DNA of 62,326 nt. Origin: Gemmatimonas sp. (GTDB lineage: Bacteria; Gemmatimonadota; Gemmatimonadetes; Gemmatimonadales; Gemmatimonadaceae). The translations under genes and the position numbers were made by a program. Shown here piece after piece: positions 1 through 62,326 of this stretch. Location of the stretch: positions 1 to 62,326 of the forward strand of contig NZ_JAJTHI010000023.1 in NCBI RefSeq assembly GCF_021298855.1. Reading direction: 5' to 3'. Positions within the stretch are counted from its first letter, which is position 1. The number at the start of each line of letters is the position of its first letter. A model generated the notes under the pieces. That model searched no databases. It was not told the DNA's origin and saw nothing but the letters and a program-made list of their open reading frames with translations.

Positions 1-300
1 GTTGGTACGACTGGGATGGCGGGCCGGTTTCGCCCGGGGTCGGCGAAGGGGGTGACGGCGGGAACGGGCGACCACAACCACAGGCCGCCCCCCCCGCTCA
101 GGCGTGCCTGCGACCGCTCGTGCACCGTGTGCAACCGCTCGTACATCGCGTGCGGTCGACCGCGCCGTCGCCCCCGGCCATTCGTTCAGCCAATCGACCG
201 TCCGTGACCGCGGCAATTGTGAGGGCAACCCGGGCACTGGATTCTTCCGCCGCCGACACGCCGCGGTGGCGGCATCCTGAACCTTTTCTCGTTTTCGCTC
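1..300. other. Left-edge region without a gene
   Basis: I see no convincing gene here. The overlapping frames are Arg/Pro-rich and lack any recognisable domain. The stretch just before position 301 is pyrimidine-rich and has no clear ribosome binding site. It presumably holds the promoter of the outer-membrane protein that starts at 301, but I could not pick out reliable -35/-10 boxes. Confidence 0.5.
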
Positions 301-978
301 ATGTCCGTGTTTCGCGTTACCCGATCAGCTGTTCTGTTGCTCACGAGTTGCCTGCCCGCCGCCGCCCTCGCGCAGGCGGAGCCGAAGGGCGTGTACGTTA
401 CGGCCTATGGACAGGTCAGCCGGATCGGCGCCTCCACCTTCACCGAGTCCGGCGCCCGGGGGGCGGGCGCCGGGGTGCAGGCGAAGTTCGGCCGCGGCCT
501 CGGCGGCGGAGGCGATGTCGGCTACCGCTTCGGCAATGGCTGGGCCGCAGAAGTGGAGTGGAACTACCGCAGCCATGCGCTCACGTCCCTGCGTCAGGGC
601 ACCACGACCCTGGCACGGGACGGCGATTACGCCTCGAACATCCTGCTGGTCAACGGCGTCCGCCGCTTCCCCTCGACCCGTGCCTGGACGCCGTACGTGG
701 GCGCCGGCCTTGGCGTGGTGCTGGAGGTCGATCTCGACCTCAAGCCGGCGTCGAACGGGGGCTCGCGGGCCTACTCCGCGAGCGGCCTGCTGGTCCCGCA
801 GCTGATGGGCGGCGTCGAGTACGCGCTCTCGCCCACCTGGCGGCTGATCACCGACGCACGCTGGCTCCGCGCCGGGGCCGTGTCCGCCGACAACGCGACG
901 GGGAACAGCGGCGGCAGCGTCCAGTCACCGCGCTACAACCCGCTTTCGGTGCAGGTCGGGGTGCGGTACGGGTTCTGA
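301..978 (+). CDS. Outer-membrane beta-barrel protein (OmpA/porin-like)
   Basis: Predicted small outer-membrane barrel of 225 residues. The first ~24 residues form a signal peptide (basic start, hydrophobic VLLLTSCLPAAALAQ stretch, cleavage around ALAQ-A). The remainder alternates short polar and aromatic strands and glycine turns, with phrases such as GVYVTAYGQVSRIG, GDVGYRFGNGW and PYVGAGLGVVLEVD typical of eight-stranded OmpA/OmpX-type barrels. It ends in VQVGVRYGF, a terminal Phe as expected for BAM recognition. There is no peptidoglycan-binding OmpA C-domain. Its 3' end overlaps the convergent LytTR gene by ~54 bp. The specific role (surface protection or structural) cannot be told from sequence. 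Confidence 0.75.
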   Translation: MSVFRVTRSAVLLLTSCLPAAALAQAEPKGVYVTAYGQVSRIGASTFTESGARGAGAGVQAKFGRGLGGGGDVGYRFGNGWAAEVEWNYRSHALTSLRQGTTTLARDGDYASNILLVNGVRRFPSTRAWTPYVGAGLGVVLEVDLDLKPASNGGSRAYSASGLLVPQLMGGVEYALSPTWRLITDARWLRAGAVSADNATGNSGGSVQSPRYNPLSVQVGVRYGF

Positions 979-2376
979 CGCCACCGGCACGATGTACCGG
1001 GCGCCGTCGCCGAAGCGCGCGAGGACCTCGGCGCGACGGCGACGGCTCACCGGAACCCTCCGGCCATTGCTCATGACACACACGGCCCCGCTGGTGGTGC
1101 GTCGCACACTGCTCACGTGGTTGGCGGCCACCCACCACGAGCGATGCACCCGCAGGCCGTGCGACGCGTCCTCGAGCTCGACGTCGGCGAGCGCCCCGAC
1201 AATCAGCGCGCACCCGCGCGGTGTCCACACCCGCAGGTACTGCAGTTCGGAGGCCACGGCGATCACATCACGGCCGATTTCCGGGGGCAGGCGTTCCCGC
1301 CACCCCCGGGGCGTGGGCACCGCAGCCGCGGTGCTCGCGCTCACCCCGGCCGCTGGGGCGCCGGCTGTGGAGGCGCCGGCTGTGGAGGCGCCGGCTGTGG
1401 AGGCGCCGGCGGCGGGGGCGGGCTCCGCGGGGCGCCACCGGGGGTCTGCCGCGATGAGCGCGACAGGCTGGACAGGCTGGACAGGCTGGACAGTCGCAGC
1501 GGGCACAGCGGGCTCGGCAGGCTGGACAAGCGCAGCGGGCGCGGCAGGCGCGATGTCGACCGGCGAGGGGCCATGAACGACCGCCGTCGTCGCCGTCTCG
1601 CCCGGCGCGCTCCCATACAGCAGGGGGGCCACCATCCAGTGCAGCCGTGGCAGGCAGATGAGCACCCACGCGGTCGTGACCGGGCCCACGATGTCGCCGT
1701 ATTCGGCCAGCATGTCGTGGCCAATGCTGACATGGTCCGGCGCGATGCCCTCCTCGTCCGGGAGGACGGCAACGCCCCACCAGCGAATCATCAGGCCCTC
1801 GCCAATGCCCCAGTACGCCGGGGCCAGCAGGACCGAACCGAGCACACCGGACAACACCACCAGCGCCCAGCTTGGCACGCGACTCGCGCCCATCAGGCGC
1901 GTCAGCAGGTGGAGCGTGGCCTGGAGGACAAGCAGCCCGACACCGATCTGCAACGTCCAGAACAGCAGCAGCACGGCGGCCGGCGCCCGGAACCCCACGT
2001 CCGGCTTCATCGTCATCACGACGGCCAGAAAGACCAGGCCCACGACCAGCAGGTAGCGCGGGAGGCTGTCGGTGGCTGCGCTCTGCCGTCCCGCCAGCGG
2101 TCGTTCAGGGGTCACGTGTGCAGGGGAAATCAAGGTGGAGACCGGCGGGCCCTGGAGCAGGACGCGGCGGAGCGCGTACACCCGGGACGCGCGGCGGAGC
2201 GGTGGCGCGCGGTCGCGAGCAGTCGCGTGCGTGGCGACCGTGCCACGGCGTGCCGGGGCTATACGGAACGGGGCCGGTGTCGGTTCCGACGAGCCGGGAC
2301 CGTGACACATCGCGCCACGGGTACACGGCGGGTGGAGGGCAGTGGCCGCCTTCGTTAACGCGCGCGCCCCTGGCAC
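925..2376 (-). CDS. Membrane-anchored LytTR-type transcriptional regulator
   Basis: Likely membrane-bound DNA-binding regulator of up to 483 residues. Four hydrophobic segments lie at about residues 105-125, 133-158, 167-193 and 230-250. A long Ala/Pro/Val-rich linker (about 270-350) follows, and the C-terminus from about 370 is a LytTR domain: VIAVASELQYLRVWTPRG, then RVHRSWWVAANHV and RRVPVSRRRRAEVL, the typical 'His-Arg-Ser-Trp ... Val ... Ser-Arg' pattern. There is no receiver domain, so signal input is probably through the membrane part or a partner. The start is uncertain: GTG at 2376 has AGGAG six bases upstream, but its first ~85 residues look non-protein-like; GTG at 2181 or 2115 are alternatives without a good ribosome site. 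The linker is encoded by short tandem repeats. Confidence 0.75.
   Translation of the reverse strand: MPGARALTKAATALHPPCTRGAMCHGPGSSEPTPAPFRIAPARRGTVATHATARDRAPPLRRASRVYALRRVLLQGPPVSTLISPAHVTPERPLAGRQSAATDSLPRYLLVVGLVFLAVVMTMKPDVGFRAPAAVLLLFWTLQIGVGLLVLQATLHLLTRLMGASRVPSWALVVLSGVLGSVLLAPAYWGIGEGLMIRWWGVAVLPDEEGIAPDHVSIGHDMLAEYGDIVGPVTTAWVLICLPRLHWMVAPLLYGSAPGETATTAVVHGPSPVDIAPAAPAALVQPAEPAVPAATVQPVQPVQPVALIAADPRWRPAEPAPAAGASTAGASTAGASTAGAPAAGVSASTAAAVPTPRGWRERLPPEIGRDVIAVASELQYLRVWTPRGCALIVGALADVELEDASHGLRVHRSWWVAANHVSSVRRTTSGAVCVMSNGRRVPVSRRRRAEVLARFGDGARYIVPVASEPVPHPDLHRKRVVAR
1361..1405. repeat. 3 x 15-bp tandem repeat inside the LytTR gene
   Basis: Three identical copies of ccggctgtggaggcg, in frame with the LytTR gene on the minus strand, where they encode an Ala-Gly-Ala-Ser-Thr repeat in the linker. 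The 15-bp unit keeps the reading frame, so copy number could vary without breaking the protein. Confidence 0.9.
1462..1492. repeat. ~3.5 x 9-bp tandem repeat inside the LytTR gene
   Basis: Three full copies of gacaggctg and a partial fourth. On the minus strand they encode a Pro-Val-Gln repeat in the same flexible linker as the 15-bp repeats. The unit is again a multiple of three. Confidence 0.85.
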
Positions 2377-2450
2377 GTCTGTCTCCTGGCAGGGCCGCGC
2401 GCGGATGCGCTGCGCGTGGCCATTTCCTACCTGCTTCGGAAACCGGCCCC

Positions 2451-3584
2451 ATGTCTGCTCGTTCCTTTCCCGTATTGATCGGCGCGCGACTGCTGGCCGC
2501 CGGCCTCGGGCCCATCGCCTGTTCCGGAGCGGCGCCCACTGCGGCGCCTCCGTCGGTGCCTGCGCCCCCGGTCAGCACTGGGGACGCCATCTGGATGGCG
2601 CAGTTGCAACGCACGCTCGACAGTGCCGTGCGGGCCGTCCCGCTGCGCGGGGCCTCGGCGGCCGTGGTCCTCGCCGACGGACGGATCTGGCGTGGCGTGG
2701 CCGGGTTCTCCGTACCCGGTGTGCCCCTGGACACCACCATGCGGCTCGGCATCGGCAGCATCAGCAAGAGCATCACGGCCACCCTGCTGGTCCGTCTCGC
2801 CGAACAGGGGCGTCTGTCGTTGGACGATTCCGTTGGCCGCTGGCTCCCGCGCATCCCGCATGTGGATCCGGCCATCACCGTCCGCCAGCTGCTCAATCAC
2901 AGCAGCGGCGTCTTCGATGTCACCAACGCGCCCGGCTACCGCGATTCCATCCTTGCCGATGTGAACGCGCGCTGGACCCCGCAACGGATGCTCGGACTGC
3001 TGCGCCCGCCGCTGTTCCCGCGGGGCACGGGGTGGAGCTACTCCAACACCAATTACCAGCTGGCGGGGCTGGTGGCCGAGGCCGCCGGCGGGCGCCCGCT
3101 GCACCAGCTGGTGCGCGAGACGCTCCTCAATCCCATCGGGGTCACCACCCCGTTCCTCGATCAATACGAAGCGCCCACAGGCCCGCTACCGGGCGGCTGG
3201 AGTGGGGGCACCGTCAACGTGATGGACGTGCGCGCGTCGACCTACAGTGCCGCGTGGGCCGCCGGGGCCTATTTCGCCACCCCAGAGGCGTTGGCCCGCT
3301 GGTGGCAGGGGCTGATGACCGGTCAGCTGGTGGGCCCCGCGTCGCTCTCGGCCATGATGACCACGGTGGGACCCGAAGGGTACGGGCTGGGCATCGTGCG
3401 TCGACAGCTCGTCGGCCGCCCCGTGTGGTCGCACACGGGGGAGATCCGCGGCTTTTCGTCGGTGGCCGCATTCGACACGGCGCGGCGCTTCACGGTGGTG
3501 CTGATCGCGAACGAGAACCCGGCACCGGTGACGCTCATTGCCGGCGCGCTGGTGAGCGTAGCGGCCACGGTGGCATCGCCGTGA
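2451..3584 (+). CDS. Serine hydrolase, beta-lactamase/class C penicillin-binding fold (lipoprotein)
   Basis: 377-residue exported serine hydrolase of the beta-lactamase (class C/EstB/PBP4*) family. A lipoprotein-type signal ends at PIACSG (Cys24). The catalytic S-x-x-K is Ser103-Ile-Ser-Lys106 in GIGSISKSIT; the second motif is Tyr197-Ser-Asn in GTGWSYSNTNY; a C-terminal HTG (PVWSHTGEIRGFS) takes the place of KTG. LLNHSSGVFD is also typical of the family. Substrates in this family range from D-amino peptides to esters and cannot be assigned here. The ATG at 2451 was chosen because the signal peptide starts there. It is divergent from the LytTR gene and followed by a hairpin at 3590. Confidence 0.88.
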   Translation: MSARSFPVLIGARLLAAGLGPIACSGAAPTAAPPSVPAPPVSTGDAIWMAQLQRTLDSAVRAVPLRGASAAVVLADGRIWRGVAGFSVPGVPLDTTMRLGIGSISKSITATLLVRLAEQGRLSLDDSVGRWLPRIPHVDPAITVRQLLNHSSGVFDVTNAPGYRDSILADVNARWTPQRMLGLLRPPLFPRGTGWSYSNTNYQLAGLVAEAAGGRPLHQLVRETLLNPIGVTTPFLDQYEAPTGPLPGGWSGGTVNVMDVRASTYSAAWAAGAYFATPEALARWWQGLMTGQLVGPASLSAMMTTVGPEGYGLGIVRRQLVGRPVWSHTGEIRGFSSVAAFDTARRFTVVLIANENPAPVTLIAGALVSVAATVASP

Positions 3585-3589
3585 CGCCG

Positions 3590-3625
3590 TGACGGCGGTG
3601 ACATCGGCCGGTCACCGCACCGTCA
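3590..3625 (+). terminator. Hairpin after the serine hydrolase gene
   Basis: An inverted repeat with left arm tgacggcggtgac and right arm gtcaccgcaccgtca, differing by a 2-base bulge, around the loop atcggccg. It lies 6 bases after the stop codon. There is no T-tract, so intrinsic termination is only a guess. Confidence 0.4.
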
Positions 3626-3731
3626 GCGGCGCAATGGCGGGGGCTGCACCCGCCGCCGCCCGTCAGGGAACTGCCTGATGCCGGCCGATCCGGGAACGTG
3701 CATGCTGCATTCCTCACTCCTCGGAGGAGTC

Positions 3732-4400
3732 ATGCACCCGTTCTGCCCAGTGTCCCGCTGCCGAGTCCGTACCACCGCGGTCGCGCTGCTGTTCGCCGCC
3801 GGGCCCGACACCGTTTGGGCGCAGGACCGCGCCGCCGTGGCACCGCCACTGGCGGCACCACCAGCGGCGACGCCAACCGTGCGGGTGACCGGTGGCGCGG
3901 GGGTGCTGTACATGCATCTGCCGGCGTTTTCGTACACGGCAGGCAGTACGCGTCGCCCGGTCGTGAACCCTGCCCAGGAGGCAATCAACCTCGCATTCGG
4001 CGCGGGGGTGGAAGGCTTCCGCGGTCGTGCGGTCGTGGCCGGTCGGTTCCTGTCGGCGTTCGACGTGCTCGACGACCGCTGGGCGTACGTGGGGATGCTG
4101 ACCGCCGGAATCGCCACCCACAGCGCCCGCCGCACGCTTACCCTCGCGGCTGGGCCAACCCTCGTCTCCCGCGAACGGGTCCCGGATTCCTTCCTGACCT
4201 TCCGCGGGCTCTGTACCGGCGCGAGGTGCGACGAGGCGCCCAACGGCGATGGCGGAAGCCTCACCACGGGTGGCGTGGCAGTGTCCGCGTCCGCCGAGTA
4301 TCGCGTGCGCGGTCTGGTAGGGCTGGGGGCGGAGCTCCTCGCGGCCACCGGCGCGCAGCGATACGTGGGCGGCGGGGTGCGCATCACCATCGGGCGATAG
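3732..4400 (+). CDS. Hypothetical exported protein, probably outer-membrane-associated
   Basis: 222-residue protein of unknown function. ATG at 3732 was chosen because GGAGG lies just upstream (cggaggagtcATG). The first ~31 residues (RTTAVALLFAAGPDTVWAQ) are a signal peptide. The mature part has alternating strands (TVRVTGGAGVLYMHLPAF, RVRGLVGLGAELLAATG) and ends in GGGVRITIGR, which would fit a small barrel, although the terminal aromatic residue is missing. A CTGARC segment supplies two cysteines that could form a disulfide. I recognise no named family. Confidence 0.6.
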   Translation: MHPFCPVSRCRVRTTAVALLFAAGPDTVWAQDRAAVAPPLAAPPAATPTVRVTGGAGVLYMHLPAFSYTAGSTRRPVVNPAQEAINLAFGAGVEGFRGRAVVAGRFLSAFDVLDDRWAYVGMLTAGIATHSARRTLTLAAGPTLVSRERVPDSFLTFRGLCTGARCDEAPNGDGGSLTTGGVAVSASAEYRVRGLVGLGAELLAATGAQRYVGGGVRITIGR

Positions 4401-4976
4401 CCCAGGGCTGCGACGTCGGGGGCGCAGGTCGTGTGGGTCCGCCGGCCGGCGGTGGAGACCCCAACCCGTCCCGATGGCGCATCCCTCGCTCGTCGCGTTC
4501 GGCGTCGAGCGGGGTGAGCACGTCGACCACCGTCAGGGGAGCTCGCCGGGGTCGTGGGCGGGAGCACGATAGCCCTCGTGACCGCGGCAGACGAGGGTCG
4601 GACGAGGGTCGGATGCGGTTGGTTCCGTCCACGATGAACAGCCGGTCTCGCCAGGATGGACCGTGGGCGCCACCGTTGCCCCGTCCACCGTCCCGAAAGG
4701 TGTGTCGTTGCGCGGCATGAGCGTCGGGTCGTCCAACACGCGCCGCATGCGCGCGCTGGCGACGGGGCCTCCAGACCTCGGGGCACCCGCGACTCGAAAA
4801 ACACCCACACGACCTCGACGAACTCGACCTCCCGATTCCGCAAGCCGGTGGCCGGGTTGCCGGCCGAGACGACGGTGTGACTGGATACCGTGTGCCCCGC
4901 CGGCGGGGCTCGTGCCGACAATGTGGGGATTGGCGCAACCGCGCCGTCCGGTATCGTGTCACCATCTTTCCGACAC
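4401..4976. other. Gene-poor region, possible decayed gene on the minus strand
   Basis: No intact gene is visible over ~575 bp upstream of the TonB receptor. On the minus strand short stretches look protein-like in different frames: NREVEFVEVVWVFFESR (about 4795-4850), RVLDDPTLMPRNDTPFGTVD (about 4680-4740) and RDRLFIVDGTNRIRPSSD (about 4600-4660). They are separated by frame changes, which suggests a relic coding sequence. I could not name the family. The region also contains the short direct repeat gacgagggtcgg. Confidence 0.35.
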
Positions 4977-7550
4977 ATGCCCGCCACACGCCGCATTGCC
5001 CTGCTCCTCGCCACCCTCCCCGCGATCTCCCTGCTCGCGGCCCAACCCGCGCCGCCGACGTACGTGGAGGTCGAGCGGTCGCGCTGGTCGCGACTCGATG
5101 CCAGGCGCATCGACACCACCGTTCGCACCACGCGCGCGAGGCACGTCGAGCGGCTCGCCGTGCTGCTCGGCGCCACGGTTGCCTTCGATCCGGCGGTCGC
5201 GGGCCTCGCTGACACGGTGACGCTGGGTGGTGGACTTTCTCTCCGGCGCGCCATGGCCCGCGCGCTGGCCGGCACCGCGCTCACGGCGCTCGTCGACTCG
5301 GCGTCGTCCACGATCATCATCCGTCGGGTAGGCGGGGGCGTGCGCCGCGTTCGCGTGATCGATACCCGAACGCAGCTCCCCGTGGTGGGCGCGGAGGTAC
5401 TGGTGACGCGGCTCTCGCGGAGTGCGCGGACCGATCGCACGGGGCAGGCCGTGCTCGGTGCGGTGGGGGATGGGCCACTGCCGATCACGGTGCGGGCGCT
5501 CGGTTTCGTGAGTGTGGTGGACACGCTCGATACGGGTGACACCGAAGTGGTCCGACTCGCCCGCGCGGCGCCGCGGCTCACGGAAGTCGTGGTCACGCCG
5601 GGGACCAGCCGCGCGCTGGAGTCGGGGGTGCACGTGGCGCAGAGCCTCACGCGCGAGGAGGTGGCCTCGCGCCCGCAGATTGGCGAGGATCTCTTTCGTG
5701 CGGTGAACCGGCTGCCCGGTGTTGCGGCCAGCGACTTCTCGGCCGGACTCAATGTGCGCGGCGCGCGCAGCGATGAGCTACTGGTGATGCTCGACGGGAT
5801 GCAGTTGCGCGAACCGTACCACCTCAAGGACATCGGCTCCGGCCTCTCGATTCTCGATGTGCACGCCACGGGCGGGGTCGATCTCGTCCCCGGCAGCTTC
5901 ACCAGCGAGTATGGCGAGCGCCTCACCGGCGTCATGTCGATCACCTCGCGTCCGCTCGCCCCCGGCGAGCGACTGTTCTCGGCGGGGCTCAGCGCCACGT
6001 GGTTGCGAGGGCTCGCCGGCGCACGGACGCGCGACGGCCGCTGGTCCTGGATGGCGAGTCTTCGGCGCGGCTATCTCGATCTCGTCCTCGATCTCACCAA
6101 TGCCGAGGCGCCCTTCGCCGTCGGCTACGGGGACGGCTTCGTGCGCGGCCGCTGGCATGCCTCGTCGCGTGATGTGGTGACGGTGTCGCTGTTGGGTTCG
6201 ACCGACTTCACGACGCAGGACGTACAGTTCGACGCGCCGCCGTTTCGCTCGCGCTATGGCAGTCGGTACGGCTGGACCAGCTGGCAGCACAGCGGAGAGC
6301 GGCTGCAGGGACAGACCGTAGTCGGCCTGTCGCAGGATGTGCGTCGGCGCAACGCGGATGGCGGAACGGGGCAGGTCTCCATTGGCCGCATCGCTGATCG
6401 TCGCGAACTCGAGGTGGGGTCGCTCCGCTCGAGTTGGACGTGGGCGGCGTCGCACCGAGTGCAGGTGCGGTTCGGGACCGATGTGCAGCGACAGGGCGCG
6501 GCGTACGACTACGGCCGGATTCGCCCCACGCGTGCGACGTTGTTCGGTTTCGAGCGCAAGGCGGACACGGCCAGCGCGGTGATCGACACGGCAGGGCTGT
6601 GGACCGGGGCGTGGCTGGCGCCGCGCATGCAGGTCGGCCGGCTGGTGGCGGAAGTCGGCGGGCGCGTGGACCGATGGAGCTGGCGCGGTCCGGTGGCCTG
6701 GCAGCCGCGCGTCAATCTCGCGTGGCAGGTCGACCCGTCGACCTCGGTGCGGGCAGCGGCGGGAGCGTACGCGCAGCCGCAGGCGCTCGACGGTCTGCCG
6801 GTGGAAGAAGGCGTACGCGAGTGGGCCGTGCCGGAGCGAGCCCGTCATCTGGCGATCGGCGTCGATCGTGAGTTGCCGGGCAGGCTTGCCGCACGGGTCG
6901 ATGTCTATCAGCGCATCCTGACGTCCGTTGCGCCGCGCTACGCACAGCTGCTGCCCGACATCGACATCACGCGCGACCTGCGCTTCACCACCCTGCGCGT
7001 CGATCCGACGGACGGCCTGGCGCGCGGTGTCGAGCTCTCGGTGGCGAGCGCCGGTGGCGGTCGCTTCGAATGGAGCGGCTGGTACGCGCTCAGTCAGATC
7101 GCCGACCGGATCGGGGGGCGTCTCGTACCGCGCGACGTCGATCAGCGGCATGCGGCGTCGATGGACCTGTCGGTGCGAACCACCGATCGTCGGTGGCGTG
7201 GCAGCCTGGGCATCGTGATGCGTCAGGGGTGGCCGTTGACACCAGTCGGTGTGCGCGCCGATACCTTCGTCGTCAACGGGCGCCCGCGCCTCCTGGCCAC
7301 GCCAACGTATGGGGCCTACAACAGCGAGCGGCTGCCGACCTATGTGCGAGTCGATCTGCGACTCTTCCGACGCTACCAGACGCGGAGCGGGCAGTGGACG
7401 GTCTTCGCCGATGTCTTCAACCTGCTCGGGCGACAGAACCCGCTCGGGATCGCGGCGGCCATTCAGGCGGTGGACCCCCTGCAATGGCGCCGCGAGCCGA
7501 TCGCCTTCGTGCCGCGCATTCCCACGGCGGGGCTCTCGTGGGAACGATAG
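4977..7550 (+). CDS. TonB-dependent receptor with N-terminal STN-like signalling domain
   Basis: 857-residue outer-membrane receptor. The signal peptide (RIALLLATLPAISLLAAQ) runs from the ATG at 4977. Residues ~40-105 resemble an STN/secretin short domain (LAVLLGATVAFDPAV, LSLRRAMARALAGTALTAL). A carboxypeptidase-regulatory-like domain at ~110-185 (LPVVGAEVLVTRLSR) follows, then the plug at ~200-300 (EVVVTPG, FRAVNRLPGVAASDFSAGLN, GARSDELLVMLDGMQLREPY) and a barrel to the C-terminus. The stop codon (7548-7550) overlaps a GTG that starts the ECF sigma factor, and FecR follows with ATGA overlap. The order receptor-sigma-FecR implies a surface-signalling circuit controlling import of an unknown substrate (siderophore, vitamin, glycan or peptide). 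Confidence 0.9.
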   Translation: MPATRRIALLLATLPAISLLAAQPAPPTYVEVERSRWSRLDARRIDTTVRTTRARHVERLAVLLGATVAFDPAVAGLADTVTLGGGLSLRRAMARALAGTALTALVDSASSTIIIRRVGGGVRRVRVIDTRTQLPVVGAEVLVTRLSRSARTDRTGQAVLGAVGDGPLPITVRALGFVSVVDTLDTGDTEVVRLARAAPRLTEVVVTPGTSRALESGVHVAQSLTREEVASRPQIGEDLFRAVNRLPGVAASDFSAGLNVRGARSDELLVMLDGMQLREPYHLKDIGSGLSILDVHATGGVDLVPGSFTSEYGERLTGVMSITSRPLAPGERLFSAGLSATWLRGLAGARTRDGRWSWMASLRRGYLDLVLDLTNAEAPFAVGYGDGFVRGRWHASSRDVVTVSLLGSTDFTTQDVQFDAPPFRSRYGSRYGWTSWQHSGERLQGQTVVGLSQDVRRRNADGGTGQVSIGRIADRRELEVGSLRSSWTWAASHRVQVRFGTDVQRQGAAYDYGRIRPTRATLFGFERKADTASAVIDTAGLWTGAWLAPRMQVGRLVAEVGGRVDRWSWRGPVAWQPRVNLAWQVDPSTSVRAAAGAYAQPQALDGLPVEEGVREWAVPERARHLAIGVDRELPGRLAARVDVYQRILTSVAPRYAQLLPDIDITRDLRFTTLRVDPTDGLARGVELSVASAGGGRFEWSGWYALSQIADRIGGRLVPRDVDQRHAASMDLSVRTTDRRWRGSLGIVMRQGWPLTPVGVRADTFVVNGRPRLLATPTYGAYNSERLPTYVRVDLRLFRRYQTRSGQWTVFADVFNLLGRQNPLGIAAAIQAVDPLQWRREPIAFVPRIPTAGLSWER

Positions 7551-8137
7551 TGGCGACGCGCTGGTGGTTTGCGCGCGAACACGGTGAGGCGGTAGTGCCG
7601 CTGCCGACCGAGCCACCGCTCTGGCGGCGCATGCGCGCGGGCGACGAGGAGGCGTACGCCACGCTCTTCCGGACACACTATGCGGCGCTCTGCATGGTAG
7701 CGCACCGCATGTTGCGCAACGATGCCGAGTCGGAGGAAGTGGTGCAGGATGTCTTCTTGCGGCTGTGGGAGCGGCGTGGTGCGCTCGCGGCCGTGGATGA
7801 TGTGGGGGCCTACCTGCGCACGGCGGTCCGGCATCGGGTGATCGATCGGGTGCGCCGCGATCTGACCGAGCAACAGGTGATCTCGCACATCGCCCATGAA
7901 CCGGCCGGTGACGATTCGGCGCACGGTGATCGCACGCAGATGCTCGCCCACGTGCAGCGTGCCATGACGGCGTTGCCACCACGCTGCCGGGCGGCGATGC
8001 AGCTCCGGTGGTTCGAACGGCGCTCGTATGCGGAGATCGCGACCGTGCTCGGTATTTCGCCCAAGGGCGTGGAGCGCCTCATCACGCGCGGGCTGGCCGC
8101 ACTGCGTCGCGTGGTACCGGCGGAGGACGACCGATGA
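7550..8137 (+). CDS. ECF RNA polymerase sigma factor (FecI-like)
   Basis: 195-residue ECF sigma factor. Sigma region 2 is YATLFRTHYAALCMVAHRML with AESEEVVQDVFLRLWERR; region 4 is LPPRCRAAMQLRWFERRSYA plus IATVLGISPKGVERLITRGL, the DNA-binding helix-turn-helix for the -35 element. The start was set at GTG 7550, which overlaps the receptor stop; GTG 7538 and ATG 7631 are alternatives. The stop overlaps the FecR start (ATGA at 8134-8137), so the two are translationally coupled. By analogy with FecI it should transcribe the receptor gene when FecR relays the signal. Confidence 0.9.
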   Translation: MATRWWFAREHGEAVVPLPTEPPLWRRMRAGDEEAYATLFRTHYAALCMVAHRMLRNDAESEEVVQDVFLRLWERRGALAAVDDVGAYLRTAVRHRVIDRVRRDLTEQQVISHIAHEPAGDDSAHGDRTQMLAHVQRAMTALPPRCRAAMQLRWFERRSYAEIATVLGISPKGVERLITRGLAALRRVVPAEDDR

Positions 8138-9135
8138 GAGGGGACATGTCGCCCGACCTGGTCGGTGCGCTCGATCGGGTGCTGGCGCTCGAGGCCTCGC
8201 CCGACGATCACGCGCGGCTCGCCGCGTGGGTGCGCAATGACGCCGACCGCGCCGCGTGGCTTGCGTCGCTGCGGGCAACGGTGGATGCGGACCGTCCCGA
8301 GGTGACGTGGGACGTGGAGCGTGCGTGGCAGCAGGTCGCGGCGCGGCGCGCGGCCAGTGCTCCGGTGGTCGCGGCGCGTCGCGACGCCAGTGCTCCGGTG
8401 ATCGCGCCATTCCGGTGGCGACTGGGAGCGGCGGCGGCGGTGGTGGCCGTGGCGCTGTTGGGGGTGGTGTCGCGTGGGTGGCGCAACCAACGCATGATGC
8501 CCGAGGCGGTCACACGGACGTGGATCGAGGCGCCGATTGGAACCGTGCGGCGGGCCACGCTCGCTGATGGCACGGTGGTCACTCTGGCGGCGGCGTCGTC
8601 ACTGACCTACGCGGCGCAGCGTGATCGTCGGGAAGTGGAGCTGGTGGGGCGTGCGTCGTTCGAGGTGACCGCCGATTCGACGCGCCCCTTCGAGGTACGC
8701 ACGGCGTTCGGCACGGTGCGCGTGCTGGGGACCGGTTTCGACGTGGCGGCGTATGCCGAGGAGGCGACAGCGATGGTTTGGGTGCGACATGGACGCGTGG
8801 CGGTACGCAGCGCGGCGCACCATGCGGTGGTGGAGCTGTCGGCCGGCGATCTGGCCTCGATTCGGGCGGGCGTCGTGACGCGCGAACGGGCGACGGATAT
8901 CGCGAGCGCAGGCGCCTGGCGCGATGGCATACTGGTCTTTCGCGATCAGCCGTTGTCGCAGGTGGCGCGAGAACTCGCGCGCTGGGGGCAACCGCTGATC
9001 GTCGACCCGGCGCTCGCGTCGCGACGGGTGACGATCACGTTGCGCGTCGGGGCCCTGCGGGCGGCGGCACCCCAGTTGGCGCTGGCGCTCGATCTCCAGG
9101 CGCGGGGCGACTCGCTGGTGATGCGTGAGAAGTAG
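8134..9135 (+). CDS. FecR-family anti-sigma/signal-transducing protein
   Basis: 333-residue FecR-type regulator that spans the inner membrane and controls the adjacent sigma factor. The N-terminal cytoplasmic part (LDRVLALEASPDDHARLAAW) is followed by two near-identical Ala/Arg-rich 10-residue repeats (AASAPVVAARR / DASAPVIAPFR), a single membrane helix (LGAAAAVVAVALLGVVS), and the periplasmic FecR domain (APIGTVRRATLADGTVVTLA, REVELVGRASFEVTADSTRP, VRVLGTGFDVAAYAEE). The C-terminus (ILVFRDQPLSQVARELARWG, LIVDPALASRRVTITL) is an STN-like module expected to touch the receptor's signalling domain. The IS481 element begins 130 bp after the stop. Confidence 0.9.
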   Translation: MRGDMSPDLVGALDRVLALEASPDDHARLAAWVRNDADRAAWLASLRATVDADRPEVTWDVERAWQQVAARRAASAPVVAARRDASAPVIAPFRWRLGAAAAVVAVALLGVVSRGWRNQRMMPEAVTRTWIEAPIGTVRRATLADGTVVTLAAASSLTYAAQRDRREVELVGRASFEVTADSTRPFEVRTAFGTVRVLGTGFDVAAYAEEATAMVWVRHGRVAVRSAAHHAVVELSAGDLASIRAGVVTRERATDIASAGAWRDGILVFRDQPLSQVARELARWGQPLIVDPALASRRVTITLRVGALRAAAPQLALALDLQARGDSLVMREK

Positions 9136-9265
9136 CCCGTATCCGGTTTCCACGTCGCCGACTGGCGATCGATGGCCAACGGCATCTGCCGGTGCGGTGA
9201 CGCGGCGACCGGAGCACCGCGCCGACGCCGCCTCACCGGCGTGCGGGAACGAGCGGCGCCCCAGG

Positions 9266-9290
9266 TGTAGATGACAAAGACGTTGTTCAC
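9266..9290 (+). repeat. IS481 left terminal inverted repeat
   Basis: 25-bp terminal repeat starting TGTAGATGACAAAG and ending GTTGTTCAC. It pairs with 10271-10295 with four mismatches (positions 5, 13, 16 and 20). It also contains the end of the transposase gene (stop at 9287-9289). Confidence 0.85.
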
Positions 9291-10209
9291 ACCGCGATGG
9301 GCAGGCGTGAAGCTGGTGGTGCGTCGTTGAGGGCGCTGTGACGACGATGAAAGTTTTGTGGGTCAGGTAGATCGGTAAGGCGGCGGTGCGTCGGGCGGAG
9401 CGGCCGTAGGCCGTGGCACAGGCCCATTCGGTGAGCAGCGTGCGAATGAAGCGCTCCGCCTTGCCGTTGGTTTGGGGCCGATAGGCTTGGGTGAAGCGTT
9501 GGCTGATCCCGAGGGCGAGGGCCACGTGGGCGAAGTGGTGTGAGCGATAGGCGGGTCCATTGTCAGTCAGGAGCCGCTCGACCGTGATGCCCTGCGCGGC
9601 GAACCAGGCCACGGCGCGCTGGAGAAAGCCCGCCGTGGTCTCGGCCGTTTCATCGGCGAGCACTTCGGCGTAGGCGAGCCGCGAGTGATCGTCGAGGGCC
9701 ACATGCGTGTACTCCCAGCCGATGCCGGTCACGCGCGTGCGGCGATTGCCGTGAATGCGATGTCCCACCCGCCCGATCTTCCCGAGCTTCTTGATATCGA
9801 GGTGCACCAGCTCGCCCGGGCGCTCGCGTTCGTAGCGCACGACCGGGCGTGGCGGCTCCAGCGCCGCGAGGCGGTTCAAGCCGAGCCGGCGAATCTCCGT
9901 CACCACCGTGGAGATCGGCAGAGCGTCCTACTGCGCGATTCGCCGACTGCTCCAGCGCTGCCGGCGCCGCTTCTCTGTCTGCCGACGCCGATACCGTGGC
10001 AACCGGTTCGGCGAGTGATGCGGCGTCGGCGCGCGGTCTTGCAGCGCATCCGGCGCGGCCTCGCTCGCCCGGCGACACCACTTGTAGACTGTTTGGCGAG
10101 ACACGCCGGCCTCGCGCGCGACCACCGCGACGGGCACGCCCGCGCGGACCCGCTGGACCAGTGCCTCTCGCCGAAACGGGGTGAGACGGGGCAACTTGTG
10201 GATGTTCAT
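9287..10209 (-). pseudogene. IS481-family transposase, inactivated
   Basis: Remnant of a ~307-residue DDE transposase. It starts MNIHKLPRLTPFRREALV at 10209, carries a helix-turn-helix (AVVAREAGVSRQTVYKWCRR), then the core VHLDIKKLGKIGRVGHRI, LTDNGPAYRS and YRPQTNGKAERFIRTLLTEW, so the D, D and E are all present. Two lesions break it: an in-frame TAG at 9928-9930 between RRIAQ and DALPIST (a single CAG-to-TAG change would explain it), and a one-base frameshift at about 9353-9358, after which the normal ending FHRRHSALNDAPPASRLPIA continues in the next frame to a TGA at 9287-9289. It is therefore unlikely to make an active transposase. Confidence 0.88.
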
Positions 10210-10270
10210 GGGGGCTCTGATGGTTGAGAGTGATGGACTCGACAACCTCAGCTTGCAGCCATTATCCCCT

Positions 10271-10295
10271 GTGAAGAACCTCCTTGTCATTTACA
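10271..10295 (-). repeat. IS481 right terminal inverted repeat
   Basis: 25-bp terminal repeat; on the plus strand it ends ccttgtcatttaca at 10295. Its outermost 14 bases recur exactly at 13562-13575, next to the truncated IS630-like transposase. Confidence 0.85.
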
Positions 10296-10317
10296 GGTAG
10301 GCCGTATGCTACCCATC

Positions 10318-11160
10318 ATGCACCGTCGCTCCTTCCTCGCCTCCGCGGCCGCCGCCCTGGCCCGCCGCCACGTCCCGCTCTCCGCGCTCGGCACACCGGT
10401 CGGCAAGCTCAATCGCATCGGCATCGAGCTCTATGCGGTGCGCGGCGCGATGAAAGCCAATCCCGAGAAGACGCTCGAAGCGCTGGCGAAGATCGGCTAC
10501 ACCGATGTGGAGCTACTCTGGAGCTTCAAGAACTTCGGGCAGAGCATCAAGGAAGTGAAGGCGAGCCTCGAGGCCACGGGGCTCAAAGCGCCGTCGGCGC
10601 ACATGGCGCCGGACACCATTCTCACCGAGTGGGAGCAGCGGTGCGCCGAAGTGAAGGAGCTCGGCATGACCTATCTCATTGCGCCGGGGCTGCCGAGCGA
10701 AGCGAACAGAAGCATCGAGGCGGTGAAGCTGTGGGCCACGCGCTTCAACAACGCGGGTGAAGTGGCGCGTCGGTATGGCTTATGGATTGCGCTGCACAAC
10801 GAGCCGAATCACGAAAAGCCCGTGATGGGGCAGAAGCCCATCGAGGTGTTCCTCGCCGAAACTGACCCCAAACTCGTGCGCTTTCAGCTCGACGTGGGAA
10901 ACATGCTCATGGGCGGCGGTGACCCGCTCGATTTTCTGCAGCGGCATCGCGCACGCTGCTGGAGCTTTCACCTCAAGAACGTCATCGCCGATCGCACGAA
11001 GGACACCGAACTCGCGAGGGGCGTGTTCGACCTCAAGACGTTCCTCTCCGCGGTGCCGGAGCTCGACAAGAAGCCGTGTTTCGTGGAGCAGGAGGGAAGT
11101 GGTGACGAGTTGGTGAGTGCGAAGGAGAACCTGGAGTATCTGCGTGGGCTCACGTGGTGA
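10318..11160 (+). CDS. Sugar phosphate isomerase/epimerase (xylose-isomerase-like TIM barrel), Tat-exported
   Basis: 280-residue protein of the AP-endonuclease-2/xylose-isomerase-like TIM-barrel family. It begins MHRRSFLASAAAALA, a twin-arginine signal, so it probably folds with its metal in the cytoplasm and is exported. Barrel landmarks: LNRIGIELYAVR, IGYTDVELLW, SAHMAPDTIL, LWIALHNEPNHEK, VRFQLDVGNML, CWSFHLKNVI and KPCFVEQEGSGD, which carry the usual metal-binding Glu, His, Asp and Glu positions. ATG 10306 is an alternative start. The IS481 right end lies only 22 bp upstream, so the native promoter and leader have been displaced. The reaction and substrate are not identifiable. Confidence 0.85.
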   Translation: MHRRSFLASAAAALARRHVPLSALGTPVGKLNRIGIELYAVRGAMKANPEKTLEALAKIGYTDVELLWSFKNFGQSIKEVKASLEATGLKAPSAHMAPDTILTEWEQRCAEVKELGMTYLIAPGLPSEANRSIEAVKLWATRFNNAGEVARRYGLWIALHNEPNHEKPVMGQKPIEVFLAETDPKLVRFQLDVGNMLMGGGDPLDFLQRHRARCWSFHLKNVIADRTKDTELARGVFDLKTFLSAVPELDKKPCFVEQEGSGDELVSAKENLEYLRGLTW

Positions 11161-11163
11161 GAG

Positions 11164-12339
11164 CTATCGCTGGCGCTGAAGCAGGTCGAATGCCACGATG
11201 TCCACGTCCCCATCGCTGTTCTCGACGGTCGCGATAATCTGTGTGCTGTCGGCGGCGAGCATACGTACACCTTGAGGAAGTCGTATCGAGTGCCGTACGG
11301 TCCCGTTGATGTCGAACAGCAGGTAGTCCACTTGCCCGTTCGCTCCGGGCCACGGCTTCAGTAACACACTTCCGTCGCCTCGAACCAACAGCTGCGAGAC
11401 GGCAGGAACCCGCGCAGGCACGAACAGCGCGCGTCGATAGTCTTCACGCGTCGTCGGAGGGATGCGTGGATTCTTGTTGAGCGTGGCAACCGCGGAGTCC
11501 ACGAGCTGCGCGACGTCCGGAGCAGGAAGTGCTCGGGGAGTGAAGGGAAGCGGCACGTCGTACCGTACTCGCCCGCGCGCGTCCCGGAGCGAGAGTCGCG
11601 GCGCTGAGGCGCCGACTGGCGTCTCGGACGTGCTCCCGCGATCGGCTCGGGCAATCCACGAGCCATCGCCAGACCAGCCGACGAGCGTGCGATACGAGAG
11701 AGGCTGGCGCATGACCATCGTTCCTCCGCCGCGACTGATCGTCAGTGGTCCAGAAGGATCCACGAGGTCGAACAACGAGTCGCGCACCTGTGCTCCGTCT
11801 GGCGATGCCACGAAGAGCGACCAACGCCGCGCTCGGTACATGGCGCTCGCCTGACCGTCCTCCATGCTGGGCAGCAATGCGCCACGAGGGGTGACGGCGA
11901 CGGGCATGTCGAGGAGTTGCGCGCCGCGACGGCCTCCCACGAACGGTATGGTGCGCCGTGCAGCGCCAGCTACGAAGTACGTCGTGCGACGAAGGCGCCC
12001 GTCGATCACCCACAGGGTGTCGCCGATCCATCCAATCGCGCTCGCCAGCTGAATTTCGCCGGGCCCGGCACCGTTTCTCCCAACGCGTTGGACTCGTCCG
12101 TCTGCTCCAATGACGCCAACGTACGACATCCCATCAGAGAGTGCCACTCGACTGCTCGCGCTGATTGCGGCAAGTGGTTGCCAGCGAAGGTCCATGTCCG
12201 TAGTCGCGCCGCGCACGATCACCCGAGGCGCAGAAACTGTGAGTGGCGCAGGGGCAGTTTGAGCTGACAGAGAGAGCGCAGCAGCCCCTGTGACACCGAT
12301 GTACAATCGGAGAAACGGAGAAAACGCCAAGTGGCTCAT
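11164..12339 (-). CDS. Exported six-bladed beta-propeller-like protein
   Basis: 391-residue secreted protein. An N-terminal signal (LYIGVTGAAALSLSAQT) is followed by repeated strands with Asp/Gly turns. The phrase VGRNGAGPGEIQLASAIGWI with DTLWVIDGRLRRTTYFV is characteristic of the NHL-like six-bladed propeller proteins abundant in Gemmatimonadota and Bacteroidota. VDYLLFDINGTVRHSIRLPQ and DGDVDIVAFDLLQRQR form the last blade. Its ATG overlaps the stop of the upstream small Cys-rich gene (ATGA at 12336-12339), so the two are translationally coupled. It ends 3 bp from the convergent sugar isomerase gene. Binding partner unknown; no catalytic residues are evident. Confidence 0.75.
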   Translation of the reverse strand: MSHLAFSPFLRLYIGVTGAAALSLSAQTAPAPLTVSAPRVIVRGATTDMDLRWQPLAAISASSRVALSDGMSYVGVIGADGRVQRVGRNGAGPGEIQLASAIGWIGDTLWVIDGRLRRTTYFVAGAARRTIPFVGGRRGAQLLDMPVAVTPRGALLPSMEDGQASAMYRARRWSLFVASPDGAQVRDSLFDLVDPSGPLTISRGGGTMVMRQPLSYRTLVGWSGDGSWIARADRGSTSETPVGASAPRLSLRDARGRVRYDVPLPFTPRALPAPDVAQLVDSAVATLNKNPRIPPTTREDYRRALFVPARVPAVSQLLVRGDGSVLLKPWPGANGQVDYLLFDINGTVRHSIRLPQGVRMLAADSTQIIATVENSDGDVDIVAFDLLQRQR

Positions 12340-12710
12340 TCTCCGGCGGACAGCGCTGAGCTCACTCCTCTCACCCTTTCGCCGCAGCTAGTCGGGCTCA
12401 CCCGCTGATCAAACGTGGAGTTGGAAATCACCCCCGACTCTTCCCTTGTCGGCGATCCGGCCGCCACGAACCGCCAGTGCTGCATGATGATTGGCGCGGC
12501 GAGCCGTGCAAAACCGCCGCCGCACGCCCCCCACACGTAGCAGTAGTTGATTCCGTCGGAGTCACAACCTTCGGCACCGCTGCGATATGGCCCCCAGGCG
12601 CAGTTCGGGATCTCGGCCACCGAAAGCGTGCAGACTGCGCATTGGGCAAGTGCGGCTCGCCCAAACGACAACATTCCACCGGTGAGCAGCACAAGTCTGA
12701 AACGACTCAT
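12336..12710 (-). CDS. Small Cys-rich secreted protein
   Basis: 124-residue protein starting at ATG 12710 with a strong AGGAGG upstream (aaggaggggagacggATG). The signal peptide is MSRFRLVLLTGGMLSFGRAA up to ALAQ, and the mature protein begins QCAVCTLSVAEIPNCAWGPY. Eight or nine cysteines cluster in the first ~55 mature residues (CAVC, NC, GC, YCY, ACG and a late SCG), suggesting disulfides. The C-terminal ~50 residues are polar and cysteine-poor. The last codon overlaps the propeller gene. I recognise no family. The same pairing, Cys-rich then propeller-like, recurs at 41666-43050. Confidence 0.72.
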   Translation of the reverse strand: MSRFRLVLLTGGMLSFGRAALAQCAVCTLSVAEIPNCAWGPYRSGAEGCDSDGINYCYVWGACGGGFARLAAPIIMQHWRFVAAGSPTREESGVISNSTFDQRVSPTSCGERVRGVSSALSAGE

Positions 12711-12917
12711 CCGTCTCCCCTCCTTGATTGAAAGCACTCGACGAACACAATTGGGCAGTTGCATCGAGAAGCTGTTGAGCGAGCGTTTGGCTTGTCAAGC
12801 CGCAGAGTCCTCAACTTCAGCGATCATGGAATCGAGCGCGCCACAGCGACCTCAACAGAGTCGACGGCTAAGTTCGACTTGTATACATGGCTACAGTTTA
12901 GTTGACAGGTCGGCGTC

Positions 12918-13580
12918 GTGATGCTGTCTTCGATCATGACGCACCCTGATGCGCGGACCCTGAAGCCGGGGGTGCAAGCCGAGAAGCGGCGGATCGCGAT
13001 GACGATGCGCGAAGCCGGCAGCAGCTTCAGCGAAATCGGTCGGGCGCTGGGGGTGCACTACATGACCGTCTCGAAGTGGCGGGATCGCTATCAGGACGGC
13101 GGCGCCGACGCCCTCGCCGCGCAGAAGCGCGGGCCCGCCGTGGGGGCGCATCCTCGCCTGACGGCCAAGCAAGAGCAGGCGGTACAGCGGGCCAGTACAG
13201 ATACGACGCCCGATCAGTTGAAGCTGCCCTTCGCCTTGTGGACCCGCGCCGCCGTCGGGCAATGGATCGAGCGGAAGTACGGATTCACGTTGCCGGTGCG
13301 GACCATGGGGCATTACCTCGCGCGGTGGGGCTTCACGGCGCAGGAGCCGATCACGCGCGCCTACGAGCAGCGGCCTGAGGCCATCGCCGCGTGGCTCAAG
13401 ACCGAGTGTCCGCGGATCAAGCGGCAGGCGGCCGCCGAGGGTGAGGAGATCTACTGGGGCGATGAAACAAGCCTCAGTACGAGCGATCCGCGGGGCCGCG
13501 GCTTCGCGCCACGAGGCAAGACGCCCGTGCGCCCGATCCTCTCCCAGCGCCGATCAGTCAGCCTTGTCATTTACACCTAG
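12918..13580 (+). pseudogene. IS630-family transposase, 3'-truncated
   Basis: 220-residue N-terminal piece of a Tc1/mariner-IS630 transposase. A helix-turn-helix (SSFSEIGRALGVHYMTVSKW) and winged domain ([20 protein letters not shown]) lead into the first catalytic Asp block [20 protein letters not shown] and then [16 protein letters not shown]. The second Asp and the Glu are missing. The last codons (VIYT and the stop) come from a 14-bp stretch identical to the tip of the IS481 end. ATG 12936 is an alternative start. It cannot encode an active enzyme. Confidence 0.85.
13562..13575. repeat. Relic of an IS481 terminal end
   Basis: The 14 bases ccttgtcatttaca are identical to 10282-10295, the outermost part of the IS481 right end, and lie exactly where the IS630-like transposase stops making sense. 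This looks like the scar of a lost IS481 copy. Confidence 0.7.
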
Positions 13581-13582
13581 GG

Positions 13583-14724
13583 TGAGTCAGAAGTTCGCAG
13601 CAACGAATACTGCCGGCGGTGCGTATCTCCAGTACCTTGGAGATGCGATGCCTTCTGCGAAGCTGCCCCCGGTGATCCTGAGTGACGACGAGCGTGCGAC
13701 GTTGCACGAGTGGACGCGCCGGCGGCGCACCGCGCAAGCGATGGCGTTGCGGGCCCGCATCGTCTTGGCGGCCAGCACCGGCGCGACCAACACGGCGATT
13801 GCCGAGAGGCTGGGCGTCGTGATTCCCACCGTGGGCAAGTGGCGCCGGCGCTTTCTCCGTCAGCGGATCGCCGGGCTGTTGGATGAGCCGCGCGTTGGCG
13901 CGCCGCGAAGGATTTCGGATGCCGAGGTCGAGACGGCGATTCGCACCACGCTCGAATCGCGGCCGAAGGATGCGACGCACTGGAGCACGCGCTCGCTGGC
14001 GCGGAAGCTCGGCTTGAGCCAGAGCACGGTCAGTCGCATGTGGCGGGCCTTCGGACTACAGCCGCATCGGGTCGAGACCTTCAAGCTGTCGACCGATCCG
14101 CAGTTCATCGAGAAGGTGCGCGACATTGTCGGCTTGTACCTCGACCCACCCGACCGCGCGCTCGTGTTGTGCGTCGATGAGAAGTCGCAGATCCAAGCGC
14201 TGGACCGGACGCAGCCGCTGCTGCCGATAAAGCCGGGCCAGGTCGAGCGGCGCACACACGATTACGTGCGCCATGGCACGGTGTCCCTCTTCGCGGCCTT
14301 GGATGCGAAGACCGGCGAGATCATCGGGCGCTGTGAAGCGCGCCATCGGTCCCAAGAGTTCCGTAAGTTCCTCGATCAGATCGACCGCCGTGTCCCTGCA
14401 GATCTCGACGTGCATCTGATCCTCGACAACTACGGCACCCACAAGACCGCGACCATTCGGCGGTGGCTGGCCAAGCGTCCTCGCTTCCACGTGCATTTCA
14501 CCCCAACCAGCGCGTCATGGATCAACATGGTGGAACGCTGGTTCGGGGAGCTGACGCGGAAGCAGCTCAAGCGCGGCGCGCATCGCAGCACCGACGCGCT
14601 GGAGGACGCGATCATGGCCTACATCGCGCACACCAACAAGGATCCGAAGCCGTTCGTCTGGACGAAGACGTCCGACGAGATCCTCGACAGCGTCAAGCGG
14701 TTCTGTCAACGAACTTCTGGCTCA
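13583..14724 (+). mobile_element. IS630-family insertion sequence, apparently intact
   Basis: Element bounded by 15-bp inverted ends tgagtcagaagttcg (13583-13597) and cgaacttctggctca (14710-14724), one mismatch, enclosing one complete transposase gene. IS630 elements insert at TA; TA dinucleotides sit at 13578-13579 and 14731-14732, but the distances to the inverted ends differ, so exact boundaries are uncertain. The right end abuts the stop codon of the small membrane protein at 14730-14891. Confidence 0.75.
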
Positions 14725-14733
14725 GCACACTAG
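13648..14733 (+). CDS. IS630-family transposase
   Basis: 361-residue DDE transposase of the IS630/Tc1-mariner group, full length for the family. ATG 13648 has GGAG six bases upstream (cttggagatgcgATG). Domains: helix-turn-helix 1 ([20 protein letters not shown]), helix-turn-helix 2 ([20 protein letters not shown]), then the catalytic core with [36 protein letters not shown] and [20 protein letters not shown], giving D-D-E. No internal lesion is seen, so the copy could be active. It is unrelated in sequence to the truncated copy upstream. Confidence 0.92.
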
Positions 14734-14891
14734 GGGGCGAACCGTTCCGCGAGTCGGGCCCCGTACCAGATGCCGACACCCAGGCCAACGACGCTGAGCA
14801 CGAAGCTCCCGAACAGCCCTCCGGGCGTCCCGAGCCACCACCCCACGGCGCTGCCGAGCGTGGAGGTGACGAGTACCAGCAGCGTCTTCAT
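14730..14891 (-). CDS. Small membrane protein (53 residues)
   Basis: A short gene read directly from the sequence: [20 protein letters not shown], a Gly/Pro turn, then [20 protein letters not shown] followed by RLAERFAP and TAG. It has two hydrophobic helices with glycine-zipper spacing and a basic C-terminal tail. GAGG lies eight bases upstream of the ATG (gaggctctgcccATG), which supports translation. Small two-helix proteins of this look are widespread and uncharacterised. Its stop codon (14730-14732) is exactly where the IS630 element ends, so the insertion may have altered the C-terminus or spared it by chance. Confidence 0.7.
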
Positions 14892-14942
14892 GGGCAGAGC
14901 CTCATTCGGGCGCGTGGAGGCGCAGGAGTGCAGGGTGGAACA

Positions 14943-16202
14943 CTAGCACGCCGCCACTCGCAGCAGGTCTGCATAGTAGGTCTTCACCGTGTCGATGTGC
15001 CGGGCATGGAACGCACGATAGAGCACGACGTCCCTGAGCGCATCGCCACGGTGTTTCAGCACCAGCCGATGCTCGTCGTAGTCCGGTCCATCGGAGCTCC
15101 TGTGGGGCTGCAGCTGCTGCTCGATCCGGGTGTAGTCGCCTGGCGCCGCCCGCCAGTGGCTCGAGCGGAACGTCGCCGCCAGCCGTCCTCGCCACGACCT
15201 GTCGTCTGCCATCACCCAGCCTCGCTCACTGACCGCCACCCCCTCGGCGGTGACGGTCACCCGCTTGACCGAAGCGGCCAGGGTGAAGGACACCAGCGCC
15301 AGGAACACGAAAACGCCACAGACGGGCAGGCTCATGAGCACGAGGATCGCCGGTTGGAGGGCCACCCCGTGCGTACCGAACTGACGCAGGCCAAAGTTGA
15401 GCAGGCCCAACCCGCAGGCGCCGAACATCAGCGCAAGCACGAGGGTAATGGCCACCACCGCGGGGCCAGCACGCTCCGTGAACATGAGCGGCAGCCGCCG
15501 TCCCGCATAGAGCGCCGGCCGTCCTTCGGCGCGTTGGTCCTGAATGGTATCCCTGGCGAAGATGCGCCACGGGAAAATGAACCAGATCAGCAAGAACACG
15601 CCGAGCCCGATTTCCGCCATCCGCGTGGAGAAGAGCCGGGCCAGCGCGATGCCGACGAGACCACCGACGACCAGAGCGCCAATCATCTTGACCACATGAT
15701 CGCCCAGGTACGATGCGGGGGATACCCGCGCCTGTCTGCTCATCCGCACCGCGAACACGAGGTCGACCACGGCCAGCAAGAGGATGGGGGCATAGCGGAC
15801 CGTCGTGTGCCGGAGCACCTCCAGCGTGTCCGCATTGATGAAGCCGTTGGGGCCAAGCAATCGTGCCGGGTCGTGCGCCGCAAACACGCTGAGCAGCAAC
15901 CCCAGAATGCTGCTGCCGATCACGACACCCACCGTGCCCATCACCAGCTGGAGCCAGGAGCCGATCCGGTGACCGGAACGATCGATGCCTGCGAGCTGCA
16001 TGACGATACTCGCGGCCAGGATGGCGCCGCTGGTCCAGACGAGGTTGGTCCAGAGGGCCCACGCGAGGTCCCGGTAGCCCCAGTGCCGTAGCAGCACGAG
16101 GAGCAGAAGGATCGCGCCATTGAGCCAATTGCGCACCGCGATCAACGCGTCGATGCGTTGCCAGCTCCTTTCCAGTTCTTCCAGCGAAACGACGGCATTC
16201 AT
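14943..16202 (-). CDS. Multi-pass membrane protein of unknown function
   Basis: 419-residue integral membrane protein when started at ATG 16202 (MNAVVSLEELERSWQRIDAL). The upstream in-frame extension looks non-coding. About nine hydrophobic segments are visible, e.g. WLNGAILLLLVLLRHWGY, TVGVVIGSSILGLLLSVF, ALVVGGLVGIALARLF, GLGVFLLIWFIFPWRIFA, VAITLVLALMFGACGLGLLN and VCGVFVFLALVSFTLAASV. The C-terminal ~100 residues are soluble (VKRVTVTAEGVAVSERGW onwards), resembling the PH-like tails of some membrane proteins. No transporter signature is recognised. No obvious partner gene; it is divergent from the CBS-domain gene. Confidence 0.7.
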   Translation of the reverse strand: MNAVVSLEELERSWQRIDALIAVRNWLNGAILLLLVLLRHWGYRDLAWALWTNLVWTSGAILAASIVMQLAGIDRSGHRIGSWLQLVMGTVGVVIGSSILGLLLSVFAAHDPARLLGPNGFINADTLEVLRHTTVRYAPILLLAVVDLVFAVRMSRQARVSPASYLGDHVVKMIGALVVGGLVGIALARLFSTRMAEIGLGVFLLIWFIFPWRIFARDTIQDQRAEGRPALYAGRRLPLMFTERAGPAVVAITLVLALMFGACGLGLLNFGLRQFGTHGVALQPAILVLMSLPVCGVFVFLALVSFTLAASVKRVTVTAEGVAVSERGWVMADDRSWRGRLAATFRSSHWRAAPGDYTRIEQQLQPHRSSDGPDYDEHRLVLKHRGDALRDVVLYRAFHARHIDTVKTYYADLLRVAAC

Positions 16203-16492
16203 GTCGTGGGGGGCGTCGTGTGTTGCATCGTGCGACACGTGCGGCGCGCCGTCCGCGTGAGCGGGACGCCCCGGCCATCGAGGCGTTTCCGGCGCGATCG
16301 CTACACACTCGACGCGTGTGCCCGGCTCCCCGTAACCGGGCTGCAGGGCGGGCTGAACGCCTCGTGCGGTCCGTCCATACCCCAGGCTGCCGCCGACCAT
16401 GCCGGCGCCGCGTGTGAGGACCACGGGCCTTGTGATAGGTTAGGGCGGTTCGCCCCCGGTTCGACCAATTCCCGCCAGGCAGGGAGCTCTCC

Positions 16493-16936
16493 GTGCGCGT
16501 CAGAGACATCATGACCACCAAGGTGTTCACCATCCAAGCGGGCAAGCACCTGCGCGCTGTCGAAGAGATCATGAAGTGGGCACATGTGCGGCATGTCCCG
16601 GTGGTGGATGACCATGGGCGGCTGGTCGGCGTTGTCAGCCATCGGGATCTCATGCGCGCCGCCGTTTCAACCCTGCAGGTCCGGATCAGCGAGGTCGAGC
16701 GCATGCAGCACAACGCCACCATCGAAGTGCGCCAGATCATGCAGGCGCCCACGGCCACGATCAGGCCGGACGAACGGGTGCAGCGCGCGGCTCACCTCAT
16801 GCGGTCCCTGAGAATCGGGTGCCTCCCGGTGCTCGAGGACCAGCACCTCGTGGGCATCGTGACGGAGGCGGACCTGCTGCATATCGTCGAGGAGTTGCCG
16901 GACGCCGCGCTGGCCCCACGGCCCGCGCTCGGGTAG
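16493..16936 (+). CDS. CBS-domain protein
   Basis: 147-residue stand-alone pair of CBS domains, a fold that binds adenine nucleotides (AMP, ATP, SAM) and senses energy state. CBS1: MRVRDIMTTKVFTIQAGKHL with HVRHVPVVDDHGRLVGVVSH; CBS2: VRQIMQAPTATIRPDERVQR with RIGCLPVLEDQHLVGIVTEA. GTG 16493 has GGGAG upstream at normal spacing. The gene sits alone between the divergent membrane protein and the convergent GyrI-like gene, so its partner is not apparent. Confidence 0.9.
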   Translation: MRVRDIMTTKVFTIQAGKHLRAVEEIMKWAHVRHVPVVDDHGRLVGVVSHRDLMRAAVSTLQVRISEVERMQHNATIEVRQIMQAPTATIRPDERVQRAAHLMRSLRIGCLPVLEDQHLVGIVTEADLLHIVEELPDAALAPRPALG

Positions 16937-16977
16937 GCGGTCGGCGTGCGCTCCGGTGGGCCGGCCAGTGCCCCGCC

Positions 16978-17436
16978 CTATCGCACCATCCGCAGCACGT
17001 TGGTGCGCAACGCCGCCGGGGCCGTGGTGACGGGATCGTTCAGGTAGAACTCGTATGCCGGGCCCACCGGCTGCCGGCTCTGGGCCACCAGCCACTGCTG
17101 CAAGGCGTCGTGCGCGGCCCCGATGTGGTCGTAGGGCCCCGTGTAGGCGCATACCGCGGCCGGACCGGCCGGCAGCGTCGTGGCCTGCACGTCGCCGGCG
17201 CCGCGCAGCGCCGTGGCGAAGGGCATGCCGATCTCGAGGTCCAGATCCTGCCAGTCCATGTTGTGGTACGCCACAAACGGCGGCCCGGCCGGGCTCGCCC
17301 CCTGCGCCGCCGCCTGGGCCATGATCGCCCCCCACGCCGGCCCCAGCACCGCTGAGAGCTGCGCCAGCGGCGCCCGCCGCCGTACGACCAGCGCCGGCTG
17401 GGCGGCGCGTTCCTGCATGGCACACGGATACGTCAT
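16978..17436 (-). CDS. GyrI-like small-molecule-binding (SOUL/AraC effector) domain protein
   Basis: 152-residue protein of the GyrI-like/bacterial-effector-binding family, which binds hydrophobic ligands and is often fused to AraC or MerR regulators; here it is free-standing. Family phrases: LAQLSAVLGPAWGAIMAQAA, PFVAYHNMDWQDLDLEIGMP, TTLPAGPAAVCAYTGPYDHI and GPAYEFYLNDP. ATG 17436 was chosen because GGAGG lies seven bases upstream. The C-terminus NVLRMVR is slightly shorter than usual. It may sequester a toxin or act in ligand detoxification; no direct evidence here. Confidence 0.8.
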   Translation of the reverse strand: MTYPCAMQERAAQPALVVRRRAPLAQLSAVLGPAWGAIMAQAAAQGASPAGPPFVAYHNMDWQDLDLEIGMPFATALRGAGDVQATTLPAGPAAVCAYTGPYDHIGAAHDALQQWLVAQSRQPVGPAYEFYLNDPVTTAPAALRTNVLRMVR

Positions 17437-17622
17437 CGTCACTCCTCCGGCGCTCGGCGCCGGGCGTCGCCCCGATCGGCCCCTTGGGCGGCCACAACGG
17501 CCAGCCGCGCCCTCGCACTTACGAATCTCGTGCGCCGCGAAGGCGCAACCATCAGGGTTTCCCCGGACCGCGCCGGGGTTACGTCGGTGACGCGCTGGAA
17601 GGACCCGACTCCGCCGCCGCGG

Positions 17623-18480
17623 TCAGTCCACCGGCAGGTGCTTCTCGTACCCCAGCACCGTCTCTGCCCGCTTCGAGCGCAGGAGTGGATAGAACAGCTG
17701 GTGGTACCACCGCTCCTGCCCGTGCCGCCGGTCGTCCTTGAGGCCGTACGCCGGCGGATACTGCCGGGTGATGCGGGACGTGCCGAGCAGGATGTCCCAG
17801 AGGAAGAGCAGGTTGCCGTAGTTCCCCTGGTACAGGCCAATGCCGTCGTCCTGCGTGAGGGCATGGTGCGCGTAATGCGTGGCCGGCGTGGAGATGGTGC
17901 GCTCCAGCACCCACGCGAGCGGGTGCAGCACACGGTACCGGTACAGCCACTGATCCCAGCGCACCGCCGAGTGGGCGCCGATGATGACGCAGAGTTTGAC
18001 CACGCTGTACCACACGAACGTCCAGCCGAAGCCCAGATAGAGCAGCGCGCCGCCGAGCCAGAGCCCCGGCATCATGGCGTAGTAGAACAGGTTGTTGCGG
18101 TACACCACGCGCACGCTCATGTACGACGCCGAGTGGTGCGCGCGGTGCAGCGGCCACAGCACGCTGGTGTGCGACAGCCGATGCCACCAGTACTGGGTGA
18201 AGTCGTCGGCCACGAGCAGCGTGAGGATCATGGCCCAGAGCGGCCAGTCGGCCCAGGCGTCGCGCAGGTCGGGAAACAGCCACGCGCACAGCGCGCGACC
18301 GGCCGCGAAGACGCTCCCGGACACGATCGGGAACATGATGCCCACCGCCACGTCGAGGCGGTTGTCCTCTCGCCCGGCCTCCGGGGCGAAGAACTTCCCG
18401 ATCAGCACCTCGCCGATACCGAAGACGAGGAAGATGGAGACGACGGCGAGGAGCTGAACGAGCTGTTGGTCGGGGTGCAT
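17623..18480 (-). CDS. Sterol desaturase/fatty acid hydroxylase family protein
   Basis: 285-residue membrane di-iron oxygenase. The three histidine clusters are present: YWWHRLSHTS (H-R-L-S-H), WPLHRAHHSA (H-R-A-H-H) and ATHYAHHALTQDDGIGLYQG (H-Y-A-H-H). Four or five membrane helices include LLAVVSIFLVFGIGEVLIG and LWAMILTLLVADDFTQYWW. Members hydroxylate or desaturate lipids such as sterols, carotenoids or fatty acids; the substrate here is unknown. It reads away from the GyrI-like gene's upstream region on the same strand, with no other lipid gene adjacent. Confidence 0.88.
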   Translation of the reverse strand: MHPDQQLVQLLAVVSIFLVFGIGEVLIGKFFAPEAGREDNRLDVAVGIMFPIVSGSVFAAGRALCAWLFPDLRDAWADWPLWAMILTLLVADDFTQYWWHRLSHTSVLWPLHRAHHSASYMSVRVVYRNNLFYYAMMPGLWLGGALLYLGFGWTFVWYSVVKLCVIIGAHSAVRWDQWLYRYRVLHPLAWVLERTISTPATHYAHHALTQDDGIGLYQGNYGNLLFLWDILLGTSRITRQYPPAYGLKDDRRHGQERWYHQLFYPLLRSKRAETVLGYEKHLPVD

Positions 18481-18531
18481 CCCGAATGGTGGGCCCCGGG
18501 ATCGCCAGGTGGCAAGCGCGGCGGCCGGGGA

Positions 18532-18801
18532 TCAATGGGACGGCGCCCGCCGCCTGCTGGCCAGATGGATGGTTGCCCACAGCACCGCCGCGCCGACGAG
18601 CAGCCCGGTGACCGCGAGCAGAAAGTGCGCGAACGTCGGACCGGCGCAGCAGTGCCGGTGGAAGAGATCAGGCCACACCGTTGGCGAATACGTGGCCGCA
18701 CAATCCACGGCGGCGCAATCGGTGGAGAAGACCACCCGTCCGATCAGGAAAGCCATCAGGATGGCCACCGCCGGTTTCCAGACATTGCGCAGTGAACTCA
18801 T
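18532..18801 (-). CDS. Small hypothetical membrane protein
   Basis: 89-residue protein started at ATG 18801, which has GAGGG five bases upstream. Two hydrophobic helices (WKPAVAILMAFLIGRVVFS and FAHFLLAVTGLLVGAAVLWA) flank a loop with four cysteines (TDCAAVDCAATY and HRHCCAG). An earlier ATG at 18822 is possible. The paired cysteines could bind metal or form disulfides on the outer face. No family recognised. Confidence 0.6.
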   Translation of the reverse strand: MSSLRNVWKPAVAILMAFLIGRVVFSTDCAAVDCAATYSPTVWPDLFHRHCCAGPTFAHFLLAVTGLLVGAAVLWATIHLASRRRAPSH

Positions 18802-19126
18802 GTTGCCCTCGGGCGGCGTCATGGATGGACGGATCGAGCCGTGCGCCACCCCCCGGGGGTCAGCGTCCAGCCGTATGTTACCTCTGGAGGTCGCCGGTGT
18901 GGCGGACGCGCCGAGGCGCCGCGACCGGCCTCGGGACCGACCGTATATTCGACCGCGTCGCCGTGCCTCGCCATCTCGCCGCCTGCTCTCCGCCCATGCC
19001 CCTCGCGGACATTCTTCGACGTCCAGCACGCCCACCGCGTCCTTCTCCCGTGCGACCGGCACCGCCGTGCGGCGCACTGCAAGGCGGTGCGGCGCAAGCT
19101 GGTGATGCCGCCGTCCGGGGCCCGCG
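18802..19126. other. Intergenic region between divergent genes
   Basis: No coding sequence is convincing here. It should contain the divergent promoters for the small membrane protein and the paaI-paaK operon. A possible -10-like tatatt lies near 18951 but without a convincing -35, and a GC-rich inverted stretch (gcgccgaggcgccgcg) lies near 18910. Confidence 0.4.
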
Positions 19127-19585
19127 ATGACGCCGCAGGAGGTGGCCGAGGCGTGCCGTGACGCCATGTGGCAGGGGGACCACGCCTCGCAGTGGCTGGG
19201 GATGGCGGTGGTAGCGGTGGGACCCGGCACCGCCACCGTGACCATGACCGTGCGCGCGGAGATGGTGAACGGGCACGGGGTGGCGCATGGCGGGCTGGTG
19301 GCGACGCTGGCGGACAGCGCCTTCGCCTTTGCCTGCAACGCCTACAACGAGGTGACCGTCGCGGCGGGCTTCGACGTCAACCTGCTGGCGGCGGCGCGGC
19401 TGGGCGATGTGCTCACCGCCCACGCCGTGGAGGTGCACAAGGGAGGACGCAGTGGTGTGTACGACGTGGCCGTGTCCAACCAGCGCGGGGAGCGGGTGGC
19501 AGCGTTTCGCGGGCGCTCGCGCACCATGAAGGGGACACCGCTGGTACCAGGCGTGCCCATGGGGCCGCCGCCGGGGGCGGCGTAA
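19127..19585 (+). CDS. paaI: PaaI-type hotdog-fold acyl-CoA thioesterase
   Basis: 152-residue hotdog thioesterase of the hydroxyphenylacetyl-CoA thioesterase PaaI group. The diagnostic block MVNGHGVAHGGLVATLADSA leads into FAFACNAYNEVTVAAGFDVN, with the catalytic Asp in LADSAFAF and the HGG turn. PaaI rescues CoA from dead-end aryl-CoA products of phenylacetate catabolism. Its TAA overlaps the ATG of paaK (TAATG at 19583-19587), so the two genes are translationally coupled. The epoxidase genes (paaABCDE) are not in this window. Confidence 0.87.
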   Translation: MTPQEVAEACRDAMWQGDHASQWLGMAVVAVGPGTATVTMTVRAEMVNGHGVAHGGLVATLADSAFAFACNAYNEVTVAAGFDVNLLAAARLGDVLTAHAVEVHKGGRSGVYDVAVSNQRGERVAAFRGRSRTMKGTPLVPGVPMGPPPGAA

Positions 19586-20883
19586 TGGCGGGGGCGGACC
19601 CCTCGGCGCTGGAGCCGATCGAGCGGGCCAGCCGCGACGAGCTGGCGGCGCTGCAGCTGGCGCGGCTGCGCGCAACGCTGCAGCACGCCTACGACCGCGT
19701 GCCGCACTACCGGCGCGCCTTCGACGCGGCCGGGGTGCATCCGTCGGAGTGCCGCACGCTGGCCGACCTGTCGCGGTTCCCCTTCACCACCAAGGCCGAC
19801 CTGCGCGAGGAGTACCCGTTCGGCTTCCTGGCGGTGCCGCGCGCACAGCTGGCGCGGGTGCACGCGTCGTCGGGGACCACGGGGCGCCCCACGGTGGTGG
19901 GGTACACCGCAGGGGACATCGACCGGTGGGCCGACCTGGTGGCGCGCAGCCTGCACGCGGCGGGCGCGCGCGCGGGGGATCTGGTACACGTGGCGTACGG
20001 CTACGGGCTGTTCACCGGCGGGCTGGGGGCCCACTACGGCGCCGAGCGGCTCGGGTGCACGGTGGTGCCCATGGGCGGCGGGCAGACGGAGAAGCAGGTG
20101 CAGCTCATCGAGGATTTCCGTCCCGACCTCATCATGGTGACGCCCAGCTACATGCAGGTGCTCATCGAGGAGGTGCGGCGTCAGGGGAAGGACCCGGCAG
20201 CCCTGTCGCTGCGCACGGGAGTGTTTGGCGCCGAGCCGTGGACCGAGGCGATGCGGCGCGACCTCGAGCAGGCCGCAGGGATCGATGCGGTGGACATCTA
20301 CGGGCTGTCGGAGGTCATGGGACCCGGCGTGGCGTGCGAGTGCGTGGAAACCAAGGACGGTCCCGTGGTGTGGGAGGACCACTTCTACCCGGAGATCATC
20401 GATCCCGACTCCGGGGCGGTGCTTCCCGACGGGAGTGACGGGGAGCTGGTGTTCACCACGCTCACGCGCGAGGCGATGCCGCTGGTGCGCTACCGCACGC
20501 GCGACCTCACGCGACTGCTGCCACCCACGGCGCGCAGCATGCGGCGGTTGGGGCGCATTGGCGGGCGCAGCGACGACATGCTCATCATCCGCGGCGTGAA
20601 CCTGTTCCCGTCGCAGGTGGAGGAGCTGGTGCTGCAGCAGGGGGCGCTGTCGGGACACTACCAGCTGGAGGTATCGCGCGAGGGGCTGCTGGACCAGCTG
20701 CTGGTGCGGTGCGAACTGAGGCCGGAGGCGGGCGGGGCCGACTGCGACGCGGTGGGGGCCGTGCTGCAGGGGCGGATCAAGACGCTGTGCGGCGTGACCG
20801 CGCAGGTGGTGGTGCTGGCCCCCGGGGCACTGGAGCGCTCGGCGGGGAAGGCGCGGCGCGTGGTGGACCGGCGCCCGCGGTAG
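19585..20883 (+). CDS. paaK: Phenylacetate-CoA ligase
   Basis: 432-residue adenylate-forming ligase that activates phenylacetate (or a related aryl acid) to its CoA thioester. The AMP-binding signature is VHASSGTTGRPTVVGYT at about residues 92-108; YGYGLFTGGLGAHYGAERLG, GLSEVMGPGVACEC and MPLVRYRTRDLTRLL are all PaaK landmarks, and the C-terminal domain contains GGRSDDMLIIRGVNLFPSQV. Length matches the family (~430). It overlaps paaI. Sequence alone does not exclude related aryl acids as substrate. Confidence 0.92.
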   Translation: MAGADPSALEPIERASRDELAALQLARLRATLQHAYDRVPHYRRAFDAAGVHPSECRTLADLSRFPFTTKADLREEYPFGFLAVPRAQLARVHASSGTTGRPTVVGYTAGDIDRWADLVARSLHAAGARAGDLVHVAYGYGLFTGGLGAHYGAERLGCTVVPMGGGQTEKQVQLIEDFRPDLIMVTPSYMQVLIEEVRRQGKDPAALSLRTGVFGAEPWTEAMRRDLEQAAGIDAVDIYGLSEVMGPGVACECVETKDGPVVWEDHFYPEIIDPDSGAVLPDGSDGELVFTTLTREAMPLVRYRTRDLTRLLPPTARSMRRLGRIGGRSDDMLIIRGVNLFPSQVEELVLQQGALSGHYQLEVSREGLLDQLLVRCELRPEAGGADCDAVGAVLQGRIKTLCGVTAQVVVLAPGALERSAGKARRVVDRRPR

Positions 20884-20906
20884 GGCGTTGCCGTCACGAT
20901 TGACTT

Positions 20907-20923
20907 CCCGCGGCGCCGGCGGG
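20907..20923 (+). terminator. Short GC-rich hairpin after paaK
   Basis: Perfect 5-bp stem CCCGC / GCGGG around loop GGCGCCG, 23 bases after the paaK stop. No T-tract, and the stem also precedes the GGGAGG ribosome site of the next gene, so it may act on translation or do nothing. Confidence 0.25.
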
Positions 20924-20934
20924 AGGTTGGGCGC

Positions 20935-21984
20935 ATGCGCCACGCCCCTTCGCTGCTGATCCTCGGTGTCGTGCTGGCGGGCGCGGGGTGCGCCCCCCGC
21001 GCCGACGCGCCCGCGCCGGCCGAAGGGCCTCCCGCGCCGGTACCGCCGCCGGCGACCGCCACGCTGCAGGGGTGGTGCGGCAAGATCCCGCGCGCCGCGA
21101 ACCGCGCGCTGCCGCGGGCGCCGATCGCCAGCGACTGGTTCGACATCGTCGAGGCCGCGCCTGGCGTGTACGCCTTCATCGAGCCGCAGCAGTTCCAGGA
21201 GGCGGTCTCGTACCTGATCGTGGGGACGCGCCAGGCGCTGCTCTTCGACACCGGGCTGGGGATGGTACCGCTCCGCCCGCTGGTGGAGCGGCTCACGCGG
21301 TTGCCGGTGACGGTGCTCAACTCGCACACCCACTACGACCACGCGGGGGGGAACTGGGAGTTCGACCGCATCCTGGCGGTGGAGACGCCGTACACGCGGG
21401 CCAACATGGCGGGGTTCCCGCACGCGGAGCTGGCCACCGAGGTGGCGGCGGACGCCTTCTGCAGCGGCGCCCCAGCAGGGCTGGACACGGCGGCGTTCCG
21501 CACGCGCCCGTGGAGCGCCACGGCCACCGTGCGCGACGGGGACACGATCGACCTGGGGGGGCGCACGCTGGAGGTGTTGCACGTCCCCGGGCACACCCCC
21601 GATGCCACCGCGCTGCTGGACCGCGCCAACGGCCTCCTGTTCACCGGCGACTCGTACTACGACGGCCCCATCTGGCTGTTCGTGCCGGAGACCGACCTGG
21701 ACGCGTACGACCGGTCCATGGCGCGGCTGGCGGCACTGGCGCCGGGATTGCGCCAGCTGCTCCCCGCGCACAATTCGGCGCAGGTGGCGCCCGACCGGCT
21801 GGGGGCGGCGCTGGACGCCGTGCGCACCGTGCGCACCGGCCGCGTGGCCCCCGCGGTGCGCGAGTCGGGGGGGCGGCTGACGTTCACCATTGGCGGCGTG
21901 TCGATCCTCACGGCGCAGCCGCTGCTGGACGGCCAGGCGGGAGACCGCACGCGCGGCGGGTCGGGGCTGACGGCGTGGCCGTGA
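20935..21984 (+). CDS. Metallo-beta-lactamase-fold hydrolase, lipoprotein
   Basis: 349-residue secreted metallo-hydrolase. Lipoprotein signal SLLILGVVLAGAGCAPR (Cys at ~20). Zinc-binding motifs: NSHTHYDHAGGNWEF (H-x-H-x-D-H), LHVPGHTPDATALL and FTGDSYYDGPIWLF, with a final LLPAHN. ATG 20935 has GGGAGG eight bases upstream. The subgroup is unclear: it lacks the usual second-half residues of true beta-lactamases such as NDM and looks more like the general MBL hydrolase/quorum-lactonase-type group. It follows paaK by 51 bp but is probably not part of that pathway. Confidence 0.85.
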   Translation: MRHAPSLLILGVVLAGAGCAPRADAPAPAEGPPAPVPPPATATLQGWCGKIPRAANRALPRAPIASDWFDIVEAAPGVYAFIEPQQFQEAVSYLIVGTRQALLFDTGLGMVPLRPLVERLTRLPVTVLNSHTHYDHAGGNWEFDRILAVETPYTRANMAGFPHAELATEVAADAFCSGAPAGLDTAAFRTRPWSATATVRDGDTIDLGGRTLEVLHVPGHTPDATALLDRANGLLFTGDSYYDGPIWLFVPETDLDAYDRSMARLAALAPGLRQLLPAHNSAQVAPDRLGAALDAVRTVRTGRVAPAVRESGGRLTFTIGGVSILTAQPLLDGQAGDRTRGGSGLTAWP

Positions 21985-22021
21985 CCGACCGCGCCCTCCG
22001 GCACCGCGCCCTCCGGCGCGC

Positions 22022-22971
22022 CTAGGTGGTGGCGAGGAGCGCGCGGAGCCGGGTTGGCAGGTCGTACGCGGGGAACCGCTTCTCCCGTGGCGCCACGGGT
22101 GACGCGGTGGTGAAGGTCGCCACCAGCTCGGGGATGTCGGCAAACCGGTGCACCCCCGGGCTGGTCCTTGATGACCGTGACGATCCCGAACTCGCCGGAG
22201 AACACCGGCAGCTCCATCAGGTAGGCGTCGAGGCCCGCGAAGGCGAACCCCTCGAAGCGCGAGAAACAGATGTACGCCGACGCCCGCTCGTACAGGTGCT
22301 TGATCTGCCCCGGGCGCAGCTTGCGGCACACGATGAACCCGGGGCCCGCATGGCGCTGCGGGTCGTCCTCGAAGGGCATCGTGGTGTCGTCGCAGGCCAT
22401 CACCAGCGGCACCGGGACCCCGGAAGCGCCTCAAGCAGGCGGTCGAACCCCCTCACCGCACCATAGGGGTTGAAGACGGTGAGCGCGAAGGTGAGTGGAA
22501 GCCCGTCCACCGGCTCGCTGGCCACCTCGTCGAACTGCCCGCGCCCGAGGGAACCCCACCGTGGCGCGGGCATCCTATGGGGCGGGGAGCTGGCGTCGCG
22601 CGGTGTCCGACTCCACGATCACCTCGGTCGCCGCCGCCGGGATGGGGGTGCGCGGATCGATCAGGAAGCAGACGCGGTGCGGGATCCACTGGCGCGCCCT
22701 GCACCCCGGACACGTGCAGCAGCAGCGCGACGCGGCTGGCGCGGAGCAGCCACCACGGATTGAGGAGCACATTGGGCCCCGCGAAGCGGTATCCCGTGGG
22801 GAGGATGGTGCGGCAGAACACCAGGAACCGCACCTCGGGCATGGCCTGCAGCACCCCGTGGAGGAGGCGTTCCGCGCCTCCCACGCCGCCGAAGTGGGTC
22901 ACGTCGAGCACCACCGCCGGCACCCGCCGACGCGCGAGGAAGGCGGCGTAGCGGGGGGCGTTGACGCGCAA
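22022..22971 (-). pseudogene. Glycosyltransferase (GT4-like), broken by frameshifts
   Basis: Pieces of one glycosyltransferase lie in order but in different frames on the minus strand. N-terminal: VVLDVTHFGGVGGAERLLHG and RFLVFCRTILPTGYRF; then HRVCFLIDPRTPIPAAATEV with VIVESDTARRQ in a second frame; then VMACDDTTMPFEDDP, LRPGQIKHLYERASAYICFS and RFEGFAFAGLDAYLMELPVF; finally RFADIPELVATFTTA to RLRALLATT and TAG at 22022-22024. At least three frame changes are needed, at about 22700, 22450-22590 and 22170. A TGA lies directly upstream of the first piece, so the N-terminus may also be lost. Sequencing error is an alternative, as several breaks lie at C or G runs. Confidence 0.75.
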
Positions 22972-23092
22972 CGCAGCGTCGGGGGGCGCGCGTCAGACCG
23001 CGCGTGCGGAAACCGGGTGTCCTGACGGCTGCCACCGCCTCGCCGTCCGCGGGCGGCATCATCGCGGGGGCGAGTCGGCGTGCCGTGCGCGC

Positions 23093-23980
23093 CTATCGCG
23101 CCGTCGCCTCGTGGGCCCCGATCGCCGCCGCCCGCGGCAGATCGACATCCGGCACGTTGTACTGCAGCCGGAGGATCGTGAAACGCCCGTAGCGCCACGC
23201 CGGCTTGTTGGCGTAGTGCCAGATGGCGTCGCCCTCGCGCGGCAGGCGGAGACCGTCCACGTCGCGGTGCCCGCGCAGCGGCGTCGTCCACCGTTCACCG
23301 TCGTCGGGGAGCGCGTGCCGGTCGTCGCTGGCGAAGTCCACGAGGTCATCGTTGGCGTCGAAGACGAGCGTGGCCGACACCCGATGCGCGCCGGTGGTGA
23401 ACGTGACCACGGCGCTCGTGTCGGTGAGTGCGCGCCAGGTGAAGCGCTCGTCGAGCAGTGCCCCCGGCGCCATGATGCAGACGTCGTTGAGCATGGTGAC
23501 GGTTTCGGCGCGCGTGAACGCGTCCCCCGATTCGTCCACCATGTCCACCAGCCCGGCCACGCGGATCTGCATGCGCGCGCCATCGTCCGTGTAGGCGTGC
23601 AGCCCCGTTACCGGCAGCCCCTTCATGCGCGTGCGCAGCAGGAAGAGGCGCGTGGGGTTGGCGACGAAGCTGACCTGCAGGACCGGTGTCTCCATCCACG
23701 GTTCGTCGGGGCCGCGATTGAGCTGGGCGTGCATGTCCACCACGAAGTTGCGCACGCGCGGCCGGCCAACCACGCCCACGCGGCGCAGCCAACGGCCGAC
23801 CGGTGCGGGGAGGGGGGTGAGATCGGCCTCGGTGACGACCGTTGGCGGTGTGTCGGGCTGACTCGCCGCCGCGGTCGCCACCGCCTCGTCGAAGCGGTCG
23901 GTGAGCGGCGTACAGCCGATGGTGAGCGCGAGCATGGCGGCAGCGGCGAAGCGGGGACGGAGGCGGAGCAATGAGGACAC
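23093..23980 (-). CDS. DUF6920-like exported lipoprotein
   Basis: 295-residue lipoprotein started at GTG 23980 (signal LLRLRPRFAAAAMLALTIGC, Cys ~23). The core resembles the DUF6920/DUF6544 family: PLPAPVGRWLRRVGVVGRPR, WMETPVLQVSFVANPTRLFL, GLVDMVDESGDAFTRAETVT, MLNDVCIMAPGALLDERFTW and TLVFDANDDLVDFASDDR. These proteins are of unknown biochemical function and probably bind a lipid-like molecule. GTG 24094 would extend the protein by 38 poorly coding-like residues. No operon partner is visible. Confidence 0.75.
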   Translation of the reverse strand: MSSLLRLRPRFAAAAMLALTIGCTPLTDRFDEAVATAAASQPDTPPTVVTEADLTPLPAPVGRWLRRVGVVGRPRVRNFVVDMHAQLNRGPDEPWMETPVLQVSFVANPTRLFLLRTRMKGLPVTGLHAYTDDGARMQIRVAGLVDMVDESGDAFTRAETVTMLNDVCIMAPGALLDERFTWRALTDTSAVVTFTTGAHRVSATLVFDANDDLVDFASDDRHALPDDGERWTTPLRGHRDVDGLRLPREGDAIWHYANKPAWRYGRFTILRLQYNVPDVDLPRAAAIGAHEATAR

Positions 23981-24235
23981 CCCGTGAAGATGCCGGAACT
24001 CCGGCGCCCGCCCATCGGGGTTCACCTGATCGCTGTGTAGGGCAGGGCCGGTCCGGCCCGACGGGACGTTCGGTTCGTGACCGGTGGATGACACGGCTCG
24101 CTGGCGCGTTCACGTCCCGGTGCGGGCGCCATCGGGATCTTTCGGTGACGCCAGCGATGGCGACCGGGTAGAGCAGCAAGGAAACGCGGCGCGCCGGTTG
24201 GTCGCCTGCAGGGTCACTCCTCACCCGCTTTCATC

Positions 24236-25552
24236 ATGACGATATCCCGGACAATCCATGCGGCCGTCGGTCGGCCCCCCCATTGGCGGTATCTGGCCGC
24301 CGTGACGTTGCTGAGCGCCGCGGCAGCGTGCGGCGACGGGTCGGCGGCCGGCCCGGAACCGGCCGGCAAGGCCGACTCGCTGACGGCCCTCCCGCGCACG
24401 CTCACCGCCACGGAGCAGCAGGGCGTGGCCGGCGTCAACGCGTTTGCCTACACGCTGCTCAAGCAGGCCGCGTCCCCCAGCGCGGCCTCCGGCCAGGCAC
24501 GCAACCTCCTGCTCTCGCCGCTGAGTGTGCAGGTGGCCCTCGGCATGACCATGAACGGCGCGGCCGGGACCACGTTCACCCAGATGCAGCAGGTCCTCGG
24601 GTGGGGCGGGCGCTCGCGTGCGGAAATCAATGCCGCCTACAAGAGTCTGCTCGCGCTGCTGCCCACGCTCGACTCCACCGTCACGGTGTCGATCGGCAAC
24701 GGCATCTGGACACGAACGAGCGCGGTGCCCGACACCAGCTTCGTGCGGGAGGCGCGGGAGTTCTTCTCGGCCCCGGTGCAGTCGGTGGCCACGGCGTCGG
24801 TCATGCGCGACTCGGTCAACACGTGGGTCCAGCGCAGCACCCGTGGCCTGATCCCGACGCTGCTGGAGCAGGCGCCGCCCGAGGATCTGCAGATGATGCT
24901 GGTCAATGCGGTCTATTTCGACGGCGCCTGGCGCGATCGCTTCGACGTGAGCAACACGCGCCTCGATGGGACGTTCACCCTGGCGTCCGGCGTGCCGGTC
25001 ACCACGCCGATGATGCGGCGCACGGGTGGATTCAGCGTCAAGTCGTCGATCGACCTCGGAGCCGGCCGCACCGGCGTGGCCGCCGAGCTGCCGTTCGGGA
25101 ACAGCGCCTACAGCATGCTGCTGCTGATGCCGACGACCGGGGGGGTCGATGCCGTGATTCAGCGTCTGGATACGGCGTTCGTGGGGAGTGTCGTGCGTTC
25201 GCTGGAGCCGCAAACGCTGGCGTTCCTGGGCCTCCCACGCTTCACGCTGCGGGCGTCGCGCCAACTGAACGGGGATCTGATGGCGCTCGGCATGGCGCAG
25301 GCCTTCAGCGATGCGGCGGAGTTCCCGCGGCTCGTGACGAACGTCCGGACGAAGATCGGCTTCGTGCAGCACGGGGTATCGATCGCGGTGACCGAGCGTG
25401 GCGCGCGGGCCGGCGGCGCGACGGCCGTCGGCATCGTGCCGGTGAGCCTGCCCCCGATCTACGAGTTCGACCGTCCGTTCGTGTTCATGATCCGTGAGCG
25501 CTTCACGGGCACGGTGCTCTTCATCGGCGTCGTCCACGACCCGCGCGGTTGA
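24236..25552 (+). CDS. Serpin-family protease inhibitor (lipoprotein)
   Basis: 438-residue serpin. An N-terminal signal with lipobox (LLSAAAACGDG) anchors it at the envelope. The serpin fold is clear: LLLSPLSVQVALGMTMNGAA, MMLVNAVYFDGAWRDRFDVS, LPRFTLRASRQLNGDLMALG and the C-terminal signature FDRPFVFMIRERFTGTVLFI. The hinge of the reactive-centre loop reads VTERGARAGGATAVG, with small residues at P12-P9 (A-G-G-A), as needed for strand insertion in inhibitory serpins. Aligned on alpha-1-antitrypsin, the scissile bond falls in IVPVSLPP, giving P1 Val and P1' Ser and implying elastase-like targets. A bidirectional terminator follows at 25603. Confidence 0.9.
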   Translation: MTISRTIHAAVGRPPHWRYLAAVTLLSAAAACGDGSAAGPEPAGKADSLTALPRTLTATEQQGVAGVNAFAYTLLKQAASPSAASGQARNLLLSPLSVQVALGMTMNGAAGTTFTQMQQVLGWGGRSRAEINAAYKSLLALLPTLDSTVTVSIGNGIWTRTSAVPDTSFVREAREFFSAPVQSVATASVMRDSVNTWVQRSTRGLIPTLLEQAPPEDLQMMLVNAVYFDGAWRDRFDVSNTRLDGTFTLASGVPVTTPMMRRTGGFSVKSSIDLGAGRTGVAAELPFGNSAYSMLLLMPTTGGVDAVIQRLDTAFVGSVVRSLEPQTLAFLGLPRFTLRASRQLNGDLMALGMAQAFSDAAEFPRLVTNVRTKIGFVQHGVSIAVTERGARAGGATAVGIVPVSLPPIYEFDRPFVFMIRERFTGTVLFIGVVHDPRG

Positions 25553-25602
25553 CACAGCACCCGGCGTACTGACCGGCGCGGCGCGTCCTCGCGCACCGCA
25601 TG

Positions 25603-25642
25603 CCAGGGGCGGGAATCGGTCGGTACCGGTTCCCGCCCCCTG
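25603..25642. terminator. Bidirectional hairpin between convergent genes
   Basis: A 14-bp stem, ggggcgggaatcgg (25606-25619) against ccggttcccgcccc (25626-25639), one mismatch, loop tcggta; flanking cag/ctg extends it. It lies between the convergent serpin and aminoacylase genes, the expected place for a terminator serving both strands. There is no long T-tract on either side. Confidence 0.6.
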
Positions 25643-25666
25643 TGGGTAGGGGCCCCCGTGCCGCGG

Positions 25667-27217
25667 TTACGGCCGCGCCAGCACCCGCCCCGGTCGTGCC
25701 TCGGTAACCGCCGTGCCTGTCCACACGAGCGCGCCGTTCACCCACACGCGCTGCATGCCGGTGGACAGCGCGCGCGGCTGCTCGAAGGTGGCGCGATCGA
25801 TCACGGTGGCCGGATCGAAGAGCACGAGGTCGGCCTTCATCCCCGGCGCGAGGGTGCCACGGTCACGCAGCCCCAATCGTGCCGCCGGCATGCCCGACAT
25901 CTTGTGAATCGCCTCGGTCAGCGTCATCCACTGCTGCTCGCGCACGAGGCGCCCCAGTACCCGCGGAAAGGTGCCCGCGCCGCGCGGATGGTTGTTGGCA
26001 ATGCCCCCGTCACTCGCCACCATGACCCACGGCTGCCGGTAGAACGCGCGCAGGTCCGCCTCGGTCATGGCGTGGCCAATCATCCCCGATTCCTCATCCC
26101 CCTGAAAGCGGATGTAGGCCTCGATGTCGCTCACCCCCAGGCGGCGGGCCGCCTCGTCGAGCCGCTTCCCCACGAACTCGGGGTGCGCCCCCCAGCGGGT
26201 GATCTGCACGTTCTTCGCACCGCCAATGTCATCCAGCCCGCGACGCACGCTGGCCGAGTCGGTGTAGCGCTTGTTGGGAATGAGCACGCGCGGCGTGGAC
26301 TGCCACGCGAGATACGGGTACGCGTCGGCGGTCACATCCACCCCGCGCCGGCGCGCGGCGTCCACCATGGCGATCGCCTCGTTGGCCTGCCCCCACACGC
26401 CCACGGTGCCCAACTTGATGTGCGTGATCTGCACCGGTACCTGACCCTGCTCGCCAATGGCAATGGCCTCGCGCATGGCGTCCATGGCCAGATCGGCTTC
26501 GTCGCGGATGTGCGAGATGTAGATGCCCCCCTTGGCCCCGGCGGCGCGCGCCATGGTGACCACCTCGTCGGTGGCCGAGTAGCTCCCCACTTCGTACTCG
26601 AGCCCCGAGCTCAGGCCGAAGGCGCCCTCGTTCATCGCCTGCGTGACCAACGCCGCCATGCGCGCCACTTCGGCGGGCGTGGCCTTGCGCTTGTAGTCGT
26701 AGCCAATGACCTCGCGGCGAATGGTGGCGTGTCCCGCGAAGGTCACCACGTTCACGGTGGGCGGCCTGGTGCGCAGCCGCTGCAGGTATTCGCCGACGGG
26801 CCACGGTGAGCTGCCATCGGGGCCCACCGCCACGGTGGTGATGCCTTGCGACACCTGCGACACCGCGGCGGGCTCCACCTCGAGCCCCGATGACGAATGG
26901 TTGTGCGTGTCGATGAAGCCGGGGGCCAGTACCATGCCGGTGCCATCGATGACCGGTTCACCGGGGCGGGGCGTCACGTTGCCCACGGCGGCAATGGTGT
27001 CGCCCTGCACGCGCACGCTGGCGGCACGCAGCGGAGCGCCGGTGCCGTCGGCGATCTGCGCGCCGGTAATGACAAAGGACGCCGGGGGTGCAGGCGGCTG
27101 GCGCGGGGGCTGAGGGGTGGCCGGTCCGGCCATGCCGGTGAGCAGCAGCGACAGCAGGGCGGTGGCACCGAGCGACGCCGGGCGCGAGGCCAGCAGGGGA
27201 CGCGAGAGCGAAGTCAT
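25667..27217 (-). CDS. N-acyl-D-amino-acid deacylase family amidohydrolase
   Basis: 516-residue exported amidohydrolase of the D-aminoacylase group, which hydrolyses N-acyl-D-amino acids or D-peptides. Signal peptide LGATALLSLLLTGMAGPATP. The amidohydrolase landmarks are FVITGAQIADGTGAPLRAAS, MVLAPGFIDTHNHSSSGLEV (metal site), GITTVAVGPDGSSPWP, GGIYISHIRDEADLAMDAMR, VQITHIKLGTVGVWGQANEA, WVMVASDGGIANNHPRGAGT and the C-terminal GTLAPGMKADLVLFDPATV. Length fits the secreted family members. The neighbouring serpin converges on it, so they are not co-transcribed. Confidence 0.9.
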   Translation of the reverse strand: MTSLSRPLLASRPASLGATALLSLLLTGMAGPATPQPPRQPPAPPASFVITGAQIADGTGAPLRAASVRVQGDTIAAVGNVTPRPGEPVIDGTGMVLAPGFIDTHNHSSSGLEVEPAAVSQVSQGITTVAVGPDGSSPWPVGEYLQRLRTRPPTVNVVTFAGHATIRREVIGYDYKRKATPAEVARMAALVTQAMNEGAFGLSSGLEYEVGSYSATDEVVTMARAAGAKGGIYISHIRDEADLAMDAMREAIAIGEQGQVPVQITHIKLGTVGVWGQANEAIAMVDAARRRGVDVTADAYPYLAWQSTPRVLIPNKRYTDSASVRRGLDDIGGAKNVQITRWGAHPEFVGKRLDEAARRLGVSDIEAYIRFQGDEESGMIGHAMTEADLRAFYRQPWVMVASDGGIANNHPRGAGTFPRVLGRLVREQQWMTLTEAIHKMSGMPAARLGLRDRGTLAPGMKADLVLFDPATVIDRATFEQPRALSTGMQRVWVNGALVWTGTAVTEARPGRVLARP

Positions 27218-27394
27218 GACCGTAGGGGAGAGCGTGTGCCCTAGGGTACGGCGCCGGTGGCCGAAGCACTACCCCTGTACGGATTCCCGCCGTTCGCGTC
27301 CGGCGGACGTCCGGTCACCAACGAGCGGAGCGGCGAGAGGCGCCACGACCATGCGTACTGCGCCGCAGGGCGTCGGCGGATCCGGCCGGAGCCG

Positions 27395-28201
27395 TCAACT
27401 CGCGCACGAGGATGTCCCCGTGATCATGGCGATATCGGCGGCAAGCTTCTGTTGCGCTGCCCGCAGGCGTTCGCGCGCCGGGGTCACGCCATCGAGAATG
27501 GCGCGGATCTGCGACTCGACAGCGCTGCTGGCGGTGCTGCTCGCGCGCAGGGCGAGGATCTTGTCGAGCGCATCGGAGATGGCCTTCAGGTCGGCCGCCA
27601 TGGCCTGTTCGAAGGCCCGCTCGAGATCGGCGATCTGCTGGGTCTGGGTCGCCGTGAGGCTGAGCGGCGACGCGCACCGCGCGAGCCATTCGCGCTGGGC
27701 CGGTGTGAGCACTGCCTCGATGGCGGCCTGCAGCGCCGCCTGTGCGGCCTGCAGTCGCTGTGCGATGGCCGATCCCTTGGCGATGATGGCGTCGATGCTG
27801 GCGGCCGAGGCACCGGCCGCGCGGGCATTGCGCGCCTCGATGAGAATGGCGTTGTAATCGGCCGCGTCCTTGGCGGTCTGCTGGTCGAAGGCCGCCTGCA
27901 GGGCCGCGATCTGATTCTGCTGCGCGGTGCTGAGCGCCAGTGAGGCGGGAAACGCGAACCCTGGACCCACAGTGGGCGTCCCTGAGGCGGTGCCCGGTCC
28001 GGCGCTGTCGCGACGGGTGGCCGCCGACGCGCTTCTGATGAGACTGTCGTTGGCCGCCACCTGTGCGGCAAGCGAGGCGTCACGGCCGCCGGTCGGTGCC
28101 AGCGGCGACGAGTCGGTGCAAGCGGTGGTCACCACAGCGAGGAAGGCGGATGCCGCACCGAACGCCGCCACCCGGCGCTGCGTCGTGAAAAACGTGAACA
28201 T
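27395..28201 (-). CDS. Hypothetical lipoprotein, helical (Spy/LTXXQ-like repeats)
   Basis: 268-residue lipoprotein started at ATG 28201, with GGAG six bases upstream. Lipobox FLAVVTTACTDSS. The mature protein is Ala/Gln/Glu-rich and almost entirely helical. Two similar segments, LALSTAQQNQIAALQAAFDQ and LSLTATQTQQIADLERAFEQ, resemble the L-T-x-x-Q repeats of the Spy/CpxP periplasmic chaperone and stress-sensor family, each followed by a long coiled coil. It ends GTSSCAS with an extra Cys. The likely role is periplasmic or outer-membrane associated; an anti-aggregation chaperone is only an inference. Confidence 0.65.
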   Translation of the reverse strand: MFTFFTTQRRVAAFGAASAFLAVVTTACTDSSPLAPTGGRDASLAAQVAANDSLIRSASAATRRDSAGPGTASGTPTVGPGFAFPASLALSTAQQNQIAALQAAFDQQTAKDAADYNAILIEARNARAAGASAASIDAIIAKGSAIAQRLQAAQAALQAAIEAVLTPAQREWLARCASPLSLTATQTQQIADLERAFEQAMAADLKAISDALDKILALRASSTASSAVESQIRAILDGVTPARERLRAAQQKLAADIAMITGTSSCAS

Positions 28202-28323
28202 GGCGTACTCCACTGGAAGGTCATCGTGTGCAGCGCATGTGGCTGCGCGAAGTCGTCAGCGCTGACGTCTGCCATGAATCACACCACGGGGCGCGGGTCC
28301 CCTGACAACCATCCGGGGCGCCG

Positions 28324-28887
28324 CTAGTCGCGCCAGGGGCTGAGCTGCTCCCGGAGTGCCCGCAGGGCGCGACTCATCTGGGTTTCCACCGTCTTCACGG
28401 ACACGTCCAGTATCTTGGCAATTTCGTTGTACGTGAGCCCGCGCGCCCGACTGAGGAGGAAGACCTCACGGGCACCGGGGGCCAGCCGCGCGAGCGCCTG
28501 CTGCAGTGCACGCTGCAACTCGGTGGCAATCACCTCGTCCTCCACCCCTGCCGTGCGCGTGGCCACCTGCTCGGCGCGTTCCGGATCCTTCACCATGGTC
28601 CCGTCCTGACGCCGTCGGTCTCGCACGTAATTGAGGGCGCGATTGCGACAGGCCTGATACAGGTAGGCCGGCAATCCGTCTGGTATGTCGACGGCCGTGC
28701 GGTTGCGCCACGTGGCGAGAAGGGCATCGTGCACGATGTCCTCGGCGGCCACCGGATCACGCACCACCTGGTGGACCGCCGCCGCGAGCCGCGGATAGAG
28801 GGCGCGGACGACGCCGTCGAACGCGTCGCGCAGGGCGGAGTCGTCAAACGCCGGGGGCCGCGCGGGGGGGCGATCAGGGGGATGCAT
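28324..28887 (-). CDS. ECF RNA polymerase sigma factor
   Basis: 187-residue ECF sigma factor. Region 2: LYPRLAAAVHQVVRDPVAAE with DIVHDALLATWRNR and LPAYLYQACRNRALNYVRDR; region 4: LAPGAREVFLLSRARGLTYN with EIAKILDVSVKTVETQMSRA. It is divergent from the FecR gene at 29021, with a 133-bp shared promoter region containing a perfect 12-bp palindrome at 28920. By context it should be controlled by that FecR and should drive the FecR-receptor genes. Confidence 0.92.
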   Translation of the reverse strand: MHPPDRPPARPPAFDDSALRDAFDGVVRALYPRLAAAVHQVVRDPVAAEDIVHDALLATWRNRTAVDIPDGLPAYLYQACRNRALNYVRDRRRQDGTMVKDPERAEQVATRTAGVEDEVIATELQRALQQALARLAPGAREVFLLSRARGLTYNEIAKILDVSVKTVETQMSRALRALREQLSPWRD

Positions 28888-28919
28888 GCGCGCAAGGATA
28901 TCGTGTCAGGGTACAAATG

Positions 28920-28931
28920 AACACGCGTGTT
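28920..28931. promoter_or_regulatory. 12-bp palindrome in the sigma/FecR divergent promoter region
   Basis: aacacgcgtgtt is a perfect palindrome located 33 bp upstream of the sigma gene start and 89 bp upstream of the FecR start. Its position between divergent genes suggests a regulator binding site. The regulator is unknown. Confidence 0.35.
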
Positions 28932-29020
28932 GTTAAGGATCAGGAGACGTCCCGTGCCCGTCCGCGGCTTCGCCCGCGGGAGGGTACCACTTCACTGAAC
29001 CAGTGCCTCACCGAGTGCCT

Positions 29021-30040
29021 ATGTCCGACTGCACCGCCGACGACGATCTGCGCTGGCTGCAGGCCACGCGCGTGGTAGCGGGCGGGCTCGATGCCGACGA
29101 AACGGCTCGGGTGCGCGAGTGGCTGTCGTCAACACCGGAAGGCGCCGCGATGCTTGCGGACGCGGCGTACGCCTGGTCGGCGGCAAACGGTCTTGGCGCC
29201 ATGGGACCGGTGGAGTGGAACACCGAGGCCGCGATGCGGCGGTTTGCCGAGGCCCGCGCGGGCGATGCGCCATCTCCTCACGTCGTAATGGCGGCGCGCG
29301 GTGGCGTCCGCGTTCGCCCCCGTCTGTTTGCCGCGGCGGCGCTGGTTGGCGTGCTGGTCGGTGTCGGGTGGTGGCGGCAATCGGCGTCCGCCTCGGTGCC
29401 ACACCCGACGGGTCCGATGGTGCTCGTCGCGAAGGGGGGTGACGCGCCCATGACGGTGACGTTGGCTGACGGCTCGCAGGTGACGCTCGCGCCGGGAAGT
29501 ACGCTCCGCAGCGCTGCCGACTTCGGGCACGCACATCGGCAGGTGGAATTGACGGGTGAGGCGCTGTTCACGGTGACGCGCGGCGCCGCGCCCTTCCGGG
29601 TGCGCGTTCGTGACGTGATGGTCGAGGATCTCAGCACCGCGTTCGTGGTTCGGGAGCGCAGCAGCGCCGTGCTGGTCACCGTGGTCGAGGGCGCCGTGGT
29701 CGTGGGCGCGCGTCGTGACACGGTGCGGGCAGGCACCGGCGGCCTGGTGACGGCCGCCGGTCTCGTGGAGCCACACGGTCCGGAAGTCGCCCGCCAGGCC
29801 ACGTCGTGGACAGACGGGCGGCTGGTGTTCGACAATGAGCCGCTCGGCGACGTGGTCAGCCGCCTCAGCCGCTGGAGCGGCAGGGCCATCGAGGTGGATG
29901 CGTCGTTGGCGCGCCGACGCGTCACGGTCACGTTCGATGGGGAGCCACCCGACGTGATGGTCGAGGTACTGGCCGCCACCATCGGTGGACAGGGACGCGC
30001 CACGACGCTCGGGTGGAGGCTGAGCGAGCGGCCCAGGTGA
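29021..30040 (+). CDS. FecR-family anti-sigma/signal-transducing protein
   Basis: 339-residue FecR-type regulator started at ATG 29021. The N-terminus (LRWLQATRVVAGGLDADETA, VREWLSSTPEGAAMLADAAY) is the cytoplasmic sigma-binding part. A membrane helix (LFAAAALVGVLVGVGWW) follows, then the FecR domain (VTLADGSQVTLAPGSTLRSA, HRQVELTGEALFTVTRGAAP) and a C-terminal receptor-facing module (WTDGRLVFDNEPLGDVVSRL, IEVDASLARRRVTVTFDG). Its stop overlaps the receptor ATG (TGATG at 30038-30042), so receptor synthesis is translationally coupled to it. Confidence 0.92.
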   Translation: MSDCTADDDLRWLQATRVVAGGLDADETARVREWLSSTPEGAAMLADAAYAWSAANGLGAMGPVEWNTEAAMRRFAEARAGDAPSPHVVMAARGGVRVRPRLFAAAALVGVLVGVGWWRQSASASVPHPTGPMVLVAKGGDAPMTVTLADGSQVTLAPGSTLRSAADFGHAHRQVELTGEALFTVTRGAAPFRVRVRDVMVEDLSTAFVVRERSSAVLVTVVEGAVVVGARRDTVRAGTGGLVTAAGLVEPHGPEVARQATSWTDGRLVFDNEPLGDVVSRLSRWSGRAIEVDASLARRRVTVTFDGEPPDVMVEVLAATIGGQGRATTLGWRLSERPR

Positions 30041-32502
30041 TGAACCCCCTGGTGCTTCCACTCGTCGCGCTGCTGGGGAGCTCCGCAGTCGCGGGCGAGG
30101 CGCCGGCGACGGCGGCGTTGGTGCCGGCAGCGTCGGTGCGCCAGGACGTCTGTCGGTCGACCGCGCCGGCCGGTTCGGGCGGGGCGTTGCGTCTCGTGCG
30201 CGTTCCCCTCGCCGAGGCGGTGCGGCGGGTGGCCGAGCGCGCAGGCTGGCGGCTGTCGTACAGCGACGAGCAACTGCCTCGGCGACTCGTCTCGGTCGTG
30301 TGCGGCGTCTTCGACGCGCACGCGGCACTCGCGGTGATCCTCGTGGAGACCAACCTGCGTGTGATCGTGAAGGAACGCCTGCTCATCCTTGCCCCGATGA
30401 ACCAGACCGACGACCGGGGAGCCGATGCCCGACCGCCCCAGCCACTGCCGCTGCAGCGCGTGCAGGCCGACGCCGACGCCGCGTCCCCTTCGCTGCTGGG
30501 CGTCCTTGCCGGTGCCGGCTCCCGAGTGGTCCTGCTGAATGGCGACAGTCTGCTGGCGAGCGGTGCGGCGTCGATGGGGGAGGTCCTGCGCTCCGCACTG
30601 CCCGGGCTGGCGGTGTGGGACCGCGGTGGCGGCGCACTCCGTGTCGCCAGCGTGCGTGGGCGGGGAGGAGACGGTGGCCCCGGCGTGAAGATCTTCGTTG
30701 ACGGCATCGAGGCGGCCGATCCGGCCTCGGTGCTCGGGCTGGACCTGCGCGGCATTGCGCAGGTCCAATGGCAGCCTGGCGCCGCCGGCGCCGCGCGGTA
30801 CGGCACGGATGCCCTGGACGGCGTGCTGAGTCTCACGACCCGTGCCCTGCAGGGAGCAGTTGCCAACGACGGCGAGCGCACGTTCCCGATGTCGCTGCGC
30901 GTGGGGGCGGCGGGATCCCGCCTGCAACGCGGGGCACTCATGTCCACCGATGTTGGCGCGAGCGGTGCCTGGCGGCATGAGGCGCGGCCCCACCAGGCGC
31001 AGCGCGTGGCGACTGGCGGCACCGATTCCACTGTGGTGCGGTACTCGCTTGGCGCCACGGGGTTTGCGCTGCGTACCGGGGTGCCGGTGGGTGAAACGCC
31101 AACGACCGTCGCCGGTGGGTCGTGGTCGGCAGTGGTCGCGGCAACCCGGTGGCGTATGGATCTCAACGCGCGCGCGGCGCGCGGGCGACAAGTACTGTCG
31201 ATCGATCCGCGTTGGACCGAGCCCGCGCCATCCGCACAGCGCGGTACCGCGCGCGTCGCGGCGCTCGATGAAGAGGCGGTACGGGACGCCCATGCGGGAC
31301 TCGCCCTGCGTTGGGGGACCGGGCACAGCGGGCATGCCCTGCAGATTGCGGTGGCGCGCTCCGAACGTGAGGCCACCGTGAACGCACGACGCGTGTCTCA
31401 GCAGGACAGTATTCGCGGGGCATGGCCTGGGCCGGTGACGCGATGGACGGCACGCTACCGCAGCGATGTGCCGCTGCCCCACCGGGCTCTGACCCTGCAG
31501 CTGGTCGGCGACGCGTCTCACCTGACACGCAGCGCCCCCGACAGTTCGACGCTCACCAACTCGCTCGGCGATGGTTCCATCACGCAGTCGCTCGCCGGTG
31601 GTGCCGTCAGCGTCCGGGGCGACACCAAACGCGTGCGCTGGTCGGCGAGCATGCGTGGGGAATGGAACGATGCGCTCGGCGTGCGATCGCTGCCGCTGTG
31701 GCTCCCCTCCGCCGGCATCGAGGTTTCGTTACCGACGCTCGGCCGTACGATGTGGCGCAGTCGCGCCGCGTTCGGGGCAAGCGCGCGGGCTCCGTCTCCG
31801 GGAATGAGTGCGGCGCGCACCACATCAGTGTACGCACAGCGCGCCAATCCGTCGTTGCAGGGCGAGCGTCAGCGGGCAACGGAGGTGGGAATTGATGGGA
31901 TCATCGGGGGAAGCGGGAAGCTGGGGATGACGGCATTTCGCCAGCGGACCGACGGCTTCGTTCAGCTCGTGGCGACCGGACAATCCGAGGCCGAGGCGGG
32001 GCTCGTTCGCCGTGTGGTCCAGTTCCGTTCGGTCGGCGCGGTCGTGGCCCGCGGTGTGGAGGCAGATGGCGTGCTGACGACCCGGTGGGGGCAAGGGCGG
32101 GCAAACGGCAGTCTCTCGCGGTCGCGCGTGGTGACGCTCGACTCCACCTATCGCGGGCCGCTCCGGGTAGGCGCGATTCCGCTCGAGGCGCCCCAGGCGT
32201 CGTGGGCCCTCGCGTGGACGACACGCCTGCATGGTGGCGACCTCACCATCGCGCAGCAGACGATCGGATCGTGGTCGTCCGTGCTGTGGGACTGCGCCGC
32301 CGACCGGACCGTGGCCTGCAGCGGAGGCCCGCGCCCCGTGGCGGCGCTCACCCGATGGCACGCGAGCTTCGCCGGGCCGCCAATCAAGGGCTGGCGGTGG
32401 CGCCTGCGCGGGGAAAACCTCACCAACGTGCAGCGGGTCGATGGCAGTGCGATTCTGGTGGGGCCTGGGCGTGCGATGTCCGTGGAAATCGGCCGCTGGT
32501 GA
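30040..32502 (+). CDS. TonB-dependent receptor with STN signalling domain
   Basis: 820-residue outer-membrane receptor. Signal peptide LVLPLVALLGSSAVAGEA. STN domain at ~50-120: LRLVRVPLAEAVRRVAERAG, WRLSYSDEQLPRRLVSVVCG, ALAVILVETNLRVIVKERLL. Plug at ~165-260: GEVLRSALPGLAVWDRGGGA, VKIFVDGIEAADPASVLGLD, YGTDALDGVLSLTT. The barrel follows, with a late WRLRGENLTNVQRVDGSAIL and AMSVEIGRW at the C-terminus. Compared with the receptor at 4977 it lacks a carboxypeptidase-regulatory domain. Together with the upstream FecR and divergent sigma factor it forms a second surface-signalling import locus. Substrate unknown. Confidence 0.88.
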   Translation: MNPLVLPLVALLGSSAVAGEAPATAALVPAASVRQDVCRSTAPAGSGGALRLVRVPLAEAVRRVAERAGWRLSYSDEQLPRRLVSVVCGVFDAHAALAVILVETNLRVIVKERLLILAPMNQTDDRGADARPPQPLPLQRVQADADAASPSLLGVLAGAGSRVVLLNGDSLLASGAASMGEVLRSALPGLAVWDRGGGALRVASVRGRGGDGGPGVKIFVDGIEAADPASVLGLDLRGIAQVQWQPGAAGAARYGTDALDGVLSLTTRALQGAVANDGERTFPMSLRVGAAGSRLQRGALMSTDVGASGAWRHEARPHQAQRVATGGTDSTVVRYSLGATGFALRTGVPVGETPTTVAGGSWSAVVAATRWRMDLNARAARGRQVLSIDPRWTEPAPSAQRGTARVAALDEEAVRDAHAGLALRWGTGHSGHALQIAVARSEREATVNARRVSQQDSIRGAWPGPVTRWTARYRSDVPLPHRALTLQLVGDASHLTRSAPDSSTLTNSLGDGSITQSLAGGAVSVRGDTKRVRWSASMRGEWNDALGVRSLPLWLPSAGIEVSLPTLGRTMWRSRAAFGASARAPSPGMSAARTTSVYAQRANPSLQGERQRATEVGIDGIIGGSGKLGMTAFRQRTDGFVQLVATGQSEAEAGLVRRVVQFRSVGAVVARGVEADGVLTTRWGQGRANGSLSRSRVVTLDSTYRGPLRVGAIPLEAPQASWALAWTTRLHGGDLTIAQQTIGSWSSVLWDCAADRTVACSGGPRPVAALTRWHASFAGPPIKGWRWRLRGENLTNVQRVDGSAILVGPGRAMSVEIGRW

Positions 32503-32814
32503 AGCAGTACGCGGCGGCCCCGAGCGGGCCGCATCGCACACCGTGGCGGCGGTCCGGCGCTCGGCGAGCGTCTTCGTAAACCGTGGTTGCCCGCGATATT
32601 GGTGGACTATTTGATATTACTGCTCTTTTTGATTACAGTGTTACTTCCTGTCTTCAAGCTGGTCACCCTGCCCTATTCCCGGCACACCAGGTAGCGCGGC
32701 CTGTCGCCCCCCAGCGTCGCACGCTCCCTGGAACCTCATGGGCGATCCCCCAGCAACGGCGGGGCCTCTGGCTCGCTGGCCGGTGCCCCCGGTTCACCAT
32801 CCTCGGAGATTCCC
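32503..32814. other. Intergenic region with an AT-rich patch
   Basis: No gene is convincing here; an 85-codon open frame starting at 32583 is compositionally unlike a protein. The notable element is the AT-rich segment at about 32590-32660, far below the GC content of everything around it, which contains a promoter-like pair (see 32611-32639). Confidence 0.5.
32611..32639 (+). promoter_or_regulatory. Candidate sigma-70-type promoter upstream of the DUF4386 gene
   Basis: ttgata (32611-32616), a 17-bp spacer, then tacagt (32634-32639), in the only AT-rich patch of the region and ~175 bp upstream of the gene at 32815. The -10 matches consensus at only four of six positions. Confidence 0.35.
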
Positions 32815-33555
32815 GTGCCACTTCGCGACGCCCTCAGTGACGATGCCCAGACGTCCCAGCGCCAGTATCTGATCGCCGGCCTGATCCTGCTGGTGCAGGG
32901 CATCAGTATCTTCGCGCCAATGGCCGTACTGGGCGGCGCCATCCAATGGCCAGCCAGTCTGGATTTCTCGCCGGCGCAAATGCTGCCGCTGCTGCGGGAG
33001 CAGCTGAGCAGCGTTCGACTGGGATACGGCCTGTACCTCGGCTACTCGCTGCTCTTCCTCATCACTGGCGTCGTGACCGTTCGGTTGGCCGCCCGTCCCG
33101 GCCCCCTCGGCGCGCTGGGACTCACGGCGATCGGGGCCGCCGCGGTCTCGGCACTCGCGCGGGCGATCGGTATCCTGCGCTGGCTGACGGGTAGTGTGGT
33201 CCTGGCCGAGGCCCACGCTGCCCCGGGGCTGTCGGCGGAAGGTCGCGGCGCCATCGAAGCCACGCAGGCCGCCATCAATGCCTGGGGCGGCGCCATCGGC
33301 GAAGCGCTCGGCGTGGCGACCTTTGCCGCGATCTGGGCCATGGCAACCAGCCTGCTGATCCTGCGCGATCGGCGGTTACCGGCCTGGGCGGGGGTGGCGG
33401 GGCTCGCGGCCGGCGCGCTCGTCGCCTTGCCCGGCCTCGAACTGTTCGGCATGACGCCTCCGGTGTCCATCGTGCTGTCCACCACCGGGATTCAGCTCTG
33501 GTTCATGGCGCTGGGGGGGCTGTTCGTGTGGCGCGCCTGGCCCCGCCCCACATAA
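32815..33555 (+). CDS. DUF4386-like membrane protein
   Basis: 246-residue membrane protein started at GTG 32815 with GGAG six bases upstream. Six hydrophobic segments: YLIAGLILLVQGISIFAPMA, LGYGLYLGYSLLFLITGVVT, LGLTAIGAAAVSALARAIGI, ALGVATFAAIWAMATSLLIL, WAGVAGLAAGALVALPGLEL and GIQLWFMALGGLFVWRAW. Overall topology and the N-terminal helix resemble DUF4386 proteins, which have no known function. It stands alone between the receptor locus and the diguanylate cyclase. Confidence 0.65.
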   Translation: MPLRDALSDDAQTSQRQYLIAGLILLVQGISIFAPMAVLGGAIQWPASLDFSPAQMLPLLREQLSSVRLGYGLYLGYSLLFLITGVVTVRLAARPGPLGALGLTAIGAAAVSALARAIGILRWLTGSVVLAEAHAAPGLSAEGRGAIEATQAAINAWGGAIGEALGVATFAAIWAMATSLLILRDRRLPAWAGVAGLAAGALVALPGLELFGMTPPVSIVLSTTGIQLWFMALGGLFVWRAWPRPT

Positions 33556-33891
33556 GGGCGAGGAGCGTGCCGGTGGGACACCGGGGATCGCCCGGGGCCG
33601 ACGTTGGGCGCGCATCGGTTCCGGCCCGGGTCGTCGCGCACATCGCACCCCAGGGGCACGTCCTGAGGCGGGGCCATGGCTGGTGTACCAATCACCAGGG
33701 GGCGTGGGCGAGACGGCTGGCACCCCGCCGCCCCATCGCGCGGCGCTGGCAAAGTCGGCGATCGTGCCGTACACTCGACGGGCAGCCGACCGCCCCCGTT
33801 TGGAATTCCTCTCCCGTCGCCGCCGTCGGCGCTCCGGAACCCTGCCACGCCCCAAGGCGCCGCCCGTGCGCGAAACCAGGAGACGACCCGC
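33556..33891. other. Intergenic region upstream of the diguanylate cyclase
   Basis: About 335 bp with no gene I can support. The diguanylate-cyclase frame is open upstream of its start but translates to Arg/Pro-rich sequence without domain features, so I treat it as leader. Confidence 0.4.
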
Positions 33892-34992
33892 GTGAATGCC
33901 CAGCGCGAGCGCTACGCGCGTGAGGGCATCAGCGAGACCATTCCCGTGAAGTCCACGACTCGCATCAGACGTTGGTTCCGGCTCGACTCCGAATCGCTGA
34001 CGCCGTATCGGACGCGCATCGTGGCTGCCCTCAGCCTGCCTGCGGCGTTGCTGTTGCTGCCCTTCACGATGACCCACCTGCTGTATGGGCGATGGGGGCT
34101 CGCGGTGGTCATCGCCATTGCCCAGGTGGTGCTCTTTGTCGACGGCCGGGCTGCCAGCCGCAACCTGCCGCCGCCGGTTCCGCATCTCGCCTTGGCGATG
34201 ATTCTGATGGTCGTGGTCTTTGCGTCGCTCGCCTTCCAAGGCATCAACGGCGCTTTGTGGGCCTATCCCACCCTGTTCATCTGCTACTTCATCCTGCCGC
34301 GCGGCCGGGCCTTGGGCGTGAGCAGCGTGATCGTGGTCGCTGTTTCCCTGATCGCGTACGACAGCCTGGGAGGGGCACTCGCGGCCCGGCTGGCCGCCAC
34401 GCTCGCGCTCACGCTGGGGATGATCAACGTGGTGCTCAACGTCATCGATGACCTGCAGCAGGCCCTCCAGGATCAGGCCGTCACCGATGCCCTGACGGGC
34501 GCATACAACCGCCGGCGCTTCGATGAGGAACTGGCCCGCATCGAACTGACCGCCGCCCAGGGACAGACCTGCACGCTGCTCACGCTCGACGTCGATCACT
34601 TCAAGCGCGTGAATGACACCTACGGCCACGCCGTCGGCGATGAGGTCCTGCGTCGCGTGGCCGCGCTCATCAAGGCGCGCAAGCGTCGCGACGACATGCT
34701 GTTTCGAATCGGGGGGGAGGAGTTCGCGCTGCTGCTGCCGGGGTGCGGGGCAACCGAGGCTGCGGCACTGGCGGAGGTCCTGCGAAAGCGCATCGAGCAG
34801 GCCGAAATGCCGGCAGGCCAGTGCATCACGGTGAGCGTCGGCGTGGCCAACCATATCGTAGGCGATACCCCGGAAGCCTGGGCGAGGCGGGTCGACGCCG
34901 CGCTCTACCTGGCCAAACGCCAAGGACGCAACCGGGTCATCGTTTCCGGTTTGACAGCGCCCGCAGAGCAGATCCAGCCTGTGAGCGTCTGA
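33892..34992 (+). CDS. Membrane-bound diguanylate cyclase (GGDEF)
   Basis: 366-residue enzyme making cyclic di-GMP from two GTP. Start GTG 33892 has AGGAG nine bases upstream. Six membrane helices span residues ~35-190 (e.g. IVAALSLPAALLLLPFTMTH, LALAMILMVVVFASLAFQG, LGVSSVIVVAVSLIAYDSL). The GGDEF domain begins ALQDQAVTDALTGAYNRRRF, continues LLTLDVDHFKRVNDTYGHAV and has the active-site loop FRIGGEEFALLLPGC (GGEEF, catalytically competent). The inhibitory I-site RRDD lies five residues before it, so product feedback is expected. No EAL domain. The membrane part is presumably the sensor. Confidence 0.93.
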   Translation: MNAQRERYAREGISETIPVKSTTRIRRWFRLDSESLTPYRTRIVAALSLPAALLLLPFTMTHLLYGRWGLAVVIAIAQVVLFVDGRAASRNLPPPVPHLALAMILMVVVFASLAFQGINGALWAYPTLFICYFILPRGRALGVSSVIVVAVSLIAYDSLGGALAARLAATLALTLGMINVVLNVIDDLQQALQDQAVTDALTGAYNRRRFDEELARIELTAAQGQTCTLLTLDVDHFKRVNDTYGHAVGDEVLRRVAALIKARKRRDDMLFRIGGEEFALLLPGCGATEAAALAEVLRKRIEQAEMPAGQCITVSVGVANHIVGDTPEAWARRVDAALYLAKRQGRNRVIVSGLTAPAEQIQPVSV

Positions 34993-35138
34993 CGGGCCGT
35001 TGGGGACCGCCGACCAGTCCGGTCCGGCGGGGAACCCGGCTCATCCGGCAGATCCGCGAGGTCGATCCGCTCGCGCGTCCGGCATGTGGCCGGACCGTGC
35101 GTACCGCCAAATCGCGAGGCGGTCGCTATGCTTTGCAG

Positions 35139-36485
35139 GTGACGTCATTCCATCGTCGCGCGGCCCGTGGCGCGCGTACCCGCCGCGAGCGCTCAGGCGC
35201 CCCCCCACACGCCGTCGCGCACCACCAGCGCGGCACGGCGTTCCGGTTTGCCGATGTGCAGCGATCCGGCAGGTCCGCACTGGTGGCGTTCTTCGCCGTG
35301 CTCGGGCCCGGTCTTCTGGCCGGCCTCTCCGACGATGATCCGGCCGGGATCACGACCTACTCGATGCTTGGGGCCGACTTCGGCTACCGGCTCCTGTGGA
35401 TCATTCCGGCCTCCACCATTCTGTTGATTCAGTTTCACCTGATGGCGGTGCGGATCGGGGCGGCCACCGGACAAGGGTTCGTCGGCATCATTCGTCAGCG
35501 ATGGGGACACGGCGCGGGATACGCCGCCGTAACCGGCCTGCTGGCCGCCAACTTCGGTACGATCTGCGCGGAATACGCGGGCATCTCGGCGGCGGGTGGG
35601 CTGATCGGCATTCCGTCCTGGATCAGCGCTCCATTGGCCGGTATTCTGATCTCGCTGGTGGTCGTGCTCGGCTCATTCCATCGGGTCGAGCGCGTGTTGC
35701 TGGTCATCTCCTCGACCCTCACCCTTTACATCGTCGACGGGTTTCTCGCCGGACCGGACTGGTCGGCGGTGATGCACTCGTCCGTGATTCCGCGAATGCC
35801 GGAGACCCCGGCTGGCTGGGTGGCGGTGGCGGCGACCCTCGGCACGACGCTCGCCCCGTGGGGGCTCGCGTTCATCCAGAGTTACGCCGTAGACAAGAAG
35901 ATCACGATGGACAAGCTGCGGCTCGCCCGGATCGACGTGATCATCGGCTCGGTGCTGACCGGGGTCATCGGGCTCGCCATTGCGGTGGCCTGTGCGGCCA
36001 CCCTCAACGCGGCCGGCGTACACATCGAGAATGCAGGTGACGCCGCACTGGCCTTGCGACCGCTCGCCGGGAGATTCGCGACCGTGCTGTTTGGCGCCGG
36101 CTTGCTGGGCGCCTCGCTGCTGGCCGCGGCGATCGTGCCGATCGCCACGGCTTACTCGATCGCGGAGGGGGTGGGTGAGCCGGCATCACTCGATCTCGAC
36201 TCGCACCACTTTCAGTGGTTCTATGCCGCTTTCATCGGCTTGACCGTGGCCGCGGTGAGCATCGTCTCGCTGCCGGATCTGCCCCTCATTCCGCTGATCT
36301 ATTCCAGTCAGGTGGTGAATGCGGTGGTGCTGCCGCTGCATGTCGTCGCGCTGCAACTGCTGTCGTCCGATCGTGCGCTGATGGGTGCGTCGCGATCGAC
36401 ACGGTGGGTGAGAGCCGGTGGGTGGATCAGCATCACCTTGATCCTTGCCTGCATCGGCGCGCTGGGCTGGAGCTGGCTGCGGTAA
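35139..36485 (+). CDS. Nramp-like divalent metal transporter, variant active site
   Basis: 448-residue protein of the Nramp superfamily with about eleven membrane helices. Helix 1 reads GPGLLAGLSDDDPAGITTYS, i.e. DPAG where classical manganese/iron Nramps have DPGN. Helix 6 reads TTLAPWGLAFIQSYAVD, lacking the conserved Met-Pro-His of the metal site. Other landmarks: GFVGIIRQRWG, LAANFGTICAEYAGISAAGG, LRLARIDVIIGSVLTGVIGL and LPLIPLIYSSQVVNAVVLPL. These changes suggest Nramp-related proteins with a different cargo (for example magnesium or a non-transition metal). The start is uncertain; GTG 35139 was chosen because the frame before it is non-protein-like. Confidence 0.82.
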   Translation: MTSFHRRAARGARTRRERSGAPPHAVAHHQRGTAFRFADVQRSGRSALVAFFAVLGPGLLAGLSDDDPAGITTYSMLGADFGYRLLWIIPASTILLIQFHLMAVRIGAATGQGFVGIIRQRWGHGAGYAAVTGLLAANFGTICAEYAGISAAGGLIGIPSWISAPLAGILISLVVVLGSFHRVERVLLVISSTLTLYIVDGFLAGPDWSAVMHSSVIPRMPETPAGWVAVAATLGTTLAPWGLAFIQSYAVDKKITMDKLRLARIDVIIGSVLTGVIGLAIAVACAATLNAAGVHIENAGDAALALRPLAGRFATVLFGAGLLGASLLAAAIVPIATAYSIAEGVGEPASLDLDSHHFQWFYAAFIGLTVAAVSIVSLPDLPLIPLIYSSQVVNAVVLPLHVVALQLLSSDRALMGASRSTRWVRAGGWISITLILACIGALGWSWLR

Positions 36486-36509
36486 CGCCGGACCGCGTGG
36501 CCGGCCCCC

Positions 36510-37325
36510 TCAGCGCTTCAGGAACCGGCTGCCGGCAATGTAGACCTCGCGCCCTTGCCGCCGCAGCGGAAGCGTTATGCGGCCATCGGCTGCGGTAACG
36601 ACCAGCGCGCCGCCGATCACCTCCCAGCGGCCGGTGTTGCGGGTGCGGGTGGGCTCGACGGCGGCGCCGGGGAGCGAGACGGTGCTGGTCGTCCAGTGCA
36701 CGAACGTACCGTCGGCGGCGAGGTCCCACCCTTCCTCGCTCACGTAGCCCCCGGTCGACGACATGTTCGACTCCTGTCGCCGCCAGGCGCCGGCGAGCGC
36801 ACCGGCTGCGGCCTTATCGGTGACCGGCGTCCCCGGGCGCACCGTGGTCACCAGTCGTTCGGCGGCGGCACGGAAAGCGGCATCCTCGGCTGGCGCAGCC
36901 AGGCTCACCACGCCCAGCATGGTACCGCTGCCGGACGGACGGGCGAGGATGCGCAGGATGACCGTTTCGCCGCTCTCGGCCCGCACACGGGCGGCGGTGG
37001 TCCACACGTCGAGGCCACCCACCCGTCGGGCCGCTGGGGGCTCCAGCAGAGTGGACGCCTTCTCATCCAGCCGGACCCCCTGGAGCACGGTGAAGCCGTC
37101 GGCGATCGCCAGGTCACCGCGGGAGTAGGCCCCGCCATACACGATCAGCGCGCCGGACGCCCCGGTTCGCCCCCACGCCTCGACCCGGCCATCGGCGCCG
37201 GCGAGGGTCCACCCGGCGGGCGGCACATAGCCCATTCCGAACCCGGGGATGGTGCGGGCGCTCTGAGCAATGAGGGCGACCGGAGCGTGCGTGAGGAGTG
37301 CGAGGGCGAGGGCGCGGGCGATCAC
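36510..37325 (-). CDS. Hypothetical secreted protein
   Basis: 271-residue exported protein started at GTG 37325: VIARALALALLTHAPVALIA is a signal peptide. The mature part opens GFGMGYVPPAGWTLAGADGR and has alternating strands through VWTTAARVRAESGETVILRI. After LAGAWRRQESNMSSTGGYVS comes WDLAADGTFVHWTTSTVSLP and TGRWEVIGGALVVTAADGRI, a lipocalin-like C-terminal repeat of the form 'G-x-W ... G-x-L'. No catalytic residues are recognised. It converges on the Nramp gene with 24 bp between. Confidence 0.6.
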   Translation of the reverse strand: MIARALALALLTHAPVALIAQSARTIPGFGMGYVPPAGWTLAGADGRVEAWGRTGASGALIVYGGAYSRGDLAIADGFTVLQGVRLDEKASTLLEPPAARRVGGLDVWTTAARVRAESGETVILRILARPSGSGTMLGVVSLAAPAEDAAFRAAAERLVTTVRPGTPVTDKAAAGALAGAWRRQESNMSSTGGYVSEEGWDLAADGTFVHWTTSTVSLPGAAVEPTRTRNTGRWEVIGGALVVTAADGRITLPLRRQGREVYIAGSRFLKR

Positions 37326-37697
37326 GTGACAGCGGGTGGGGGTGGGGGAGGCCTGCGCTACCAGATCGCGAGCGGGTAACTTCGCCGGTCGCTCACCACA
37401 TTGCCAATGGTCACGGCCCGGGCAGTCCCCACACCGGGGCCGCCGCAGCGATGGCACCGGGGGCAAGGACCTGGCCGAGCACACCGGCAGCATCATGGGC
37501 CGGGGCGAGGATCTGCGCGCATATCGCGCACCGCAGATCGCGCACCGCAGATCGCGCACCGCAGATCGCGCACCGCAGATCGCGCACCGCAGATCGCGCA
37601 CCGCATATCGCGCACCGCACGACGCTGCCACGCGCATCGTGCGGCGCGGCGATGCCGGCCGGCTCGCCGCGCTCGCCGCCGCGCGCCAAGTTGGAGG
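37326..37697. other. Intergenic region containing a 14-bp tandem repeat array
   Basis: The 370 bp between the divergent secreted protein and the DUF885 peptidase hold no supported gene. The main content is the seven-copy array at 37523-37620. Frames crossing the array are open on several strands only because the 14-bp unit is GC-rich and has few stops. Confidence 0.6.
37523..37620. repeat. 7 x 14-bp tandem repeat array
   Basis: Seven contiguous copies of atcgcgcaccgcag: five exact, then one ending in t and one ending in c. A flanking gatctgcg just left of the array (37510-37517) is the reverse complement of the cgcagatc formed at each repeat junction, so the transcript could fold. The 14-bp unit is not a multiple of three and lies 78 bp upstream of the DUF885 peptidase start. 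Confidence 0.95.
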
Positions 37698-39347
37698 ATG
37701 CGCTCACTCCTCCCGTTCCGCCCGCGCCGCCATCTGCGCGCGCTCGCCCTCCTCGTTGCCGCCACCGCCCTTCCTCGCGGCACCGCTGCCGCCCAGAGCG
37801 ACGCCCAGCGTGACAGCCTCGTGCAGCTCGCCGAGGCGCTGCGCACGCTGCGCCAGCCGCCAATGGAGGGCGGCGTGCCGGTCTACTCCCCCGAGGCGCT
37901 CAGCCGGTGGCGCGCCGGCCTCGACGCCCTCCGCGCCCGCCACGCCGCGCTCAAGGCGGGCCGCTGGTCGGTGGCCGACCGGGTCGACTACATCCTCGTG
38001 CGCACGCAGCTCGAGGCCTTCGACTTCGAGCTGCGCGTGCTGCGCCCGTGGGCGCGCGATCCGGGCCACTGGGTCGACCTGCTTGCGCGCACCCCCTACA
38101 CCGGGGTGCCACTCACCGCCGAGGGGCGCACGCGCCTCACGCAACAGCTGCGCGCCGTGCCCCGCACCCTCGCAGCCGCGCGCCGGCACCTCACCGAACC
38201 GGCCGGTGAGCTGGCCGGCATTGCGCACTTCCATCTCACCCGCTCCGATGGCGTCAATCAGGGCGAGCCCCGTCGCGACCCGCCGCCGGCCGGCATCATT
38301 GGCTGGTACGAAGACCTGCGCGCGCGCCTCGTGCAGCACGAGCCGACGCTCGTCCCACTCGCCGATTCCTCGCTCACCGCACTGCGCGCATTTGCCGGCT
38401 GGCTCGCCACCGAACGCCCGCGCATGACGGCGCCCGCGCACATCGGGCTCGACGACTACGCCTGGTACCTGCGCCACGTGCGCCTCGTGCCGCTGAACGT
38501 GGAGCAGGTGCGGCTCATTGGCGAGCGCGAGATCGCCCGCGCCCGCTCGCTGCTGGCGTTCGACCGGCACAAGTATCGCGCGCTGCCACCCATCGTGCCG
38601 GTCACCACCGCCGAAGAACATGAGCGTCGCACCCGCGAGGCGGAGACGCACATTCGCACCTTCACGCAGCGCGAGAAGCTGCTCACGATTCCCACCGACA
38701 TTCCGCCGCAGTACGACACCGACGCCTTCTTCATCGATCGCAGCGCGTGGGGCGGCGCCCGGCACTTCTGGGAGGAGCTCACGTATCGCGATCCGCTCAA
38801 CAACCACGTGCACGCGTCCATCCCCGGCCACCGTTTCGACGGCGCGCTGCAGCGGCGCCATCCGCGCCCCATCCGCCGCGCCTTCAGCGATGGCACACGC
38901 GCCGAGGGATGGGCCTTCTACATCGAGGAGATGTACCTGCACACCGGTCTGCTGGACGACCGGCCCAAGGGGCGTGAGCTGTTCTGGATCGCGCAGCTCA
39001 AGCGCGCCGCGCGCATTCATGCCGAGCTGCGCATGCAGACGGGTGAGTGGACGCTCGACGACGCAATCACGTACCTCGTGCGTGAAGTGCCGCTCATGGA
39101 GGAGAACCTCGCGCGCTACGACCTGGCCATCTACCTGCGACGTCCGGCCTACGGCATGAACTACACCATTGGCAAGGCGCAGCTGGAGCAGCTGCTCGCC
39201 GATCGCCAGCGCCAGCTTGGCAATGCGTTCGACCTCGGCGCCTTCCACGACGCCTTCCTTGCCGCGGGGCCCATTCCCATAGCGCTCATTCGGTGGGAGC
39301 TCACCGGCCTCGATGATGAGCTGCGCGCGCTGGGGGTGCTGCCGTGA
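37698..39347 (+). CDS. DUF885-family peptidase-like protein
   Basis: 549-residue exported protein of the DUF885 family, whose members include carboxypeptidase-like metalloproteins. Signal peptide HLRALALLVAATALPRGTAA ending at AAAQ. The family core is clear: SDGTRAEGWAFYIEEMYLHT, ELFWIAQLKRAARIHAELRM, TGEWTLDDAITYLVREVPLM and RRPAYGMNYTIGKAQLEQLL. The usual H-E-x-x-P-G-H-H block is replaced by HASIPGHRFDGALQRR, so the metal ligands are altered and activity is uncertain. The last codons overlap the S9 peptidase start by 4 bp (GTGA), implying co-translation. A 14-bp repeat array lies just upstream. Confidence 0.85.
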   Translation: MRSLLPFRPRRHLRALALLVAATALPRGTAAAQSDAQRDSLVQLAEALRTLRQPPMEGGVPVYSPEALSRWRAGLDALRARHAALKAGRWSVADRVDYILVRTQLEAFDFELRVLRPWARDPGHWVDLLARTPYTGVPLTAEGRTRLTQQLRAVPRTLAAARRHLTEPAGELAGIAHFHLTRSDGVNQGEPRRDPPPAGIIGWYEDLRARLVQHEPTLVPLADSSLTALRAFAGWLATERPRMTAPAHIGLDDYAWYLRHVRLVPLNVEQVRLIGEREIARARSLLAFDRHKYRALPPIVPVTTAEEHERRTREAETHIRTFTQREKLLTIPTDIPPQYDTDAFFIDRSAWGGARHFWEELTYRDPLNNHVHASIPGHRFDGALQRRHPRPIRRAFSDGTRAEGWAFYIEEMYLHTGLLDDRPKGRELFWIAQLKRAARIHAELRMQTGEWTLDDAITYLVREVPLMEENLARYDLAIYLRRPAYGMNYTIGKAQLEQLLADRQRQLGNAFDLGAFHDAFLAAGPIPIALIRWELTGLDDELRALGVLP

Positions 39348-41584
39348 TCGCGCGTCTGGTATGGGTCGGCGGTGCGGCGCTCCTGCTGACCACCGCCGCG
39401 CACGTCGGCCATGCGCAGCCGGCGCCGACCCCCGACTACAGCATCGACCGCTTCTATTCGCTGCCGTCGCTCATTGGCACGGAGCCGCGCGGCATGACCT
39501 GGTCGCCAGACGGCCGCACGCTCGCCTTTCTCTGGAACGACGAGGGCATGCCCTTCCTCGACGTGTTCGTGGCGCGCGTGGTCCCCGGGCAACCGCTGCG
39601 CCCGCAGCGCGTGACGCGTTTGCCGCGTCCGGAAGTTCCCCGGAACCCCGGCCCTTCGTACGGCGAGCAGCGCACCGCCATTGCCGCCGAACTCGACGAG
39701 GGCATACGCAGCATCAGCTGGCACCCGGACTCACGGCGACTGCTGTACGCCCACCAGGGTGGCCTGTGGTTCGTGACGCCGGGCGAGGCGCCGGTGCGAC
39801 TGGTCACACCACCGGGCGCGGTGCAGCGCCCCACCTTCGATCCGTTGGGCGCGCGTGTGGCCTTTCTGCGCGACGGCGATCTCTGGGTGGCCGATCTGCG
39901 CGGTGACACGCTGGGCACACCGCAGCGGCTCACCACGCTCGCCCGGTCCGGCGTGGGGGTGGAAGACTTCACGTGGGCCCCCAGCGGCCAGACGCTTGCG
40001 ATCATCGAGACCGACCGCACGCCCATCCGCACGCGGCTCATTCCCGACTATCTCCCCGACGAAGCCATCGCCACGCCGGTGCGCCGCGCCCTCCCCGGTG
40101 AACCCTCGGAGCACCGCCGCCTGGGGCTCGTGGCACTCACCGGGGGCCCGCCGCGCTGGCTCGAACTGGGCGGCGAGCCCACCGACATTGTCTTCACCTA
40201 TGCCTTCTCGCCGCGCGGCGAATCGCTGCTGATCGACAAGAGCGACGTGTTCGTGAAGGACCGGCGCCTGCTCGTGGCCGACGTGGCCACCGGCGCCACG
40301 CGCCTGCTCGTGCGCGAGCAGGAGGCCAACAATGTGTCCGCCGAGTGGCGGGCGGCGTGGGCGCCCGATGGGCGCAGCGTGTACTTCACGAGCGATCGGG
40401 CGCACGATTACCACGTATGGCAGGTGGATGCCGCAGGCACCGCGGAAGGCGGCGCGCCGCGCGCCATCACCAGCGGGCCGTGGGCGGTGTTCGGCTTCAC
40501 CGTCACGCCGCGCGGCCTGATCGTGGTGGCCAACGAGGGGCGCGCGGAAGAGCGGCACCTGTATCGCGTGCCGCTGCGCGGCGGAGCGCCGGTGCGCCTG
40601 TCCACGCGCCCCGGCACGCACACGCCCGTGGTGTCCCCCAACGGCCAGCTGGCCGCCGTGCTCTTTTCCAGCGACACGGTGCCCCCCGATCTGTTCGTAA
40701 CCGACCTCGCCGTGGCGCGCCCCGGCGCAGCGAGCGAACAGCGCCTGACCACGTCGCCGCGCCCCGAGTTTGCCGCCTACACGTGGCCGGCGCCGCGCTA
40801 CGTGACCTTCACCAGCCGCGCTGACGGCGCCACGGTGCACGGCCGGCTGCTGCTCCCCCCCAACTACACCCCCAGCCGGCGCTGGCCCGTGGTGGTGGGC
40901 TCCATCTACAGCAACACCGTGCGCAACCAGTGGGGCGGGCGCAACGCGCACCCGCTCTGGGGCTTCGACCGCGTGCTGCTGGAGAAGGGGTACGTGGTGT
41001 TTGCGCTCGACGTGGCCGGCAGCTCCGGCCATGGCACCGCCTTTCGCCGCCGCATCCGGCTGGACTACGGCGGCATCGACGTGGAGGACATCCACAGCGG
41101 CGTGGAGTGGCTCGTCGCGCAGGGCATTGCCGACGCGTCGCGCGTGGGCATCTGGGGGAGCAGCTACGGCGGGCTGCTCACCAGCATGTCGCTGTTCACC
41201 AAGCCCGGGGTGTACCGGGCCGGCATCGCCGCGGCGCCGGCCACCAACGTGCTGCACGCGCTCACGGGCGAACAGCGCGTGATGGACACCCCGCAGCAGC
41301 GGCCGGCCGAGTACGCCCGCGCCTCGTCGTCCACCAAGGCGGCCGGCCTCAAGGACGCCCTCATGCTGGTGCACGGCATGCGCGACGTGGTGGTGCTCTA
41401 TCGCGACTCCGTGTGGCTGCTGCAATACCTCATGCAGATGGGGCGCGACGTGGAGCTGGTGACCTTGCCCGACGCGCCGCACGGCTGGGACTTGGGGCCG
41501 CGGTACCAGACGCGGTACGCCTTCCAGCGCATGCTCGACTTCTTCGACCGGCATCTTGCGCCGAATGGAGCGCCGGCGCGCTGA
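39344..41584 (+). CDS. S9-family prolyl-oligopeptidase-like peptidase (DPP IV type)
   Basis: 746-residue exported serine peptidase. GTG 39344 overlaps the DUF885 stop. Signal peptide LVWVGGAALLLTTAAHVGHA. The N-terminal propeller shows WD/TolB-like blades (GMTWSPDGRTLAFLWNDEG, GVEDFTWAPSGQTLAIIETD, EWRAAWAPDGRSVYFTSDRA). The C-terminal alpha/beta-hydrolase has GIWGSSYGGLLTSM (nucleophile near residue 605), Asp in LMLVHGMRDVVVLYRDSV and His in LPDAPHGWDLG. It should release dipeptides or acyl-peptides outside the cytoplasm. Part of a run with the DUF885 protein, the Cys-rich protein and the lipoprotein that follow. Confidence 0.93.
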   Translation: MIARLVWVGGAALLLTTAAHVGHAQPAPTPDYSIDRFYSLPSLIGTEPRGMTWSPDGRTLAFLWNDEGMPFLDVFVARVVPGQPLRPQRVTRLPRPEVPRNPGPSYGEQRTAIAAELDEGIRSISWHPDSRRLLYAHQGGLWFVTPGEAPVRLVTPPGAVQRPTFDPLGARVAFLRDGDLWVADLRGDTLGTPQRLTTLARSGVGVEDFTWAPSGQTLAIIETDRTPIRTRLIPDYLPDEAIATPVRRALPGEPSEHRRLGLVALTGGPPRWLELGGEPTDIVFTYAFSPRGESLLIDKSDVFVKDRRLLVADVATGATRLLVREQEANNVSAEWRAAWAPDGRSVYFTSDRAHDYHVWQVDAAGTAEGGAPRAITSGPWAVFGFTVTPRGLIVVANEGRAEERHLYRVPLRGGAPVRLSTRPGTHTPVVSPNGQLAAVLFSSDTVPPDLFVTDLAVARPGAASEQRLTTSPRPEFAAYTWPAPRYVTFTSRADGATVHGRLLLPPNYTPSRRWPVVVGSIYSNTVRNQWGGRNAHPLWGFDRVLLEKGYVVFALDVAGSSGHGTAFRRRIRLDYGGIDVEDIHSGVEWLVAQGIADASRVGIWGSSYGGLLTSMSLFTKPGVYRAGIAAAPATNVLHALTGEQRVMDTPQQRPAEYARASSSTKAAGLKDALMLVHGMRDVVVLYRDSVWLLQYLMQMGRDVELVTLPDAPHGWDLGPRYQTRYAFQRMLDFFDRHLAPNGAPAR

Positions 41585-41665
41585 CGGCCACCGTTCGAGG
41601 CGCGATTCGTGCTCGGCGTCGGTGATGGACTTGCCGACGCCGCAGGTGGGCGGTAGTTCACTGCC

Positions 41666-41914
41666 ATGCCCTTCCCCACGAAGTTCGCCGGCCGTGTTCG
41701 GCTGCCGCGTCTCCTGCAGCGCGCGTACCTGTGGCCGCTGGCCCTGCTCCTCGTTCCCTCGGCCCTCGAAACACAGCGCCGCCGCGGCTGCCCGCAGTTC
41801 GCGCGGGTGCCGGGCTACGGCGCCTGCGCCAACATCGGCGGCAACAGCTGCGGCTTCTGCACCTACCGCTGCAACGACGACACCGTGGTGCGCTGGAACG
41901 TGTGCGGGCAGTAG
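41666..41914 (+). CDS. Small Cys-rich secreted protein
   Basis: 82-residue protein. A basic N-terminus and a hydrophobic stretch (LQRAYLWPLALLLVPSALE) make a signal peptide. The mature ~45 residues (RRRGCPQFARVPGYGACANI, then GGNSCGFCTYRCNDDTVVRW, NVCGQ) hold six cysteines, consistent with a small disulfide-rich or metal-binding module. The next gene starts inside its last codons. It parallels the Cys-rich gene at 12336-12710, although the two show no obvious alignment beyond cysteine richness and size class. No family recognised. Confidence 0.65.
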   Translation: MPFPTKFAGRVRLPRLLQRAYLWPLALLLVPSALETQRRRGCPQFARVPGYGACANIGGNSCGFCTYRCNDDTVVRWNVCGQ

Positions 41915-43050
41915 TCCGGTGCCGCGGCGCCGCGCTCCTGCTGGCGCTCGGCGGCTGTTCGGGCACGGAGGACGCCACCGACGAGGCGCCGGACGCGCTG
42001 CGCCCCGCCATGAACGCGCGCACGGTGTATCCGGCCAAGCGTGAGGAGTGGCGAACCGACATCACCCCGCACACCGACAGCACGATGGTGCCGCGGGTGT
42101 TCCGCGCCAGCCGCACCACCGTGGCGCTGCTGCAGGACGCTCCCGCGCGCATCTCGCAGTTCGAGCTGCACGGCAAGGGCATGCTGCTGTCCACGCGACC
42201 GGCGCGGGTGGACTCCGTCCTGCACGCGGAGGTGCCACGCGACATCGTCGCGCCCACCGACCTGTCGCGCGTCACCAACGACGGTCAGGTGGACGTGGTG
42301 GACAGCGCCACCAGCACCCTCGTGCGCGAGTCGATCGGCGGCTACGTGTTTCGCCGCGACCTGCCATTGCTGCGCGGCGGCAGCGGACGCCTGTGCACGG
42401 TGGCGCCGGCCACGCTGTTGCACGTCCGGCAGCTGGGGCCGCGCCGTGTGCTCGAGGCGTTCACGCTTACGGCGAACGCCGCCGATGACGCGCTCACGGG
42501 CCGGCATCGCATCGTCGGCGAAACGGGCGCGCGCCTGCGCTTCGGCAGTGGCGACGTGCGGCGGTGTCTGCTCATCACCCAGCGCAACGTGTTCATCGTG
42601 AGTGCCCCAGCGCTCGACAGTCCGCAGGCGGCGCCGCGCGTGGAACCACTGCGCCCACCAGGCGACACCGGGCGCCGGCGCATCGGTGAGTCCGGTGATC
42701 CGGCGAGCGCCCCACGACAGCCCTATGTGGTGGACGCCTCCATCGTGGACGGCGGATTCGTGGTGCTGCTGGGGACGATCTCCGACCAGCAGGGGCGACT
42801 GGTGGACTACTACGACGAGCAGGGGCGCTATCTGCAGAGCGCCATGCTGCCCTTCACCGCATCGGCCATGGCCGGTGCCGGCCCGCGCTTTCTCGTGCTG
42901 CACCGGGACCCGCAGTATCGCTGGTGGCTGTCCTCGTGGCTCACCCCCATGGCCGCGCGCGGGGCCACACCGCCACCGGAACCGCCGCGACTCGAGAAGG
43001 CCCCGGAGCGGCAGCTGTTCGAACCGCCGCGGCGAGGCACCACGAACTAG
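41902..43050 (+). CDS. Exported lipoprotein, beta-propeller-like
   Basis: 382-residue lipoprotein started at GTG 41902, which overlaps the Cys-rich gene by 13 bp. Lipobox GAALLLALGGCSG. The body alternates short strands and turns with propeller-like units: DGQVDVVDSATSTLVRESIG, LTGRHRIVGETGARLRFGSG, DGGFVVLLGTISDQQGRLVD and YYDEQGRYLQSAMLPFTASA. It is similar in size and layout to the propeller protein at 11164. Its stop shares the palindrome CTAG (43047-43050) with the convergent ParE toxin gene. Confidence 0.65.
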   Translation: MRAVVRCRGAALLLALGGCSGTEDATDEAPDALRPAMNARTVYPAKREEWRTDITPHTDSTMVPRVFRASRTTVALLQDAPARISQFELHGKGMLLSTRPARVDSVLHAEVPRDIVAPTDLSRVTNDGQVDVVDSATSTLVRESIGGYVFRRDLPLLRGGSGRLCTVAPATLLHVRQLGPRRVLEAFTLTANAADDALTGRHRIVGETGARLRFGSGDVRRCLLITQRNVFIVSAPALDSPQAAPRVEPLRPPGDTGRRRIGESGDPASAPRQPYVVDASIVDGGFVVLLGTISDQQGRLVDYYDEQGRYLQSAMLPFTASAMAGAGPRFLVLHRDPQYRWWLSSWLTPMAARGATPPPEPPRLEKAPERQLFEPPRRGTTN

Positions 43051-43364
43051 CCTGAACGTCCTTGGCGTGACAGTCGGGATGCGCGCAGCTTTCGTTCTGA
43101 ACGCATGACGTGAAGGATGAGCACACGCTCGCCGTCTACGCGATAGAAGATGCGACACGGCGGTTCGACGATCTGCCGATAGCGCGTACTGCGGGCAAAC
43201 TCGCGCGGGCGGCTGCCGCTGTCCGGATGCGTGGCGAGCTGCTCGACGTGGGCGACGATCCGCTGCACCAAGGCTGATGCGGCGTGCCGACTCTCAATGG
43301 CGATGTAGTCGGCAATCGCTTCCAGGTCTGCGAGCGCCGGCTCCGTCCAGACTATCTCAGCCAC
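43047..43364 (-). CDS. parE: RelE/ParE-family toxin
   Basis: 105-residue toxin of the RelE/ParE superfamily. Family motifs: VWTEPALADLEAIADYIAIE, AASALVQRIVAHVEQLATHP, SGSRPREFARSTRYRQIVEP and CRIFYRVDGERVLILHVMRS. ParE members poison DNA gyrase and RelE members cleave mRNA; the sequence favours ParE-like. Its start overlaps the antitoxin gene by 13 bp, the usual antitoxin-first order. Its stop overlaps the convergent lipoprotein stop. Confidence 0.9.
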   Translation of the reverse strand: MAEIVWTEPALADLEAIADYIAIESRHAASALVQRIVAHVEQLATHPDSGSRPREFARSTRYRQIVEPPCRIFYRVDGERVLILHVMRSERKLRASRLSRQGRSG

Positions 43365-43609
43365 CTGGCGAGCCGCGCTTTCGCCTCCTCGTGCGAAACG
43401 ACGCGGTCATCCGCGACCGCCATTTCTCCGCGCGCGATCCCCTCGAGAATCGCCATGCGCTCCTGCTGTCGATGGTACGATTCCACATCGACCAGATACG
43501 CACTGGGGAGCCCATGCTGGGTAATCAGGATGGGCTCCTTGTCACGCTCGAGCTCGGCCAGCAGCTCGGTTGCCTGACGCTTCAGCGTCGTCACCAGTTC
43601 CGTGCGCAT
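43352..43609 (-). CDS. Phd/YefM-family antitoxin
   Basis: 85-residue antitoxin. The N-terminal DNA-binding part (TLKRQATELLAELERDKEPI, LITQHGLPSAYLVDVESYHR) matches the Phd/YefM fold, and the C-terminal AILEGIARGEMAVADDRVVS with HEEAKARLARWLR is the toxin-binding tail. It should neutralise the ParE-like toxin and autoregulate through the palindrome at 43611-43630. Confidence 0.9.
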   Translation of the reverse strand: MRTELVTTLKRQATELLAELERDKEPILITQHGLPSAYLVDVESYHRQQERMAILEGIARGEMAVADDRVVSHEEAKARLARWLR

Positions 43610-43610
43610 G

Positions 43611-43630
43611 AGTGATACTTAAGTGGCACT
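43611..43630. promoter_or_regulatory. Operator-like palindrome upstream of the antitoxin
   Basis: The 20-bp sequence AGTGATACTTAAGTGGCACT has an 8-bp perfect core ACTTAAGT and outer arms AGTG/CACT. It begins one base upstream of the antitoxin start (43609, minus strand). On that strand aagtat may serve as a -10, with ttgcgg 18 bp upstream as a weak -35. Phd-type antitoxins bind such sites. Confidence 0.5.
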
Positions 43631-43669
43631 ACTGCCCCCCCGCAAGACGATCGCCAATGCCGTACGTGG

Positions 43670-44236
43670 CTACTTCGCGAAGAGCAGCGCTGGCGGAATG
43701 GGATTGCCGGGGGTCTCGGCTTCCCAGTAGATCGTCACCACCCACCACCGCGTGCCGTCGAAGAAGAGCTGGAACGAGTTCACGCCGCGGGCGAAGGGCG
43801 CCGGATCACTGAGCGCGCGCTTCGAATCGTAGGCGCTCATGAGGTGCACCACGTTGCCGTAGCGCTCCATCTTGCGGCCGATCTCGCGCTCGAAGAACCC
43901 GCTGCGCTCGAGCTGCACGCCGGCGTTGGCGATGTACTCCTCCGCCGTCCATACGCGCAGCACCCCCGCCCCATCCGCCCGCTTGCCCGTGGGAATGAGG
44001 CGCGCGCCGGGCGCCATGAGCGAACGGAAACGGTTCCAGTCACGCGGCTGGCCGGCCGGCCCCGAAATGACATCGTAGACCGCCCGCATGATCGCATCGA
44101 TGCTTTCCACATCGGCGGGGCGTGCGGCCGGTGCCGAGCGGGCCGTATCACGGGGTGCGGCGGCTTGCGCGGCGGCGAGGGCGGGGGTGATCCACAGCGA
44201 GGCGGCGCACAGCGCCAGACGCAGAGAGCGGGACAT
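43670..44236 (-). CDS. NTF2/SnoaL-like secreted protein
   Basis: 188-residue exported protein. Signal LRLALCAASLWITPALAAAQ. The body looks like a nuclear-transport-factor-2 (SnoaL-like) cone: ADVESIDAIMRAVYDVISG, RDWNRFRSLMAPGARLIPTG, EEYIANAGVQLERSGFFERE, VVHLMSAYDSKRALSDPA and INS-type strand FQLFFDGTRWWVVTIYWEAE. NTF2 members can be isomerases or ligand binders; no catalytic signature is visible. It is divergent from the photolyase gene. Confidence 0.75.
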   Translation of the reverse strand: MSRSLRLALCAASLWITPALAAAQAAAPRDTARSAPAARPADVESIDAIMRAVYDVISGPAGQPRDWNRFRSLMAPGARLIPTGKRADGAGVLRVWTAEEYIANAGVQLERSGFFEREIGRKMERYGNVVHLMSAYDSKRALSDPAPFARGVNSFQLFFDGTRWWVVTIYWEAETPGNPIPPALLFAK

Positions 44237-44310
44237 GATGATGGGGCTTGTGTTTGGCAGGAAGTTGGAGGATACCGCAGGGGGTGCACCGCCGTGAACT
44301 GGATCAGGCG

Positions 44311-45846
44311 GTGCCGCGTTTGCCCGCTGTGTCTGTGCAACTTGTCTGGTTCAAGCGCGACCTGCGCCTGCATGATCATACGCCGTTGACACGAGCCGCG
44401 CGTACGGGACCGGTTGTTGGCCTGTTCGTCTTCGAGCCGTCCATCGTGCAGGCGGCCGATTACGACGCCCAGCACCTCGTGTTCGTGCGGGAGTGCCTCA
44501 CGGAGCTGCGCACGCGCCTGCGTCGGCGCGGCGGGGAGCTGCTGGTGCGGGTGGGCGAGTGCCCTGACGTGCTCGAGCAGGTCTGCCATGAGCTCCGCGC
44601 CACCGCCATCTGGGCACACGAGGAGACCGGCAATGCGCGGACCTATGCTCGTGACCGCCGCGTGCGCGCGTGGGCCCGAACGACGGGCATACCGCTGCAC
44701 GAGGTGCCGCAGGGTGGGGTGGTTCGCCGACTCGCGTCTCGTGATGGATGGGCGGAACATTGGGAGTCGGTGGTGCGCGCTCCGGTTGCCAACCCACCGT
44801 CCCGCTTTGCCCCCCTGCCCTGGACGGACGCTCCGGATACCGCGCCCGCGAGCGGTGAGGTGCCGACAGCCGACGCGCTGCGGGTCCAGTGTGCGGCAGG
44901 ACGCGCGCATGACACGCCGGGGGGTGAGCGCGCGGCGCGCGCGCTCCTGCGCACCTTCCTGTACGAGCGTGGTGAACAGTACCGGCGGGAGATGTCGTCA
45001 CCCGTTTCGGCGTTTCGCGCCTGCTCCCGGATCAGCCCCCATCTGGCCTTCGGGACGCTGTCCGGCCGACAGGCGTGGCAGGCCGCACAGCAGCGGCTGT
45101 CGGAGGTGAGCGGCCCGCTCGACCGCGACGAGCGCTGGCGCGCCTCCATCACGTCGTTCGTCGCCCGTCTCGCGTGGCGCGAGCACTTCATGCAGAAACT
45201 CGAAAGTGAGCCGGCCATCGAGCACCGCAACTTCTCGTCGGTCTACGACGACCTGCGCCCTGCCGTGGCCGATCCCGAACGGCTCGAGGCGTGGCTGCAC
45301 GGGCGGACCGGCTATCCGTTGGTCGATGCGTGCATGCGGGCACTCCGGGCGCAGGGGTGGCTCAACTTCCGCATGCGCGCCATGCTCGTCTCGTTCGCCT
45401 CATATCACCTGTGGCTCCCGTGGCAGCAGACCGCCGTGGCGCTGGCGCCGCACTTCCTCGATTACGAGCCCGGCATCCATTACTCGCAGTTTCAGATGCA
45501 GTCGGGAACCACGGGCATCAACAGCATCCGCATCTACAATCCCTACAAGCAGGCGCTGGAGCACGACCCGGCGGGCCACTTCGTACGCGCGTGGGTCCCC
45601 GAATTGCGCGCGGTACCCACAGACTTCCTGCACGCGCCCCACGATATGCCGCCACTGGTAGCCAGCATGGCTGGCGTCCGCATTGGTCGCGACTATCCGC
45701 TGCCCATCGTGGAGCACACCGCCGCCTACCGCGAGGCCAAGGCGCGCATCTTCGCCGCACGCGAGACGGCGGCAGCGCGAGCGGACGCGGCGCGGGTCTA
45801 TCGCCAGCACGGCTCGCGCAAGGACCCGTTGCACCGGCGCCGATAA
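44311..45846 (+). CDS. phr: Deoxyribodipyrimidine photolyase/cryptochrome family protein
   Basis: 511-residue flavoprotein expected to repair UV-induced pyrimidine dimers or sense blue light. The N-terminal alpha/beta domain starts VQLVWFKRDLRLHDHTPLTR. The FAD domain is marked by SAFRACSRISPHLAFGTLSG, RLAWREHFMQKLESEPAIE, GRTGYPLVDACMRALRAQGW, LNFRMRAMLVSFASYHLWLP, HYSQFQMQSGTTGINSIRIY and NPYKQALEHDPAGHFVRAW. The form 'TTGINSIRIYNP' follows a photolyase subfamily seen in cyanobacteria and Gemmatimonadota rather than E. coli PhrB. The start is uncertain among GTG 44311, 44329 and 44335. Confidence 0.9.
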   Translation: MPRLPAVSVQLVWFKRDLRLHDHTPLTRAARTGPVVGLFVFEPSIVQAADYDAQHLVFVRECLTELRTRLRRRGGELLVRVGECPDVLEQVCHELRATAIWAHEETGNARTYARDRRVRAWARTTGIPLHEVPQGGVVRRLASRDGWAEHWESVVRAPVANPPSRFAPLPWTDAPDTAPASGEVPTADALRVQCAAGRAHDTPGGERAARALLRTFLYERGEQYRREMSSPVSAFRACSRISPHLAFGTLSGRQAWQAAQQRLSEVSGPLDRDERWRASITSFVARLAWREHFMQKLESEPAIEHRNFSSVYDDLRPAVADPERLEAWLHGRTGYPLVDACMRALRAQGWLNFRMRAMLVSFASYHLWLPWQQTAVALAPHFLDYEPGIHYSQFQMQSGTTGINSIRIYNPYKQALEHDPAGHFVRAWVPELRAVPTDFLHAPHDMPPLVASMAGVRIGRDYPLPIVEHTAAYREAKARIFAARETAAARADAARVYRQHGSRKDPLHRRR

Positions 45847-45862
45847 CCACGGGCCTCGGGGC

Positions 45863-46648
45863 TCAGGCCATCACGTACCAGCGGTGGCCGGAGGGCGAGC
45901 CCTCGAAGCCCATGCGCTCATACACCGCCTGCCCCATGGGCGTCGAGTGCAGTCCCACCATGGGCTTGCCCAGCTCGAAGGCCGCGTTGGCCACGGCCAC
46001 AGTGCACAGCGTGCCAAGCCCGCGCCGGGCGAAGCGCGGCTGCGTGCCCACCCAGTAGATGCCGCCCATGCCGCCCGTGAGCAGCACCATGGCCGTGGCG
46101 GCCGGCTCACCATTTACGGTGGCCAGCGCAAAACGCGTCACCGGCGAAAACACACGCCGCGGATGCGCAAACAGGCTGTCCGCTTCCTCGCGCGGCATCC
46201 CCGTGGCCCCGAAGGCATCGGCAACAATGGACTGAATGACGGGCAGATCCGGCGCCGCGGCGGTGATGCGCACCTCCACCCCCTCGGGTACCGCTGTGTC
46301 TAGCGGGCGCCTCGTGAGGAACATCCACGGGGACTGACTGCTCGCGCGCACGCCACGCTCCTGCAGATAGGCGGCGATGTCCGCATCGACATGATCGCGC
46401 ACCCAGACCGTGAACCCGCGCCCGAGCGGCCGGAAGAACTCCTCGGCGCGCTCGATCACCAGCGCCGGATCGGTATCCGGATCGGTGCGTGCCACACAGT
46501 TGGAAAAGCCGATGGGGAACTCCGTGCCACCCGACACGAGCAGCACGCCATCCTCTTCCATGATCATGGTGCCATCCTGCCAGCGACCGAACTCACGGAT
46601 GGCGTCCATGAGGTTGCGATCGAAGATATCATTCCAGCGAGCGGGCAT
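45863..46648 (-). CDS. GNAT-family N-acetyltransferase
   Basis: 261-residue acetyltransferase started at ATG 46648 (MPARWNDIFDRNLMDAIREF). The C-terminal GNAT fold shows RFALATVNGEPAATAMVLLT, GGIYWVGTQPRFARRGLGTL (the acetyl-CoA pyrophosphate loop R-R-G-L-G), CTVAVANAAFELGKPMVGLH and QAVYERMGFEGSPSGHRWYV. The N-terminal ~130 residues are a second, degenerate GNAT-like half. Acceptor unknown. It converges on the photolyase with 16 bp between. Confidence 0.88.
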   Translation of the reverse strand: MPARWNDIFDRNLMDAIREFGRWQDGTMIMEEDGVLLVSGGTEFPIGFSNCVARTDPDTDPALVIERAEEFFRPLGRGFTVWVRDHVDADIAAYLQERGVRASSQSPWMFLTRRPLDTAVPEGVEVRITAAAPDLPVIQSIVADAFGATGMPREEADSLFAHPRRVFSPVTRFALATVNGEPAATAMVLLTGGMGGIYWVGTQPRFARRGLGTLCTVAVANAAFELGKPMVGLHSTPMGQAVYERMGFEGSPSGHRWYVMA

Positions 46649-46801
46649 TGGGCGATGTCGGTGGGGTTGCAAACCGCGGAGGCAGGGAAAGGTATCCCGC
46701 CCGCTGTCGCCCCGGGCACTCCCCGCGGGCAACCCTTCGTCCCTGCCCCCGTGACCAAGGGGGTATTCCTGATTCCTTCCCTCCTCCACCGACCCACCTT
46801 A

Positions 46802-47275
46802 ATGCGCCTGTTCCTCCCCACCCTTCTGGCCGTCGCCGTCGCCATTCCCGCCGCCGCCGCCTCGCTCCCGGCCCAGCCAGCGCCCATCGTGGGCACCTGG
46901 AATGTGGAGTGGGAGATGGGCCGGCAGATCATCAACGGCGAAGCCACCGCCGTGATCGCCAAGGGCACCATGACGGTCGTCGTCTCCGGCGACTCGCTGC
47001 TGGCCACGCTCACGGCAACCAGCCGCAGCGACAATCAACCGCTCACCCGTCCGCCGTTCACGATCGGCGGACGCGCCACGGCGACGGGGGCGGTGTTCAC
47101 GCAGATCTCCGAGGCCACGCTCAACATGAATGGCGAAGAGCGGAAGCAGCGGTCCATCGGCACGTGGACCCTGCAGGTGAACGGCACCGCGCTGACCGGC
47201 TCGGTGAAGCGGGTGATCGAAGGGATGGAAATGGACATGCCGCCGGCCGCCGTGACGGGCACGCGCGCGAAGTGA
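46802..47275 (+). CDS. Hypothetical secreted lipocalin-like protein
   Basis: 157-residue exported protein. Signal LFLPTLLAVAVAIPAAAASL. The mature part begins PIVGTWNVEWEMGRQIINGE and runs as paired strands (AVIAKGTMTVVVSGDSLLAT, TLTATSRSDNQPLTRPPFTI, RSIGTWTLQVNGTALTGSVK), the layout of small lipocalin/calycin-like proteins. It may bind a hydrophobic ligand. No operon partner is evident, though the I9-like lipoprotein follows 72 bp downstream. Confidence 0.6.
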   Translation: MRLFLPTLLAVAVAIPAAAASLPAQPAPIVGTWNVEWEMGRQIINGEATAVIAKGTMTVVVSGDSLLATLTATSRSDNQPLTRPPFTIGGRATATGAVFTQISEATLNMNGEERKQRSIGTWTLQVNGTALTGSVKRVIEGMEMDMPPAAVTGTRAK

Positions 47276-47347
47276 CAGGCCACGCATCGATGGGGTACAG
47301 CCGGTGGAATCGTGAAACCTCCACCCGGTCCGAACGGAGTACCTCTC

Positions 47348-47776
47348 ATGCGACATGCCCACGCGATACCTCGGCGAACACGGGGGGCCCGCCCCCCGCA
47401 ATTGCTCCGCGCGGCCAGCGGCCTGCTGGCAGCAGGTGTGCTGACCGCGTGCGGCGGCGACGTGTCCACCGCCCCCAGCGAAACGCCGCGTCGCGAGCTC
47501 ACGCCGGCCTGCACGAACCCGGCGCCACTCCACGGCACGCCGAGCCCGCAACTGGGCCCGCGCTACATCGTGCTCTTCAGGCCCGGGGTGGAGCCCACGG
47601 CCGAGGTGGCGCGTTTGGCCCGTGTGCACCGCTTCACTCCCACCCACGTGTACCTGGCCACCGGTGGTTTCGCGGCGGAACTCACGCCGTCTGCTGTCGC
47701 GGGCCTTCGCTGCGAGGGGTCGGTGATGCTGCTCGAGTACGATCAGGTCGTGACCATCGCGGGTGCTCCGTGGTAG
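47348..47776 (+). CDS. Free-standing peptidase inhibitor I9/subtilisin-propeptide-like lipoprotein
   Basis: 142-residue lipoprotein started at ATG 47348, with GGAG eight bases upstream. Lipobox GLLAAGVLTACGGD. The C-terminal ~75 residues match the S8 propeptide/inhibitor I9 fold: GPRYIVLFRPGVEPTAEVAR, RVHRFTPTHVYLATGGFAAE, LTPSAVAGLRCEGSVMLLEY. In subtilases this domain is the chaperone and first inhibitor of its own protease. Here no protease domain follows, so it may inhibit subtilisins in trans. A subtilase is encoded ~14 kb away at 61662. GTG 47312 is an alternative start. Confidence 0.78.
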   Translation: MRHAHAIPRRTRGARPPQLLRAASGLLAAGVLTACGGDVSTAPSETPRRELTPACTNPAPLHGTPSPQLGPRYIVLFRPGVEPTAEVARLARVHRFTPTHVYLATGGFAAELTPSAVAGLRCEGSVMLLEYDQVVTIAGAPW

Positions 47777-47837
47777 ACGGGGCACCGTAGTCCCGTACGC
47801 GGCCCCCGAACTGGTGTGTCGAACGCCGAATTGGGCA

Positions 47838-47879
47838 GCTCCTGCATGTGCAGCGCGCAAGCGCTGCCAGCACATGAGC
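47838..47879. other. Structured intergenic hairpin with GNRA-type loop
   Basis: Nested stems: GCT/AGC outside, CATGTG (47845-47850)/CACATG (47871-47876), then CAGCGC (47851-47856)/GCGCTG (47861-47866) closing a GCAA tetraloop, with a CCAG bulge on the 3' side. It lies between the I9-like gene and the barrel gene at 47967. No T-tract follows, so it could be a transcript end, an mRNA stability element or a small RNA. Confidence 0.4.
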
Positions 47880-47966
47880 AACCCTTCGCAATGAACGAGG
47901 GTCGAACGCCGGGACCCTCTCCTGCGCTCGCCACCATCCGCGCGCGCATCCCCTCGACCGCCGGAC

Positions 47967-50366
47967 ATGCTCGCTGCCCTCGCCGTGCTCCTGCAGATCA
48001 GCGTCAGCACGGGTCCCAGACCCTGCGATCCAAGAAAACTTCCTGTCGGTGCGTCGCCGGATACGGTCTGCTCCGGCATTACGTCGCTCAACATCGGCAC
48101 CGTTGGCAGCGGCGCAAAGCGCCCGGGAGCGCCGCGCCGCATTGCGATGACAGACGCACACCGCGCAACGGCGTTCCGTGATGAGGCAGCCCGCACCATG
48201 CTGCTGGGCGCGCGCGTGGCGCGTCTCCGCCAGGACTCGGCGCTCCTCGGTTACGATGTCCGTGCACTGCAGCGCTACTCGATCGGCGTGGGGTTCGCCG
48301 ACAAGGGGCGCGCGCGCAACATCGTGACCTACGAAAGTGCCTCCCGTGTGCGCTGGCAACGCGCGCGCGGCGTGGTGGTCGATGTGCAAGGGGCACGGAC
48401 GTCGAGCGGCCTGATCCCCCGGGATGCACTCGACAACGGCGAGGCGTCGATGTCGGCCTCCATTCCCTACTATCCGGGGCGCGATGAACTGTGGGTTGGC
48501 AACGACGTCGTGACAGGGGAAGTGGACGATCGCGAGATGGTGCATCCCATGGTCGAGGGCGCCGAGGCGTACTATGTGTATGCGAGTGGCGACACGGCGA
48601 GCATCCGCACGGGTTCGTCGGTCATTCACCTTCGCGAAGTGCGCGTGCGGCCACGCCGGCCGGCGTGGAATGTAGTGGTGGGTTCACTCTGGTTCGACGA
48701 GGCGCGGGGCACGCTCGTGCGCGCGGCGTTTCGATTCGCCGCGCCCTTCGACTTCTGGCTCAATCTGCGTGACGTCGACTCGACGGCGGCGAAGGAGTTG
48801 CTCGGGGCGATACCGCGCGCCATACGCCCTCTCCTTCCCGGGGTTCGCGGACAGATGCAGGCGGTGACGCTCGAATATGGATTGTATGCCGGTCAATTCT
48901 GGCTTCCGCGCGCCCGCTACGCTGAAGGCGTGGTTCAGGTGAGTGTCGCGCGTCTGCCGTACCGTCTGGAGGAGAGTTTTCGATACGACGCGGTGAACGG
49001 CGCCGACTCGCTCGCGGGCATGCCGCCCATCATCGTGCCACCGGAAGAACCGCTGACGGTGCGCAATCAACCGCGACGTGACTCGATCGCGGCGGCGCAG
49101 CGCGCAAGACGAGACTCGGTACGCGCGGGGCTGATCGACTCGTTGCGCGCAACGCATCCAGCCTGCGATACGAGCGCGTTCTTCACGGAAACCCGCTTCG
49201 CCGCGGACGGGCTCACGCCGGTCCTCACGCGCGTGCCATGTGATCGCGCCCGGTTGGCGACCTCCAGCGCGTTACCACCGGCGGACGGATCCGACTCGGC
49301 CGACGTCTTCGGCGTACGGGCGCGGGCGCAGCTGGTGGCTCAGGTCATGTCGCTGGGAGTGCAGCCGGTGTTCGCCCCACAGCGTCCCACGGTGCATGTC
49401 GGCCCTGGACTGCTCCGCTACAATCGGGTGGAGGGAATGAGTGTTGGCGCGGCCGTGCGGCAACAGCTGGGCGCGGGCTATGCCGTCAACCTCACCGGGC
49501 GCGTGGGGGTGGCCGATCGCATGCCGAATGCCAGAGCGGAGGTGCAACGGAGCGATCTGCAACACACGTGGACGTTGGGCGGTTATCGCGAGCTCGCGGC
49601 TGTTGGCGACGACGCGCCGCTGTCCGCGGGCAGCGCACTGGGGGCGCTGCTCTTCGGTCGTGATGAGGGCTACTACTATCGCCGGGCCGGGCTCGATCTG
49701 TCGTATGTGCGCGCGCCGCTCACGTCGGACACGCGACTGACGTGGCGGCTGTTCGCCGAACGGCAGCAGGCAACCGGCACGAACGCCACGTGGTCGCTCG
49801 GGCGGCCGATGCGCGACAGCAATGTCACGGCGTTGGGTGCGGGGTTCGCGGGACTGGGCGTCAGTAGTGCGCGCACCCTTGGCCATGCGAACGGGCTCAC
49901 GCTCACGAGTGTCGTGCAGGTGGAGGGTGCAGTGACGGACTCCAGGGCGCGTCAGGGGTACGGCCGCGCAATGATGCAGCTCTCACTCGCGCGATCACTC
50001 GGCGCATTCGCAGGGAGTGTGCAGCTGTCCGGAGGTACCTCGGTAGGGCAACTGCCGCCGCAACGCCGGTGGTATGTGGGCGGCACCCGCACGCTGCCGG
50101 GGCTCTCGTTCGGCACCGCTGGCGGCGACGCGTTCTGGCTTGCCCGCGCCGAGGTGAGTCGCGGGATGCCGCTCCTTCGCCCCGTGCTCTTCGCCGATGT
50201 GGGATGGGCAGGGGAGCGCAACGGCTGGCGCGGTGGGTACCGGCCGCTCAGCGACGTGGGGCTTGGGCTTCGTGCGCTCGATGGACTCGTTCGCGCGGAT
50301 GTGGCCCGGGCGCTGTATCCGGTGTCGCGAACGCGGTTGTCGCTGTCGATCGAGCGGTCCTTCTAG
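47967..50366 (+). CDS. Outer-membrane barrel protein, Omp85/DUF5686-like
   Basis: 799-residue protein of unknown function. The N-terminus is a short signal (MLAALAVLLQISVS). Residues ~90-330 form a periplasmic part with phrases like GVGFADKGRARNIVTYESAS, YYPGRDELWVGNDVVTGEVD, VVVGSLWFDEARGTLVRAAF and YGLYAGQFWLPRARYAEGVV. The C-terminal ~330 residues resemble the surface-antigen barrel of Omp85/DUF5686 proteins: YYRRAGLDLSYVRAPLTSD, LPGLSFGTAGGDAFWLARAE, PVLFADVGWAGERNGWRG, LSDVGLGLRALDGLVRADVA and a terminal LSLSIERSF ending in Phe. It probably sits in the outer membrane. A short 12-bp repeat overlaps its stop. Confidence 0.68.
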   Translation: MLAALAVLLQISVSTGPRPCDPRKLPVGASPDTVCSGITSLNIGTVGSGAKRPGAPRRIAMTDAHRATAFRDEAARTMLLGARVARLRQDSALLGYDVRALQRYSIGVGFADKGRARNIVTYESASRVRWQRARGVVVDVQGARTSSGLIPRDALDNGEASMSASIPYYPGRDELWVGNDVVTGEVDDREMVHPMVEGAEAYYVYASGDTASIRTGSSVIHLREVRVRPRRPAWNVVVGSLWFDEARGTLVRAAFRFAAPFDFWLNLRDVDSTAAKELLGAIPRAIRPLLPGVRGQMQAVTLEYGLYAGQFWLPRARYAEGVVQVSVARLPYRLEESFRYDAVNGADSLAGMPPIIVPPEEPLTVRNQPRRDSIAAAQRARRDSVRAGLIDSLRATHPACDTSAFFTETRFAADGLTPVLTRVPCDRARLATSSALPPADGSDSADVFGVRARAQLVAQVMSLGVQPVFAPQRPTVHVGPGLLRYNRVEGMSVGAAVRQQLGAGYAVNLTGRVGVADRMPNARAEVQRSDLQHTWTLGGYRELAAVGDDAPLSAGSALGALLFGRDEGYYYRRAGLDLSYVRAPLTSDTRLTWRLFAERQQATGTNATWSLGRPMRDSNVTALGAGFAGLGVSSARTLGHANGLTLTSVVQVEGAVTDSRARQGYGRAMMQLSLARSLGAFAGSVQLSGGTSVGQLPPQRRWYVGGTRTLPGLSFGTAGGDAFWLARAEVSRGMPLLRPVLFADVGWAGERNGWRGGYRPLSDVGLGLRALDGLVRADVARALYPVSRTRLSLSIERSF

Positions 50367-50388
50367 CGGTCGTTCTGGCGGTCGTTCC
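50353..50388. repeat. 3 x 12-bp imperfect tandem repeat at the gene end
   Basis: Units agcggtccttct, agcggtcgttct and ggcggtcgttcc run across the stop codon of the barrel gene into the intergenic region, with further degenerate agcggtctggcggtc after them. This looks like replication slippage; function is not indicated. Confidence 0.6.
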
Positions 50389-50448
50389 AGCGGTCTGGCG
50401 GTCGGTACCGGGTTGTGGAGACACGTGATCACGGCAAATTGCCGGGGA

Positions 50449-51213
50449 ATGTCCAAGACGACGCCCACGACCATGTACACCCCGGTTCCCGACGGCTTCA
50501 GCGTTCGCAGTGATGCCGTACGCTACACCGAGCTGCCGCCCCCGCCCGATCTGGCGGGCATGGTGCACTGCTTCTGGGAGCTGCGTACCGTCACCGACCT
50601 CCCGCAGGACTTCCTGTATCACGCCCTCCCCGACGCGTGCGTGAACCTGCTGTTCAATCGACTGGCGCCCACCATCGCCGGTGTCACGGCACTGCACACC
50701 TCGGCCACCACCCTCAATCTGGGAACGGTCTTCCACTGTGTCGGCGTGCAGCTGTATCCGGGCACGTGGCAGGGCAACAGGGATGAACTGGTCAACCGCT
50801 ACGTGGGTACGCCGTACATGGGGGCGCTCCCGCTGGTGGACACGAACCAGCGGCTCGCGGGTCTCACCTTCGGCGCCATGACGCACCATCTGGCTCAGCT
50901 GGTGCGATGGTGTGTGGCCGAGGGACTCGTGGTACCCAATCCCCTTACGGCGCGCATTCTCTCCCGGCTGGATGCCATCAGCACCGTCGCCGACATGGCC
51001 GCGCTGGTTGGCCTCTCTCCCCGACAGCTGCAGCGCACTCTCAAGCGGCAGACGGGCTTCGCGCCACACGACCTGCTCAAGGTGCTGCGGGTGCAGCAGT
51101 CCTTCCGACAGCACTATCTCGACCTGTACGCCGATCAGGCGCACTACATCCATGCCTTCCGGCAGGCCACCGGTTATACCCCGGTGCAATACCGCAAACG
51201 ATTCGGCGGCTGA
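50449..51213 (+). CDS. AraC-family transcriptional regulator
   Basis: 254-residue regulator. The N-terminal ligand half (LAGMVHCFWELRTVTDLPQD, FLYHALPDACVNLLFNRLAP, FHCVGVQLYPGTWQGN) resembles the DUF6597 type. The C-terminal two helix-turn-helix motifs are STVADMAALVGLSPRQLQRT with LKRQTGFAPHDLLKVLRVQQ and QAHYIHAFRQATGYTPVQYR. The effector and target are unknown; the downstream VOC gene (51309) is a candidate target. The start is ATG 50449, with ATG 50473 also possible. Confidence 0.87.
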   Translation: MSKTTPTTMYTPVPDGFSVRSDAVRYTELPPPPDLAGMVHCFWELRTVTDLPQDFLYHALPDACVNLLFNRLAPTIAGVTALHTSATTLNLGTVFHCVGVQLYPGTWQGNRDELVNRYVGTPYMGALPLVDTNQRLAGLTFGAMTHHLAQLVRWCVAEGLVVPNPLTARILSRLDAISTVADMAALVGLSPRQLQRTLKRQTGFAPHDLLKVLRVQQSFRQHYLDLYADQAHYIHAFRQATGYTPVQYRKRFGG

Positions 51214-51308
51214 TCGCGCGGCAGTTTTCGGCGCGTCCGATTTCTACAAGACCGCGCGTCTCCCGATCATTAGGCTCCTCACTCCACCTGAACCCTTTGG
51301 AGTGACAG

Positions 51309-51689
51309 ATGCAGACAACGAATGCGATCGGCTGGTTCGACCTGTACGTGGACGACCTGGACCGGGCCGTGACCTTCTACGAGACGGTGTTCCAGCAGAC
51401 GCTGGAGCCGATTGGCGACCCGACCGGCGAAACGATCATGCGGGGATTTCCCGCGAGCATGCAGGCGTATGGGGCGGCGGGCGCCCTCGTGAAGGCGCCG
51501 CACGCGCGTCCGGGCGTGGGCGGTACCCTGTTGTACTTCAGCGTGCAGGACTGCGCCGTGGAACAGGCGCGTGTGACCACGGCGGGGGGTACGGTTGTAC
51601 GCCCCAAGTTCTCCATTGGGGAGTTCGGCTGGGTCACGCTGTGCATGGACACCGAAGGGAACATGTTCGGGATCAACTCGAGGGAATGA
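51309..51689 (+). CDS. VOC-family (glyoxalase-like) protein
   Basis: 126-residue protein with the vicinal-oxygen-chelate fold. GGAG lies six bases upstream of the ATG. Signatures: NAIGWFDLYVDDLDRAVTFY with ETVFQQTLEPIGDPTGE, GTLLYFSVQDCAVEQARVTT and FGWVTLCMDTEGNMFGINSR. It lacks the full set of metal ligands of a typical glyoxalase I, so it may be a resistance-type or binding protein. Its 3' end overlaps the convergent esterase gene by 17 bp. Confidence 0.87.
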   Translation: MQTTNAIGWFDLYVDDLDRAVTFYETVFQQTLEPIGDPTGETIMRGFPASMQAYGAAGALVKAPHARPGVGGTLLYFSVQDCAVEQARVTTAGGTVVRPKFSIGEFGWVTLCMDTEGNMFGINSRE

Positions 51690-52581
51690 GCCGCTGATTC
51701 AGAAACTGCGTCAGCTCGGCTTCGAACAGGGGCACGTTGTTCCACGCCGCGTGCCCCTGACCGGTGAGGGTGACGAGACGATGCGGTATACCCACCTGGG
51801 TGGCGCGCGCCACCAGCTGCAGCGCCTCCGCGTACGGCACGGTGGTGTCTTCGGTGCCGTGGAAGATGAGCAGCGGCGGCTCACCGGCCTGCATGACGCT
51901 GTCGGCCGCCTGCGGGAGGCTGCCCCAGAAGTTCACGACGGTCTTCACCGTGGAGGGAAAACCGGGATTGCCGCTCGCGCCCTCGCCAAGCGACTGGTCG
52001 TAGCTGCTGAACAGCGCCGTAATGCCACCCGCCGAGCTGCCCACGAAGCCAATGCGTGTGGGGTCGAAACGGAAGGTGCGGGCATTCGCGCGCACCCACC
52101 GCACGGCCGCCCGCGCATCATGCACCGCGTCACGAATGCCGCCAGCCGGATCGGCGTTGAAGGTGACGCCGTTCCGCAGCCGGTAGCTGATGGACACACT
52201 CACATACCCGCGCAGCGCGAGCGAACGCGCGAGCCGCGGAATCTGGCCGTCGGTGCGCGTACCCGACACGAACCCGCCGCCGTGAATCCACACGAGCACC
52301 GGGCGCGCCGAAGCCGTATCGCCTTCCGGCTGGTACAGGTCGAGCAGCAAGGGGGCCGCGCTGGTACTGCCGAACGGCACCGAAGCGCCGTACGGGACCC
52401 CCGTTTGCGTCGCCACCGCGCTGAACACGGTGTCCACGTAGCGGGTCTTCCGCGGCAGGGTGTCGACTTGGACCACATTGGCACTGTCGCAGCCAGCCAC
52501 GGCCACGCTCACGCACACCACCGCCAGCCGCGCGAAGCGATCAACCACCACGCACCTCACCGCACCACGAGTGAACGCCAC
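51673..52581 (-). CDS. Alpha/beta-hydrolase (carboxylesterase-like) lipoprotein
   Basis: 302-residue esterase started at GTG 52581, with AGAGG six bases upstream. Lipoprotein signal FARLAVVCVSVAVAGCDS. The catalytic set of the hormone-sensitive-lipase type is visible: the oxyanion motif VLVWIHGGGFVSGTRTDG, nucleophile in IGFVGSSAGGITALFSS, Asp in LLIFHGTEDTTVPYAEAL and His in LTGQGHAAWNNVPL. It should hydrolyse short-chain or aryl esters outside the cytoplasm. It is divergent from the M28 peptidase. Confidence 0.88.
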   Translation of the reverse strand: MAFTRGAVRCVVVDRFARLAVVCVSVAVAGCDSANVVQVDTLPRKTRYVDTVFSAVATQTGVPYGASVPFGSTSAAPLLLDLYQPEGDTASARPVLVWIHGGGFVSGTRTDGQIPRLARSLALRGYVSVSISYRLRNGVTFNADPAGGIRDAVHDARAAVRWVRANARTFRFDPTRIGFVGSSAGGITALFSSYDQSLGEGASGNPGFPSTVKTVVNFWGSLPQAADSVMQAGEPPLLIFHGTEDTTVPYAEALQLVARATQVGIPHRLVTLTGQGHAAWNNVPLFEAELTQFLNQRLIPSS

Positions 52582-52703
52582 AGGAGACCTCTCAGGAGAA
52601 AGACGAACGGATACCGGGACGGTTAACGCGCCAGCGCATCCCCGCGCGGCCGCGTAAACTCTCAGCTGGCACCACCGCCTCTTCGCCTTCTCCACACGGA
52701 CAT

Positions 52704-54365
52704 ATGCTTCGACACTCGCTGCTCCTTGGCGCACTCACCGCCGCCTATGCCACCACGGCGCTCGCCCAGGGCGGCCGTGGCGGGGCCCCGCAGGGCCCCA
52801 CGCTCCCCCCCACGAATCCGCAGGCACGGCCGGTGGACCGGGCCAACGCGCCCTACGTGCGTGCCACGCCGCCCACCAACGCGATGATTCAGCAGATCCA
52901 TGAGGAGGGGATGCAGCGCTCCCAGGTCATGAAGATCGCGCAGGTGTTGCTCGACTCCATCGGGCCGCGCCTCACCGGCTCCACCGACGCCGACCGCGCG
53001 CAGGCGTACATGGTGAGCACCTTCACGAACTGGGGGCTCCAGGCCCGCATCGAGAACTACGGCACCTGGAACAGCTGGAAGAACGGCGCCGCCTTTGCCG
53101 AACTGCGCTTCCCGCGCGTGCGCGGACTCGAAGTCACCGCCATGGGCTGGACCCCCGGCACGAAGGGCAAGTGGATCGAGGGCGATGTCATCGTGATCCC
53201 CGAGAACGTCACCACGCCCGAGCAGTTCACCGCGTGGGTGCCGTCGGCCCGCGGCAAGTTCGTGCTGCTCAATGCCCCGCAGCTCTCCTGCCGCATGCCG
53301 TCGCAGTGGGCGGAGTTCGGCACCGTGGAGTCGCGTGACCGGCTGCGCCTTGAGCAGAACGCGCTGAGTGCCTCGTACAGTCAGCGGGTACTGGCCGGCG
53401 GCGGGCCACGCGCCATTCAGGCCAGGCTCAAGCAGGCCGGCGTGCTGGGCGCGCTCACGACCAACTTTTCGCAGTTCCCGGGCATCAACAAGGTGTTCGG
53501 CTCGGCCTCGCAGGAAATTCCCACCGTCGACGTGGGGTGCGAGGACATGGGGCTGCTGTACCGCCTGGCCACCAACAATCAGGGGCCGAAAATCCGCCTC
53601 ATGATCGACGCCGAAAAGGGCCCGGAGCGCCCGGTGGGCAATGTGATTGCCGAGCTGAAGGGCACCACGCTGCCCAACGAATACGTGGTGCTGTCGGGGC
53701 ACTTCGATTCGTTCACCGGCGGCTCGGGCGCCACCGACAACGCGACCGGCTCGCTCACCATGATCGAGGCCATGCGCATCCTCAAGACCGTATACCCGAA
53801 GCCCAAGCGCACCATCGTGATCGGCCTCTGGAACTCGGAGGAGCAGGGACTCAACGGCTCCAAGGCGTACGCCGAGATGCACCCGGAAGTGCTGGCGGGC
53901 ATGCAGATGCTCTTCAATCAGGACAACGGTACGGGGCGCATTTCATCCATCAGCCCCGGTCCGTTCGTGCACGCGGGCGCGTTCCTGTCGCGCTACATGA
54001 GCGAGATGCCGGCCGAGATCACGCAGTGGGTGCGTCTGGGCGGCAACACCCTGTTCGGCGGCCCCAGCGGCACCGACCACACCACCTTCGTCTGTCACAA
54101 GGCGCCCGGCATTGGCACGGGGGCGCTCAGCTGGGACTACAGCAACACCACGTGGCACACGAACCGTGACACGTACGACAAGATCGTGCCCGAAGATCTG
54201 CGCAACAACGCCACGCTCATCGCTATGCTGGCGTACATGGCGTCGGAAGACTCGCAGACGTTCCCGCGCGATCTGATTCCGCAGGGGATAGCGCAGGATG
54301 GCACCCCGCGCCCCTGGCCTGCCTGCCCCGGCCCCACGAAGAGCGCGGCGCAGTCGGCCCGCTGA
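52704..54365 (+). CDS. M28-family zinc peptidase
   Basis: 553-residue exported metallopeptidase (aminopeptidase/carboxypeptidase group). Signal LLLGALTAAYATTALAQ. Zinc motifs: VVLSGHFDSFTGGSGATDNA (H...D and D-N-A-T-G), IGLWNSEEQGLNGSKAYAEM (catalytic and ligand Glu), MLFNQDNGTGRISSISPG and TTWHTNRDTYDKIVPEDLRN (last His). A protease-associated-like insert precedes the catalytic part. The Gly-Pro-rich N-terminus (GGRGGAPQGPTLPPTNPQAR) is a flexible linker. It probably trims peptides together with the S9 and DUF885 enzymes encoded nearby. Confidence 0.92.
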   Translation: MLRHSLLLGALTAAYATTALAQGGRGGAPQGPTLPPTNPQARPVDRANAPYVRATPPTNAMIQQIHEEGMQRSQVMKIAQVLLDSIGPRLTGSTDADRAQAYMVSTFTNWGLQARIENYGTWNSWKNGAAFAELRFPRVRGLEVTAMGWTPGTKGKWIEGDVIVIPENVTTPEQFTAWVPSARGKFVLLNAPQLSCRMPSQWAEFGTVESRDRLRLEQNALSASYSQRVLAGGGPRAIQARLKQAGVLGALTTNFSQFPGINKVFGSASQEIPTVDVGCEDMGLLYRLATNNQGPKIRLMIDAEKGPERPVGNVIAELKGTTLPNEYVVLSGHFDSFTGGSGATDNATGSLTMIEAMRILKTVYPKPKRTIVIGLWNSEEQGLNGSKAYAEMHPEVLAGMQMLFNQDNGTGRISSISPGPFVHAGAFLSRYMSEMPAEITQWVRLGGNTLFGGPSGTDHTTFVCHKAPGIGTGALSWDYSNTTWHTNRDTYDKIVPEDLRNNATLIAMLAYMASEDSQTFPRDLIPQGIAQDGTPRPWPACPGPTKSAAQSAR

Positions 54366-54375
54366 CGCCGGCGAT

Positions 54376-54777
54376 TTACCAGCACACTTCCACGCCAAGC
54401 GCAGCAAAGGCGGCGTCGTTGGTCACCACGACGCCGCCCAGCGCAACCGCCTGCGCGCCGATCAGGCGGTCGAAAGGGTCGCGATGCGCACTGGCCAACT
54501 GCCCCGCGCGTACGGCCGATGCCGCATCGACATCCAGCAGTCGAAAGCCGTCCGCTTCCACGACATACGCGAAGTCGTTGAGCATGGCCGGCGGTACCGT
54601 GAGCTTGCCCAGGCGCACCTTGGTGGCAATCTCGAACGCGCTGGCGGCGCTCACGTACACCGGGCGCTGCGGCGCTTCCAACAGGAGCTGGCGCGCCAAC
54701 GGCGACAGGCGCGGGCTATCGGCGTGCCAGAAAATGAACGCGACGGTGTCGAGCAGGAGCGGCGTATCGGGAGCCAT
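54376..54777 (-). CDS. vapC: PIN-domain (VapC-type) toxin
   Basis: 133-residue PIN-domain ribonuclease. The acidic active-site residues are in PDTPLLLDTVAFIFWHADSP, SAFEIATKVRLGKLTVPPAM, HRDPFDRLIGAQAVALGGVV and VTNDAAFAALGVEVCW. VapC toxins cleave specific RNAs, usually initiator tRNA or rRNA. Its ATG overlaps the antitoxin TGA at 54777, so the pair is one operon. Type II toxin expected to be neutralised by the adjacent Phd-like protein. Confidence 0.92.
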   Translation of the reverse strand: MAPDTPLLLDTVAFIFWHADSPRLSPLARQLLLEAPQRPVYVSAASAFEIATKVRLGKLTVPPAMLNDFAYVVEADGFRLLDVDAASAVRAGQLASAHRDPFDRLIGAQAVALGGVVVTNDAAFAALGVEVCW

Positions 54778-55004
54778 CAGAGCCCCGCGGCGTCGGCATC
54801 CTCGTCGGACATGGGCGCGAAGGCGTCGTCACTGAAGTGAATGGCCTCCTTGAAGCGCCCCGGCGTTGGTACGGGCACGAACGGCCGCAGCTCGGCCATG
54901 GGGTGCCCGTTGACGCTGATCACATACCCCTCCCCCGACGCCGCGACCTCGCGCACCAGCGCCGCCAGCTTGGATTTGGCCTCGGAAATGGGAATGGTCG
55001 GCAT
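54777..55004 (-). CDS. Phd/YefM-family antitoxin
   Basis: 75-residue antitoxin. N-terminal PTIPISEAKSKLAALVREVA with ASGEGYVISVNGHPMAELRP is the classic Phd/prevent-host-death DNA-binding fold; the C-terminal GRFKEAIHFSDDAFAPMSDE is the toxin-wrapping tail. Its ATG at 55004 follows the -10 box by eight bases, so the message should be leaderless or nearly so. It probably represses its own promoter through the palindrome at 55009. Confidence 0.92.
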   Translation of the reverse strand: MPTIPISEAKSKLAALVREVAASGEGYVISVNGHPMAELRPFVPVPTPGRFKEAIHFSDDAFAPMSDEDADAAGL

Positions 55005-55008
55005 AATT

Positions 55009-55026
55009 GGTCAATATACCTTGACC
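55009..55026. promoter_or_regulatory. Operator palindrome of the vapC antitoxin operon
   Basis: GGTCAATATACCTTGACC has perfect 6-bp arms GGTCAA/TTGACC around tatacc. It overlaps the -10 box of the operon promoter, so binding would block transcription. A third GGTCAA half-site lies at 55036-55041 and doubles as the -35 box. Confidence 0.75.
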
Positions 55027-55041
55027 ATACAGACAGGTCAA
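55013..55041 (-). promoter_or_regulatory. Sigma-70-type promoter of the vapC antitoxin operon
   Basis: On the minus strand: -35 TTGACC (55041-55036), a 17-bp spacer, -10 TATATT (55018-55013), which is 5/6 to TATAAT. The start codon begins eight bases after the -10, so transcription should start at or within three bases of the ATG. Confidence 0.72.
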
Positions 55042-55130
55042 CTTCAGGCGGCGCCAGTGTCCGCCCGTACATGACGCTGCCGGCCGAGCCACGAGGAACG
55101 TGAGGGGAGCTGATCGGGGCTCCGCACCCC

Positions 55131-56453
55131 TCACGTCTCGAGTTGCAGCTCCGTCACGCCCCCACCCTGTTTCACCACCAGCCGCCGCTCGCGGCCCGAG
55201 GCGTCGGACACCACCACCACCTGCTCGCACCCCGGCACCTGATGGGAGAGGTGATTCCCGGGCTCCTCCGACGGGCCGAATGACATCGTGAGTATGCGCC
55301 CCGCGGCTTCGTAGCTCATCCCCGCGAGCACGAGGTGATGGCCAAGGGCATGCGTCCCGATATCCCGCCGCTGCACCTCGACCGTGCAGGCATGCCCACG
55401 ATGGCGCTCGGTGAACGCGGCCAGTTGCGCGTCGAGGGTGTCCAGCGGAATTGCCCGGGTCTGGTCGGACGGCACCGGCGTCTGCGCCCGCGCGGCCGCG
55501 TGCGTGTGCGCCGTTCCCGGCACGCACAGCACCGAGCACGGCGCCGATCGCACCAGCACGGCGGCCACACTGCCCAGCATCACGCGACGCAGAAAGCCGT
55601 AGCCATGCGTGGCCGTCACGATGAGGTCGGCCGGGTGGCGCTCCAGATGCTCCATGAGACGCGTCGACACGTTCCCCTCGAGCAGCGTCGTTTCGAAGGT
55701 CATCTCCCGCTGCGCCAACCGGTCGATGATGGCACGGAAACTCGCCTGCACCTGCGTGCGGTACTCGTTGGCGAAATCCCCCAACCCCGGGGCGTGCTCT
55801 GTCAGATTCGGGGCCACGTGCACCAGCTCCACCGTGGCGTCGGGCGCGCAGAGGGGGAGGGCCACCTGCGCCGCATACACGCTGAAGGCGCTGAAGTCGG
55901 TCGCAATCACCACACGACGGGGCAGTCGCTCGAGGCCAGGGTCAACGGCCAGCACCGGCGTCTCCCCACGCTGCAGCAGACGCAGCACCGACTCGCCGCC
56001 CATGGTACGCTCGAGCATGCCGTGGCGACCACGCCCCACCACGATGACGCGCGCGTCGAGCTCCCGCGCCCGCTGAACGATCTCCCCCACGGGCTCGCCA
56101 CTGCGGACCGTCACGGGCCACACGGCCCGTTCGGCCATGTCGGGCACCAGCCGCGCCAGCTGCCCGCGCACCTGCGTGGTGCGTTGGGCAACGAGTTCGG
56201 CTGTCGTCAGCCCCAGCGTGGGCATCGCGTCGAACGCGTACATGGGAACGGATGTGGGTTGCACGGCACTCATCACCTCGATGGACGCCCCCGTATGCAC
56301 CGCCAGCAGCCGCGCCACCGGGAACGTGGCGTCGGAGGCGTCCGAGGCGTCACTGGCAATCAGTACCGGGCCGTGGGGTGGCTGCACCGGCGAAAGCGGT
56401 CCCAGCAACTCCATCGGCGCCGTGAACGGGGAAGCGGTCTCAGTGGCACGCAT
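55131..56453 (-). CDS. Tandem UspA universal stress protein with a C-terminal extra domain
   Basis: 440-residue cytoplasmic protein. GGAG lies nine bases upstream of ATG 56453. Two Usp domains: residues ~28-155 with the ATP-binding motif VVGRGRHGMLERTMGGES, and ~158-310 with ATHGYGFLRRVMLGSVAAVL, after VVIATDFSAFSVYAAQVALP. The C-terminal ~95 residues (CTVEVQRRDIGTHALGHHLV, GRILTMSFGPSEEPGNHLSH) resemble the small DUF5335 domain; this last point is a low-confidence match. Tandem Usps bind ATP and support survival under stress. Confidence 0.88.
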   Translation of the reverse strand: MRATETASPFTAPMELLGPLSPVQPPHGPVLIASDASDASDATFPVARLLAVHTGASIEVMSAVQPTSVPMYAFDAMPTLGLTTAELVAQRTTQVRGQLARLVPDMAERAVWPVTVRSGEPVGEIVQRARELDARVIVVGRGRHGMLERTMGGESVLRLLQRGETPVLAVDPGLERLPRRVVIATDFSAFSVYAAQVALPLCAPDATVELVHVAPNLTEHAPGLGDFANEYRTQVQASFRAIIDRLAQREMTFETTLLEGNVSTRLMEHLERHPADLIVTATHGYGFLRRVMLGSVAAVLVRSAPCSVLCVPGTAHTHAAARAQTPVPSDQTRAIPLDTLDAQLAAFTERHRGHACTVEVQRRDIGTHALGHHLVLAGMSYEAAGRILTMSFGPSEEPGNHLSHQVPGCEQVVVVSDASGRERRLVVKQGGGVTELQLET

Positions 56454-56700
56454 GCGTGTTTCTCCTGGGTAGGGATCTCATGCAGCGTGCGCGCGTCGCC
56501 GCGGTGGTGCCATGCGGAATCCCCTCACATGCCGTGAGGAAAAGTGGTACGGGTGACGGGGTCATCCGCGTTCCGCGGCAGAACGCCCCCCAGGTCGCCT
56601 CGGCCGGTCGTGCCAGGCACCCTGCTGGCAGGCTCAACGGGCGGCCGCCAACTTCTCCGCATATTCGCGCCGCCTCCCGCCGCTCCCACCCGTGCCCACC

Positions 56701-57759
56701 ATGCGCCGCTCCCGCCACGTTGTTGCCGTCGTTGCCCTGCTGGCCACCGCGCGCCCCCTCGCCGCCCAGGAGCCCGCCGCGTGGCGCGACGGACCCGTCT
56801 TTCACACCTTCTCCATTGCCGCCGTCGACCCGCGCACCGGGGAAGTGGGGGTGGCGGTCACCACGCGCGTGCCCTGTGTGGGCAACGGCGTGCCGTGGGT
56901 GCGCAAGGGCGTGGGCGCGGTGGCCACGCAGGCCAGCACGCGCACGGAGTACGGCACCGAACTGCTCGACGCACTGGCGCGCGGGGAAGCGCCCGACGCC
57001 GCACTCACGCGGTTGCTGGCGGCCGACAGCGGCGCGCAGCAGCGGCAGATTGGCGTGATTGCCCTCGACGGTCGCAGCGCGCAGCACACCGGCACGGGCA
57101 CCAACGCCTGGGCGGGGCACCGTGCCGGCAAGTACTACGTCACGCAGGGCAACATTCTGGTGGGGCCGCAAGTCATCGACGCGGTCGCGAAGCAGTTCGA
57201 GTCCACCGAGGGCACGCCGCGGCATCTGGCCGATCGTCTGGTCGAGGCGCTCAACGCCGGCTTCGAATTGGGCGGCGACAAGCGCCACGGGCTGCGCACG
57301 TCGGCGGCCGTGGTGGTGGCCGACCCGCGCCCGGGCATGTCGCGCCGCACCGATGGGCAGACGGTGCACATCAACATCTGCGAGCACGAGCAGCCGCTGG
57401 CCGAGCTGCGCCGCGTGTACGACGCCGTGTCGCAAACCCTGGGGTATCGCACGCTGCAGCAGTATGCGGGCGGCGACGTGTTCCAGCTCAAGGTGATGCT
57501 CAACGCGCTGGGATACTACAAGCCCGGCGAAACGCTGTCGCCGCGCATGCCCGACGCCAACCTGTACACCGCTGATGTGGTGGCCGCAGTGGACAGTTTC
57601 CGTACCAGCGAAGGCATGGGCACCCCCCGCATTGGCGGCTCACCCGCGGGGCTGGTGGACCCGGAAACCGTACAGCGGCTCTGGGCCGCGCTGGCCAAGG
57701 CGGGCAAGGACAGCGCCGTGCGGCAGCAGCTGCTGGACATCACGATGATTCGCCGGTGA
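56701..57759 (+). CDS. DUF1028-family exported Ntn-hydrolase-like protein
   Basis: 352-residue protein started at ATG 56701. Signal HVVAVVALLATARPLAAQ. The DUF1028 domain fills residues ~28-245: FHTFSIAAVDPRTGEVGVAV, TTRVPCVGNGVPWVRKGVGA, VATQASTRTEYGTELLDALA, RTSAAVVVADPRPGMSRRTD. The family has an Ntn-hydrolase-like fold and unknown substrate. The C-terminal ~90 residues (LKVMLNALGYYKPGETLSPR, ADVVAAVDSFRTSEGMGTP) look like a peptidoglycan-binding repeat, as found in some DUF1028 fusions. Confidence 0.88.
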   Translation: MRRSRHVVAVVALLATARPLAAQEPAAWRDGPVFHTFSIAAVDPRTGEVGVAVTTRVPCVGNGVPWVRKGVGAVATQASTRTEYGTELLDALARGEAPDAALTRLLAADSGAQQRQIGVIALDGRSAQHTGTGTNAWAGHRAGKYYVTQGNILVGPQVIDAVAKQFESTEGTPRHLADRLVEALNAGFELGGDKRHGLRTSAAVVVADPRPGMSRRTDGQTVHINICEHEQPLAELRRVYDAVSQTLGYRTLQQYAGGDVFQLKVMLNALGYYKPGETLSPRMPDANLYTADVVAAVDSFRTSEGMGTPRIGGSPAGLVDPETVQRLWAALAKAGKDSAVRQQLLDITMIRR

Positions 57760-57812
57760 GGGCGCACGCCGGCCGACTGGCGCACCTACTGCTTTACCAG
57801 TAGATATTGGGC

Positions 57813-59000
57813 ATGCGCTCGCCGATCATGTGGGTTTCGTGTCTGGCCTGCCGAGCCTGGGCCGGTATGGTGTGCATCGCCATTCTCGGGGCGTCCACGC
57901 TCGCCCACGCCCAGGCGAACGCCGCCGGCACCCTCACCGGTACGGTGCGGGCCACGCCCACCGGCGTCGCGCTGCCGTATGCCGTGGTCTCCATTGGCGC
58001 ACTGGGGCTCGAGCGATTCTCCGGTGCCGACGGCCGGTTCGTCATGCCCAATGTGCCGGCCGGGACTCACGCGGTCACGGTGCGCCGCATCGGCTTCGTG
58101 CCGCAGCCGTTCACCGTGACCATCACCGCTGGCGGCATCACCACGCTCGAGGCGCAACTCGTGCAGATCCCGGTACGGCTGACCGCCATGAAGGTGCGCC
58201 CGGCCGAACCGTGCAAGACACCGGGGTTGCCGGACCCGGCCAAGTTTCCCGAGGTGGCGCAACTGGTGGGATTGCTGCGCGAGAACGCGGCGACCGCTCG
58301 CACGCTCGCGACGCAGCATCCGTTCGTCTACTCGCAGTATCGGGCACTCGGCTCACTGGTGAACGACTCGGTGCATCTGGTCTCTGTTGTGGCGGAACGC
58401 ATGGTTGGCGTGCGTGAGGTCCTGTACCGGCCGGGGCGCGTGGTCACCACCACGGGGCGTGGTGCGGCCCGCAGCTCGGTGATGACCCTGCCTACCATTC
58501 TCGACCTGACCGACAAGGCGTTCATCGACAACCACTGCTTCCGCTACAGCGGCAGCAGCGTGCATGCGGGGGCGCAGGGTGACGAAACCTGGGTGCGGCT
58601 CGATGTGCGCGCGAGCGACAAGCTGCGCTCACCCGACGTACACGGGGTGTTCTACCTGGATAGCGCCACCGCGCAGCTGCGGCGCATGGAGCTCGAACTG
58701 AGCCGCGCCGACCGACTTCCGCCAGGACTCCGGAGCGTGCGTGTCGTGCAGGTCACGACCACGTTTCTCGAGATCGCGCCGGGGTTGTCGGTGATCGACG
58801 ACGTGTGCGGCATCAACTGGATTCGAGCCAATAGTGGGCGGGGAGAGCCGGCGCACCCGGCGGAGCTGCAACACGTGGCCGCGGTGCACTTCGGCGCGCC
58901 GCCACCGGATGTACCGGCAACGCGCGAGTTGCCACCGCCGGTGTGGGTGAAAGGCGGGCGCATCGCGCGAACCGCGCTTTCGTGCGCCGAGCTGCCGTAG
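57813..59000 (+). CDS. Carboxypeptidase-regulatory-like domain protein
   Basis: 395-residue exported protein. Signal GMVCIAILGASTLAHAQ. The first ~90 mature residues are a carboxypeptidase-regulatory-like/CNA-B-type beta-sandwich: AGTLTGTVRATPTGVALPYA, VVSIGALGLERFSGADGRFV and MPNVPAGTHAVTVRRIGFVP. The remaining 250 residues (FPEVAQLVGLLRENAATART, FVYSQYRALGSLVNDSVHLV, DNHCFRYSGSSVHAGAQGDE) are unassigned but resemble outer-membrane-associated proteins common in this phylum. Function unknown; not a TonB receptor because no plug or barrel follows. Confidence 0.75.
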   Translation: MRSPIMWVSCLACRAWAGMVCIAILGASTLAHAQANAAGTLTGTVRATPTGVALPYAVVSIGALGLERFSGADGRFVMPNVPAGTHAVTVRRIGFVPQPFTVTITAGGITTLEAQLVQIPVRLTAMKVRPAEPCKTPGLPDPAKFPEVAQLVGLLRENAATARTLATQHPFVYSQYRALGSLVNDSVHLVSVVAERMVGVREVLYRPGRVVTTTGRGAARSSVMTLPTILDLTDKAFIDNHCFRYSGSSVHAGAQGDETWVRLDVRASDKLRSPDVHGVFYLDSATAQLRRMELELSRADRLPPGLRSVRVVQVTTTFLEIAPGLSVIDDVCGINWIRANSGRGEPAHPAELQHVAAVHFGAPPPDVPATRELPPPVWVKGGRIARTALSCAELP

Positions 59001-59114
59001 TACGCCGGCGCTGCTCCGCCATCCGCACTCGCGACTCCCGGCGTCCGATCGCACATTGAACGGGTAACGCAACCGTTTCCCTCACGCCGCCGCCGCCTCT
59101 CTCCCGCCCCAGTC

Positions 59115-61445
59115 ATGCGCCCGCTTTCGGCTGTCACGACCCTCCTGTTTTGTGCGGGCTCCACGCTCGCCGCGCAGTCCGCGACCGCCACCCGACCCGT
59201 CGGCAAGCCAGGGGTCGCGCGCACGACGCCAGCCTACGACGTGACCATTCGCTGGACCAGTTATGGCATCCCCCACGTCAAGGCCAACGACGTCGGCAGC
59301 CTCGGCTTCGGCTTTGCGTATGCCACCATGACCGACGCCGCCTGCACGATCGCGCGTGACGTGGTGATGGTGCGCGGCGAGCTGTCACGCACCTTCGGGC
59401 CGGACAGTGGCCATCGCGAGAGCGACATCTTCCACCGCGCGCTGCTCACCGATTCCGCGGTGAAGGCGTTCAAGGCCACGCAAAGCGCGTCGGCGAATCG
59501 CTCGACCGCAGGCTACGTGGCGGGGTACAACCGCTATCTCCAGGACCAGGCGGCCAATCTCTCGCCCAGCTGCAAGGGCGCCGCGTGGGTGCGTCCCATC
59601 ACGGTCGACGACGTGATCCGGCTCCACATGAGTTTCGGCATTCGGTACGGCGTGGGGCGCTTCATGAAGGAGATGGCGACCGCAGCGCCGCCCAGCGAAC
59701 GCAAGGCCGCCGGCTCGGGTGACGACACCGCCGTCCAGACCGACTTCGACGCACCGGAAGGCATTGGCAGCAACGCCGTCGCGATGGGCAAGGATGTGAC
59801 CACGACCGGACGCGGACTCCTGCTTGGCAACCCGCACTACCCGTGGCGGGGGTCGTCCCGCTTTCACCTCATTCACACCACCATTCCCGGCCAGCTCGAC
59901 GTGATGGGCGTCAGCCTGTACAGCAGCAATGGCGTCATCCTTGGCTTCAACAAGGACATCGCGTGGACGCACACCGTGTCCACAGGTACGCGCTCCACGT
60001 TCTACGCACTCGACCTCGATCCGAACGATCCCACGCGCTACAAGTACGGCAATGCATGGCGCGCGCTGCAGCGCGTGACCGTGCGTGTGCCGCTCACGAG
60101 CGCCACTGGCGCCACCTCGACCGAGTCGCGCACGGTGTGGATGTCGCACTACGGGCCCGTCGTGATGTCGGAGCAGCTGCCGTGGACCACCGCGCGCGCC
60201 TTTGCCATTCGCGACGTCAATCTCGCCAACCATCGCGCGGCCGCCACCTATGACGCCCTGGGGCGGGCGCGAACGATCGCCGATGTGGACGCCGCCATCA
60301 GCCTGGGCGGCGTGGCGTTCACCAACACCATCGCGGCCGATCGCGAGGGCACGGCCTACTACGCCGACGTGAGCGCGGTGCCCAACATCGATGCGGCCAT
60401 GCTCACCGCCTGTCGCGTACAGGCGCGCGGCATTCCGGCCGCCGTCATTGTTCTCAACGGCGCCGACCCGGCCTGCGAGTGGAAGCAGGACACGGCGAGC
60501 GCGGTGGCCGGCGCGATGCCGCCGAGGGCGATGCCGCGACTGCGCCGGACCGATGTCGTGTCGAATGCAAACGACAGCTATTGGCTCACCAATCCCGCGG
60601 CACCCCTCGAAGGCTTTTCTCCGATCATTGGCGGCGAGCGTACGGCGCGCAGCCTGCGCACGCGCGCCGGGCTGCAGTTCATCGCCGAAGCGACCGCCAA
60701 CGGCAAGAAGGTCAGTGTCGAGCAACTGCAGGCCATGCTGTACAGCCATCGCAACTATGGGGCCGAGCTGTTGCTGAACGATGTGCTGGCGCTGTGCGCC
60801 GCGCCGATCGCGCCGGTCACCACGCCCAACGGCAGCGTGGATCTTGCAGCGGCCTGTTCCGCACTGGCGGCGTGGGACCGCAAGGAAACGATTGACAGTC
60901 GCGGCGCGCAGGTGTGGCGGGAGTTCTGGGCGTTCGCGGCGCGTATACCGAATGCGTGGAAAGTGCCGTTCGACGCAGCCGACGCCGCGAACACGCCGCG
61001 CGGACTTGCCACCGACAATCCCACCGTGAAGGAAGGACTGCGGCGTGCGCTGGCGCAGGCGCAGCAGCGCCTCGCGCAGGCCGGTGTCGCCCCCGATGCC
61101 ACGCTGGGCAGCGTGCAGTACGAAGTGCGCAAAGGTGAGCGCGTGCCCATTCCGGGCGGCGCCGGCGGCACCGGCATGTGGAGTGTCATCACCACCGAGC
61201 TCAAGCCCGGCGGCTACTCACCCATCATTCATGGCAACAGCTACATCCAGGTGGTGGGCTGGAAGGCCGACGGCACCGTGGACCCGCGCGGCATCCTTAC
61301 CTATTCGCAGCACGAAGACCCGAACACGGAGCATGGTGGCGATCTCACCCGGCTCTACAGCAAGGGCGAGATGATCAGGCTGCCGTTCTCGGAGGCCGAC
61401 ATTATCGCCGACAAGAACCTGCGTGTGGTGCGATTGAAGCAGTAG
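59115..61445 (+). CDS. Penicillin acylase-family Ntn-hydrolase
   Basis: 776-residue exported amidase of the penicillin/homoserine-lactone acylase family, normally cut autocatalytically into two chains. Signal LSAVTTLLFCAGSTLAAQ. The alpha chain begins YDVTIRWTSYGIPHVKANDV. The beta chain starts at the catalytic Ser in PEGIGSNAVAMGKDVTTTGR (about residue 219), followed by GLLLGNPHYPWRGSSRFHLI and WTHTVSTGTRSTFYALDLD. The oxyanion Asn is in ANDSYWLTNPAAPLEGFSP. Substrate choice (beta-lactam, acyl-homoserine lactone or N-acyl peptide) cannot be told. Confidence 0.92.
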   Translation: MRPLSAVTTLLFCAGSTLAAQSATATRPVGKPGVARTTPAYDVTIRWTSYGIPHVKANDVGSLGFGFAYATMTDAACTIARDVVMVRGELSRTFGPDSGHRESDIFHRALLTDSAVKAFKATQSASANRSTAGYVAGYNRYLQDQAANLSPSCKGAAWVRPITVDDVIRLHMSFGIRYGVGRFMKEMATAAPPSERKAAGSGDDTAVQTDFDAPEGIGSNAVAMGKDVTTTGRGLLLGNPHYPWRGSSRFHLIHTTIPGQLDVMGVSLYSSNGVILGFNKDIAWTHTVSTGTRSTFYALDLDPNDPTRYKYGNAWRALQRVTVRVPLTSATGATSTESRTVWMSHYGPVVMSEQLPWTTARAFAIRDVNLANHRAAATYDALGRARTIADVDAAISLGGVAFTNTIAADREGTAYYADVSAVPNIDAAMLTACRVQARGIPAAVIVLNGADPACEWKQDTASAVAGAMPPRAMPRLRRTDVVSNANDSYWLTNPAAPLEGFSPIIGGERTARSLRTRAGLQFIAEATANGKKVSVEQLQAMLYSHRNYGAELLLNDVLALCAAPIAPVTTPNGSVDLAAACSALAAWDRKETIDSRGAQVWREFWAFAARIPNAWKVPFDAADAANTPRGLATDNPTVKEGLRRALAQAQQRLAQAGVAPDATLGSVQYEVRKGERVPIPGGAGGTGMWSVITTELKPGGYSPIIHGNSYIQVVGWKADGTVDPRGILTYSQHEDPNTEHGGDLTRLYSKGEMIRLPFSEADIIADKNLRVVRLKQ

Positions 61446-61661
61446 GCGCCGGCGGGGCCCAGTGGCTCGAGCACCGCCGCGCCGCCGGGGCGGCGTCGCC
61501 TCGCTCTCGAGCAGGTCGAGCGCGACCTGTTCGTTCTCTCCCCCCTCCGCATGGTGGCCGGCGTGTATCGCCGATGCTGCGGGCCGATATCCTCGTCGTG
61601 CCCGCAGCTGTGTCCGTTCACCCGCACGACGCCGTTCGTGACGCCGTTCGTGTCGATCTGC

Positions 61662-62326
61662 CTACTTGAGCGTGACCACGGTCGACGCCACGCCCAGTGT
61701 TTGCGTTCCGAGCCGCGCGGTGACCGTAATGGTGACGGTGCCAGGCGAGCCGAAGTTGACCGTCATGCGGCGCAGGTTCGTGCCCGCCGTGGTGGTGAAC
61801 GGCCCGATGGCCCACGTGTACACCACCGAGTTCACGCTGGCGGCCGAGGTGTTGGTCGGAACGCTCGCATCGATCGTGCACACGCGTGCCGCGCAGGACG
61901 ACGTGAGCGTGAATGTGCCCGCGGTGGGCGCCGGCGTTGGCGTGGGCGTGGGCGTCGGCTTCGGTGTTGGGGTCGGAGTAGGCGTCGGCGCTGGCGCCGG
62001 TGCCGCTACACCCGGCAACCGCTGCAACGTCAGCAAACGGTTGGGCGTGTTCGGCAAGAGCCCCGTCATCCTGCCCGTCGTACTCTCGGCCAGCAGCCAC
62101 GCCGTCACCGCATCCGGTGTCGCGGTCTTCGTGACACCCAGATAGGCCGCCGCCGCACCGGCCACGAGCGGCGACGACATTGACGTGCCCGACGCGCTCA
62201 CCAGCGCCGCATCACTCGCCATGCCGGCGCCCGGGACCGCAGCACCAGGTGCGCTCAGGTCGATGCAGGCGCCGCCGTTGGAGAACGGCGCACGCGTATC
62301 CGCCGCACCGTTGGCCGACGCACCCA
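61662..62326 (-). CDS. S8 family serine peptidase (subtilase), partial
   Basis: C-terminal part of a secreted subtilase; the N-terminus lies beyond the right edge of the window. The catalytic Ser is in LVSASGTSMSSPLVAGAAAA; the oxyanion and Asp/His parts are outside. After the peptidase domain comes a low-complexity Pro-Thr linker (PAPTPTPTPTPKPTPTPTPT) and a C-terminal ~90-residue beta-sandwich (GTFTLTSSCAARVCTIDASV, VVYTWAIGPFTTTAGTNLRR), a PKD-like or CARDB-like module with a disulfide-forming pair of cysteines. It may be a target of the I9-like lipoprotein encoded at 47348. Confidence 0.88.
   Translation of the reverse strand, partial: GASANGAADTRAPFSNGGACIDLSAPGAAVPGAGMASDAALVSASGTSMSSPLVAGAAAAYLGVTKTATPDAVTAWLLAESTTGRMTGLLPNTPNRLLTLQRLPGVAAPAPAPTPTPTPTPKPTPTPTPTPAPTAGTFTLTSSCAARVCTIDASVPTNTSAASVNSVVYTWAIGPFTTTAGTNLRRMTVNFGSPGTVTITVTARLGTQTLGVASTVVTLK

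Follow-up and report, generated by a model that had tools for sequence, protein, structure and literature searches.

In several bacterial systems, the gene of an operon-specific thiol oxidoreductase lies beside that of a presumed exported substrate. AssT-DsbL-DsbI, in which AssT is a propeller, and the bacteriocin systems of the BdbB type follow this principle, and some disulfide-bonded bacteriocins are folded by thiol oxidoreductases. The methylamine dehydrogenase (MADH) operon brings together the MauA light chain, the MauB propeller, the MauD thioredoxin and MauE. In Bacteroidota, genes of NVEALA proteins adjoin propeller genes.

Soil and freshwater harbour abundant Gemmatimonadota, yet few experiments have addressed this phylum. 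The window analyzed here, a 62,326-nucleotide stretch of a Gemmatimonas genome (contig NZ_JAJTHI010000023.1; source genome G000), contains two loci, A and B, at which the gene of a small cysteine-rich exported protein (S) overlaps that of a larger exported protein, which at locus A is a predicted beta-propeller (P). Comparison with other genomes of the phylum points to a wider arrangement, in which S and P are accompanied by a membrane-anchored, DsbA-like oxidoreductase (T). Our search of the open literature returned no paper describing such a Gemmatimonad system, which is weak evidence of novelty since most subscription journals lie outside that search; it likewise returned no paper on NVEALA.

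A small cysteine-rich gene overlaps a propeller gene at locus A

Locus A (12710-11164, minus strand) is organized as the initial annotation had described it. The upstream gene (12336..12710, minus strand) encodes S-A, a 124-aa exported cysteine-rich protein with homologues encoded before propellers, and starts with an ATG behind a strong Shine-Dalgarno ribosome-binding site (AAGGAGGGGAGACGG-ATG); its stop codon overlaps the start codon of the P gene (11164..12339, minus strand) in the sequence ATGA. The signal peptide ends in ALA|QCAVC, so that the mature part opens with QCAVC. The mature protein has seven cysteines, six in an N-terminal cluster and one, also conserved, near the C-terminus; given this odd number, one thiol may be free or engaged in an intermolecular bond.

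Six Gemmatimonas genomes (G000, G015, G001, G010, G021 and G017) have an A-type S gene directly before P, and the pairing is kept despite different flanking genes. Relatives of S-A that start with QCAxC precede propellers in G001, G010, G015 and G021, while the small gene before the propeller in G017 has a related architecture. Between G000 and G015, the cysteine cluster shows a pN of 0.10 against a pS of 0.80, selection is relaxed in the C-terminal half, and S is more diverged than P (50% versus 65% identity). Judged by these substitutions, S-A is a real gene under purifying selection.

The P gene encodes a 391-aa exported protein with a GRNGAGPGE motif, which its model and profile assign to the six-bladed propellers of NHL/DUF5128 type. 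The AlphaFold2 model has a mean pLDDT of 86 and a pTM of 0.84, and the best matches in a fold search (VIA) were the NHL domain of Brat (Z 16.0), DUF4221 (3s9j, Z 15.9) and BF0058 (4raa, Z 14.6). A profile built from 24 relatives matches TRIM NHL chains in the PDB at 1e-25 to 1e-30. P is thus a confidently modelled six-bladed propeller, which joins the DUF5128/NHL group by predicted fold. P itself has no Pfam match at E<=10 and does not reach the gathering score of PF17170 (DUF5128), 22.9 bits, which a paired homologue (L066) passes with 27.7 bits; in G010, the PF17170 cut-off is exceeded by a relative in a similar arrangement. At the threshold used, the source genome encodes a single propeller of the locus A type.

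The region upstream of A-type S genes varies. A gene for a lipoprotein-like protein of about 300 aa without a Pfam match (U) lies directly upstream of S at L133:6741-7481 (minus strand), L134:7545-8324 (minus strand) and L138:4801-5694 (plus strand), and U-S-P trios are found in G010, G017 and G021. The source genome carries insertion-sequence-type transposase ORFs at the U position: two overlapping transposase-type ORFs at 12918-14733 (plus strand), directly upstream of S-A and on the opposite strand. This suggests that an insertion upstream of S-A replaced or cut U.

Locus B holds a different conserved pair

The region 41666-43050 had been annotated as a recurrence of the locus A pair, with the same ATGA overlap. 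What holds is that it contains a conserved pair of a small cysteine-rich protein and an exported partner; the overlap is of 13 bp, at a GTG, and involves no ATGA. The S-B gene (41666..41914, plus strand) encodes an exported protein of 82 aa, whose mature part of about 41 aa has six cysteines (CPQFARVPGYGACANIGGNSCGFCTYRCNDDTVVRWNVCGQ). Its partner (41902..43050, plus strand) is a predicted lipoprotein of 382 aa that starts at the GTG at 41902. The longer ORF initially listed for the partner (41731-43050) is an artefact of stop-to-stop reading; conservation places the start at GTG 41902, which is followed by a lipoprotein signal (MRAVVRCRGAALLLALGGC).

B-type pairs are found in about 20 Gemmatimonas genomes, with a near-invariant mature peptide. 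A GTG stands at or beside the same overlap position (-12, once -15) in all 17 loci with a readable partner start, the window included, a conservation that follows in part from the conserved V-C-G codons. The median dN/dS of S-B is 0.12 over 170 pairs and, by this measure, S-B too is a real gene under purifying selection. A scan of 84,980 species confined it to Gemmatimonas-type genomes. The partner has a mean column identity of 73% over 14 genomes and co-occurs with S-B: it is absent from the sampled Gemmatimonas genomes that lack S-B.

The partners at both loci had been described as propeller-like. While this description agrees with the model at locus A, no propeller fold is demonstrated at locus B, where AlphaFold2, given 14 close homologues as input, produced a low-confidence model (pLDDT 41), and the partner has no sequence match in the PDB. 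A profile comparison (hhalign) of the B partner with the locus A propeller family gave a probability of 1.8%. The overlaps differ, no homology between the partners was found, and A and B are not recognizable as two copies of one pair. Each is nevertheless a conserved module, as the initial annotation had supposed from adjacency, with a peptide and its receptor as a possible meaning: the pairing might have been lost in related genomes, or the small ORFs might have been free of purifying selection, and at both loci pairing and selection proved to be maintained.

Two short ORFs on the minus strand converge on the B pair: one at 43047-43364, presumably a RelE/ParE-like toxin gene, and one at 43352-43609, presumably that of a Phd-like antitoxin, both named by eye. 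The stop codon of the toxin ORF overlaps that of the B partner.

The small proteins fall outside known families

None of the four window proteins had a match in Pfam, NCBIfam or PADLOC scans. The S proteins of the wider cassette presented below likewise matched no Pfam or NCBIfam family, bacteriocin families and the MADH light chain included, and by these profile searches the S proteins are outside the known families of both collections. The similarity to NVEALA proteins and their neighbouring propellers, which had been noted initially, survives on the propeller side, through the PF17170 homologues and the DUF4221 and BF0058 folds of Bacteroidota. It fails for the small proteins: neither one of the window matches the NVEALA profile (PF14055) at E<=10, and the NVEALA motif is absent from their leader/mature junctions (AALAQC in A, ETQRRRGC in B), which rules out membership of S-A and S-B in that family. 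In 30 Gemmatimonas genomes no protein exceeded the PF14055 cut-off (27 bits); the control set exceeded it in one genome.

An S-T-P cassette recurs across Gemmatimonadota

The B peptide profile has a distant match in G122 (E=1.4e-6), to an S gene whose operon reads S, DsbA-like thioredoxin, propeller; this propeller passes PF17170 with 27.4 bits. Nearly all members of a first set of T genes had a small exported cysteine-rich ORF immediately 5' and a propeller gene overlapping or just 3'. Although two of the first T seeds (G122 and G244) had been found through S, most T loci came from a search of the phylum by T alone, in which 25 of 30 loci had such an upstream ORF under an automatic rule, a few of these ORFs seeming spurious. 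The theme of small cysteine-rich ORFs beside propellers, which the initial annotation had proposed to look for in Gemmatimonadota, is thus found across the phylum. The third component had escaped that annotation because the source genome lacks T at both loci.

We quantified the association on pooled loci, using the same criterion for all genes, namely a small signal-peptide ORF with at least five cysteines just upstream. Such an ORF directly precedes 29 of 51 T genes and 16 of 139 propeller genes, compared with 17 of 482 other genes (Fisher p=2e-22 for T and 6e-4 for P). Some automatic S calls beside T appear spurious (e.g. L294 and L314), and those near genes other than T or P are mostly GC-rich artefacts, so that the background is if anything overestimated. 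The remaining 123 of the 139 propellers of the locus A type have no S directly upstream, which implies that P must function without S too.

The usual gene order is S-T-P, with S-P-T or S-P in some cases; S comes first. In recurrent S-T-P cassettes, the T and P reading frames overlap by about 20-60 nt. T is recognizable across the phylum, while cassette S proteins share a mean column identity of only 20%, and a single genome may contain several cassettes and tandem S genes. In G021, for example, two related S genes lie in tandem before one T (L284:1046-1288 and 1386-1640, plus strand), which suggests duplication and diversification of S. When 129 propellers are placed on a tree, those linked to T and those linked to S are scattered, well-supported branches forcing at least nine and at least six changes, respectively. 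The module therefore does not form one clade: it has been repeatedly gained, lost or reshuffled, or else retained.

Profile links from the window to the cassettes are weak. No match was found between the profile of the B peptide and that of the pooled cassette S proteins, and the A-type S proteins are connected to cassette S by the signal peptide and a CxxC alone. As the source genome has one such propeller and no cassette-type T, we read loci A and B as reduced, T-less versions of an S-(T)-P cassette. The S-T-P arrangement is apparently an undescribed and widespread cassette of Gemmatimonadota.

Other genes were observed in these neighbourhoods. A carboxypeptidase-regulatory repeat protein of about 800 aa, with a weakly TonB-plug-like C-terminus, is encoded in 8 of 40 T loci (L330:483-2930, minus strand, and relatives); it is a possible outer-membrane partner of S-T cassettes. 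A second type of small exported cysteine-rich protein, with the motif PSCSSGTPRPC or PTCSSGTSNPC, is found in two genomes (L260 and L246:5845-6168, plus strand). Behind its genes, near propellers, lies another kind of short membrane-type gene, in what looks like a parallel pairing.

The oxidoreductase and the cysteines of S

The T family has an invariant CPxC, a TP cis-proline motif, two further invariant cysteines and an N-terminal membrane anchor with a positively charged N-terminus. T scores 39.2 bits against 25.6 for PF01323 (DSBA) and 62.2 against 23.2 for PF13462 (Thioredoxin_4), and by profile the T proteins of the relatives belong to the DsbA-like/Thioredoxin_4 group. The best matches to the T profile in the source genome are at housekeeping level (1.8e-23).

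If all cysteines of cassette S proteins pair into disulfides, their number is expected to be even. Counted after residue 20, it is even in each of the 26 curated proteins (13 with eight cysteines, 12 with six and one with ten) and in 28 of 33 automatically picked ones (p=3e-5); two or more of the five odd picks look like leader miscounts. A-type S proteins, which occur without T, have an odd number, seven or nine, unlike cassette S; S-B has six, an even number. Export of S, as predicted from the signal peptides, and its disulfide chemistry are well supported at the sequence level, and we infer that T would carry out the oxidation.

Discussion

We give roughly even credence to the following explanation: loci A and B belong, without T, to an envelope cassette of modular build, in which S is exported, braced by disulfides (through T in the cassettes that encode it) and finally bound by P. 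S would be made as a Sec-type precursor and exported, after which oxidation of its cysteines would knot it, through disulfides, into a compact miniprotein. This step would in most cassettes fall to T, as a dedicated, DsbA-like CPxC oxidoreductase anchored in the inner membrane on the periplasmic side; the general Dsb machinery would take it over in the source genome, whose T relatives are of housekeeping level only. The six-bladed propeller P, made from the same message and either exported or held by a lipid anchor, would bind folded S and hold or present it at the envelope. On this view, specificity would reside in S, as an exchangeable ligand or subunit, with P as the conserved scaffold. Oxidation by T, physical binding, presentation at the surface and the final role of the system are conjectural parts of this scheme.

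Several other explanations must be weighed against it. S could be a secreted weapon or signal, i.e. a released antimicrobial or pheromone-like peptide, with T as folding catalyst and P as carrier, sensor or self-protection. Its small, disulfide-rich type fits this idea, as do its high diversity beside a T recognizable phylum-wide and the multiplicity of cassettes and tandem S genes per genome. However, the B peptide is almost invariant in the genus, with a dN/dS unlike that of a diversifying toxin; moreover, the signal peptide is the sole export feature, no immunity gene is recognizable, and S has neither a PADLOC match nor a match to a Pfam or NCBIfam bacteriocin family. We find a peptide of this kind unlikely. 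We also regard as improbable that S is a structural subunit only, a disulfide-braced cap or small subunit bound permanently to P, neither exchangeable nor signalling, whose diversity tracks the divergence of P. The tight translational overlaps at A and B would favour such stoichiometric synthesis and both B proteins are strongly conserved, but in most cassettes S adjoins T rather than P, many propellers of the same family have no S, and at locus A S has diverged further than P.

The combination of a small cysteine-rich exported subunit, an anchored CPxC thioredoxin and a propeller in one operon also recalls an enzyme of the MADH type. S would then correspond to the catalytic light chain, whose cofactor derives from the protein itself, P to the propeller heavy chain, and T to MauD, the thioredoxin that allows the light chain to fold. 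Such an enzyme is very unlikely: a tryptophan pair is not conserved in cassette S (of 26 proteins, 6 lack the residue altogether and only 9 have two or more), S does not match the Pfam light-chain family, and no multi-pass MauE-like gene recurs beside T. For want of conserved tryptophans and of a family match, membership in MADH was rejected. Finally, S, T and P might share no function and have come together by chance in operons that encode many exported proteins. Just 16 of 139 propellers have S directly upstream, and in G000 and G015 the A-type pairs have genes of insertion-sequence type nearby. Yet the pairing persists in changing gene contexts and is enriched over other genes of the same stretches, and the overlap of the B pair is kept in every readable relative; we give coincidence hardly any weight.

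Under the explanation that we prefer, in which exported S is braced by disulfides and bound by P, the association with an anchored disulfide-making enzyme suggests purpose-built production and display of disulfide-knotted miniproteins. A bolder reading, which is possible and which we hold tentatively, is that of a phylum-wide, multi-copy envelope system of diversified miniproteins, each folded by its own membrane-anchored DsbA-like enzyme and passed on to six-bladed propellers that display or recognize them, in other words, of bacterial peptide ligands whose folding catalyst is part of the system. If recurrent cassettes do combine secreted miniproteins with a disulfide catalyst of their own and a partnering propeller, they would constitute a new module of the envelope and offer disulfide-rich peptide scaffolds that nature has already diversified. 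The cassette poses a tractable question, namely the identity of S and the ligand of P, and gives a genomic rule by which small ORFs without a family can be recognized.

Comparison with known systems

NVEALA proteins of Bacteroidota are small, exported and cysteine-rich as S is, and differ from it by the PF14055 profile and their motif. The Bacteroidota propellers of PF17170, DUF4221 (3s9j) and BF0058 (4raa) share fold, export and a GxGPGE-type blade motif with the locus A propeller; as regards PF17170, homologues in similar cassettes pass the cut-off whereas the propeller of the window does not. T differs from DsbA-like and Thioredoxin_4 proteins in its added N-terminal anchor, its two additional invariant cysteines and the S gene directly upstream. 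Compared with dedicated Dsb pairs, the cassette has a presumed separate miniprotein as substrate, and its oxidoreductase has a membrane anchor of its own. The Mau operon, like S-T-P, produces a small cysteine-rich exported protein together with an anchored CPxC thioredoxin and a propeller; cassette S differs by the lack of the tryptophan pair and of a light-chain family match, and the cassette by the lack of a MauE-like neighbour. By analogy with these systems, the logic of a dedicated oxidoreductase, its substrate and a propeller would be the known part of the cassette, and the families of small proteins placed in it the new one.
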